Assembly (NCBI GenBank): GCA_027624315.1
Contig: JAQBXX010000016.1
Span: forward strand, 1 to 34,548
Length of the DNA: 34,548 nt
Source: Pseudomonadota bacterium
GTDB lineage: Bacteria > Pseudomonadota > Gammaproteobacteria > SURF-13
Reading direction: 5' to 3'
Shown: in pieces, positions 1-34,548 of the stretch
How the letters are laid out: the number at the start of each line of letters is the position of its first letter
How positions within the stretch are numbered: the stretch's first letter is position 1
Made by a program: the position numbers and the translations under genes
The notes under the pieces: model-generated
Database searches by the model: none
The model's input: only the letters and a program-made list of their open reading frames with translations
Told to the model about the DNA's origin: nothing

Positions 1-80
1 ACGGGCGCAAAATGGTGTCTCAACCCACTGTGGCCTTCGCCCTGTGGCTATGCCGCAGACCCATTGCGTTCCCGACAAAA

Positions 81-157
<77 letters not shown>

Positions 158-216
158 AAAGTCCTTTGCACTCGCCAGAAGCTACACCCTAACCGGACTT
201 CGGCACAAGGTTGGCG

Positions 217-245
217 ATGATACGCGCCGCTTCCTCAAGGGTCAA
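217..245 (-). promoter_or_regulatory. Promoter of tRNA-Pro
   Basis: On the minus strand TTGACC (240-245) and TATCAT (217-222) are separated by exactly 17 bp, about 60 nt upstream of the mature tRNA 5' end. This fits a sigma-70 promoter with a short processed leader. A TATAAT on the plus strand at 247-252 lies next to it and could be the -10 box of folD, but no matching -35 box is visible. Confidence 0.6.
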
Positions 246-328
246 TTATAATCCTCCCCACTACGCTTGGTGAAATGCAGTGGGCGTGCGATCATTGAGG
301 CCTCATTGACATCACTCGTTTCCCCACC

Positions 329-1186
329 ATGAGCGCACATATCATCGACGGCAAGGCGATTGCCGCGGCCCTGCAGCAGGCCGTGCAGCAGCGCGTGCAG
401 GCCCGTCTGGCGGCGGGAAAGCGCGCACCTGGGCTGGCGGTGGTACTGCTGGGCGAGGGGGCCGCGTCCCAAGTCTATGTGCGCAGCAAGCGCAAGGCCT
501 GCGAGGAGGCCGGGATACACTCGCTGGCCTACGATCTTCCCGCCACCACGTCACAGCAGGAGTTGCTGGCCCTCATCGATGAATTGAACGCGCGCGCCGA
601 TGTGGACGGCATACTGGTGCAATTGCCCCTGCCCGCGCACATCGAAGCCGACGCCGTCATCGAGCGCATCCATCCCGATAAGGACGTGGACGGATTTCAT
701 CCCTGCAATATCGGGCGCCTGGCCCTGCGCATGCCGCGCCTGCGCCCCTGCACCCCGCGCGGCGTGATGACCCTGCTGGAGCACACCGGCGTGCCGCTCC
801 GGGGCAAGCATGCGGTGGTGGTGGGCACCTCCAACATCGTCGGCCGGCCGATGGGGCTGGAGTTGTTGCTCGCCGGCTGCACCGTCACCCTCTGCCACCG
901 CTTCACGCAAGACCTCGGCGCACACGTCGCGCGCGCCGACATCGTAGTGGCCGCCGTCGGCAAGCCCGGCCTCATTCAGGGCGAGTGGATCAAGCCCGGC
1001 GCCATCGTCATCGACGTCGGCATCAACCGCCTGCCCGACGGCTCACTCTGCGGCGACGTGGAATTTGCAGCCGCCCGCACCCGCGCCGGCTGGATCACGC
1101 CGGTACCCGGCGGCGTAGGCCCGATGACCGTGGCGACGCTGCTGCAAAACACCGTCGATGCGGCGGATCATTTGTCAGTTTCGTAG
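329..1186 (+). CDS. folD: FolD, bifunctional methylenetetrahydrofolate dehydrogenase/cyclohydrolase
   Basis: This 285-residue cytoplasmic enzyme oxidises 5,10-methylene-THF with NADP+ and hydrolyses the product to 10-formyl-THF, supplying one-carbon units for purines and initiator formyl-Met. The catalytic region YVRSK has its lysine at residue 54. The folate-binding strand [10 protein letters not shown] spans about 93-102, with DKDVDGFHP at about 117-125. The nucleotide-binding segment [10 protein letters not shown] (about 166-175) resembles the E. coli variant. The signature [14 protein letters not shown] lies near the C terminus. Length matches the family. There is no clear Shine-Dalgarno sequence before the ATG, and the next upstream GAGG is about 30 nt away. 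The stop codon lies inside the left arm of the inverted repeat that separates it from convergent mfd. purT, another folate/formate-linked gene, lies elsewhere in the window. Confidence 0.97.
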
Positions 1187-1283
1187 GGTGGGCACGTTGT
1201 TTGTGCCCACGCGCAATTTAATAAAGGGAAGGACGTTGGGTGAGGTGCGAAACATGTGGGCACAAACAACGTGCCCACCCTAC
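1183..1283. repeat. 28-bp perfect inverted repeat between convergent folD and mfd
   Basis: The arms at 1183-1210 and 1256-1283 are perfect reverse complements 28 bp long, separated by 45 bp. Each arm is itself a hairpin: GTGGGCAC and GTGCCCAC pair around the loop GTTGTTT. The left arm overlaps the folD TAG stop and the right arm ends five bases before the mfd stop. The position suggests a bidirectional transcription stop. The GTAGGGTGGGCAC-type palindrome resembles dispersed REP-like repeats of proteobacteria, an inference from general knowledge. Confidence 0.85.
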
Positions 1284-1287
1284 CTAG

Positions 1288-4200
1288 CTAACTGAGCGTC
1301 TGCAACAACTGTTCGATGGCGTGAATGCGCGCGGTGGCATCCGACAGCGGTTTAATCATACGCAGTTTATTCTGCCCGTCCAGTTTGTAAACCTTCGGCT
1401 CGCGTTGAATCAGGGCGATGATCTTGCCGGGATCCACGGCGGGGTGATCGTTGAAGATCACGCGCGCGCCGCCTTCGCCGGCCTCGATCTTGCGGATGCC
1501 GCGTGGTTGCGCCTTGAGCTTGAGACCGGTGAGAGTGAACAGGTTTTTGGCGGCCTCGGGCAGCAGGCCGAAGCGGTCGATCATCTCCACTTGCAGTTCG
1601 CGCAGTTCGTCATCGGTCGCGGCGCTGGCGATGCGTTTGTAGAGCATGAGGCGGGCGTGCACGTCCGGCAGGTAGTCGTCCGGTATCAGCGCAGGCAGGC
1701 GCAGGTCGATCTCGGCGCCGTGGTCGAGCGGGCGATCCAGCTCCGGTTCACGTCCCGCCTTGAGCGAGGCTACGGCGCGCTCCAGTAACTCGGCGTAGAG
1801 CGTGAAACCGATCTCCTGCATCTGCCCGCTCTGGTCTTCGCCGAGCAGTTCGCCCGCGCCGCGAATTTCGAGATCATGCGTGGCGAGGGTGAAACCCGCG
1901 CCCAGCTCCTGAATCGACTCGATGGCTTCGAGCCGCTTGTTCGCATCGGCGCTGATGGCGTTGCGTTCCGGAATGATCAGGTAGGCGTAGGCGCTGTGAT
2001 GTGAGCGCCCGATGCGGCCGCGCAGTTGATAAAGCTGCGCCAGACCGAATTTGTCCGCGCGGTTGATGATGATGGTGTTGGCGCTCGGCACGTCGATGCC
2101 GGATTCGATAATCGTGCTGCACACCAGCAGGTTGAAACGCTGGTGATAGAAATCGAGCATCACCTGTTCCAGTTCGCGCTCGCGCATCTGGCCGTGCGCC
2201 ACGCGCACGCTGGCGTCCGGCACCAGCGCCGCCAGGTCGCGCGCCATCTTCTCGATGGTATCCACGTCGTTGTGCAGAAAATACACCTGTCCGCCGCGTT
2301 TTATTTCGCGCAGCACGGCCTCGTGTATCAGGGCCTTGTCCCATTCGCGCACGAAGGTCTTGACCGCAATGCGGCGTGCGGGCGGTGTGGCGATGATGGA
2401 GAGATCGCGCAGGCCGGCGAGTGAGAGTGAGAGCGTGCGCGGGATGGGCGTGGCGGTGAGCGTGAGCACATCGACCTCGGCGCGCAATTGCTTGAAGCGC
2501 TCTTTTTGGCGCACGCCGAAGCGGTGTTCCTCGTCGAGGATCACCAGCCCCAGACGTTTGAACGCGATGCCTTCCTGCAACAGTTTGTGCGTACCGATGA
2601 CGATGTCGATGGCGCCGTCGGCAAGACCTTCGATCACTGCATCCTGTTCCTTTTTGGAGCGGAAGCGCGAGATCGTTTCGATGCGCACCGGCCAGTCGGC
2701 GAAGCGGTCTTTGAAGTTCTGATAATGCTGCTGCGCGAGCAGGGTGGTCGGCACCAGCACGGCGACTTGTCTGCCGCCCTGCACGGCGACGAAGGCCGCG
2801 CGCATGGCGACCTCGGTCTTGCCGAAACCGACGTCGCCGCACACGAGGCGGTCCATGGGTTTTCCGCCGCGCATGTCGGCGAGCACGCTTTCGATGGCGT
2901 CGTGCTGGTCCGGCGTTTCCTCAAACGGGAACGCGGCGGCGAAGGCGAGATAGTCGTGCTCGTCCAGCGTAAAGGCGTGGCCTTCACGCGCCGCGCGCCG
3001 CGCGTGAATTTCGAGCAGCTCCGCCGCCACATCGCGCGCACGCTCCGCCGCCTTGCGCTTGGCGCGCGCCCACTGTTCGCCGCCGAGTTTGTGCCACGGG
3101 GCCTGTTCCGGCGCGGCACCGGTGTAACGGCTGATGAGGTGCAGCGACGCCACCGGCACATACAGTTTGTCGCCGCCCGCATATTCGAGCGTGAGGAATT
3201 CCGTTTGCAGGCCGCCGACGTCGAGGATTTGCAGCCCGCGATAGCGCCCGACGCCGTGATCTTCGTGCACCACCGGGCTACCGAGGGAAAGCTCGGCGAG
3301 ATTGCGCACCAGGCCCTCGGCATCGCGCGTGCGCGCCTTGCGACGGCGGCGCTGCAATACCTGTTCGCCGAAGAGCTGCGTCTCCGCGATGACCGCGATG
3401 CGCGCCTCCGGCAGCAGCAGCCCGTGCTCCAGCGGTGCGACGGTGATGCCGAGCGGCGCAGCGCCAGCGAGAAAGTCCGGCCAGTCGGCAAACAGCGCGG
3501 GGCGCAGGCCGGCCTGCTTGAGCAGGTCGATCAGGGTTTCGCGCCGGCCCGAGGTTTCGGCGGCCAATAGCACGCGACCGGAAAACGCGCTTAAAAACTC
3601 CAGCAGCCGCGCGGCGGGCTGTGCGGCGCGCCCATCGAGCGTGAGTTCAGGCGGTACGCCGGTGGCGAAATTGGAGGCTGCGGGATTGGGCGCATGTTGC
3701 AGTTGCACCTGCGGGAAGGCGTGCAGCCCCGCGAATAATGCATCGGGTTGGACAAAAATGGATTCCGGTGCCAGCAGCGGGCGTTCGCGGTCGTGGCGAC
3801 GCTGCTCGTGGCGCTCGCAGGCCGAGTGCCAGAAGGCATGCGCGGCCTGCTCCACGCCTGCGGTGGTGAGCACCAGACTGGCCGGCGGCAGATAGTCGAG
3901 CAGGGTGTCGGTGTGGCTGAAAAACAGCGGCAGGTAATATTCGATGCCGGGCGGCGCGAGGCCCTTGCTCACATCGCGGTAGAGCGGGCTCTGCTGTGGG
4001 TCGCCTTCGAACTGTTCGCGAAAATTCCGGCGAAAGCGCGCAATCGCCTCTTCGTTCAAGGGGAATTCGCGTGCGGGCAGCAGGCGGATGGAGGGCGCCG
4101 TGACGAGCGAGCGCTGCGTCTCCACATCGAAAGTGCGCAGGCTGTCGATGTTGTCGTCAAATAGGTCGATGCGGTAGGGCAGCTCACTGCCCATGGGAAA

Positions 4201-4776
4201 CAGATCCATCAGGCTGCCGCGCACGGCAAACTCGCCGTGCTCCATCACCTGCGACACGCAACGATAGCCGCTGGCCTCCAGCCGCGCGCGCATCGCGCCG
4301 AGGTCAATGCGCGCGCCGGTTTCGAGCAGCAGACTGTGCGCCTGCACGTACTCGCGCGGCGCGATGCGGTGCAGCAATGTCTCCACCGGCACGATCAGCA
4401 CGCCGCGTTCCAGCGCGGGGAGATGATAGAGCGCGGTCAGGCGTTGCGAGATGATGTCCTGATGCGGCGAGAAGGTGTCGTAAGGCAGCGTCTCCCAGTC
4501 GGGGAAGGTGAGTACCGGGAGACCTGCGTGTGTGCCGGTATAGAATAGCACCTCCTGTTCCAGGCGGTTTGCGTGCAAGGTGTCTTCGGTGATGACCAGC
4601 AACGGCCCGGAGTGACTCCGCGCCACCTCGCAGAGGGCGAGGCCGTAGCTGCTGCCGGAGAGCTGTGCCCAGCGCACGCACGCGCCCGCCTCCGCAGGGA
4701 GCGGCGGATGCAGCAGATTCAGCGCAGGAGCGGAATCTGCTGCTGCAGGAGGTGATGCCGGTAGCGGGTGGGCCAT
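1288..4776 (-). CDS. mfd: Mfd, transcription-repair coupling factor
   Basis: This 1162-residue DNA translocase removes RNA polymerase stalled at lesions and recruits UvrA for nucleotide excision repair. The N-terminal third is a UvrB-like module. The RNA-polymerase-interacting domain starts near residue 500 with VVHEDHGVGRYRGL. The RecG-like motor follows, with Walker A GDVGFGKTEVAMRAAF at about 640, the DEEH box (VILDEEHRFGVRQKERFK) at about 745, then TATPIPRTLSLSL and the helicase motif QLRGRIGRSHHSAYAYL. The C-terminal TRCF domain is present, so the protein is full length (E. coli Mfd is 1148 residues). It is transcribed away from clpS and is convergent with folD. The Shine-Dalgarno sequence before its ATG is weak. 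Confidence 0.98.
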   Translation of the reverse strand: MAHPLPASPPAAADSAPALNLLHPPLPAEAGACVRWAQLSGSSYGLALCEVARSHSGPLLVITEDTLHANRLEQEVLFYTGTHAGLPVLTFPDWETLPYDTFSPHQDIISQRLTALYHLPALERGVLIVPVETLLHRIAPREYVQAHSLLLETGARIDLGAMRARLEASGYRCVSQVMEHGEFAVRGSLMDLFPMGSELPYRIDLFDDNIDSLRTFDVETQRSLVTAPSIRLLPAREFPLNEEAIARFRRNFREQFEGDPQQSPLYRDVSKGLAPPGIEYYLPLFFSHTDTLLDYLPPASLVLTTAGVEQAAHAFWHSACERHEQRRHDRERPLLAPESIFVQPDALFAGLHAFPQVQLQHAPNPAASNFATGVPPELTLDGRAAQPAARLLEFLSAFSGRVLLAAETSGRRETLIDLLKQAGLRPALFADWPDFLAGAAPLGITVAPLEHGLLLPEARIAVIAETQLFGEQVLQRRRRKARTRDAEGLVRNLAELSLGSPVVHEDHGVGRYRGLQILDVGGLQTEFLTLEYAGGDKLYVPVASLHLISRYTGAAPEQAPWHKLGGEQWARAKRKAAERARDVAAELLEIHARRAAREGHAFTLDEHDYLAFAAAFPFEETPDQHDAIESVLADMRGGKPMDRLVCGDVGFGKTEVAMRAAFVAVQGGRQVAVLVPTTLLAQQHYQNFKDRFADWPVRIETISRFRSKKEQDAVIEGLADGAIDIVIGTHKLLQEGIAFKRLGLVILDEEHRFGVRQKERFKQLRAEVDVLTLTATPIPRTLSLSLAGLRDLSIIATPPARRIAVKTFVREWDKALIHEAVLREIKRGGQVYFLHNDVDTIEKMARDLAALVPDASVRVAHGQMRERELEQVMLDFYHQRFNLLVCSTIIESGIDVPSANTIIINRADKFGLAQLYQLRGRIGRSHHSAYAYLIIPERNAISADANKRLEAIESIQELGAGFTLATHDLEIRGAGELLGEDQSGQMQEIGFTLYAELLERAVASLKAGREPELDRPLDHGAEIDLRLPALIPDDYLPDVHARLMLYKRIASAATDDELRELQVEMIDRFGLLPEAAKNLFTLTGLKLKAQPRGIRKIEAGEGGARVIFNDHPAVDPGKIIALIQREPKVYKLDGQNKLRMIKPLSDATARIHAIEQLLQTLS

Positions 4777-4930
4777 CAGACAGGGCTAAAGGTATAGCCG
4801 ATTATTTTCCCATATTCCGTCGGGCGCGGCAGATTTTTCGCTGGGCTGATGCCGTGATGCTGCCGCTATTGAAAATTGAACTGTAACTGCCTAACCTAGG
4901 TCTCATGGACACAGTGTGCGGCAATTATTG

Positions 4931-4946
4931 CCGCCAATATTGGCGG
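4931..4946. promoter_or_regulatory. Perfect 16-bp palindrome upstream of clpS
   Basis: CCGCCAATATTGGCGG is a perfect palindrome centred about 27 bp upstream of the clpS ATG, in the 190-bp intergenic region shared with divergent mfd. It has operator-like symmetry. It could also fold as a hairpin in the clpS leader. No known regulator can be assigned from sequence alone. Confidence 0.45.
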
Positions 4947-4965
4947 TTTCAGATGGAATCCAGTT

Positions 4966-5286
4966 ATGGCGTACACTCCGGATCAGGACAGGGACGACGG
5001 TGTAGCGCTGCAAGAGGCGAAGCCCAAGCTTGCCAAGCCGCCGTTGTACAAGGTCATTCTGTTGAATGATGATTACACGCCGATGGAGTTTGTGGTGCAG
5101 GTGCTGGAGCTTTTTTTCGCCATGAACCGGGAGCAGGCGATCCAGGTCATGCTGCACGTACACACACGCGGCAAGGGCGTGTGCGGGGTGTATACGAGCG
5201 ATATCGCCGAGACCAAGGTGGCGCAGGTGAATGAGTATTCCAGGCGCAATCAGCATCCGCTGGTGTGCACCCTGGAGAAGGCCTGA
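4966..5286 (+). CDS. clpS: ClpS, N-degron adaptor of ClpAP
   Basis: This 106-residue adaptor binds proteins with N-terminal Leu, Phe, Tyr or Trp and hands them to ClpA. After a flexible N-terminal tail of about 25 residues comes the core [18 protein letters not shown]34, D35 and D36 are the pocket residues that hold the N-terminal amine, M40 is the hydrophobic gate and H66 completes the pocket, with the same numbering as E. coli ClpS. Length is also the same as E. coli. clpA follows 67 nt after its stop on the same strand, the usual adaptor-unfoldase pairing. The complete set of pocket residues argues for a functional N-degron adaptor. Confidence 0.97.
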
Positions 5287-5353
5287 ATTTTGCAGTTCCC
5301 ATGGTTATAGCAGCAAAGCCATCAAGCCGCAGTCACACGATGAGGGTAGACGC

Positions 5354-7633
5354 ATGTTAAGCAAGGAGCTGGAAGCCACACTCAATATGGCGTTCCGCGA
5401 GGCGCGCGAGAAGCTGCACGAGTTCATGACCGTGGAGCATCTGCTGCTTGCCCTGCTGGATAATCCCACCGCCGTTGCGGTGCTGCGCGCCTGTGGCGCC
5501 GACCTGGATCGGCTGCGCAAGGAGCTGAACGGTTTCCTGGCCGAGACCACGCCGCCGCTCTCGATGCAGGACGCACGCGATACCCAGCCCACGCTCGGCT
5601 TTCAGCGCGTGCTGCAACGCGCGGTGCTGCATGTGCAATCCTCCGGCAAGAAAGAGGTGACCGGCGCCAATGTACTGGTGGCGGTGTTCGGCGAGCAGGA
5701 TTCGCAGGCGGTGTATTTCCTGAAGAAGCAGAATATCAACCGCCTCGACGTGGTGAACTACATCTCGCACGGCATTTCCAAGGTGCACGGCGACGAGGAC
5801 GCGCAGGCCCCGGCCCCCGCGGCGGATGAGGAGTCCGGCGCCGAGGCGCCCGCCCGCAGCGCGCTGGAAAACTTTGCCACCAATCTCAACCAGCTGGCGC
5901 GGCAGGGCAAGATCGACCCGCTCATCGGGCGCAAAAACGAGGTCGAGCGCACGATTCAGATACTGTGCCGCAGGCGCAAGAACAACCCGCTCTATGTGGG
6001 CGAGGCCGGCGTGGGCAAGACGGCTATTGCGGAAGGCCTGGCCAAGATGATCGTCGACGGCGAGGTGCCGCAGGTGCTGGAGGACAGCACCATCTATGCG
6101 CTCGACATGGGCGCGCTGCTCGCGGGCACCAAATACCGCGGCGACTTCGAGAAACGCCTCAAGGCGGTGCTGAACCAGCTGCACAAGGAGCCCGGCGCGA
6201 TCCTGTTCATCGACGAAATCCACACCATCATCGGCGCGGGCGCGGCCTCCGGCGGCGTGATGGATGCCTCCAATCTGCTCAAGCCGATGCTGGCGTCGGG
6301 TGATCTGCGCTGCATCGGCTCCACCACCTATCAGGAATACCGCGGCATCTTCGAGAAGGATCGTGCGCTGGCGCGCCGCTTCCAGAAGATCGAGGTGAAC
6401 GAACCGAGCGTGGATGAAACCGTGTCCATCCTCGAAGGATTGAAGTCGCGCTTCGAGGCGCACCACAAGGTGAAGTATTCGCACAAGGCGCTGCGCACCG
6501 CCGCAGAACTCGCCGAGCGCTACATCAACGACCGCCACCTGCCGGACAAGGCCATCGACGTGATCGACGAGGCCGGCGCGAGCCAGGCCATCCTCGCGGC
6601 CTCCAAGCGCAAGAAGGTGATCGGCGTCGTGGAGATCGAAAACGTGGTGGCGAAGATGGCGCGCATCCCGCCGAAGACCGTGTCAACCTCCGACAAGGAC
6701 ATGCTGCGCCACCTGGACAAGAATCTGAAGCTCATGGTGTTCGGCCAGAATGAGGCCATCGAGAGTCTTTCTGCCGCCATCAAGATGGCGCGCTCGGGTC
6801 TCGGTCACGCGCAAAAACCGATCGGCTCATTCCTGTTTTCCGGCCCCACGGGCGTCGGCAAGACCGAGGTCACGCGCCAGCTCGCCAAGGTAATGGGCGT
6901 GGAGCTGATCCGTTTTGACATGTCGGAATACATGGAGCGTCACACCGTGTCACGCCTGATCGGCGCGCCGCCGGGTTATGTCGGTTTTGATCAGGGCGGC
7001 CTGCTCACCGAGGCGGTCAGCAAGAATCCGCACGCCGTGCTGCTGCTTGATGAAATCGAAAAGGCGCACCCCGACGTGTTCAACCTGCTGTTGCAGGTGA
7101 TGGACCACGGCACGCTTACCGACAACAACGGGCGCAAGGCCGATTTCCGCAACGTGGTGATCGTGATGACCACCAACGCGGGTGCGGATCAGGTCAGCCG
7201 TCCTTCCATCGGCTTCACCGTGCAGGATCACACCGGCGACAGCACGGAGGTCATCAAGCGCACCTTCAGCCCGGAGTTCCGCAATCGCCTCGACGCCATC
7301 ATCCAGTTCAAGTCGCTCGACAGCGGCACGATTGCCAACGTGGTGGACAAATTCATCCTCGAACTCGAGGCGCAGCTGGAAGATAAGCACGTGACCATCG
7401 ATGTAGACGACGCGGCGCGCGCCTGGCTCGCCGTGCACGGCTTCGACCGCGTGATGGGTGCGCGCCCGATGGCGCGTCTGATTCAGGAAAAAATCAAGCG
7501 CCCGCTCGCCGAGGAGCTACTGTTCGGAAAACTTGTTGGCGGCGGCCACGTGAAGATCAGCGAGAAAAGCGGCGAGCTTGTTTTTGTAATTGAAGAGAAG
7601 GAGAAACTCGCCCACGCCGAGGAAGTGGGGTAG
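5354..7633 (+). CDS. clpA: ClpA, ATP-dependent unfoldase of ClpAP
   Basis: The hexameric AAA+ unfoldase feeds substrates to ClpP. I start it at ATG 5354, preceded by GAGGG at a good distance. This gives 759 residues (E. coli has 758), whereas the open frame extends back into clpS from 5231 and that extension is not ClpA-like. Order of parts: Clp N domain (MLSKELEATLNMAFREAREKL), first AAA+ module with GEAGVGKTAIAEGLA and ILFIDEIHT, second AAA+ module with GPTGVGKTEVTRQLA and VLLLDEIEKAH, then a C-terminal D2-small domain (MGARPMARLIQEKIKRPLAEELL). The ClpP-docking loop near residue 618 reads IGF, where E. coli has IGL. ClpP is not in this window. Confidence 0.97.
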   Translation: MLSKELEATLNMAFREAREKLHEFMTVEHLLLALLDNPTAVAVLRACGADLDRLRKELNGFLAETTPPLSMQDARDTQPTLGFQRVLQRAVLHVQSSGKKEVTGANVLVAVFGEQDSQAVYFLKKQNINRLDVVNYISHGISKVHGDEDAQAPAPAADEESGAEAPARSALENFATNLNQLARQGKIDPLIGRKNEVERTIQILCRRRKNNPLYVGEAGVGKTAIAEGLAKMIVDGEVPQVLEDSTIYALDMGALLAGTKYRGDFEKRLKAVLNQLHKEPGAILFIDEIHTIIGAGAASGGVMDASNLLKPMLASGDLRCIGSTTYQEYRGIFEKDRALARRFQKIEVNEPSVDETVSILEGLKSRFEAHHKVKYSHKALRTAAELAERYINDRHLPDKAIDVIDEAGASQAILAASKRKKVIGVVEIENVVAKMARIPPKTVSTSDKDMLRHLDKNLKLMVFGQNEAIESLSAAIKMARSGLGHAQKPIGSFLFSGPTGVGKTEVTRQLAKVMGVELIRFDMSEYMERHTVSRLIGAPPGYVGFDQGGLLTEAVSKNPHAVLLLDEIEKAHPDVFNLLLQVMDHGTLTDNNGRKADFRNVVIVMTTNAGADQVSRPSIGFTVQDHTGDSTEVIKRTFSPEFRNRLDAIIQFKSLDSGTIANVVDKFILELEAQLEDKHVTIDVDDAARAWLAVHGFDRVMGARPMARLIQEKIKRPLAEELLFGKLVGGGHVKISEKSGELVFVIEEKEKLAHAEEVG

Positions 7634-7638
7634 TCATG

Positions 7639-7685
7639 TAGGTTGGGTTAGCGGCTGTATCGCGTAACCCAACAAACCCAACCTC
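7639..7685. repeat. REP-like palindrome between convergent clpA and infA
   Basis: GTTGGGTTA and TAACCCAAC form a 9-bp stem around a GC-containing loop, followed by a second AACCCAACCT. The element fills most of the 75-bp gap between the convergent clpA and infA stop codons and may act as a two-way transcription barrier. Similar TAGGTTGGGTTAG...CGTAACCCAAC elements are widely dispersed in bacteria (general knowledge, not searched here). Confidence 0.7.
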
Positions 7686-7708
7686 AACCTTGACGGATCC
7701 GAATCCGC

Positions 7709-7927
7709 TCAGCGTGCGCGGAAGCTGATGCGGCCCTTGGTGAGGTCGTAAGGCGTAAGTTGTACCGTCACGCGGTCGCCGGTGAGGATGCGGATGTAGT
7801 GCTTGCGCATCTTGCCGGAGATGTGTGCGGTCACCACATGGCCATTGTCCAGCTTGACGCGGAACATGGTATTGGGCAACGTCTCCGTCACCGCGCCTTC
7901 CATTTCAATGTGTTCTTCTTTTGCCAT
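7709..7927 (-). CDS. infA: Translation initiation factor IF-1
   Basis: This 72-residue S1/OB-fold protein sits in the ribosomal A site during initiation and stimulates IF-2 and IF-3. It begins [19 protein letters not shown] and ends [16 protein letters not shown], the canonical IF-1 sequence and length. I chose the ATG at 7927 because GAAGGG lies directly upstream on the minus strand. A 12-residue extension to 7963 is open but not part of the family. Placement beside clpA matches E. coli, where infA also lies between clpA and aat. A promoter-like TATAGT lies about 60 bp upstream at the edge of the MITE-like repeat. Confidence 0.98.
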
Positions 7928-7991
7928 GCGCCCTTCGTTCGTTTTCCGTGATTGATTCTGCAAGCAATTCCAAAAGCGCGCTTAGTATACT

Positions 7992-8177
7992 ATACATAGC
8001 GCCAGAAATCGTAGCGAGCGGCTTGGTCGCTCCCGGCATCCTGCCTCCTGCGACACTAGCACATCCCTGTGCGTCGCACGCGGGGGCGGTGGAGCGCAGG
8101 AACAGTAGTACATGAGGATTCCGAGCACCGCACGGACCCGCATCAAAGCCGCGCAGTAGATTTATGGCGCTATGTAT
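7992..8177. repeat. MITE-like element with 19-bp terminal inverted repeats
   Basis: The ends ATACATAGCGCCAGAAATC (7992-8010) and, on the other strand, ATACATAGCGCCATAAATC (8159-8177) match at 18 of 19 positions. The 186-bp unit has no coding capacity I can support and fills most of the gap between infA and bpt. A third, single copy of the terminus (17 of 19 matches) lies at 10888-10906 just upstream of the COG3146 gene. No target-site duplication is evident. The non-coding interior and matched ends suggest a miniature transposable element; this is inference. Confidence 0.55.
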
Positions 8178-8192
8178 GCAAAAGCCGTATGC

Positions 8193-8915
8193 CTATGGCT
8201 CATCCCCCGTGAGCCGCAGCCAGCGGTTGCGGCGGTACATCTCGAGCGGGCGATACTGCCCCTTGTAGCTCATCTTGCGGCACTCCTTGATCCAGTAGCC
8301 GAGGTACACCCACGGCAGTCCGAGGCGCTGCGCCTCGCGGATTTGCCACAGCACGGCATACACGCCCAGGCTGCGTGCGGCCTCCGCCGGATCGAAAAAA
8401 GTGTAGACAGAGGAGAGCCCCTGCGCCAGGTGATCGACCACCGCGACGGCGAGCAGACGCTGTGCATGGCGCTGTTCGCGGCGAAACTCATACAGGCGCG
8501 TGTCGATGCCGGGGGCGGAGAAGCATTCCAGGTATTGTTCCGGCGCCGGCTCACCCGCACGGTTTTCGCCGTGACGGTGAGCGAGATAACGCTGATAGAG
8601 CTGAAAGTGCTCCTCGTTATAAACGGCACCGACACAGCGCACGTCGAGGTCGTGATTGCGCTGCCATACGCGCTGGTGGCGGCGGCGCGGTTGAAATTCG
8701 CACACCGGCACGCGTACCGGAATGCAGGCGTCGCAGTTTGTGCAGTGCGGGCGGTACAGGTGGGCGCCGCTGCGCCGGAAGCCGTGGTCGATCAGTGTAT
8801 CGTAGAGTTGTGTGGTGACGGCGAGCGCAGGATCGGCGAACAGCGTGTTCGCGCTGCGCCCGGCGAGATAGGCGCAGGCGTGCGGCGGTGTCAGGTAAAA
8901 ATTGATATCGCTCAT
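8193..8915 (-). CDS. bpt: Bpt, aspartate/glutamate leucyltransferase (ATE-family)
   Basis: This 240-residue aminoacyl-tRNA-protein transferase of the ATE1/Bpt family is expected to add Leu from Leu-tRNA to N-terminal Asp or Glu, creating a ClpS degron. Visible features are the N-terminal cysteine-bearing segment [18 protein letters not shown], the charged helix [11 protein letters not shown], and the C-terminal GNAT-like half with [17 protein letters not shown]-like residues and [22 protein letters not shown]. Whether it donates Leu or Arg cannot be decided from sequence; bacterial members of this length are generally Bpt. Its ATG overlaps the aat stop as ATGA, so translation is probably coupled. 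E. coli has no Bpt, so this species has a broader N-degron code. Confidence 0.93.
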
Positions 8916-9730
8916 GGCGCCGGCGCATGCCAGGCATTTGCCGCCGGCGGGATATCACGCCAGAGTTGCAGCAGGCGGATGAATTCGCGGCGCGGCAGGT
9001 CCTCCGCACCCAGGCTGGCGAGATGTGCCGTGTGCATCTGACAGTCGACCAAGGCGTAATTCCACTCACGCAGACATGCGACCAGATGCGCCAGTGCCAC
9101 CTTGGAGGTATTGGCGCGCCGACTGAACATGGACTCGGCAAAGAACATGCTCCCCAGCGCCACACCGTAGAGGCCACCGACCATATCATCGCCGTGCCAG
9201 ACCTCCACGGAGTGCGCGTGGCCGAGATGATGCAACGCGCTGTAGGCTGCAACCATTTCCGGCGTAATCCACGTGCCCGCATCGTCTTTGCGCGGCGCGG
9301 CGCAGGCCTGCACCACCTCGGAAAAACAGGTATCGAACGTCACGCGATATTTTAATTCATGCCCCGCAGCTTGCTGCGGGCACAAAGCCTTGGGGTTTCC
9401 AAAGGGGAGAAGTGCAACTCTCCCCTTTGGTCGCCCGAGCGATTTCATATCGCGCGGTGCGAAATCAAATTGAGTCTGTAGCAGCAGCTTGCGCAGGCTG
9501 CGCGATATCCTGAAACGCTCCGGCAACAACACCGTGCGCGGATCGGGTGACCACCACAGCACGGGTTGGCCAGCGCTGTACCAAGGGAAGATGCCATTGC
9601 GGTAGGCCTCGATCAGACGCTGCGGCGTGAGATCGCCGCCGACCGCAAGCAGGCCGTCCGGGTCGCGCAGCGCCAACTCCACGTCGGGGAAGCCGGTGTC
9701 ATGCGCCTTTATCCAGTAAGGGTTGTTCAT
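8912..9730 (-). CDS. aat: Aat, leucyl/phenylalanyl-tRNA--protein transferase, with internal insertion
   Basis: Aat adds Leu or Phe to N-terminal Lys or Arg, making substrates for ClpS/ClpAP. Family signatures are [86 protein letters not shown] and [22 protein letters not shown]. At 272 residues it is about 38 longer than E. coli Aat (234). The excess lies in one place: between [14 protein letters not shown] and YRVTFD there are about 40 extra residues, encoded by nested palindromes (9343-9454), with the frame preserved. Insertion falls between the N-terminal domain and the GNAT-like catalytic core, so activity may survive. Six nt separate it from the upstream COG3146 gene, and it overlaps bpt by 4 nt. 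Confidence 0.95.
9343..9454. repeat. Palindromic element inserted in frame within aat
   Basis: Three nested or adjacent inverted repeats lie here. CGCGATAT (9343-9350) pairs with ATATCGCG (9447-9454). CCCGCAGC (9363-9370) pairs with GCTGCGGG (9373-9380). CCAAAGGGGAGA (9399-9410) pairs with TCTCCCCTTTGG (9419-9430) around an 8-nt loop. All of this is translated as an extra segment of Aat absent from E. coli Aat. It resembles in concept the Rickettsia palindromic elements that sit in frame within genes. Confidence 0.7.
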
Positions 9731-9736
9731 CGCCTG

Positions 9737-10870
9737 TCAAACCAGTTTGAATGGCGAGTGTTCGCGCAGTTCATTTATATAAGACTCCGCCCCGATGGTT
9801 TCCCGTGCGAGAAAATCCTGCACCGCGTGGCTGAATGCCGGGTGGGCGAGCCAGTGCGCCGACCAGGTGGGCGTGGGCAGAAAACCGCGCGCGATTTTAT
9901 GCTCACCCTGCGCGCCGGCCTCGAAGCGGGCAAGTCCGTGCTCGATGCAGTAATCCATAGGCGCGTAATAACAGCATTCGAAGTGCAGGCTGTGAAAATC
10001 TCCGGCGCAGCCCCAGTGGCGGCCATACAGCGTATCCGTGCCGCGCAGATTGAATGCCCCCGCCACGTAAACCCCCTGATGGTGCGCCAGCACCAGCACG
10101 ACATTGTCCGCCAGCGTGCGCCCGATCTCCTTGAAGAATCCCGGCGTCAGCGATGCGATGCCGCCCTTTTTTAAAAAGGTGGAGCAATAAAATTCGTGAA
10201 AGATTTTCCACTGGGCCTCAGTGATTTGATGGCCGTTCAGAATCTCCAGTTCAATGCCCGCCTCGCGCACGCGCCGCCGCTCCTGCTTGATTTTTTTGCG
10301 CTTCTCCGACGTGAGGGCGGAAAGAAAATCGGCAAAATCACGGTAGCCCGGATTGCCCCAGTGAAACTGGCAGCCGGTGCGGCGCATGAAGTCGTGCCGT
10401 TCGAGTTGAACGGTATCGCGCTCCGTGGTGAACAGCCAGTGTAACGATGAAACCCGCAAGCGCCGCGCATGATCAAGCGCGCCCTCGATCAGGCGGTCGG
10501 CCACGGCCTCCTGTTCGGCGGTATCCGCCAGCAAAAGCCGCGCGCCGGTGGCGGGAGTGTACGGCACTGCGACGACCAGTTTGGGGTAATACGGCAAGCC
10601 GCTGCGTGCGTAGGCTTCCGCCCAAGACCAGTCGAACACGAATTCGCCGTAGGAATTGTCTTTGAGATACATCGGCGCGGCGCCCACGAGCCGACCGCCG
10701 TTGTGTGCGACGAGATGTTGCGGTATCCAGCCGGCATTTTCCCCGACGCAGTGATGCCGTTCGAGCGCCACCAGAAACTCATGTCGCAAAAATGGATTGC
10801 TGTCGCCCGCCAGCGCGTTCCACTCCGCGGCGGATATGTCTTCCAGGCCTTTAATGACGGAGACGTGCAT
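9737..10870 (-). CDS. COG3146/DUF482 FemAB-like GNAT-fold protein
   Basis: This 377-residue soluble protein belongs to the family annotated as peptidogalycan biosynthesis/recognition (COG3146, PF04339), related to FemABX and GNAT acyltransferases. Recognisable stretches are ISAAEWNALAGDSNPFLRHEFLVALE, GAAPMYLKDNSYGEFVFDWSWAEAY, YYPKLVVAVPYTPATGARLL, LTSEKRKKIKQERRRV, FNLRGTDTLYGRHWGC and HFECCYYAPMDYCIEHGL. The true substrate is not established. It is the first gene of a tight minus-strand operon with aat and bpt, which share the same broad fold class, so a role in aminoacyl or acyl transfer to proteins is conceivable. A promoter GCGACA-17-TATAGT lies just upstream in the partial repeat at 10888-10906. 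Confidence 0.85.
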   Translation of the reverse strand: MHVSVIKGLEDISAAEWNALAGDSNPFLRHEFLVALERHHCVGENAGWIPQHLVAHNGGRLVGAAPMYLKDNSYGEFVFDWSWAEAYARSGLPYYPKLVVAVPYTPATGARLLLADTAEQEAVADRLIEGALDHARRLRVSSLHWLFTTERDTVQLERHDFMRRTGCQFHWGNPGYRDFADFLSALTSEKRKKIKQERRRVREAGIELEILNGHQITEAQWKIFHEFYCSTFLKKGGIASLTPGFFKEIGRTLADNVVLVLAHHQGVYVAGAFNLRGTDTLYGRHWGCAGDFHSLHFECCYYAPMDYCIEHGLARFEAGAQGEHKIARGFLPTPTWSAHWLAHPAFSHAVQDFLARETIGAESYINELREHSPFKLV

Positions 10871-10884
10871 ACCGACATTGTATT

Positions 10885-10906
10885 ACTATACATAGCGACA
10901 TAAATG
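10885..10906. repeat. Single copy of the MITE-like terminus upstream of the COG3146 gene
   Basis: The stretch at 10888-10906 matches the terminus of the element at 7992-8177 at 17 of 19 positions, and 13 bp including the preceding ACT are identical to 7989-8001. On the minus strand it contains TATAGT, which could serve as the -10 box of the COG3146-aat-bpt operon. GCGACA/TGTCGC also form a small hairpin here. Confidence 0.45.
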
Positions 10907-10922
10907 CTGTCGCATCCATACT

Positions 10923-10997
10923 CCTTCCCCCTTGATGGGGGAAGGTAGGGATGGGGGTGAAAAGTTGTTGCACAAGGTGATTACTCATCCCCACCCT
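10923..10997. repeat. Palindromic repeat upstream of the toxin-antitoxin pair
   Basis: CCTTCCCCC (10923-10931) and GGGGGAAGG (10937-10945) form a 9-bp hairpin with a 5-nt loop. A looser outer pair follows: AGGGATGGGGGTGA at 10947-10960 with TCATCCCCACCCT at 10985-10997. It lies in the divergent gap between the COG3146 gene and mazEF and looks like another dispersed palindromic unit. Confidence 0.55.
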
Positions 10998-11032
10998 TTG
11001 TTTCTCTTCGATTAACGTTGGGACACTAGTGA

Positions 11033-11062
11033 TTGATAATTTATCCTAATTTTAGTAGGATA
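11033..11062 (+). promoter_or_regulatory. Promoter and operator of the MazEF-like pair
   Basis: TTGATA (11033-11038) and TAGGAT (11056-11061) are 17 bp apart. An inverted repeat TATCCTA-N7-TAGGATA (11042-11062) occupies the spacer and -10 box. This is the expected arrangement for autorepression by a ribbon-helix-helix antitoxin. Confidence 0.6.
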
Positions 11063-11093
11063 TAAAGTATTACTTTTAACCGGGCTGACCCTC

Positions 11094-11318
11094 ATGCACG
11101 CCGAAAAGGTTTCCATCTCGCTTCCCGCTGATTTGGCGGAGTTTGTCGAGCAGTACAAAACAGCGCATGCCTGCAAGAGCCGCTCGCAGGTTATCGGGAC
11201 CGCGGTGAACCTGCTCAGGCAGCGTGAACTGGAGCAGGCTTACCGGGCCGCCGCGCAGGAACAGGATACGGACTTCGATATCACAACCGCGGATGGGTTG
11301 CCTCATGAAGCGTGGTGA
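11094..11318 (+). CDS. Ribbon-helix-helix antitoxin (MazE-like/CopG-type)
   Basis: The 74-residue protein begins with a strand-helix-helix pattern, KVSISLPADLAEFVEQYKTA then SRSQVIGTAVNLL, typical of RHH DNA-binding antitoxins. The acidic C-terminal tail (QEQDTDFDITTADG) is the likely toxin-neutralising segment. It precedes and overlaps a MazF-type toxin by 14 nt, the usual order. The palindromic operator at 11042-11062 fits autoregulation. The family resembles the RHH antitoxins of mycobacterial and cyanobacterial MazEF pairs rather than E. coli MazE, which has a different fold. Confidence 0.85.
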   Translation: MHAEKVSISLPADLAEFVEQYKTAHACKSRSQVIGTAVNLLRQRELEQAYRAAAQEQDTDFDITTADGLPHEAW

Positions 11319-11643
11319 GATTTATTACGCCGATCTCAGCCCGAGCGTAGGCTCGGAAATCAATAAACGCCGACCGGTGCTGATCGTAAGCAATGACGCC
11401 AATAATAAAGCCTCGGCCACCTTGACCGTTCTGCCCGTTACTTCAAACGTGGAAAGGGTGTATCCGTTCGAAGTGATGCTGTCTAAAAAAGACAGCGGCC
11501 TGATAAAACCCTCCAAGGCCCAAGCCCAGCAAATTCGCACCATCTCCAAACAGCGTATTAAGGGCAAGGTGCAGGGCCGCCTGAACAAGACCACCATGCT
11601 TCTCGTGGATGCGGCGCTGAAATTACATCTGGCGCTTGAGTGA
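11305..11643 (+). CDS. mazF: MazF/PemK-family endoribonuclease toxin
   Basis: The 112-residue toxin has the full MazF pattern. RGEIYYADLSPSVGSEINKRRPVLIVSND carries the beta1-beta2 loop and the catalytic arginine region, LTVLPVTSN contains the conserved Thr/Ser segment, and SKAQAQQIRTISKQRI is the dimer/RNA-binding region. MazF proteins cut single-stranded RNA at short sequence motifs, and the motif here cannot be predicted. I start at ATG 11305, overlapping the antitoxin by 14 nt, because the family motif MKRGEIYY begins there. The longer open frame from 11224 is not family-like. No terminator is evident downstream. Confidence 0.93.
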   Translation: MKRGEIYYADLSPSVGSEINKRRPVLIVSNDANNKASATLTVLPVTSNVERVYPFEVMLSKKDSGLIKPSKAQAQQIRTISKQRIKGKVQGRLNKTTMLLVDAALKLHLALE

Positions 11644-11741
11644 AGAGCGGCAGTTGAACTGTGTAATGCCCCAGCTCGCCCCCAGCCCTGTCGCGCAGAG
11701 CGGAAGAGAGGCTGGTTAAATGGAGTAACCGGACAGTACAT

Positions 11742-13730
11742 TCACTCCGGCGGCAATTTCCACTCGTTTCCGGACGCAGGCCACACGCCGCGTTCGAGCA
11801 CTTTACTGTTCTCAAAGACGAGAAAGCTCTCCGTGCCGTAATGCGGCAGCGGGCGCAGCAGTGCCTCCAACGCGCGCACATCGGAAACCGAAATGACGGC
11901 GATGACCTTGCCGGTGCTTTGCTGCGCCGTCCATACTTGTGCGCTGCCTTTATCACGCAGATTCTCCGGCCGCGCAGGCAGTTTCCGCTCGGCCAGGAAC
12001 CGGTCAACCACGTCATGCGGGCCGATGACCAGCATGGGCGTGGCGGCATTCAGTCCGGATGCAAACTGCGATGCATGATCCAGCAGTTTTTTCGCAAGCA
12101 CGGCTGCTGATTTGCGAAACAGCTCATTCTCAGCGAGGACAACCGTTTGTGTCGCAGGGTCGTTGATGACCTGACGCAGGATCGGCGGCAGCTCGGCGGG
12201 GTCCAGCCTGCGAAATACCCTGAAGTCCGGGTCGAGCGTGAGCGAGGACGGCGGGGCAGAGGTTTCCAATGTGTAGCGGGTCTCGGCTTGTGTCAGTTCG
12301 AATGCCTGCTCTTCAATGCCGCTGCTGGTTTTAACAGCCACCGGCACGCGCAGCGTGTAAACGGGCGCGCTCTGGGTGAGGGTGAAACTGACCGTATAGC
12401 GATCACCGGATTTCTTTGCGGAAACATTTTCCAGTGCAAGCCGTGGCGCGCCGTTGCGGGTGAGCCATTGGCCGAACAGGCCGGTGAGATCTTCGCCGGA
12501 GCTTTGCTCAAAGGCATGTTGCAGATCGCCCCAGCCTGCTGTTTTGAATTGATGTTGATTCCAGAAGCGGCGTAATCCGGCATCGAATGCCGCAGTGCCG
12601 ATCTTGTCTCGCAGCATCAGAAACAGAAACGCCGCCTTGTGGTAGCCGATGGTTTGCGAGGCGCTGTGGTGGCGTGAAGTAAAGTCACGCAGCGGGATGT
12701 CCTGTCCTTCCGGTATCGCGGCGAAATCGCGCAGCCAGGACAGGCGCATGGCGCGCGCGGCAGCGGCCCCTGCTCGCTCTTTATACGTGTAGTCGGCCAT
12801 GAAGGTGGTGAGGCCTTCCGACCAGTTGCCGTTCTGCCGGTCGGCGTAGACACCGTTGCCCCACCAGTTGTGCAATATCTCGTGGCCGAGCGAGCCGAAG
12901 CGGATGAATGGCAGACGCAGCACGTCGATGCCGAGGTAGGTGAGGGTGGGCATGCCGAAGCCGGTGGGCAGCGGGCTGGAGACGATGCTGAATTCGCTGA
13001 ACGGGTAGGGGCCGATCGAGCGGCTGTACAGTTCGATGTAATCGCTGATGGAGCCCAGGTAATCCTGCGCGAGATCGACAATCTGCGGGTGAAAGTAGGT
13101 GCGCAGGCGCAGGCCGTTCACGATGCGCTCTTCGATGCGGTACGGCCCCGCCATGAGTGCGATACCCTCGGCGGGATGATTAAACTGAAAGCGCGCGCGG
13201 TAGCGTCCCCGTTGCTGTTTTTCGTCACTCAGTTTGCCCGGCACGATGCCGCGCTGAGAATCGGGCAGATCAAGCGTGAGCGTATAGGTAAAGGGTGCGT
13301 TTTCAAATTGCGGATACCAGGCGCTGGAGGCGGGCAGGTAACTGCCGCTGTTGTCCGCCATGGCGGGGAGTGAGTGCAGCACATCGCGCTCGTCCAGTGT
13401 GGTGGCAAGCGGAGCCAGTTTGCCGTGATAGCGAATGTGGAGGTGATGCTGTTGCTTCTTGTCGAGAGGCAACGTCCATACGCGCCGCCCTTCGGCGATG
13501 ACCGCACCGGCTGCCGGGAGCGGCTTATGGTCGAGCACAAGTTGTTCAACCGTCAGGTTGTCTGCGAGCTGGAAACGCACGCTGCCGGTTCCGGTGAAGG
13601 TGATGTCGTCGTCTACGCGTAACTCGCGCGTAGCGGGATCGAGTGAAACTTTTAAATCATGGTGCAGGCCGGTGATGTCCGCGTGAGCAACGGAAACCGC
13701 CGCGCACCAGAGCCAGAACAGCCGTTTCAT
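11742..13730 (-). CDS. Secreted M1-family metallopeptidase
   Basis: The 662-residue protein starts at ATG 13730 with a signal peptide (MKRLFWLWCAAVSVAHA), so it probably acts outside the cytoplasm. The zinc site is HEILH (283-287), with the third ligand E305 in GNWSEGLTTF; 17 residues separate them where PepN has 18. The substrate-binding GAMEN motif is replaced by GFGMPTLTYLG (about 258-267). A C-terminal region of about 200 residues has no recognised peptidase role. Its start overlaps the stop of the upstream ChaN-PDZ gene as ATGA, so the two are translationally coupled and probably work in the same compartment. The substrate is unknown. Confidence 0.88.
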   Translation of the reverse strand: MKRLFWLWCAAVSVAHADITGLHHDLKVSLDPATRELRVDDDITFTGTGSVRFQLADNLTVEQLVLDHKPLPAAGAVIAEGRRVWTLPLDKKQQHHLHIRYHGKLAPLATTLDERDVLHSLPAMADNSGSYLPASSAWYPQFENAPFTYTLTLDLPDSQRGIVPGKLSDEKQQRGRYRARFQFNHPAEGIALMAGPYRIEERIVNGLRLRTYFHPQIVDLAQDYLGSISDYIELYSRSIGPYPFSEFSIVSSPLPTGFGMPTLTYLGIDVLRLPFIRFGSLGHEILHNWWGNGVYADRQNGNWSEGLTTFMADYTYKERAGAAAARAMRLSWLRDFAAIPEGQDIPLRDFTSRHHSASQTIGYHKAAFLFLMLRDKIGTAAFDAGLRRFWNQHQFKTAGWGDLQHAFEQSSGEDLTGLFGQWLTRNGAPRLALENVSAKKSGDRYTVSFTLTQSAPVYTLRVPVAVKTSSGIEEQAFELTQAETRYTLETSAPPSSLTLDPDFRVFRRLDPAELPPILRQVINDPATQTVVLAENELFRKSAAVLAKKLLDHASQFASGLNAATPMLVIGPHDVVDRFLAERKLPARPENLRDKGSAQVWTAQQSTGKVIAVISVSDVRALEALLRPLPHYGTESFLVFENSKVLERGVWPASGNEWKLPPE

Positions 13731-14929
13731 TTTTGCGGCGGGAATTTTGCGACGACTGCTGTCGTCTGGTCGCCGCGCTTCAAGGTGATGGGCAGCCACG
13801 TACCCGGCGCCTGCCGCTGCACGATCCTGCTTACCTCGGCAGCGTGTTTTACGGCTACGCCCGCAAGCTCGATGATGAGGTCGTCCTTGAGGATGCCCGT
13901 GCTCTCGGCAACGCTGTTTTTCATCACGTCCGTGACGCGTACCGCATCTTTGCCATCTTCCAGCACCAGCCCCAGCCGCGGCTTGTCGCTTTTGGCCTGC
14001 GCAGGTGCCGCAACTCCAAAGACCGCATCGGCCACCGTGGGCGTGAAGTCGTCGCAGTCACGCTCGCGGTCCCAGGCGAGCAGCACGGCCACGTCATTTA
14101 CGCCGAGATCGGCCAGCTGATGCGGCACGCCGTAGCGGTGCATTACGTGCCCGGCGCCCATGATACCGATCACGAGCGGCGCATTCGGCTGACGCGCCGC
14201 ACGGCTGATGGCCTCGGCCATGGCGCGGTCCCAGACCCGTTGGCCCTCGCTGAAATGACGGAACCCGGGATCGTCGAGGCCGGGCTTTTTGCCCTCTTTT
14301 TTGTCGTGGCCGGTTTCCGGGGAAGTCCTGTTGTGGGCGAGATAGACCACCGCGAGTTCCTCCAGATAGCCTTGGCTTGCGGGCGCGGGCTTGGAAACGC
14401 CTTCGCGCTGACTTTCGGGGACGGCGTCCCATCCCTTTTCCCTGACGGCGGCGGTGAAACTGCGCTCCACGTTCAGCGCGATCATCGGGATATGATTCAT
14501 GCGCGCGAAATGAAACAGCGGCATGTACAACGCCGGGTCGTAATTCCACACCTTGTGCCATTCGGTTTGTTCGAGGAACTCGGCCTCCGTGAGTTTGCCC
14601 TCCACCCAGAGGTCGAGCACGCTCTGCACACGGCGCGGGAACATTTCAAAACCGAGCACCAGATCAGGTCGCTGCGCATGCAGTCCCGCGACAGTCTGTA
14701 ACTGCCAGCGATGATGCTCGAAGCTGTCATGGCTTTCGCCGAGCAGTACCACTTGGCGCCGCGCGAGTTTTTCCATGAAGGCGGGGACGATCAGGGTCGC
14801 ACCCTGCGGGTGTAGCGGTGCTATCCACTGGGCGACGGGCACACAGCGGTCTTTCTGGACAGCAGCGTCGCTGTGCCCGCTGAGTCCGAACAGGCAAAGG
14901 GCGCAGAGAAGAAGGGTTTGTGTTTGCAT
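13727..14929 (-). CDS. ChaN-family protein with C-terminal PDZ domain
   Basis: The 400-residue protein begins at ATG 14929 with a signal peptide (MQTQTLLLCALCLFGLSGHSDA). The ChaN/DUF399 domain follows: RRQVVLLGESHDSFEHHRWQ, LVLGFEMFPRRVQSVLD, HKVWNYDPALYMPLFHFAR, IALNVERS, and VIGIMGAGHVMHRYGVPHQL. ChaN-type domains belong to a fold with heme-binding and TIKI-like metalloprotease members, with conserved GESH and FEMF motifs as here. Residues from about 305 form a PDZ-like module (PRLGLVLEDGKDAVRVTDVM, STGILKDDLIIELAGV). The open frame continues 37 codons upstream to an ATGA overlap with fic at 15040, but the signal peptide favours 14929. It is coupled to the M1 peptidase; the function is unproven. 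Confidence 0.85.
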   Translation of the reverse strand: MQTQTLLLCALCLFGLSGHSDAAVQKDRCVPVAQWIAPLHPQGATLIVPAFMEKLARRQVVLLGESHDSFEHHRWQLQTVAGLHAQRPDLVLGFEMFPRRVQSVLDLWVEGKLTEAEFLEQTEWHKVWNYDPALYMPLFHFARMNHIPMIALNVERSFTAAVREKGWDAVPESQREGVSKPAPASQGYLEELAVVYLAHNRTSPETGHDKKEGKKPGLDDPGFRHFSEGQRVWDRAMAEAISRAARQPNAPLVIGIMGAGHVMHRYGVPHQLADLGVNDVAVLLAWDRERDCDDFTPTVADAVFGVAAPAQAKSDKPRLGLVLEDGKDAVRVTDVMKNSVAESTGILKDDLIIELAGVAVKHAAEVSRIVQRQAPGTWLPITLKRGDQTTAVVAKFPPQK

Positions 14930-15036
14930 GTGGTACCATGGCGCTGAATGAAATGTCAGGGCGTTCTCGAAATCCAAGTGCAACACCCAACTGCGGTAAA
15001 GTGCTTCCCGGTCGTACTTGCTGAGCTTCCTGCGTC

Positions 15037-16290
15037 TCATCGGGGTCTCCGCTGCTGCCTGGTAATGGCTTCCGCCGCCACTGGCGTCGGGGCTAGCGGT
15101 TCAGGATAAAAGAATTTCGGGAAATAATATTCCACAGCGATGGCCGGAACGGTGAAGTGGATTTTCCCTTTCGGGGATGGAGAGTCCAGTAATTTGTGTT
15201 TCAAAAGATCGCCCAGAAGATCTCTTGCAACCCGCTCTCCCAAGCCGGTAATTCGTGGTGCATCACCTCGATCCAGCTCGCCTCGCTCCACTACGCTTAC
15301 CAATAAATCGGCCGCCTCCGGGCGCAAATTCATCGGCACACCCATCATGTCAACGAAGCTGCGGATGCGCGCCTTGAATCTGTCGAGGTCAAGCATATTC
15401 GACATGAACTTTATCTGGTCAAGCGATGTTTTCTGAAAATAAAAACAGAAGGCTTTTAGCTGTGATTCCGAAAGTGCACCCCTGCCATCGAGCGAGCCTA
15501 TCCTTTCGGAGTCCGCGTTGGCGAGCATCAATTTATACTCCCCCGTCTCCTTGTGCGCCAGCCCACGGGAAATAGACCACAGACCACCCGCGTTGACACC
15601 AATCTGGATAGCGTAGGCTGTCGAAAACAAGCGCGCTACACGGCCGTTGCCATCGAGGAATGGATGTATCCACGCCAGCCGGTGGTGTGATGCCGCCCAG
15701 GCAACCACCTTGGTCAATGGCTCCATGCGATCAGAACGGTATGCTTCGTGAAACCGGACCAGGAAACTTTGGATTTCACGAGGCGCGGGCGCGTAATGGC
15801 TACCGACTTTTACGCGATCCCCTTCGTCTCTCCGCATTTCACCAGGGGTTACTTTACGTTGAATCCCGCTGTCTGATTCTATCCAGCGCAGGTCTTCCGG
15901 TAACCTTGAATAAAGCTCGTGGTGCAGCCAGCAAAGAAACTCGGCGGAGCAAATGTCTTCATCGGGATGCCTGGCGAGTCTGGCCCTCATTTCTCGCTCC
16001 GCATGGATGTGTGCAATGCTTAATTGCTGGAGACGCCAATTTTCATCACCTGCTGCATAATTCTTTTCCAGGGCCGCATCTATATCCACGAGGCGGGTGT
16101 GGTAACCTTCGATGAGGTTCGAGTAATAGCAATTCATTTTCTCGATCAGATTGCTGACTGCGGGTCGCACCAGCGGGTGAAGTTTTTCGCCTAATACCGC
16201 AGTTTGCCGGTAAACATCCACGGTCAACGATGCCATGCCAGCATCCATTGCCGGCAGCAAAGGCTCAAAACCGTATGCCGAAATCCCCAT
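15037..16290 (-). CDS. Fic-domain protein (probable AMP transferase), class II
   Basis: The 417-residue protein carries the full Fic signature HPFLDGNGRVAR (209-220), with catalytic H209 and the phosphate-binding GNGR loop, so AMPylation of a target protein is expected. The inhibitory motif SNLIEG (57-62) precedes the Fic core, making it a class II enzyme that can hold itself inactive through E61. The C-terminal 120 residues look like a winged-helix region (LRPEAADLLVSVVERGEL, GLGERVARDLLGDLLKHKLL). The upstream region is very AT-rich and no Shine-Dalgarno sequence is clear. It lies between the HigBA pair and the ChaN gene. The target cannot be predicted. Confidence 0.93.
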   Translation of the reverse strand: MGISAYGFEPLLPAMDAGMASLTVDVYRQTAVLGEKLHPLVRPAVSNLIEKMNCYYSNLIEGYHTRLVDIDAALEKNYAAGDENWRLQQLSIAHIHAEREMRARLARHPDEDICSAEFLCWLHHELYSRLPEDLRWIESDSGIQRKVTPGEMRRDEGDRVKVGSHYAPAPREIQSFLVRFHEAYRSDRMEPLTKVVAWAASHHRLAWIHPFLDGNGRVARLFSTAYAIQIGVNAGGLWSISRGLAHKETGEYKLMLANADSERIGSLDGRGALSESQLKAFCFYFQKTSLDQIKFMSNMLDLDRFKARIRSFVDMMGVPMNLRPEAADLLVSVVERGELDRGDAPRITGLGERVARDLLGDLLKHKLLDSPSPKGKIHFTVPAIAVEYYFPKFFYPEPLAPTPVAAEAITRQQRRPR

Positions 16291-16423
16291 TGCCGATCAT
16301 CTTAATGTATATTTATATATTATAATTATACACTTAAATTATATAAAGAGAACTTTTTGCCGATGTTGTTGCCGATGTTGGGTGGGTTGCATTCGCCCAC
16401 AAGCCATTGCCCAGCGAGATTCT
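16291..16423. promoter_or_regulatory. AT-rich gap between fic and higA
   Basis: Positions 16295-16347 are almost pure A/T with several TATAAT-like words and form the likely fic promoter on the minus strand. Next to it the 12-mer TTGCCGATGTTG occurs twice in tandem (about 16357-16380). No exact promoter can be chosen among the overlapping candidates. Confidence 0.45.
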
Positions 16424-16852
16424 TCACGCCGCTGCCTGACCCTCATCAATAAACACATCCGCCGACACCCCGAAGCGGGCTGACAGCCCGGCAATCTGCC
16501 GGACGTTGAGCTTGCGCTTGCCACACAGCAACTCAGATACGACGCTCTGCGTGCCGATTTCCGGCAGGTCGGACTGCTTCAGTCCATGCTGCTCCATCAG
16601 GAAACGCAGCATGTCCGCGCCGGAGACGTCCTCACTTGGATAGTGACTCTCATCATACTCACGGATGATCTCGCCCACGATATACAGCAACCCGTACAGC
16701 GGATGCACTTCGTCGCTTCCGATCTCGTCGATCAGCGCATCCATCAGCGTCACCATCTCGTCATAGTGCGTCTCATCGCGGATTGGCCCCACATGCGCGG
16801 TGCGCTCGAATGCGCGCCAGGCAGGCGCCACCCTCTTAAGCACAGTCTTCAT
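16424..16852 (-). CDS. higA: HigA antitoxin
   Basis: The 142-residue protein closely follows the E. coli K-12 HigA layout: a helical N-terminal half, then an HTH domain reading MEQHGLKQSDLPEIGTQSVVSELLCGKRKLNVRQIAGLSARFGVSADVFID when assembled from consecutive short blocks. It should neutralise HigB and repress the operon through the palindromes upstream of higB. The start at ATG 16852 overlaps the higB stop as ATGA, so toxin is translated first, as in E. coli higBA. The open frame extends 19 residues further upstream into higB but those residues are not HigA-like. Confidence 0.93.
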   Translation of the reverse strand: MKTVLKRVAPAWRAFERTAHVGPIRDETHYDEMVTLMDALIDEIGSDEVHPLYGLLYIVGEIIREYDESHYPSEDVSGADMLRFLMEQHGLKQSDLPEIGTQSVVSELLCGKRKLNVRQIAGLSARFGVSADVFIDEGQAAA

Positions 16853-17136
16853 GATTTCCGCCTCTCTTTGTCGTACTCTGCATGCGTCAGCACATGCTTG
16901 ACGTAGCAACGCTGCCAGTCAAAACGCAGGTAGGCAATGAGCCGGTATCTATTGCCACCGATATCGAACACGCACAGATCACCGACTTTATCGACCGATC
17001 CGAACACCTGCTTCAACCCGGCGAAGGATATAAAGTACCCTTTCTCCATCGCCTTGTGCCATGTCTGCAACGGCTTCTCTGCGTCCGGGTGACCCGCTGC
17101 GAACACCTTCAGCGCCTTGTTACTGATCACATGCAT
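16849..17136 (-). CDS. higB: HigB toxin (ribosome-dependent mRNA interferase)
   Basis: I start at ATG 17136 (MHVISNKALKVF), which matches the family N terminus (E. coli HigB starts MHLITQKALK) and gives 95 residues. Further signatures are GYFISFAGLKQVF, VFDIGGNRYRLIAYLRF and CYVKHVLTHAEYDK. The family cuts mRNA on translating ribosomes. An alternative ATG at 17154 lies inside the 38-bp palindrome that is probably the operator. No strong Shine-Dalgarno sequence precedes either start. Gene order toxin-antitoxin with a 4-nt overlap is typical of higBA. Confidence 0.92.
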   Translation of the reverse strand: MHVISNKALKVFAAGHPDAEKPLQTWHKAMEKGYFISFAGLKQVFGSVDKVGDLCVFDIGGNRYRLIAYLRFDWQRCYVKHVLTHAEYDKERRKS

Positions 17137-17144
17137 AGGCACAC

Positions 17145-17182
17145 TGTATCGCATATTGCGATATATCGCAATATGCGATACA
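17145..17182. promoter_or_regulatory. 38-bp perfect palindrome, probable HigA operator
   Basis: The half TGTATCGCATATTGCGATA (17145-17163) is followed at once by its exact reverse complement (17164-17182). Each half is itself an imperfect dyad TATCGCA-N3-TGCGATA, so the site holds two adjacent operator copies facing each other. It ends 9 bp upstream of the higB start, where it would cover the promoter. Confidence 0.8.
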
Positions 17183-17239
17183 AGTTCCGTCCGGGGTTGT
17201 TTGCCATGTTAGGATGTAGGGTGTGATGGGGAGGCATCG

Positions 17240-17758
17240 ATGAATCCAGAGAAGGCATGGTATCTGATCTACACCAAGCCGCGGGAGGAAGAGGTCGCGA
17301 AGACCAATCTGGAGCGGCAGGGCTATACCATCTATTTGCCGTTGGCATACCAGTATCGCCGCCGCCACCACAAACGTGAGCAGGTCGTGGCGCCGCTTTT
17401 CCCGCGCTATTTATTTATAGAGCTCACTCAGTATCTCGACAACTGGGCGCCTATCCGCTCCACGCTGGGCGTGAGCACCCTGGTGCGTTTCGGCATGGAG
17501 CCCGCTGTAGTGCCGGGCGATCTGGTCGAAGCACTGAAAGCGCGCGTCGGACCGGAAGGGGTGATCGACCTCACGGCGACGGTTGGTTTCAAGCCGGGCA
17601 GCCGTGTGCGCATCGCCGAAGGCGGCATGACGGGCTATGAAGGCATCTTCCTCGCCACGTCGAGCCACGACCGCGTCATCATCCTGCTCGACATCGTCGG
17701 CAAGCAGGTGCGGGTGCAGGTCGACGCCGCCCATTTGGAAGCCCTCACACCCCATTAG
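17240..17758 (+). CDS. rfaH: RfaH, specialised NusG paralogue
   Basis: This 172-residue protein travels with RNA polymerase and suppresses pausing and termination in long surface-polysaccharide or similar operons. The NGN domain is MNPEKAWYLIYTKPREEEVAKTNLE..., with YLPLAYQYRRRHHKREQVVAPLFPRYLFIEL, a typical RfaH/NusG-SP pattern. The C-terminal KOW motif is GFKPGSRVRIAEGGMTGYEGIF. A strong GGGGAGG lies 6 nt before the ATG. It stands directly before an EPS-type winged-helix regulator, an arrangement known at the head of exopolysaccharide loci, but no polysaccharide genes follow here. Confidence 0.92.
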   Translation: MNPEKAWYLIYTKPREEEVAKTNLERQGYTIYLPLAYQYRRRHHKREQVVAPLFPRYLFIELTQYLDNWAPIRSTLGVSTLVRFGMEPAVVPGDLVEALKARVGPEGVIDLTATVGFKPGSRVRIAEGGMTGYEGIFLATSSHDRVIILLDIVGKQVRVQVDAAHLEALTPH

Positions 17759-17809
17759 GCTTGCTCCTTCTGGTCAAAGCGGCCGCCGCACCCTTTCAGC
17801 CGCCCCCAC

Positions 17810-17851
17810 TTGACGGATTCGTCCTTTGCCTATAGTGTTCATATCATGAAC
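17810..17851 (+). promoter_or_regulatory. Promoter and palindrome overlapping the winged-helix regulator start
   Basis: TTGACG (17810-17815) and TATAGT (17831-17836) are 15 bp apart. The palindrome GTTCAT-ATC-ATGAAC (17837-17851) lies directly after and includes the ATG at 17846. Transcription from this -10 box would start within a few nt of the ATG, so the message may be leaderless and autoregulated. Confidence 0.4.
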
Positions 17852-18484
17852 GATAAGGCGCAACGCGACGGCGCAGTCATGCTTGAACTTCTCGATGCCA
17901 TCGAGAAAAAGAGCGACGTCAGCCAACGCCATCTCGCGCAGCATCTGGGCGTAGCGCTGGGGCTGGCCAACTCCTATCTCAAACGCTGTGCACGCAAAGG
18001 CCTGATCAAGGTCATTGAAGCGCCCGCTAACCGCTACCTTTACTACCTCACCCCCAAGGGCTTCACCGAAAAGGCTCGCCTCACCAGCCGCTACCTGAAA
18101 AGCTCGCTTTCCTTTTACCGTGAAGCGAGCGACGCCTGCGGGCGTGTGTTTGAGCAGGCACTCCTGCAAGGCTGGAACAGGATTTTGCTGTGTGGCCTAT
18201 CCGATCTCGCCGAGATCGCTTTATTTCGAGCTGCGGAATGCGGCATTGAAATCGTCGGGCTCTACGATCCGCACACTGAACGCAACCGCTTTATTAATAA
18301 ACTGGTGTGGCATGATTTGAAAAAGTGCGAGGATTATCACGCGTGTGTAATTACAGACATCAACGCACCGGAAATTGCGTACCGGAATTTATTCGCGCAA
18401 CTCAGTGAGGAGCGCATCCTGGTGCCTAACGTGTTGCGACTAAAAACCAGTATAGTGGACCCCGAATTTAAGACAGTAGATTAA
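17846..18484 (+). CDS. EPS-associated winged-helix regulator, 3' end replaced by IS
   Basis: The 212-residue frame starts at ATG 17846. The N-terminal winged helix covers about residues 10-80 (MLELLDAIEKKSDVSQRHLAQHLGVALGLANSYLKRC, then the wing RYLYYLTPKGFTEKARLTSRYL), of MarR-EPS type. A second domain with GWNRILLCGLSDLAEIALFRAAECGIEIVGLYD looks like a Rossmann-type ligand or nucleotide-sugar sensor. The last conserved block is ERILVPNVLRLKTS. After this the frame enters the IS left end and stops at TAA 18482-18484, so the final 10 or so residues come from the IS. Little of the native protein seems lost, so it may still work. No Shine-Dalgarno sequence precedes the ATG. Confidence 0.82.
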   Translation: MNDKAQRDGAVMLELLDAIEKKSDVSQRHLAQHLGVALGLANSYLKRCARKGLIKVIEAPANRYLYYLTPKGFTEKARLTSRYLKSSLSFYREASDACGRVFEQALLQGWNRILLCGLSDLAEIALFRAAECGIEIVGLYDPHTERNRFINKLVWHDLKKCEDYHACVITDINAPEIAYRNLFAQLSEERILVPNVLRLKTSIVDPEFKTVD

Positions 18485-18515
18485 GCTGTAGTCCGAAGCG
18501 AGAAGGAATCGGGCG

Positions 18516-18809
18516 ATGAGCGTAAAGAAACGTAAGGTACACGGAGCGGAATTAAAGGCCAAGGTTGGCCTGGAAGCGATCCATGGCGTGAAGACCATCA
18601 ACCAGATTGCGCAGGAATATGGCGTGCATCCGGTACAGGTTGGGCAGTGGAAGAGAGAGATCCTCGAACGAGCTGGGACTTTGTTTGAAGGCAAACGTGG
18701 TCCCAAGGCGGTGAACGAGTACAGTGAGCCGGAGCGCCTGTACGGCGAGATTGGCAAGTTGAAGATGGAACTGGACTGGCTCAAAAAAAAGTCCGGGCTG
18801 GGTCAGTAG
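18516..18809 (+). CDS. IS3-family transposase OrfA
   Basis: This 97-residue protein carries the DNA-binding helix-turn-helix of IS3-type transposases (AKVGLEAIHGVKTINQIAQEYGVHPVQVGQWKREIL), followed by a leucine-zipper-like helix (LYGEIGKLKMELDWLKKK). A run of eight A residues (18783-18790) followed by G near its end is the usual slippage site for producing the OrfAB fusion by -1 frameshifting. OrfA alone normally dampens transposition. Confidence 0.93.
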   Translation: MSVKKRKVHGAELKAKVGLEAIHGVKTINQIAQEYGVHPVQVGQWKREILERAGTLFEGKRGPKAVNEYSEPERLYGEIGKLKMELDWLKKKSGLGQ

Positions 18810-18844
18810 AAACGCGACGCGCTTGGATTGAACCTGAAGCCGCC

Positions 18845-19726
18845 ATGCCTATGGCTCGGCAATGCGAGTTGGCTGGCGTGTCCCGATCCACGGTGTACGC
18901 ACAGCGCGCACCCAAGCCAACCCGTGAGCAAGACTTGGAACTGTTGCGACTGATCGACGAGCAGTACACCCGCCGCCCGTTCTACGGCAGCCGCAAGATG
19001 GTTTCGTTTCTGAAGACACGCGACCACCGGGTTAACCGCAAGCGAGTGCAACGGCTGATGCGCATCCTGGGCTTGGCAGGCATGGCGCCGGGCCCCAACA
19101 CCAGCCGCCCACATCCGCAGCACAAGGTGTACCCGTACCTGTTGCGCGGCGTAGTGGTGACGAGACCGAACCAGGTGTGGAGCACGGACATCACCTACCT
19201 CCGGCTGGCGCATGGCTTCGTCTACCTGGTGGCCGTGATCGACTGGTACTCGAGGCGGGTACTGAGTTGGCGAATCAGCAACACGCTGGACAGCGCGTTT
19301 TGCGTGGACTGTCTGGAAGAGGCATTACAGCGCTATGGCAACTCTGAGATATTCAATACCGATCAGGGCTGCCAGTTCACCAGCGAGAACTTCACTGGCG
19401 TGCTCAAGGCGCACGGTATTGCGATCAGCATGGATGGACGTGGCCGGGCGTTGGACAACATCTTCGTTGAGCGGTTATGGCGCAGCGTCAAATACGAAGA
19501 CGTGTATTTGAAGGGCTACGCCAACTCGATGGAGCTGATGATAGGGCTGGCGGAATACTTTGTGTTCTACAATAGCGAGCGACCTCACCAGTCACTGGGC
19601 AACTTAACACCCGATCAGGTGTACGCCACGGCCAGCGGTGGGGGCGCAAGGATAGTAGATAAATTTAGCAGGAATGAGGCAGCGTCATGCAGCTGCGAGA
19701 AGGACGGACAGACCAGCTTAAACTAG
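18845..19726 (+). CDS. IS3-family transposase OrfB (DDE domain)
   Basis: The 293-residue catalytic part has D115 in VWSTDITYLR, D173 in FNTDQGCQFTS and E209 in NIFVERLWRSVKYEDV, with 35 residues between the last two, which is the complete DDE triad of IS3/retroviral integrases. The amino-terminal region (QCELAGVSRSTVYAQ) and HTH_21-like segment (RRPFYGSRKMVSFLK) are also intact. The frame is open back to the A tract at 18783-18790, so an OrfAB fusion can be made by -1 slippage. The element therefore looks capable of movement. Confidence 0.93.
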   Translation: MPMARQCELAGVSRSTVYAQRAPKPTREQDLELLRLIDEQYTRRPFYGSRKMVSFLKTRDHRVNRKRVQRLMRILGLAGMAPGPNTSRPHPQHKVYPYLLRGVVVTRPNQVWSTDITYLRLAHGFVYLVAVIDWYSRRVLSWRISNTLDSAFCVDCLEEALQRYGNSEIFNTDQGCQFTSENFTGVLKAHGIAISMDGRGRALDNIFVERLWRSVKYEDVYLKGYANSMELMIGLAEYFVFYNSERPHQSLGNLTPDQVYATASGGGARIVDKFSRNEAASCSCEKDGQTSLN

Positions 19727-19762
19727 ACTGATTTCTGTCTTGACGGATGGGTCCACTATACT

Positions 19763-20435
19763 TGAATAAATCGAAAAGTCCCATTCCCTTACCCCCTTGT
19801 AAAGTTAAGGTGTCGAATCCATATCACATGGTGGCAATTAATCTCATCTTCTTAGGTTTATTTTCGCTAACGAATCTTTAATGCGTCCAAATACTGTTGA
19901 AAAATTGAAGATTGCCACTGGTCGAAGTTTCTACTATCCCAAATCTTTCCCATTCCTCGCTTCGCTATGGATTTCCATCCGTTCCGGCGCTGAGCGGATG
20001 TCAGTGACGCCAAAGTTCTGCTCCGTCTCAAAGCCCTCGTGGGTCATCCATGTAGGATAGTACCGTACCGCTAAGAAGAGCGTGACAAGACGCCTGTCTA
20101 TGCCCTCCGCCGTCAATATTGACTGAGCCTTCTGCCTTGCCTCTGTAGCGTCCATTTGCCGAGCCCTCTCGAATTTGTCTATGCCTCAGTTCGGCTCATG
20201 CTGCCCAACGTGAAGTAGGCCCCCTAAATGAGGCATTATTTTGCGCCCTGTATCGTTGACTTCCTTCTCTTGGCCATCAGATCAATATCTTAAATATTGT
20301 TTTGTGGTGCACGCCTTGAAATATATACCCCGTCATACCCTGTGTCAAACCACGTCTTGCAAGCAAACTCGTAAGAGGCCATCTTAAAAAGCGGGGGCTG
20401 TGCACAGTGTGCGGGGCGGTTTACCATAGTGCAGC
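19763..20435. other. Gap of about 670 bp downstream of the IS
   Basis: The segment is less GC-rich than its surroundings and has many short stops in all frames. The only supportable open frame is the 73-codon one at 19934-20155. A CTGTGCACAG palindrome lies near the right edge, upstream of the VOC gene. It may be what remains of DNA once attached to the rfaH/regulator pair, but nothing recognisable survives. Confidence 0.5.
19934..20155 (-). CDS. Hypothetical 73-residue protein
   Basis: I do not recognise this protein. It is soluble and charged, without a signal peptide or membrane segment, and begins MDATEARQKAQSILTAEG. An AGAGGG sequence 9 nt upstream of the ATG on the minus strand is a reasonable ribosome-binding site, the main reason to list it. 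It stands alone in a poorly coding gap beside the IS and could be a remnant or an accessory gene. Confidence 0.35.
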   Translation of the reverse strand: MDATEARQKAQSILTAEGIDRRLVTLFLAVRYYPTWMTHEGFETEQNFGVTDIRSAPERMEIHSEARNGKDLG

Positions 20436-20810
20436 ATGAAAATCTCAAAACTGCTGCACGCGGCGCTGCTGGTGAGTGATCTTCAGCGCGCTAAACAATT
20501 TTACGATGGCGTGCTGGGGCTGAAGGAAAAGCCGCGGCACAGTTTTGATTTTGACGGCGTGTGGTATGACCTGGGTGAAAATGAATTGCATCTGATGGTG
20601 GTGCCTGATGCCTTACTGCCTGCCGAACAGCGTCCTCGGCGCGATTATCATGTGGCGTTTTTGATTGATGATTACGAAGCCGCCAAGGCACAGCTTACCC
20701 AGCTCGGTGTTCCGTTCCGCGAAGGGCGGCATGGCTTGCCGCAGTTATTCGTGCGCGACCCGGATGGAAATCTTGTAGAATTGCAGCAAGCGCCTTCATC
20801 TCATCCATAA
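20436..20810 (+). CDS. VOC-family (glyoxalase/dioxygenase fold) protein
   Basis: The 124-residue protein has one complete VOC unit made of two beta-alpha-beta-beta-beta modules. ISKLLHAALLVSDLQRAKQFYDGVLGLKE leads, with H8 as the first metal-ligand candidate. The second half has DYHVAFLIDDYEAAKAQLTQLGVPF and FVRDPDGNLVELQQ with the terminal glutamate ligand. VOC proteins include lactoylglutathione lyases, dioxygenases and antibiotic-resistance proteins, so the substrate cannot be named. It lies 16 nt upstream of ubiC on the same strand and may be cotranscribed. Confidence 0.88.
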   Translation: MKISKLLHAALLVSDLQRAKQFYDGVLGLKEKPRHSFDFDGVWYDLGENELHLMVVPDALLPAEQRPRRDYHVAFLIDDYEAAKAQLTQLGVPFREGRHGLPQLFVRDPDGNLVELQQAPSSHP

Positions 20811-20826
20811 ATTTCCGTCATTCGAT

Positions 20827-21360
20827 ATGCGTTCAATCTGGCGTCCCTCCCGTGCTGTGTCGCGGGCCGAGCGGCCCGTTATATTGTGGGACTGGCTGCT
20901 CGATCCGGCCTCGCTCACGCAACGGCTGCAAGCGGTGTGCGGCGAATTCCGGGTGGAGGTGTTACAGAGCGCATGGCTGCGCCCTTCGCATGACGAACTC
21001 CGTGCTCTGGGTCTGCGCGCGAATCAGCGCGCACTGGTACGCGAGGTCTATCTGTTGTGTGATGGCAAGCCGTGGGTGTTTGCGCGCACCGTCATTCCGC
21101 GTGCGACCTTGAGCGGAAAATATCGTCACCTCATGCGGCTCGGCAACCGCTCGCTCGGCGCGGTGTTGTTCTCCGACACAAGCATGCAACGCGGAGAAGT
21201 ACATGTGGCGCATCTCGCGCCCACGCATGCACTTTACGCGCGCGCTACGCACCGCCTTGTGCGCAAACCGCCCGGCCTCTGGGGGCGGCGCTCGTTGTTT
21301 TTTCTGCGTGACCAGCCCCTGTTATTGAGTGAAATATTTCTGCATGATATGCGCGCATGA
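20827..21360 (+). CDS. ubiC: UbiC, chorismate--pyruvate lyase
   Basis: UbiC removes pyruvate from chorismate to give 4-hydroxybenzoate, the first dedicated step of ubiquinone synthesis. The 177-residue protein shows the family blocks [25 protein letters not shown] (with the substrate-binding arginine), [11 protein letters not shown], and the C-terminal [21 protein letters not shown] containing the conserved glutamate. Its stop overlaps the ubiA start as ATGA, so product formation and use are coupled at translation. Confidence 0.93.
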
Positions 21361-22229
21361 ACACCGACTACATAAAACAGCGTCTGCACCAGTATTACCT
21401 GCTCACGCGCCTGCACCGGCCCATCGGCATTTTTCTGCTGCTGTGGCCAATGCTGTGGGCGCTGTGGATTGCCTCTGAGGGCAAACCGGACTGGCTTGTG
21501 CTGGTGGTGTTTGTGCTGGGTGTGGTGCTGATGCGCTCGGCGGGCTGCGTCATCAACGACTACGCCGACCGCAACATCGACCCGCAGGTGCAGCGTACGC
21601 GCGACCGGCCTATCGCCACCGGTGAGGTTGCGCCGCGCGAGGCGCTGATGCTGTTCGGCGTGCTGTGCCTGCTTGCCTTCGGCCTCGTGTTGCTGATGAA
21701 CACGCTCACGCTCATGCTGGCGATGGTCGCGCTGTTACTCGCCGTGAGCTATCCGTTTGCCAAGCGCTATACCTACCTGCCACAGGTGCATCTCGGTGCT
21801 GCGTTTGGCTGGGCGGTGCCGATGGTGTTTGCCGCAGAGACCAACAGCGTGCCGCAGATAGCCTGGCTGCTGTTCGTCGCCACCGTGCTGTGGGCCACGG
21901 TGTACGACACGATGTACGCCATGGTCGACCGCAAAGATGATCTGCGCATCGGTGTGAAATCCACCGCCATCCTGTTCGGCGAGGCCGACCGCGTGATTAT
22001 CGGCGCGCTTCAGATCACGCTGTTGGCCGCGTTGGCAATCGTAGGCGTGCATGCCGAGCTTGGCACGCCTTACTATCTGGGTCTTACGACAGCAGCGGGT
22101 TTTGCCGTGTATCAGCAATGCCTGATCAAGGATCGCCTACCCGCGCAGTGCCTAAAGGCCTTTCTCAACAACAACTTTCTCGGTGCGGCGGTCTTTGTTG
22201 GTATTGTGCTGTACTATGCCACCCTATAG
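21357..22229 (+). CDS. ubiA: UbiA, 4-hydroxybenzoate polyprenyltransferase
   Basis: This 290-residue inner-membrane prenyltransferase joins the polyprenyl chain to 4-hydroxybenzoate. The first Asp-rich motif is [19 protein letters not shown] (N67, D68, D71, D75), which binds Mg-pyrophosphate. The second is [19 protein letters not shown]. Between and after these are about eight hydrophobic helices, as expected for the family. Length equals E. coli UbiA (290). It forms an operon with ubiC. Confidence 0.96.
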
Positions 22230-22345
22230 CCACGTCCCTATTTTTTAAGCGCGCAGCGGGAACTTGTCAACGCATTGCGTGCTCATACGTTAAATACCGT
22301 AAGACACGGCACTTTTCAGTACTAACCCTCAGGAGACTTGCGTTC

Positions 22346-22680
22346 ATGAACAAACTCATTACTGTTTTGGTGGCTGGCCTGTTGACGCTGGCACCTTGGC
22401 CGGTGCAGTCATTGGTGGTGCGGTCGGCAAATCCATGGATGACACTGACCAATTGAAGGCACAACAGGTGCTGGAAAATAATCGGGTCAATCAGGCCTCT
22501 TCCTGGCATAACCCGGATACCGGCAACGATGTCGCCGTCACGCCGACGCGCACGTATACCAGCGCATCGGGCCAGAACTGCCGCGAGTACAACACTACGA
22601 TCACCGTCGACGGCAAGAAGCAGACCGCTCATGGCACCGCCTGCCGCCAGGCTGACGGTAGCTGGAAGATTGTTGAGTAA
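22346..22680 (+). pseudogene. Glycine-zipper surface-protein gene with a frameshift
   Basis: A start with AGGAG upstream opens a signal-like sequence (MNKLITVLVAGLLTLA), but this frame runs into a TGA at about 22454-22456. In the next frame the expected continuation appears: LAGAVIGGAVGKSMDDTDQLKAQQVLENN, then a soluble domain SYTS-like TYTSASGQNCREYNTTITVDGKKQTAHGTACRQADGSWKIVE. This is the layout of the 17-kDa/RT0821-Lpp0805 outer-membrane family with a glycine zipper. The shift lies at about 22385-22400 and corresponds to one lost base. A real decay and a sequencing error are equally possible. A TTG at 22396 could start a truncated product. Confidence 0.7.
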
Positions 22681-22700
22681 TTAAGTAGAGCCAAGTCAGG

Positions 22701-22731
22701 GCGCCCCTCGCTGAGGGGCGCTTCTTTATTC
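22701..22731. terminator. Rho-independent terminator after the glycine-zipper gene
   Basis: GCGCCCCTC (22701-22709) and GAGGGGCGC (22713-22721) form a 9-bp GC stem with a 3-nt loop, followed by TTCTTTATT. It sits between the convergent glycine-zipper gene and the carboxylesterase gene. Confidence 0.85.
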
Positions 22732-23396
22732 TACACCTGCAGCACACTTTTCAACCACGCCGCAACATCCTGAATCTCCTGCGCACACAGCGTGTGCGGC
22801 ATGGGATAAGTGCGCCAGACCACGGCGTGGCCCAGGCCGGTCAACAACCGTTGTGTCTTTTCGCCCGCAGCGAATGGAACAATGTCATCCTCTGTGCCAT
22901 GCGCCATCATGATTGGCGTTGCTGCGTTTGCGGGCTGCGCCTCGGCCTTGACACTATCGGCGAGCGGCAAATAGCTCGACAGCGCAAGAATGCCGGCCAG
23001 CCGCCCAGAGTAACGCAATCCCGTGTGCAGTGCCACCGCGCCACCCTGTGAAAATCCCGCGAGCACAACGCGGTCTGCCGCTATGCCCTGATCCAGCTCG
23101 CGCTGAATCAGGGTGCGTATCTGCTGCTCCGATTCGCGTATACCCGCTGAGTCCTGTTCATGCGTGATATCTACGCCCGCAATGTCGTACCACGCGCGCA
23201 TGCGATAACCGCCGTTGATTGTCACCGGCCTGATCGGCGCATGCGGAAACACGAAGCGCACGCCGTCCAGATTCAGCTCTGCGGCAAGCGGCGCCAGATC
23301 GTGGCCGTCTGCGCCGAGGCCGTGCAGAAAAATCACACTGGCCGTCACCGGCGCGGATGGGTTAATCTCAACAGCGGGCAGTAATTCTGATGGCAC
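22731..23396 (-). CDS. Carboxylesterase/phospholipase-type alpha/beta hydrolase
   Basis: This 221-residue cytoplasmic serine hydrolase has nucleophile S116 in GFSQGG, acid D170 in HGTEDDIVP and H201 in MPHTLC, the complete triad. The oxyanion region is FLHGLGADGHDL. It belongs to the abhydrolase_2 group (EstB, YpfH, acyl-protein thioesterase-like), which cleaves short esters; the native substrate is unknown. Its start is only 17 bp from the divergent GIY-YIG gene. Confidence 0.92.
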   Translation of the reverse strand: MPSELLPAVEINPSAPVTASVIFLHGLGADGHDLAPLAAELNLDGVRFVFPHAPIRPVTINGGYRMRAWYDIAGVDITHEQDSAGIRESEQQIRTLIQRELDQGIAADRVVLAGFSQGGAVALHTGLRYSGRLAGILALSSYLPLADSVKAEAQPANAATPIMMAHGTEDDIVPFAAGEKTQRLLTGLGHAVVWRTYPMPHTLCAQEIQDVAAWLKSVLQV

Positions 23397-23413
23397 AACG
23401 GCTCCAATAGGCT

Positions 23414-23677
23414 ATGAGTGAACAAGCGTGGTTTTGTTATATTTTGAAGTGTGCCGACGGCAGCCTTTATACCGGCATCACCACCGAGCCGCCGCGCCGC
23501 GAGCGCCAGCACAATGATGGCTCGGGCGCCAAGTATACCCGCGGGCGCAGACCGGTAAAAATGGTGTATTGCGAACCCGCCAGCAGCCACGCGCAGGCGT
23601 TGCGCCGTGAACACGAAATCAGAACGCTGCCGCGCCCCTACAAACTCACGCTGATTCGCACTGGTGCTGCCCAATGA
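23414..23677 (+). CDS. GIY-YIG nuclease-domain protein (YhbQ-like)
   Basis: This 87-residue single-domain protein has the GIY-YIG pattern CYILKCADGSLYTGITTEPPRRERQHN with catalytic Tyr/Arg candidates Y9, Y19 and R28/R29. It continues GAKYTRGRRPVKMVYCEPASSHAQALRREHEIRTLPRPYK, which includes the conserved glutamate. It is a small stand-alone member like YhbQ/UPF0213. The family has nuclease chemistry but its biological role is poorly known. It overlaps the HIT-protein gene as ATGA. Confidence 0.9.
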   Translation: MSEQAWFCYILKCADGSLYTGITTEPPRRERQHNDGSGAKYTRGRRPVKMVYCEPASSHAQALRREHEIRTLPRPYKLTLIRTGAAQ

Positions 23678-24093
23678 ACGCATGCCCGCTCTGTACCGCA
23701 CAGGATGAGACCCTGCTGTGGCAAGACTCACGCTGCCGCGTGATACTCGTCGGTGATCCCAATTATCCCGGCTACTGCCGCGTGATCTGGAATGCGCACA
23801 TGAAGGAGATGACCGACCTCTCCGGACCCGACCGTACACATTTCATAAAAGTGGTATTTGCCGTCGAATCCGTACTGCGCGAACTATTGCAACCCGAAAA
23901 AATCAACCTTGCCTCACTCGGTAACCAGACGCCGCACCTGCACTGGCATGTGATTCCGCGCCACAAGGATGATGCGCACTTTCCGAATTCCATCTGGTCT
24001 GCCCGGCTGCGTGAGTCCGCGCCGCATGATGCACCCGCGCCTCGTGCGCTAAGTCATCTGCTTAACGCCCGCATTACGCCGCAACCGGCCTGA
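23674..24093 (+). CDS. HIT-family nucleotide-binding hydrolase
   Basis: The 139-residue protein has the histidine triad [10 protein letters not shown] (H88, H90, H92) and an N-terminal CPLC pair, MNACPLC, which may bind zinc. The HIT fold hydrolyses nucleotide phosphoramidates or dinucleoside polyphosphates. It is translationally coupled to the GIY-YIG gene. Its 3' end overlaps the end of convergent purT by 20 nt. Confidence 0.93.
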
Positions 24094-25273
24094 CCTTGCT
24101 TGCCGCGGATTTCGCGCGTTGACGTGCCTCGTCAATATCTTTCCCGCTCGCCAGTGCGACGCCCATGCGGCGTTTGATAAACGATTCCGGTTTGCCGAAT
24201 AAACGAATATCGGCGCCCGGCACACGCAACGCCTCGTCCGCGCCCTCAAATGCGATGCCTTTGGCGTCCACGCCGCCGTAGATCACGGCGCTGGCGCCGG
24301 GGCCGCGCATTTCTACGGAAACCGGCAAGCCCAGGATCGCGCGTGCATGAATTTCAAACTCGCTTTGCACCTGCGAGACCATAGTCACCATGCCGGTGTC
24401 GTGCGGACGCGGACTGACTTCGGAAAACCAGACCTGATCGCCTTTCACAAACAACTCCACGCCGAAGATGCCGCGCCCGCCTAAATTATCGGTGACTTTC
24501 TGTGCGATCTCGCGCGATCTGGTCAGCGCTGTCTTGCTCATCGGCTGCGGCTGCCAGCTTTCTACGTAATCGCCCTTCACCTGCACGTGGCCGATGGGCT
24601 CGCAGAAAAACGTCTCGACCTTGCCTGAGTCGCCAACCGCGCGCACGGTGAGCTGCGTGATCTCGTAATCAAACCCGATCACGCCCTCGACAATCACCTT
24701 GCCCAGGCCCACACGCCCGCCGCTTTGCGCGTAGTCCCAGGCGGCCTCCACTTCATGCACTGTTTTAATCAGCGACTGGCCCTTGCCGGACGATGACATC
24801 ACCGGCTTGACGATGCACGGAGTGCCGATTTTTTTAGCTATCGCGGCGCGCAACTCGTCCAGGCTTTCCGCAAAGGCATAGGGCGAGGTGGGCAACGCCA
24901 ATTCTTCCGCCGCAAGGCGGCGTATGCCCTCGCGGTTCATGGTGAGCTGCGCGGCGCGCGCGGTGGGAATCACCTCGGCGAGACCTTCGCGCTCGATCTC
25001 GACCAGCGCGTCGGTCGCAATCGCCTCGATCTCCGGCACGATGAGATGCGGCCTCTCTTTCTTTATCAGCTCGCGCAATGCCGCGCCGTCGGCCATGTTG
25101 ATCACGTGCGCGCGATGCGCGACCTGATGCCCCGGCGCGTTCGCGTAGCGATCCACCGCGACCACTTCCACGCCCAGGCGTTGCAGCGCGATGATGACTT
25201 CCTTGCCCAATTCACCACTGCCAAGCAACATGACGCGCGTGGCGGAGGGACTGAATGGTGTGCCGATTTTCAT
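24074..25273 (-). CDS. purT: PurT, formate-dependent GAR transformylase
   Basis: PurT uses formate and ATP to formylate glycinamide ribonucleotide in purine synthesis, an alternative to folate-dependent PurN. The 399-residue protein has the N-terminal loop [21 protein letters not shown], then [12 protein letters not shown]. The ATP-grasp core follows with [12 protein letters not shown] (about 155-166), and then [45 protein letters not shown]. Length matches the family (E. coli 392). It lies 44 nt downstream of the DUF2905 gene and may be the last gene of the rpiA unit. Its end overlaps the HIT gene by 20 nt. Confidence 0.97.
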
Positions 25274-25317
25274 TGGAGTAGATCGTAGATACGCGCGCCG
25301 TTGACGCCGGCGCCTTC

Positions 25318-25536
25318 TTATTTGCGCAATATTAAAAGCACGATGGAAATAATGATGCTGATCACTATCGAGCTCGTGACGGGAAAATAAAAGCGCGTGC
25401 CGTTGCGCTCAATCATGATGTCGCCCGGTAATTTACCAAAGCCCAGCTTGCTGAGCCAAGGCCAGCACAGCCCCACCAATATCAGGATTGCGCCCAGAGC
25501 GAGCAGCCCTTGCGCCTGCGCAGCACGTGCGCCCAT
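25318..25536 (-). CDS. DUF2905 membrane protein
   Basis: This 72-residue protein has two hydrophobic segments ([18 protein letters not shown] and [13 protein letters not shown]) around the family hallmark [23 protein letters not shown]. Its function is unknown. The chosen ATG (25536) makes a 55-nt overlap with the end of rpiA. No later ATG retains the first membrane helix, so either the overlap is real or rpiA is extended. Confidence 0.88.
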
Positions 25537-26198
25537 TCGTTGTCGGTGATCATGCGCACGCCGGTGGGCGTGCCGAGCAGCAGCACGTCCGCCGGTCGGC
25601 GCGCGAATAATCCGTTCGTCACTACGCCGGGGATGTTGTTGATCTCGGCTTCGAGCTTCGCCGGCTCCATTATTTTTAATCCGTGCACGTCGAGGATCAC
25701 GTTGCCGTTGTCGGTGACAAACCCTTCGCGCAGCACCGGCTCGCCGCCGAGCTTCACGATGGCACGCGCCACGAAGCTGCGCGCCATGGGGATGACTTCA
25801 ATCGGTAGGGGGAACGCGCCCAGCACGTCTACCAGCTTGGATTCGTCGGCGATGCAGACGAATTTACGGCTGGCGCCCGCCACAATCTTCTCGCGCGTGA
25901 GCGCGCCACCGCCGCCTTTAATAAGGTGCAGGTGTTTCGTGGCCTCGTCCGCGCCATCGACGTAGAGCGACAGATCGCCGGTCTCGTTCAGCTCCAGCAC
26001 CTGAATGCCATGCTTCTTCAGGCGCTCCGCAGTTGCCACGGAGCTTGCCACCGCGCCCTCGATTTTATGTTTGATGGTGGCGAGCGCATCGATAAAGGCG
26101 TTCGCGGTGGAGCCGGTGCCGACGCCGATCACATCGCCCGCCTGCACGTATTCGAGGGCGGCCTTGGCCACCGCCTGCTTCATTTCGTCTTTTGTCAT
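25482..26198 (-). CDS. rpiA: RpiA, ribose-5-phosphate isomerase A
   Basis: RpiA interconverts ribose 5-phosphate and ribulose 5-phosphate in the pentose phosphate pathway. The 238-residue protein has the phosphate loop [15 protein letters not shown], then [27 protein letters not shown] with the catalytic acid and lysine. The C terminus is unusual. After [11 protein letters not shown], where E. coli RpiA nearly ends, there are about 22 more residues overlapping the DUF2905 gene. It is divergent from ilvA. Confidence 0.96.
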
Positions 26199-26300
26199 CC
26201 CAAAGTCCCGATTATCGTTTTCATCCCTAAGAATACCCGCTTATCACCCCCAAAATAAAGGTTACGAACAAACTCCTTGATAAGATCATGCTCGCCGCAC

Positions 26301-26329
26301 GTCCCCGCCCCCTGTTTAGGGGGCGGGAC
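26301..26329. repeat. GC-rich hairpin in the rpiA-ilvA divergent region
   Basis: CCCGCCCCCT (26304-26313) and AGGGGGCGGG (26318-26327) form a 10-bp stem with a GTTT loop, followed by a G-rich stretch. It resembles the palindromic units at 10923 and 29771. It lies about 100 bp from each flanking start codon. Confidence 0.6.
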
Positions 26330-26356
26330 AGGGTGGGGGTAGATACGACAGTTTTT

Positions 26357-26387
26357 ACTTGAGGGAATACAACGTATTCCCTCAAGT
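26357..26387. promoter_or_regulatory. 14-bp perfect hairpin upstream of ilvA
   Basis: ACTTGAGGGAATAC (26357-26370) and GTATTCCCTCAAGT (26374-26387) pair perfectly around AAC. It ends 40 nt before the ilvA ATG and is flanked by TTTTT on the left and TTTT on the right. It could be an operator, a leader hairpin or a two-way terminator. No leader peptide rich in Ile/Val/Leu codons is visible. Confidence 0.55.
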
Positions 26388-26427
26388 ATGTTTTACGCCG
26401 CAGGCCGGTTTCTGCTAAGTTAGGCCC

Positions 26428-27945
26428 ATGCCTGAACGTTACGTTGAAAAAATCCTCAAGGCGCGCGTGTATGACGTGGCGAGCGAAACCCCGCTCGACC
26501 TCGCTCCCACGCTGTCGCGTCGCCTCGGCAACCGCGTGCTCATCAAGCGCGAAGACCTGCAGCCGGTGTTTTCCTTCAAGCTGCGCGGGGCGTACAACAA
26601 GATCGTCCACCTTGCGCCGGAGGTGTTGCAGCGCGGCGTCATCACCGCCTCGGCGGGCAATCACGCGCAGGGCGTGGCGCTCGCCGCGCAGAAACTGGGC
26701 GCCCGCGCGCTGATCGTGATGCCCAAGACCACGCCCGAGATCAAGGTGGACTCGGTGCGCAACCTCGGCGCAGAAATCGTGCTGCACGGCAACAGCTATG
26801 ACGACGCCTATGAACACGCCCTCAAGCTCGCCACGCAGCACGGCATGACGTTTGTGCACCCCTATGACGACCCGGACGTGATCGCCGGGCAGGGCACGGT
26901 GGCGATGGAAATCCTGCGCCAGCACAACAACGCGCTGCACGCGATCTTCGTGCCGGTAGGCGGCGGCGGGCTCATCGCGGGCGTGGCCGCCTATGTGAAA
27001 CACCTGCGCCCGGAGATCAAGGTGATCGGTGTCGAGCCGGACGATGCCGCCTGCTTGTACGAAGCGCTGCGCGCGGGTCAGCGCGTGGTGCTCGATCAGG
27101 TCGGCATCTTCGCCGACGGCGTTGCGGTACGGCAGGTCGGTGCCGAGCCGTTTCGCATCGCGCAAACCTGCGTCGATGAAGTGATTCTGGTCAGCACCGA
27201 TGAAATCTGCGCCGCAATCAAGGACATCTTCGACGACACCCGCTCCATCGCAGAGCCCGCCGGTGCGCTCGCGGTCGCGGGCCTGAAAAAATACGTCGCG
27301 CGCGAGGGCTGCAAAGACAAAACGCTGGTCGCCATCGACAGCGGCGCCAACATGAATTTCGACCGTCTGCGTCACGTCGCCGAGCGCGCCGAACTCGGCG
27401 AACAGCGCGAGGCGCTGCTCGCGGTCACCATTCCGGAACGGCCCGGCAGCTTCCGCGAATTCTGCGACGCGCTCGGCAACCGTTCGATCACCGAATTCAA
27501 TTACCGCTATCACGACCCCGCCGAGGCGCACGTATTCGCCGGCATACAGATGCACGACGGCCCGGCGGAAAAACTCGCGCTCATCGAGCGCCTGCGCGCA
27601 CGTGGCTATCCCGTGCTCGACCTGAGTGACAACGAAATGGCCAAGCTGCACATCCGCTACATGGTCGGCGGTCACACACGCCCGCGCGTAGCCAATGAAA
27701 TCCTCTACCGCTTCGAATTTCCCGAGCGCCCCGGCGCGCTGCTGCATTTCCTGAACCGCATCGGACAACGCTGGAATATCAGCCTGTTCCACTACCGCAA
27801 CCACGGCGCCGCCTACGGACGCGTGCTGGTCGGCGTCCAGGTACCGCCCGCCGAGCGCGCGGCATTCCAGACCTTTCTCGATGAGGTGGGCTACACCTGC
27901 CGCGAGGAAAGCGGCAATCCGGCGTATGATTTATTTCTGGGATAG
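26428..27945 (+). CDS. ilvA: IlvA, biosynthetic threonine ammonia-lyase
   Basis: This PLP enzyme deaminates threonine to 2-oxobutanoate, the first step to isoleucine. The 505-residue protein has the PLP lysine K51 in FSFKLRGAYNK, the SAGNHAQG loop (75-82) and the glycine loop PVGGGGLIAGVA. Two C-terminal ACT-like domains follow (EREALLAVTIPERPGSFREFCDALG and NEILYRFEFPERPGALLHFLNRIG), the feedback site for isoleucine and valine, so it is the biosynthetic not the catabolic form. A 14-bp hairpin lies in its leader. No other ilv genes are in the window. Confidence 0.97.
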   Translation: MPERYVEKILKARVYDVASETPLDLAPTLSRRLGNRVLIKREDLQPVFSFKLRGAYNKIVHLAPEVLQRGVITASAGNHAQGVALAAQKLGARALIVMPKTTPEIKVDSVRNLGAEIVLHGNSYDDAYEHALKLATQHGMTFVHPYDDPDVIAGQGTVAMEILRQHNNALHAIFVPVGGGGLIAGVAAYVKHLRPEIKVIGVEPDDAACLYEALRAGQRVVLDQVGIFADGVAVRQVGAEPFRIAQTCVDEVILVSTDEICAAIKDIFDDTRSIAEPAGALAVAGLKKYVAREGCKDKTLVAIDSGANMNFDRLRHVAERAELGEQREALLAVTIPERPGSFREFCDALGNRSITEFNYRYHDPAEAHVFAGIQMHDGPAEKLALIERLRARGYPVLDLSDNEMAKLHIRYMVGGHTRPRVANEILYRFEFPERPGALLHFLNRIGQRWNISLFHYRNHGAAYGRVLVGVQVPPAERAAFQTFLDEVGYTCREESGNPAYDLFLG

Positions 27946-28016
27946 ATAAAATGTGTGAATTGGGCTATGTACCATTTGGTGTCTATTTCGAGTGGGGCGT
28001 AAATGAGACCGACTAA

Positions 28017-28388
28017 ATGACCTTGGGTAAATCCCACACTCTAGGGGTAAACGTCGCCTTTTTGGCAACTAAAGCAGAAGCAAGTACCGGGCTGCCCTAT
28101 TACTTCGGGTGGCTGGTATTGTCGATGTACGCTTTTATTCCGGTTCTTCTTCTTGTCCCGGTAGTAGGCATTGCGCGAATGAAATTACTGAAACAAGAAA
28201 ACAAAGCGCTTTGGGTGCTTTCCGCCGTGACGGTCGGAATACTTTCTTACATCTCCCTGTGGTGGGCTGCAAACAAATTTACTCTTGGCGCAACTGAAGC
28301 CTGGCCCGTTATCTTTCTCTGGCTGTTGCCTAGTTACCTTTTGTGGTTTGTCCTAACGAGGCGAGTCAAGCACAGTAGAGCGGGTTAG
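28017..28388 (+). CDS. Hypothetical membrane protein, three helices
   Basis: I do not recognise this 123-residue protein. Three hydrophobic segments are clear: YYFGWLVLSMYAFIPVLLLVPVVGI, ALWVLSAVTVGILSYISLWWA and WPVIFLWLLPSYLLWFVL. The C-terminal end is basic (TRRVKHSRAG). A stop directly precedes the ATG and no good Shine-Dalgarno sequence is present. Base use is less GC-rich than the neighbouring ilvA, hinting at acquired DNA. Confidence 0.5.
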   Translation: MTLGKSHTLGVNVAFLATKAEASTGLPYYFGWLVLSMYAFIPVLLLVPVVGIARMKLLKQENKALWVLSAVTVGILSYISLWWAANKFTLGATEAWPVIFLWLLPSYLLWFVLTRRVKHSRAG

Positions 28389-28757
28389 GCGTCAGCCGTA
28401 AACCGCCGTACGGGCATGCATCGAAGCATCTGGCCCCCGTTTGCTTTACACAAACCGGACTGCTAGAGTGAAATCGGTATGTGTCACATTTGGTGATGCC
28501 AAAAGGAGTTTCGCGATTGTGCGCCGGCCCTCAGGATGCGCGACGGGACATCCAAGTCCCCCTCGCGCCCTCGGTCTCGGCGCAACTTTGTCCCTACGCT
28601 CCGCTGCGGGACGCCGCGGCTGCCCTGCGGTCCGGCAAAACACCGCCGGCCCACAATGGCGCTACGGCGCGATGGGCTGGCTGCTGCGCCCGCCAGCCCG
28701 CGCCTACCGCGGACTACTCGCCTCCGCTTCGCTCTCCATGGCTCGCAGCGTATGCGT
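28389..28757. other. Non-coding GC-rich gap of about 370 bp before the yqjD-like gene
   Basis: Frames are open across this stretch on both strands, but the translations are Arg/Ala/Pro-rich with no family resemblance. The DNA is full of short imperfect repeats of the CGCTGCGG/CTCCGCTTCGC type, for example around 28600-28730. It looks like a degenerate dispersed repeat unit. The promoter of the yqjD-like operon should lie here but I cannot place it. Confidence 0.4.
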
Positions 28758-29083
28758 ATGTCAAAACCAGTAACAGGTGCGGAGCATGTCACCACGGAAA
28801 AGCTGATGGATGACCTGCGGACGGTCGTGGGCGATGCCGAAGAATTGCTGAAGGCCACCGCCAGCCAGACCGGTGAGCGGATCGCGGCGGTGCGCGCCAA
28901 GGCGGAGAGGAATCGCTGAAGTCTGCCAAGGCCGGACTCGCCGAGGCACAGGCGGCGGTGGTGGCAAAAACCAAGGAGGCCGCCTTGGCTACCGACGAGT
29001 ACGTGCGGGCAAATCCGTGGGAGTCCGTGGGTGTCGCCGCAGCGGTCGGCCTCGTGATCGGCATGCTGATCGCACGCCGCTGA
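28758..29083 (+). pseudogene. ElaB/YqjD/DUF883 gene with a 2-bp frameshift
   Basis: The first frame reads MSKPVTGAEHVTTEKLMDDL, then VVGDAEELLKATASQTGERIAAVRAKAE and ends early at TGA 28917-28919. In the shifted frame the normal remainder follows: ESLKSAKAGLAEAQAAVVAKTKEAALATDEYVRANPWESVGVAAAVGLVIGMLIARR in consecutive blocks, with the usual C-terminal membrane anchor. The break is at 28906-28909, where AG is doubled (GGAGAGGAA instead of GGAGGAA). DUF883 proteins are inner-membrane-anchored ribosome/membrane-associated stress proteins in E. coli. As read, the product would lack its anchor. Confidence 0.8.
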
Positions 29084-29092
29084 TCCGGGCTC

Positions 29093-29497
29093 ATGGCCTC
29101 TGAAACGCAGGATTACGGGGCAGAACACAGCGGGGGTTTGTTTAATTCCGTGAAGGCACTGGCGGCCACCCTGCTCGCCATCGGCCGCACACGGCTGGAG
29201 CTGCTCTCCACCGAAATCGAGGAGGAGCGGCTGCGGATCAGCTCCATTCTGGTGTGGACGCTGGTCGCGCTGTTTTGCGCCTGTCTTGGTGTCGTGCTTG
29301 CCACGCTGTTCGTGGTGGTCTTTTTCTGGGACACCCATCGTCTGCTGGCGTTGGGCATTGCGGCCTTGCTGTTTCTCCTCGCAGCGGTACTGGCGTGCGC
29401 GGTAATGCTCGGCAAGGCCAGGGCCAAGCCACGCCCGTTTGCGGCCAGCCTCGCGGAGTTGTCCAAAGATCACCAGCGGTTGACTTCCCGCTCATGA
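29093..29497 (+). CDS. yqjE: YqjE-like membrane protein (phage-holin-III/DUF1469 family)
   Basis: The 134-residue protein has an amphipathic N-terminal region (VKALAATLLAIGRTRLELLSTEIEEERLRI), then two membrane helices, ILVWTLVALFCACLGVVLATLFVVVFFW and LLALGIAALLFLLAAVLACAVML. It starts 9 nt after the yqjD-like stop and overlaps the next gene as ATGA, reproducing the E. coli yqjD-yqjE-yqjK order. The function is unknown, although the operon is linked to envelope stress and stationary phase in E. coli. Confidence 0.88.
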   Translation: MASETQDYGAEHSGGLFNSVKALAATLLAIGRTRLELLSTEIEEERLRISSILVWTLVALFCACLGVVLATLFVVVFFWDTHRLLALGIAALLFLLAAVLACAVMLGKARAKPRPFAASLAELSKDHQRLTSRS

Positions 29498-29721
29498 GCG
29501 CGAGACTGGCCGAATTGGCCCACCGCCGGGCTGCCTTGATTGCGCGGGCCGCAACCCAGCGCGCTATGCTGGCGCAGGCCTATGCGCCTTGGCGCGGATC
29601 GTTGGCGATAATTGATCGGGGCTGGGTGGCGGTGCGCTATATCAGACACCATCCTGCGCTGTTGGTGGGCATGGTGGCCTTGGCAGCGCTTGCGGTGAAG
29701 CGGGGCCTGTCAGGCGGGTAA
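29494..29721 (+). CDS. YqjK-like protein
   Basis: The 75-residue protein has a basic, helical N-terminal half (MSARLAELAHRRAALIARAATQRAML) and one hydrophobic segment near the C terminus (PALLVGMVALAALAVKRGL). This is the YqjK pattern. It is translationally coupled to the yqjE-like gene by a 4-nt overlap. I start at ATG 29494 because the longer open frame overlaps yqjE extensively. Confidence 0.75.
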   Translation: MSARLAELAHRRAALIARAATQRAMLAQAYAPWRGSLAIIDRGWVAVRYIRHHPALLVGMVALAALAVKRGLSGG

Positions 29722-29770
29722 ATACAGACTGTCGTTCAGCTTTGAGTGTATCAATCCGTATCGGCAACGC

Positions 29771-29844
29771 GGCCTTAAATCCCCCGGCCTACGGCCACCC
29801 CCTTTTCAAAGGGGGTCGAGCATGGCGAGGGGGGATTTGAGGCC
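29771..29844. repeat. 74-bp palindromic element between convergent genes
   Basis: The outer arms GGCCTTAAATCCCCC (29771-29785) and GGGGGATTTGAGGCC (29830-29844) pair at 14 of 15 positions. Inside, CCCCCTTTTCAAAGGGGG forms a second hairpin (29798-29815). It lies between the convergent yqjK-like gene and the 35-residue membrane protein gene and could stop transcription both ways. Confidence 0.75.
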
Positions 29845-29865
29845 GTGCGGCTGTTAACAGCATCG

Positions 29866-29973
29866 CTAATTCACAAACATCACGATCAGGTTGTACACCA
29901 GAATATAAAGCGCCACTGCGCCGGCGGCGGCGATTATCAGCAGCAGAAACAGCGCGTAGATTCCACGTCCCAT
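29866..29973 (-). CDS. 35-residue single-helix membrane protein
   Basis: The sequence MGRGIYALFLLLIIAAAGAV and the following 15 residues are almost entirely one membrane helix with a short MGRG start. Its ATG shares a base with the stop of the upstream zinc-ribbon protein (TAATG), so translation would be coupled. This overlap is the main evidence that the gene is real, since the protein is too short for family recognition. It may be an accessory subunit of the upstream membrane protein. Confidence 0.5.
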   Translation of the reverse strand: MGRGIYALFLLLIIAAAGAVALYILVYNLIVMFVN

Positions 29974-30371
29974 TAGATTGCCGCCATTTCGTGCGTGGAG
30001 GTTTCGATGGAAAACGGCGCGTTGCACGCTGGGCAATATTTCCACAGCGGCGGGTGCTCTGCCGGTTCCAGTGTGATCTCGATAGCGCTGTAGCACACGG
30101 GGCACCGTCCTTCCGCCTTGTTGCTGGAAGCAGCGGCGCGGTAGCGCTGGTAGCCCAGCAACACGCCCGCAAGGGTGAGAGCGGGCACCAGTATCCAGTG
30201 CAGGCCGATGATGGGCACCGCGAGCAGCGCCAGTACCCAGCACGCGGCCCATGCCTTCGCCGCGCGCACTATTCGCTCGCGCGGACTGTACACGGTGACA
30301 TGCAGTGTGCCGGGTTGCGTGCCGCCCTCATTGCCTTTGATTACGATAGGTTGCCGGTCGATTTGTGGCAT
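29973..30371 (-). CDS. Small membrane protein with C-terminal zinc-ribbon-like cysteines
   Basis: I do not recognise a named family for this 132-residue protein. A basic N-terminal domain is followed by two adjacent hydrophobic segments (AAKAWAACWVLALLAVPIIGL and WILVPALTLAGVLLGY, about 38-74). A cytoplasmic-looking tail follows with CPVC (90-93) and CPAC (113-116), spaced as in a zinc ribbon. It is divergent from asmA with 66 bp between the starts and is coupled to the 35-residue membrane protein downstream. Confidence 0.7.
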   Translation of the reverse strand: MPQIDRQPIVIKGNEGGTQPGTLHVTVYSPRERIVRAAKAWAACWVLALLAVPIIGLHWILVPALTLAGVLLGYQRYRAAASSNKAEGRCPVCYSAIEITLEPAEHPPLWKYCPACNAPFSIETSTHEMAAI

Positions 30372-30437
30372 GCGGCTTAGTGTATCATGGGCCTGTTTCT
30401 GCCCAGTAATTCAACACGCCACCATCAGGGTTTCCGC

Positions 30438-32525
30438 ATGCTCAAAGGGCTGAAGATTCTCGCCTGGCTCGCCGGTATTGTGCTGCTGGTGATCGTCGCC
30501 GCTTCCATCGCGCTGCCGTTGTTTTTCAACCCGAACGACTTCAAGCCGCAGATCGCGCAACTGGTGAGGGAAAAGACCGGGCGTGAACTCACCCTGCCGG
30601 GCAACATCACGCTGTCCGTGTTCCCGTGGCTCGGCGTGAAGACCGGCGCGCTCGCGCTCGGCAACGCGCCGGGCTTCGGCAAACAACCTTTTGTCGGCGC
30701 CGAGGCTGCCGAGGTGCGCGTGAAGCTGCTGCCGCTGCTGCGCAAAGAGGTGCGGCTGGACACGGTGTCGCTGCGCGGGCTGGTGCTCAATCTCTCCAGG
30801 GACAAATCCGGCAAGACGAATTGGGCCGATCTCATTTCAAAAAATGAAAAGACGGAGGCCAAAAATCCGCTCGCCAATCTCGCGGCGCTTGCCATCGGCG
30901 GCGTGGACATCAGCGATGCCACTGTGGTCTGGGATGACAAAACGAGCGGCGCGCATTATGCGCTCGACAAAATAAATCTGCGCACCGGCGCGCTCGCCGA
31001 CAACACGCCGTTTGATATCGCGCTCGAGTTTGCGCTCGCAAGCAAACAGCCTGCGCTGAGCGCGCAGATTTCCGCCAAGGGCAAGGGTAAGCTCGAAATA
31101 GCGCAGCAGCATTATCAGCTTCAGGGAGTGCTGCTCAAAACCGTGGTGCATGGCAAAAATACTGACGACAAATCGGCGCTCAATCTGTCCGCGCGGCTCA
31201 ATATGGAGTGGCCGCAACAGACGCTCACGCTCAGCGACGTTAAGCTGAGCGGCCTTGGCGTGACTGCCAGCGGCAGCTTCAAGGGCAGCCAGATTTTCGA
31301 CGCGCCGTCCTTCAGCGGCAACGTCAAGGTGACGGGGCTCAGTCCACGCGCGGTGATGCCGCTGTTCGGCATCAAGCCGCCCGTAACCGCTGACCCCGCC
31401 GCGCTCACCAGGGCCGCCCTCGAGACGCAGGTGGCCGCGAGCGCGCAGATGTTGCGCCTGAGCAACCTGCGCCTGCGCCTGGATGACACCACGGCAACGG
31501 GCAGCCTCAGTGTCAGCAATCTTTCCAACCCGCAGCCGGTGCTGGCGCTTGCGCTGGACAGGCTCGACATCGACCGCTATCTGCCGCCGGCGCTGTCGGC
31601 GGCGCAGGAAGGTAAAAAATCCGCCGCCACACCGGCGAGTGCCGCAGCGGCAGCGGCAAGCGCGCTGCCGGTCGAGTTTCTGCGCAAGCTGAATCTCGAC
31701 ACGACGCTGCGCATCACCGCGCTCAAGGTGAAAAATCTGCGCCTGGCCGATGCGCTGGTCGTGCTTGTTGCACACAGCGGCGACATCGCGTTGAAACCGC
31801 TGAGCGCGAATCTCTATCAAGGCAAATACAGCGGCGGCGCGCGTCTCGATGTGCGCGGTAAAGTCCCGCAGCTTGCGCTGGACGAATCGCTGTCCGGCGT
31901 ACAGATCGGGCCGCTGCTCAAAGATTTATATGGCAAGGACCGTCTCGAAGGCCGCGCCACGCTCAGCGCCAAACTCACCGCCCGGGGCACAACGCCGGAG
32001 GCGCTGAAGCGCACGCTCTCGGGCAACGCCGCGTTTTCCTTCACCGACGGCGCGGTGAAGGGCGTCAACATTGCGCGGTTGCTGCGCGAGGCCCAGGCCA
32101 GACTGAAGGGCGTCGCGGCTGCACCCGACAGTGCGCCCCATCAGACCGATTTCAGCGAGCTGACCGGCACGCTCACGCTCGCCAACGGCGTCGCACGCAA
32201 CGACGATCTCGCGGCGAAATCGCCGTTACTGCGCGTCACCGGCAAAGGGCAGGCCGATCTCGTGCGGGAACAGATGGATTATCTGATCAGCGTCGCGGTG
32301 GTAGGCACGCTCGAAGGCCAGGGCGGTGGGGCGCTGACCGAGCTCAAAGGGCTCACCATTCCCGTGCGCGTGAGCGGGCCGTTTTCCGATCTTTCCTACC
32401 GCCCTGACGTCAACGCCATGATCAGCGACACCGCCAAGGCCAAGGTGCAGCAAAAGCTGGAAGAAAAGAAACAAGAGCTGCGCGACCGGCTGCAAGAGAA
32501 ACTCAAAGACCTGTTCAATCGATGA
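30438..32525 (+). CDS. AsmA-family envelope protein
   Basis: The 695-residue protein begins at ATG 30438 after CAGGG. It has an N-terminal membrane anchor (ILAWLAGIVLLVIVAASIALPLFF) followed by the hallmark FNPNDFKPQIAQLVREKTGRELTLPGNITLSVFPWLGVKTGALALGNAPGFG in consecutive blocks. The C-terminal AsmA region is also present (SGNAAFSFTDGAVKGVNIARLLREAQA, FSELTGTLTLANGVARNDDLAAKSPLLRVTGKG). AsmA-like proteins are repeating beta-groove bridges linked to phospholipid transport to the outer membrane. The C terminus is a charged helix (KVQQKLEEKKQELRDRLQEKLK). It overlaps mutY by 4 nt. The in-frame ATG at 30387 is less likely. Confidence 0.93.
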   Translation: MLKGLKILAWLAGIVLLVIVAASIALPLFFNPNDFKPQIAQLVREKTGRELTLPGNITLSVFPWLGVKTGALALGNAPGFGKQPFVGAEAAEVRVKLLPLLRKEVRLDTVSLRGLVLNLSRDKSGKTNWADLISKNEKTEAKNPLANLAALAIGGVDISDATVVWDDKTSGAHYALDKINLRTGALADNTPFDIALEFALASKQPALSAQISAKGKGKLEIAQQHYQLQGVLLKTVVHGKNTDDKSALNLSARLNMEWPQQTLTLSDVKLSGLGVTASGSFKGSQIFDAPSFSGNVKVTGLSPRAVMPLFGIKPPVTADPAALTRAALETQVAASAQMLRLSNLRLRLDDTTATGSLSVSNLSNPQPVLALALDRLDIDRYLPPALSAAQEGKKSAATPASAAAAAASALPVEFLRKLNLDTTLRITALKVKNLRLADALVVLVAHSGDIALKPLSANLYQGKYSGGARLDVRGKVPQLALDESLSGVQIGPLLKDLYGKDRLEGRATLSAKLTARGTTPEALKRTLSGNAAFSFTDGAVKGVNIARLLREAQARLKGVAAAPDSAPHQTDFSELTGTLTLANGVARNDDLAAKSPLLRVTGKGQADLVREQMDYLISVAVVGTLEGQGGGALTELKGLTIPVRVSGPFSDLSYRPDVNAMISDTAKAKVQQKLEEKKQELRDRLQEKLKDLFNR

Positions 32526-33709
32526 CACGCGCACGCGCCTCTTCCCCGTCACCCGCGCTGGGCGCTCGGCTGCTCGCGTGGTACGACCGCTTTGGCCGCA
32601 AAGACCTGCCCTGGCAGGCGAACGCCACGCCTTATCGCGTGTGGGTGTCCGAGATCATGCTGCAGCAGACGCAGGTGGCGACGGTCATCCCCTATTACCT
32701 GCGCTTCATCGAGCGCTTCCCGGATGTGGACGTGCTTGCGTGCGCCACGCTGGATGAGGTGCTGCACCTGTGGACGGGTTTGGGCTACTACGCGCGCGCG
32801 CGCAACCTGCACCGCGCCGCGTGCATTATACGTGAGCACTATCACGGTGAACTGCCGCGCGACATCGGCCTGCTCATGCAGTTGCCCGGCATCGGGCGCT
32901 CGACGGCTGGCGCGCTGCTCGCGCTGGCGCACGGTGAGCATCACGCCATACTCGACGGCAACGTGAAGCGTGTGCTGGCGCGCTTTCATGCCATCGCGGG
33001 CTGGCCAGGCGCACCTGCGGTTGAAAAAAAATTGTGGGCGCTGGCCGAAGCTCATCTGCCTGCAGCACGCCTGCGCGACTATACGCAGGCGTTCATGGAT
33101 TTGGGCGCCACCCTGTGCACGCGCGGGCAGCCCGCATGTGCCCGCTGCCCGCTGGCGCACGACTGCGCGGCATATGCCGATGGGCGTGCGACGGACTTTC
33201 CCTCACCTAAACCATGCGCGGCAAAACCGGTGCGCAGAATCACGTTTGTGATGCTGCGCAACAAGGAAGGCGCGGTGCTGCTCATGCAGCGCCCGCCTGC
33301 GGGCATATGGGGCGGGCTGTGGAGTTTTCCGGAATGCACGCATCGCAGCGGGCGGAAAATTCAACGCTGGTGCGAAAGTGAGCTCGGCTTTATCGTCGAG
33401 CACGTCGAGCGCCATGGCCCGCTACACCACACCTTCAGCCATTTTCATCTCGACATCCTGCCCATGGTCGCGGAGGTGACGGGTCAGCGGCCCGCGGTCA
33501 TGGAAATACGGCCTGCCATCTGGTATAACATCACAAAGCCCGACGCGCGCGGCCTCGCCGCGCCGGTGCAACGTTTATTGCTCGAATTGGCAAAACACCC
33601 TGCAAGGAAAATTCATGACGCGAATGGTGAACTGCGTAAAACTGGGCCGCGAGGCCGAAGCTCTCAAGCTCCCGCCGTATCCGGGCGCGCTCGGCAAACG
33701 GATTTTTGA
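32522..33709 (+). CDS. mutY: MutY, adenine DNA glycosylase, with a C-terminal run-on
   Basis: MutY removes adenine mispaired with 8-oxoguanine. Catalytic E44 lies in [11 protein letters not shown] and D145 in [12 protein letters not shown], in the HhH-GPD fold with [13 protein letters not shown]. The iron-sulfur cluster ligands are C199, C206, C209 and C215, with the canonical C-x6-C-x2-C-x5-C spacing. The C-terminal NUDIX-like 8-oxoG recognition domain has [12 protein letters not shown]. The family normally ends at the equivalent of [10 protein letters not shown] (about residue 361). Here the frame continues for 34 residues through the yggX Shine-Dalgarno sequence and the first 95 nt of yggX, suggesting loss of the old stop codon. 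Confidence 0.95.
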
Positions 33710-33890
33710 AAACGTCTCCGCCGAGGGGTGGAAGATGTGGGTCGCTCATCAGACCCTGCTCATCAACGAAAACCGGCTGAGCATGATCGACCCGAAGGCG
33801 CGCGAATTCCTCGCGCATGAAATGGAAAAATTCTTTTTCGGCGACGGCTCGGCAACGCCGTCCGGTTATGTGCCACCGGTGAGTAAATAG
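33615..33890 (+). CDS. yggX: YggX, Fe(2+)-trafficking/oxidative-damage protection protein
   Basis: This 91-residue cytoplasmic protein limits iron-driven oxidative damage and helps keep Fe-S clusters intact. It matches the family throughout: [24 protein letters not shown] with the conserved Cys7, [26 protein letters not shown], and [23 protein letters not shown] precedes its ATG within the mutY run-on. mutY-yggX is the standard pairing in gammaproteobacteria, and MutY itself needs an Fe-S cluster. Confidence 0.97.
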
Positions 33891-33944
33891 GCGCGCGCCG
33901 TACGTGTGCTGGTAAAGTCATCACTCAAAAGGGCGGGGGGTGCC

Positions 33945-34300
33945 ATGAACAATATTTATCTCCGTCAGTTGCAAAAAAATATCGTGCACGGGCGCCTGGA
34001 CGTCACCCTTGCCGATGGCCAGACGCACAGCTTCGGCGCTGACGGCCCGCGTGCGGGACCAATCCATGGGTCCAGAAATACATCTTCCCCGGCGGCTACA
34101 ACCCGGCGCTGTCGGAGGTGAGCCGGGCGATTGAGAACTCGGGACTGGTGAGCTGCGATATCGAGGTATTACGACTGCACTACGCCAAGACGCTGGCCGT
34201 ATGGCGCCAGCGCTTCCGTGCGCATCGTGCCGAGGTCGAGCGGCGCATGAGCGTGATCTGCAGGCGCGCGGAGATTTACAGCGCGCGATCCAGGCCTTGA
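33945..34300 (+). pseudogene. Remnant of a cyclopropane-fatty-acid-synthase-like methyltransferase gene
   Basis: A good ribosome-binding site (GGGGGG) precedes ATG 33945. The first 28 residues (LRQLQKNIVHGRLDVTLADGQTHSFG) match the start of CFA-synthase-type SAM methyltransferases. The reading then jumps, near 34045-34060 and with a frame change, to the C-terminal blocks WVQKYIFPGGYNPALSEV, and VLRLHYAKTLAVWRQRF. The central SAM-binding domain of some 250-300 residues is missing and the natural C terminus is not recognisable. This is best read as an internal deletion with further decay. Confidence 0.8.
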
Positions 34301-34468
34301 CGCCCGTCATCTGCCTGGACGATAGCCGGCTCTTCGCGCACCCGAAGGGGGTAGCGTGCCTGCTTAACATCCGCCGAATGTGAATGAGACGCTTGTGGCG
34401 TAGCCATACTCAAACCTCTAGGTAATCTGTCCGGTATATCTCCCGCCAAAACCATGCCAAATCGATTG

Positions 34469-34533
34469 CGTCGCCATTTTTCGCGAAACCCGAAATGGGT
34501 CCATCCGATTTCGGGAGCGAAAAATTGGCGACG
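34469..34533. repeat. Long imperfect inverted repeat near the window end
   Basis: The left arm starts CGTCGCCATTTTTCGC (34469-34484) and the right arm ends GCGAAAAATTGGCGACG (34517-34533). Inner parts CCCGAAATGG and CCGATTTCGGG also pair, giving about 25 paired bases with one bulge around a short loop. No gene is recognisable between 34301 and the window end. It may be another dispersed palindromic unit or the leader of a gene beyond the window. Confidence 0.55.
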
Positions 34534-34548
34534 GGTATTGCCTCCGGC

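Follow-up and report, generated by a model that had tools for sequence, protein, structure and literature searches.

The sRNA sX9 is annotated in Rfam (RF02228) as a Xanthomonas sRNA. According to the passages concerned with it in two papers, it is among the 20 most prevalent bacterial sRNAs (PMC9029176) and its transcripts are copper-induced in Xanthomonas (PMC10924375). The text on sX9 in these papers makes no mention of mobility; the original sX9 authors may already have noted repeats. As outlined in the relevant part of PMC2229807, the Correia/NEMIS and RUP elements, which are MITEs that target TA, are short and non-coding, carry terminal inverted repeats and TA ends, duplicate their target, are dispersed and give rise to hairpin transcripts. 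YPAL (RU-2) of Yersinia is a mobile repeat of 168 bp with duplications of 3–26 bp (passage in PMC2229807), and its sequence as printed in PMC2759123 (Table 1b) folds here into two ANGGAN hexaloop hairpins. Palindromic repeats that lie in frame within genes have been described as the RPEs of Rickettsia and as intragenic REPs (sections of PMC3733652 and PMC10969869), and REPs are often associated with RAYT genes (a statement in PMC3733652).

The locus described here lies between infA and bpt in the window, i.e., the whole analysed stretch of 34,548 nucleotides, which is one contig (C27) of a 1.43-Mb draft genome of 53 contigs (G000). It is very probably a two-layer mobile insertion that is composed of a fold-back MITE of an sX9-related family and of a 51-bp palindromic repeat that is nested inside it. 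The features are as follows:

7709–7927, minus strand: infA (IF-1), Pfam eIF-1a; protein given without its first codon
7984–7989, minus strand: TATACT, pre-existing -10-like hexamer before infA, outside the element (TATAAT in G001 and TATACT in G002 at the empty sites)
7991–7992, no strand: left target-site duplicate TA (empty sites TATACTACAAAA in G001 and G002)
7993–8177, plus strand: complete copy of the element (185 bp), given in the orientation of the GGAACC strand
7993–8010, plus strand: left terminal inverted repeat
8025–8076, GGA-hairpin strand minus, same direction as bpt and infA: nested repeat of 51 bp (52 bases in the alignment), in 6/20 other aligned copies, absent in 13, one short of the position; also dispersed on its own
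8099–8123, plus strand: core hairpin remnant, 11 bases CGGAGTGTACA missing according to the alignment
8159–8177, minus strand: right terminal inverted repeat
8178–8179, no strand: right copy of the target-site duplication, TG (one change from TA; empty-site comparison)
8193–8915, minus strand: bpt (Pfam ATE_N and ATE_C), stop codon and right element end 15 bp apart
9737–10870, minus strand: COG3146 gene (Pfam FemAB_like)
10884–10905, plus strand: solo terminus upstream of COG3146 (end comparison and pattern scan)

A sequence-only reading had proposed a MITE-like element whose 19-bp ends match at 18 positions between infA and bpt. These ends were confirmed: the inverted arms at 7992–8010 and 8159–8177 are 19 nt long and 95% complementary (18/19), with 148 nt between them, and a 17-base pattern of the left end (up to three mismatches) was matched three times in the window, compared to a mean of 0.04 and a maximum of one in 100 shuffles. 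The congeners G001 and G002 have the infA-bpt site without the element, and a comparison of their empty site with the window, which reads TATAC-TA-(element)-TG-CAAAA, indicates that the element was inserted, at TA, and that its limits are 7993 and 8177. The element of 185 bp is non-autonomous and is flanked by TA on the left and by TG, a TA with one change, on the right. Terminal inverted repeats, several dispersed non-coding copies, a target-site duplication and an empty site are thus all present, and the proposed MITE-like nature holds well. The view of a plain MITE stood as regards a mobile, non-autonomous element, but it missed the second mobile repeat nested inside. The rival idea of a static intergenic palindrome or terminator would account for the stable hairpin (z = -4.4 for the RNA fold of the window copy), but it can hardly be upheld, as it is already refuted by the empty sites, the copies are dispersed and the scan revealed no terminator-like site.

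The window copy has decayed. The 11 core bases are gone between 8103 and 8104 in the alignment, and the family model gives this copy no more than 43 bits. At the gathering threshold, Rfam found only a tRNA at 84–157 of the window and no match on the element; Pab91 was rejected as its identity as the match was far below the threshold of that family. A full transposon with the same ends, for which a search had been suggested, was not found in the six draft genomes G000–G005 (no inverted pair 0.8–2.5 kb apart with up to two mismatches among the matches listed), nor was a transposon with Xanthomonas-type ends found in X. phaseoli. Several observations speak against the two-layer reading: the window copy is below the sX9 threshold and scores low with the family model, the right TA is TG, no full-length transposon was found in these genomes, some copies of the family are off the common spacing or have no readable anchors, and the interior is strongly conserved across classes. 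Two other repeats were observed. At 7640–7688 of the window there is a GTAGGTTGGGTTAGCG...CGTAACCCAAC repeat, with at least four similar places in G002 among the matches listed. The infA-bpt spacer of G003 (L192) holds a different palindromic repeat, CGTCATTCCCGCGAAAGCGGGAATC, which we take to be of the CGTC type.

Further copies in the same genome, the absence of which would have refuted the proposal, were found. A query of 211 bases gave 42 matching pieces there, and 12 other copies, one of which was cut by a contig end, could be aligned. The same query had matches in 16 of the 56 genomes searched, including its own and all five relatives of the same family, some of these matches being to the nested repeat alone. 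In an alignment of 21 copies from G000 and G002–G005, among which one copy of G000 and one of G002 represent a single orthologous site, the ends and the interior were common and the flanks differed. Seven of these copies, including that of the window and belonging to three genomes, carry a 52-base insert that replaces a single base at an identical internal position; it is absent from 13, and the remaining copy was cut before that position. The shared position is the reason to propose that the second layer was carried along with the first. At one orthologous insertion in G000 and G002 (L020 ~1111–1322 and L033 ~1653–1854), the module after the tip differs (GTCTGCCGCTACGCGGCCCC and GTACATGA) and the tip is almost unchanged, a pattern that would fit an in-place exchange of parts between copies. 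In another set (L040–L068), the core hairpin tip between GTGTACA and GT had 15 different forms in 28 copies, which is far above the rest in variability.

The history that we propose begins with a non-autonomous fold-back MITE of a large family, known to Rfam only in part as the "sRNA" sX9, which would have been inserted at a TA lying 15 bp past the bpt stop codon. As the site is empty in G001 as well as in G002, the insertion most likely postdates the separation of the species from these two. IS5-family groups include ones with TA- or TNA-like targets, and the mover of the first layer was presumably a DDE transposase that acted in trans and chose TA/TNA targets. The 51-bp palindromic repeat would have entered an ancestral copy of the first layer and then have been carried to new sites with it; the 11 core bases would have been lost from the window copy thereafter. 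Locally, the most likely role is a small one, in which the bpt-infA spacer was lengthened with a stable hairpin on the sense strand that could affect the end of the bpt mRNA or the read-through into infA.

A larger local role had been suggested, namely, that the element supplied promoters to infA and to the COG3146 operon. A third terminus 2.9 kb away, upstream of COG3146, was indeed found at a distance of 2,896 bp; it is 91% identical to the left end over 22 nt and 94% to the right end over 18 nt. It is a lone end, since no partner with up to three mismatches was detected in the window. In G001, such a terminus was absent from the 4,401 bases that hold the COG3146 orthologue and its upstream region, and the contig of G002 stops before the corresponding region. 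The minus-strand TATAGT is also present at both places, at 7994–7989 and 10890–10885. At infA, this hexamer spans the junction of the target and the element and exists only there, 5 bp away from the TATACT of the target (7989–7984). The empty sites already contain TATAAT or TATACT, which means that the -10-like box at infA predates the insertion; a sigma-70 scan of 7900–8260 revealed no promoter-like site. Promoter donation at infA was therefore rejected, and the element most likely did not bring the only -10-like box of this gene. For COG3146, a sigma-70 match of 9/12 (GCGACA-17-TATAGT, 10913–10885) does exist; however, transcription would start ~8 nt before the annotated start (10870), and such an implausibly short leader makes the match weak. 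That the -10 boxes of the ends now drive both infA and the COG3146 operon, as the two TATAGT boxes and the 9/12 match might imply, is accordingly very unlikely. Two palindromic repeats were also observed in this region. One of them, CTTCCCCC...GGGGGAAG (10918–10957), adjoins the solo terminus, and a similar one flanks an element copy in L065. The other is an in-frame palindromic insert of ~40 residues at 9341–9480 in aat (8912–9730), which is unmatched in the solved homologue 2z3k and has a relative of 89.7% identity over ~57 bp in L019 of another genome.

Beyond the close relatives, the element belongs to a family of dispersed fold-back elements of ~145 bp with a core that is kept across Gamma- and Betaproteobacteria and ends that differ yet remain complementary. 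Scanning named genome contigs with a core pattern gave at least 115 stretches; the 80 listed by name include ones from Xanthomonas, Rudaea, Rhodanobacter, Wenzhouxiangella, Pseudomonas, Methylocaldum, Gallionellaceae, Nitrosomonadales, Herbaspirillum and Burkholderiaceae. With a covariance model, the E-values of which are rough because of a short calibration, relatives were found in 102 of 369 sampled genomes of the class (80/272 genera), and the strict core pattern, with 5/369, proved to be a poor probe. Further matches of the model scored 87.6 bits in a Yersinia plasmid, 86.0 in an Aeromonas caviae record and 75.5 in a P2-like Yersinia phage. In the phage, the core relative (L219:2460–2583) lies between the terminase gene gpM and gpL, at a place annotated as a hypothetical protein. 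A literature search on the core strings retrieved no paper.

From 140 pattern matches, 118 copies remained after removing seven with short flanks, six duplicates and nine without readable anchors (9/127). In 109 of the 118, the left anchor is 36–39 nt and the right anchor 33–37 nt from the core; the other nine are off this spacing, and 101 copies have end arms of at least 14 nt. The types of ends include TACATAGCGNCATAAATC, GAGCGGCTAACAAAAC and GAAGCTGTTTAAAAA; they vary by lineage and also among six copies of one Rudaea cellulosilytica genome, with some of them aligning after a shift. On inspection by eye, the flanks look like TNA duplications in the Xanthomonas and GAAGCTG types and like TA duplications in the type of the window. 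An alternative module of the family, GTCTGC..., presumably resembles the Correia elements of Neisseria. Regarding end replacement as opposed to compensated drift, 114 of 1418 copy pairs with a core identity of at least 0.85 had an end identity of 0.5 or less, a value that is the 95th percentile for shuffled ends in a measure that penalises gaps, so that some unrelated-looking ends align when shifted.

A fold is conserved in the family. In the consensus of 44 of the 57 non-redundant copies (13 atypical-looking ones were left out of this alignment, A1, as well as of model R1 and the G.U count), 48 pairs were found, 33 of them with compensatory changes, and 91.5% of the cells were paired compared to 31–45% for slid partners. 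When the structure was carried over from A1 to all 57 copies via the best-pairing row, 88.4% of the cells were paired (30–44% slid) and 33/48 pairs were changed on both sides. In A1 and A5, the search pattern itself dictated most letters of the core, which makes invariant core stems uninformative there. A set of 24 matches at 23 loci, found by the model or BLAST and aligned to the model itself (one row being a reverse-strand match), had 88.2% of cells paired (35–42% slid) and 44/48 pairs changed on both sides; its core stems vary with compensation, e.g., C-G in 12 and U-A in 12 at one tip pair. For model R1, 20 of the best listed matches were fetched and for R2, 30, and the conservation in A3 and A4 therefore leans towards the models. 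Such strong interior conservation across classes is unlike an ordinary MITE and points to a constraint.

The Rfam model of sX9 reached its gathering score at seven fetched loci (L083, L055, L150, L087, L099, L251 and L026), two of which, L055 and L026, are copies in the genome of the window. By set, these were five of 17 loci (the element being present in 13 of them), one of 20 mid-scoring relatives and one of six loci; neither the window copy nor the Yersinia and Aeromonas relatives reached the score. One could regard the family as a functional structured RNA (sX9) that spreads, with the core and the stems being kept by selection on the RNA rather than on transposition. Covariation in all of the copy sets, the copper-induced transcripts reported in the sX9 passage of PMC10924375 and an excess of G.U over A.C on the GGAACC strand (112 and 51 cells in the variable stems of the 44 copies, slid controls being near parity in sum) favour this. 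However, the sX9 match was on the strand opposite to the GGAACC orientation in 7/7 loci and covers half of the element, the G.U excess is weak and was drawn from related sequences, inverted ends would be kept by mobility on its own as well and part of the core has been lost in the window copy. We consider this explanation rather unlikely and retain the mobile two-layer insertion.

The nested repeat also occurs by itself. Neighbouring copies in L200 and L209 are 51 bp apart, which gives the unit length, and its model found it in 85 of 369 genomes (68/272 genera), with no BLAST match in the phage and plasmid collections. Across 30 copies from 30 genomes, 98.9% of the cells were paired (20–50% in slid controls), and 10/12 pairs had double changes. 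Among these copies, all well-scoring ones, loop 1 was ANGGAN in 30/30 with both N free and loop 2 contained GGA in 29/30, and the internal GGGA strands were kept in only 16/30 and 22/30. In another set of copies, an ANGGAN loop closed by a stem was present in 27/29. Single copies fold mildly better than shuffles (z of -0.35 to -1.95). The full shared fold was the minimum in three of six single sequences, and hairpin 1 formed in five of the six; in two of these five, including the window copy, its loop had shrunk to four bases. An alternative stem, CGAC/GTCG, was discarded, as one of its four pairs is broken in 17/30 copies and no double change was seen. The ends of the unit lack the GTAG or CGTC terminal tag of REPs. 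A literature search on strings of the repeat produced matches that look like chance (grass leaf genes, rat kidney), and a search on strings of the 17-aa peptide yielded no paper.

Like the RPEs and intragenic REPs, this palindromic repeat occurs in frame within genes. In the genome of the window, tsaD (L026:2620–3729, contig C17, minus strand) contains it as DAQGRASVAGGRMPGAT, which corresponds to a 17-residue gap in the alignment of TsaD to 3zet. Variants were found in gcvT of G026 (L013:661–1803; a 17-residue gap compared to 3a8i), in purL of G005 (L198:1627–3060; in frame, with a Pfam domain on either side) and in an RHS-type gene of G045 (L016:797–2575; a variant of the 17-aa insert in frame). 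The frame of this peptide was open for 135 bases on both sides in nine of 26 copies with enough flank (27 were given), compared to 0, 4, 6, 2 and 0 in the other five frames. As this count is modest, homology constitutes the evidence for in-frame insertion. In the tsaD, gcvT, purL and RHS-type genes, the invariant A of loop 1 is at the third codon position, and protein coding therefore does not explain it.

An ANGGAN hexaloop closed by a stem is the signature of CsrA/RsmA sites. Since its loops match this pattern, the 51-bp repeat looks like a candidate binding site for the global RNA regulator CsrA/RsmA. The csrA gene was present in 10 of the 11 genomes searched, G000 included; the one in which none was found, G002, carries the repeat. 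This case, the mild folding of single copies and the restriction to well-scoring copies count against the CsrA/RsmA reading. Extended to its full scope, the idea would be that the unit is a mobile putative CsrA/RsmA ligand, a palindrome that invades genes and brings the ANGGAN hairpin into Gammaproteobacterial transcripts, both within essential coding sequences and within other mobile elements, the copies in one genome together titrating the regulator; that YPAL may be a second, unrelated element with the same solution; and that the sX9-type host may be a single ancient structured core that travels while its ends are replaced or rewritten complementarily. Taken as a whole, this is a speculative proposal and improbable in all of its parts together. 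Somewhat more credible, even though we lean against it, is that the GGA loops are the recognition signal of the repeat's own HUH/RAYT-like transposase, as in REPs, and not the site of a regulator. REPs often accompany RAYT genes, according to the passage in PMC3733652, and Y1_Tnp genes were present in five of six family genomes; however, G002 carries the repeat but has no Y1_Tnp match, the GTAG or CGTC tag is absent and only one of the six fetched Y1_Tnp loci (L072) holds a copy, a link that we judged to be uninformative. The loop makes it possible to test, cheaply and directly, whether a distributed CsrA sponge can be formed by mobile repeats. In Xanthomonas, L093:5349–5400 appears by eye to contain two ANGGAN hexaloop hairpins in the YPAL layout, and it has a weak Rfam match, below threshold and on the other strand, to Ysr224.

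Compared with the known systems, the host element resembles sX9 in that family members, two of them in the genome of the window, reach the sX9 gathering score. It differs in that the Rfam entry describes an sRNA gene and its model spans 76 nt, half the length of the element, on the opposite strand, whereas a full fold-back element with ends, a target duplication and empty sites was found here. This suggests that one half of a mobile element is what shows up as the annotated "sRNA family" sX9, a point of relevance to genomes whose annotation relies on Rfam. With Correia/NEMIS and RUP, the host element shares the properties listed at the outset (passage in PMC2229807); unlike them, its interior is kept across genera and classes and its ends differ by lineage. 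YPAL resembles the nested repeat in being a mobile repeat with two ANGGAN hexaloop hairpins, but its length and duplications differ. In BLAST against all of the fetched loci, it matched neither the host element nor the 51-bp repeat, and together with the sequence printed in PMC2759123 this led us to reject the view that YPAL is the form of the host element found in Yersinia. The Rickettsia RPEs and intragenic REPs are approached by the 51-bp repeat in its in-frame position in housekeeping genes, where it adds a 17-aa peptide (compared with the parts of PMC3733652 and PMC10969869 that treat them). In contrast to these, the repeat has neither a GTAG nor a CGTC tag, is a two-hairpin unit with GGA loops and was found here in Gammaproteobacteria, in which it shows in-frame palindromic insertion into the housekeeping proteins TsaD, PurL and GcvT.

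Follow-up and report, generated by a model that had tools for sequence, protein, structure and literature searches.

Rickettsia palindromic elements (RPEs) are dispersed palindromic repeats of ~100-150 bp, some of which are translated in frame inside conserved proteins, and about half or more of their copies are located in ORFs (PMC10969869, in which in-frame repeats in the middle of ORFs are reviewed). In Coxiella burnetii, most copies of QMITE1 and QMITE2 are located outside genes or at gene ends, some are found in frame in the middle of ORFs for hypothetical proteins, and the changes that they cause to functional genes fall at the 3' ends (PMC5896051).

The window analysed here is a stretch of 34,548 nucleotides from G000, a draft gammaproteobacterial genome of 1.43 Mb in 53 contigs. 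Its aat gene contains a palindromic repeat within a single open frame. The features of the locus, listed along the gene, are as follows.

8912..9730, minus strand: aat, encoding leucyl/phenylalanyl-tRNA-protein transferase (Aat; 272 aa), with one open frame running through the insert.
9353..9472, minus strand: inserted repeat of 120 bp, corresponding to Aat residues 87-126 and delimited by the empty site in G002 and 28 other homologues.
9459..9472, minus strand: 5' end of the element, CAATTTGATTTCGC, which is weakly similar to the inverted 3' end.
9431..9462, minus strand: hairpin 1 (from the fold), with a conserved UCGC/GCGA foot, a variable, covarying stem CCGnGCGA..UCGCnCGG and the loop AUGAA.
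9399..9430, minus strand: hairpin 2 (from the fold and alignment conservation), with a 13-bp stem, CCAAAGGGGAGAG/CUUCUCCCCUUUGG, nearly invariant in sequence across the family.
9356..9386, minus strand: hairpin 3 (from the fold), GCCCGCAGC AA GCUGCGGGGC, with a covarying stem tip.
9353..9363, minus strand: 3' terminus of the repeat, GCATGAATTA (family form, GTATGAATTAA), from the alignment of copies and from junctions.

Pfam PF03588 (Leu_Phe_trans) matches Aat at 4.6e-72 in two separate stretches, and E. coli Aat structures cover residues 8-82 and 127-258 of the window protein, leaving the intervening block unmatched. The closest genome, G002, belongs to the same genus and encodes an Aat with 91% identity; this protein lacks the 40-aa block, which is located between KLLLQT and KYRVTFDTC in the window Aat. 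The aat site is empty both in G002 and in G001, the next congener, and the block is present in none of the 29 aligned Aat homologues (G002 included). An assembly chimera at aat is unlikely because both flanks of the insert are collinear with aat in G002. A covariance model of the repeat family matches the aat copy at 9352-9472 (7e-53).

A sequence-only reading of this DNA had described a single extra block in Aat coded by palindromic DNA, which is borne out by the homologue alignment and by the comparison of the fold with shuffled sequences, but had placed its ends at 9343-9454, whereas the empty site in G002 gives 9353-9472. An outer 8-bp stem had also been proposed (9343-9350/9447-9454); its arms are complementary, yet the left arm is ancestral aat sequence that is present at the empty site in G002 (ATATCGTG) and is thus not part of the element, and the other arm forms one side of the hairpin at 9431-9462, which that reading had overlooked. 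Both inner stems (8 bp at 9363-9370/9373-9380, and 9399-9410/9419-9430) are real. The block follows residue 86, in the loop that connects the ISRSL helix to the YRVT strand; a location between the domains, as had been thought, is not supported, and its computed position is ~20 residues beyond what we take to be the N-terminal domain of E. coli Aat. Aat is the N-end-rule transferase and is dispensable in E. coli; the description of aat as an essential-pathway-type gene is not supported, and tolerance of the insert is less surprising.

Folding of the aat element predicts three consecutive hairpins. The element strand folds better than its dinucleotide shuffles both as RNA (z -5.65) and as DNA (z -6.68), and the predicted RNA fold of the aat hairpins reaches -57.8 kcal/mol. 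In an alignment of 44 diverse copies, 94.5% of cells pair, a proportion that drops to 39-51% in slid structures, and 14 of the 24 consensus pairs show compensatory (both-side) changes; these values were attained in none of 500 shuffles. Hairpins 1 and 3 keep their pairing while their sequences vary: six of seven inner pairs of hairpin 1, and all pairs of helix 5, in hairpin 3, have changed on both sides across copies. With up to two mismatches, the 5' end CAATTTGATTTCGC was found at 21 places in G000, compared with two for the reversed control, and nearly all of its best genomic matches are at element copies. The similarity between the inverted termini (TCAATTTGAT and TTAATTCATA) is weak and imperfect.

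A BLAST search of G000 with the aat unit identified 13 further places of at least 65 bp, and the genome contains ~16 copies and one fragment in total, with one additional match and the split long-type copies counted. The unit is not unique, and its recurrence in the genome, together with its absence from the Aat homologues, supports the earlier proposal of a mobile palindromic repeat read in frame as part of Aat. Sequence searches showed that the nearest genomes (G002-G005) carry the repeat, and the covariance model identified a single copy in G001; of 274 genomes sampled across the class, 25 contained copies. A core-pattern search of GTDB representatives yielded at least 113 stretches; among the matches listed, the MAGs labelled as Gammaproteobacteria included SURF_13, FK_Sedi_A_Bin.151, USCg_Taylor and Coxiellaceae SSA3, and those labelled as Deltaproteobacteria included B24D1T2 (dozens of copies) and RIFCSPLOWO2_12_FULL_60_19, this cross-phylum range being taken from MAG labels and open to inflation by binning error. 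No covariance model of Rfam matched any of six loci with copies (E up to 1), the repeat was not found in plasmid, phage or viral collections at the sensitivities used, and papers searched for the core motif as text returned unrelated matches only, with no description of the repeat. This widespread repeat family thus appears to be undescribed so far.

Long-type copies, which carry an extra hairpin-rich stretch of 70-75 bp between the arms of hairpin 2, were observed at L019/L011 (1487-1684) and L020/L024 (1319-1524), and the same form was also found in L044/L159 and L198. At L005 (~1607-1765; C25 of G000), a different multi-hairpin repeat adjoins the family copy, and parts of this repeat match at least 10 further places in G001 and G002.

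When the flanks of 13 other G000 copies were compared with G002, two copies were shared and at least nine sites were empty or contiguous, including that of the long-type copy in L019, which is assigned by a contiguous match only, without an alignment. The family has therefore moved recently. Across the nine empty sites and 70 junctions no consistent target-site duplication was found; the junctions are A/T-rich and would allow for 0-3 bp. The repeat, at ~120 bp, is without coding capacity for a transposase, and a search for an autonomous parent in the loci examined revealed no transposase-sized gap between element halves, the only gaps being those of ~70-170 bp in long-type copies. No element was located within ~1.5 kb of the Y1 transposase genes examined, four in G000 and nine in relatives. 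The four Y1 (IS200/RAYT-like) genes of G000 are found in L326-L329 (C38, C41, C28 and C3, respectively), none of them flanked by the element, and repeats of the GGGTAGCGTCCCC type occur at the ends of the gene in L326. Together, the covarying, conserved hairpins and the lack of a clear target duplication would be compatible with movement via a folded single strand (Y1/HUH-type).

Of the 178 unique copies that had 300 bp of flanking sequence on each side, two are in frame inside a recognisable protein, namely the aat copy in G000 and a copy in a slt70 homologue of USCg_Taylor. The latter (L172, MUGK01000071, ~4420-4502) is missing hairpin 1, is oriented opposite to the aat copy and adds ~30 aa to a soluble lytic transglycosylase. 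In G000, every other copy is found between genes or at a gene border, with exact gene-border copies in L006, L013, L007, L008, L020, L012 and L265. Some border copies abut the downstream ATG, and others run up to 8 bp into the upstream gene, whose TGA stop is then drawn from CAATTTGA; the empty site of L007 in G002 is an overlapping TAATG stop/start. The rarity of in-frame landings fits selection that purges most gene-disrupting insertions and spares the rare harmless one. On average, 2.25 of six frames are open per copy, compared with 1.19 in letter-shuffled copies, an excess that palindromic composition may explain, and 7 of the 14 full G000 copies are open in the same frame as the aat copy. 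Long ORFs across L014, L194, L107 and L147 were rejected as genes, as they look like antisense or chance frames; L194, the sole one checked against Pfam, was unmatched.

Outside the insert, Aat shows a dN/dS of 0.18 against G002 (dS 0.26), and its core is under purifying selection; in this test, a gene that is still functional looks the same as one in which the insertion is too recent to show decay. The lineage-specific amino-acid changes in this part number six in G000 and five in G002, so the core shows no relaxation. In an AlphaFold2 model of the window Aat, the pLDDT is mostly >90 in the core and ~45 in the insert, and superposition of the model on E. coli Aat gives a TM-score of ~0.90 (target-normalised); the core is thus predicted to fold normally. 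Residues that are invariant across the family are retained in the alignment with the 29 homologues. Selection and the predicted fold together support a tolerated loop, short of proving activity, and we infer that the long Aat is made and active.

Very probably, the block represents a chance in-frame, stop-free landing of a MITE-like mobile repeat of three hairpins in aat, tolerated as a surface loop. On this account, a non-autonomous unit of ~120 bp entered aat after the split from G002. Insertions of this kind in or near genes usually persist only in non-coding DNA; at aat, the 120-bp unit is a multiple of three and has no stop in the reading frame of the gene, and the site corresponds to a surface loop of an enzyme that is not essential, so that the gene stayed open and its translation would be expected to yield a 40-residue disordered loop. 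The opposite outcome, in which the block has disrupted Aat and left a recent pseudogene or an inactive protein, is unlikely: the strong mRNA hairpins could slow translation, a 40-residue loop beside the domain boundary could harm activity, and aat is dispensable in E. coli, but the frame is open end to end, the family-invariant residues are kept, the low dN/dS is accompanied by equal lineage-specific change, and the core fold is predicted to be intact. That the block is removed or skipped, by excision from the RNA, cleavage of the message by RNase III or bypassing of the hairpins by ribosomes, is the least probable of the alternatives and close to negligible. The three strong hairpins of the coding strand speak for it, but no intron or other RNA family of Rfam is matched by the six loci searched; nothing demands removal of the block since it is in frame and stop-free, and removal is not a property of the family because most copies lie outside genes.

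The remaining alternatives concern the family as a whole. A system resembling the RPEs, in which the repeat has evolved to enter coding genes and its encoded peptide to be tolerated there, would account for the stop-free, in-frame insertions between conserved blocks of both aat and the slt70 homologue and for the excess of open frames over shuffled copies, but is very improbable given that in-frame copies within recognisable genes are so few, that the remaining G000 copies all lie between genes or at gene borders, and that only half of the full G000 copies are open in the frame of the aat copy; moreover, the two coding cases use different strands and hence encode no common peptide. A second possibility is that the hairpins serve a function as RNA or DNA at gene borders (as a terminator, an mRNA stabiliser or a protein-binding site), where they are retained for their structure, and that aat received them by accident. 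The compensatory changes across genomes, the near-invariant hairpin 2 and the copies that abut stops and starts are consistent with this, but the individual sites are not conserved, because nine G000 copies have empty sites in G002, and the compensatory changes could equally reflect recognition by a mobilising enzyme; we regard it as rather doubtful. Somewhat better placed, although still tentative, is a reading in which selection would act on the three-hairpin structure itself in many families, and apparently in more than one phylum, with an enzyme recognising it as single-stranded DNA or RNA in folded form, a tendency to insert at stop/start borders and occasional new loops in conserved enzymes such as Aat and Slt70; the repeats might then form a new, broadly distributed class of mobile elements.

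The locus provides a clean case, dated by the empty site in an orthologue with 91% identity, in which selfish hairpin DNA outside Rickettsia became a loop of a conserved enzyme. Aat can readily be assayed in E. coli, so that what such an insertion costs is directly measurable. Beyond this locus, a strongly covarying repeat family has been uncovered in MAGs labelled as Gamma- and Deltaproteobacteria, and it is unnamed in the libraries searched.

Compared with known systems by description, the family resembles the RPEs in being a dispersed palindromic repeat (120 bp here) that would be translated in frame at aat, and to this extent the Rickettsia parallel drawn by the sequence-only reading stands. 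It does not extend to the behaviour of the family, in which 2 of 178 copies are in frame within a gene, as opposed to about half or more in ORFs for the RPEs; the present family is also found in Gammaproteobacteria and other MAGs, has no shared peptide frame and consists of three consecutive hairpins, the middle one of which is nearly invariant. The case is not the first of its kind in Gammaproteobacteria, because QMITE copies of Coxiella are known in frame in the middle of ORFs (PMC5896051). QMITE1 and QMITE2 are likewise MITE-like and mainly extragenic or at gene ends; again by description, the present repeat differs from them in interrupting a conserved enzyme internally and in spanning many families. 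With MITEs in general, including ERIC, it shares a short, non-autonomous, dispersed, recently mobile and mainly intergenic nature, but its terminal inverted repeats are weak, and neither a clear target duplication nor a parent transposon was found. As in REP/REPIN-RAYT systems, hairpin DNA repeats are present in multiple copies and the host encodes Y1 transposases; the unit here, however, is a 120-bp triple hairpin, and the examined Y1 genes are not flanked by copies. In-frame landings of repeats are thus known but rare, and what is new is the repeat family and a well-dated case in a conserved enzyme. The repeat is best filed as MITE-like, being Rickettsia-like at the aat locus and not overall.
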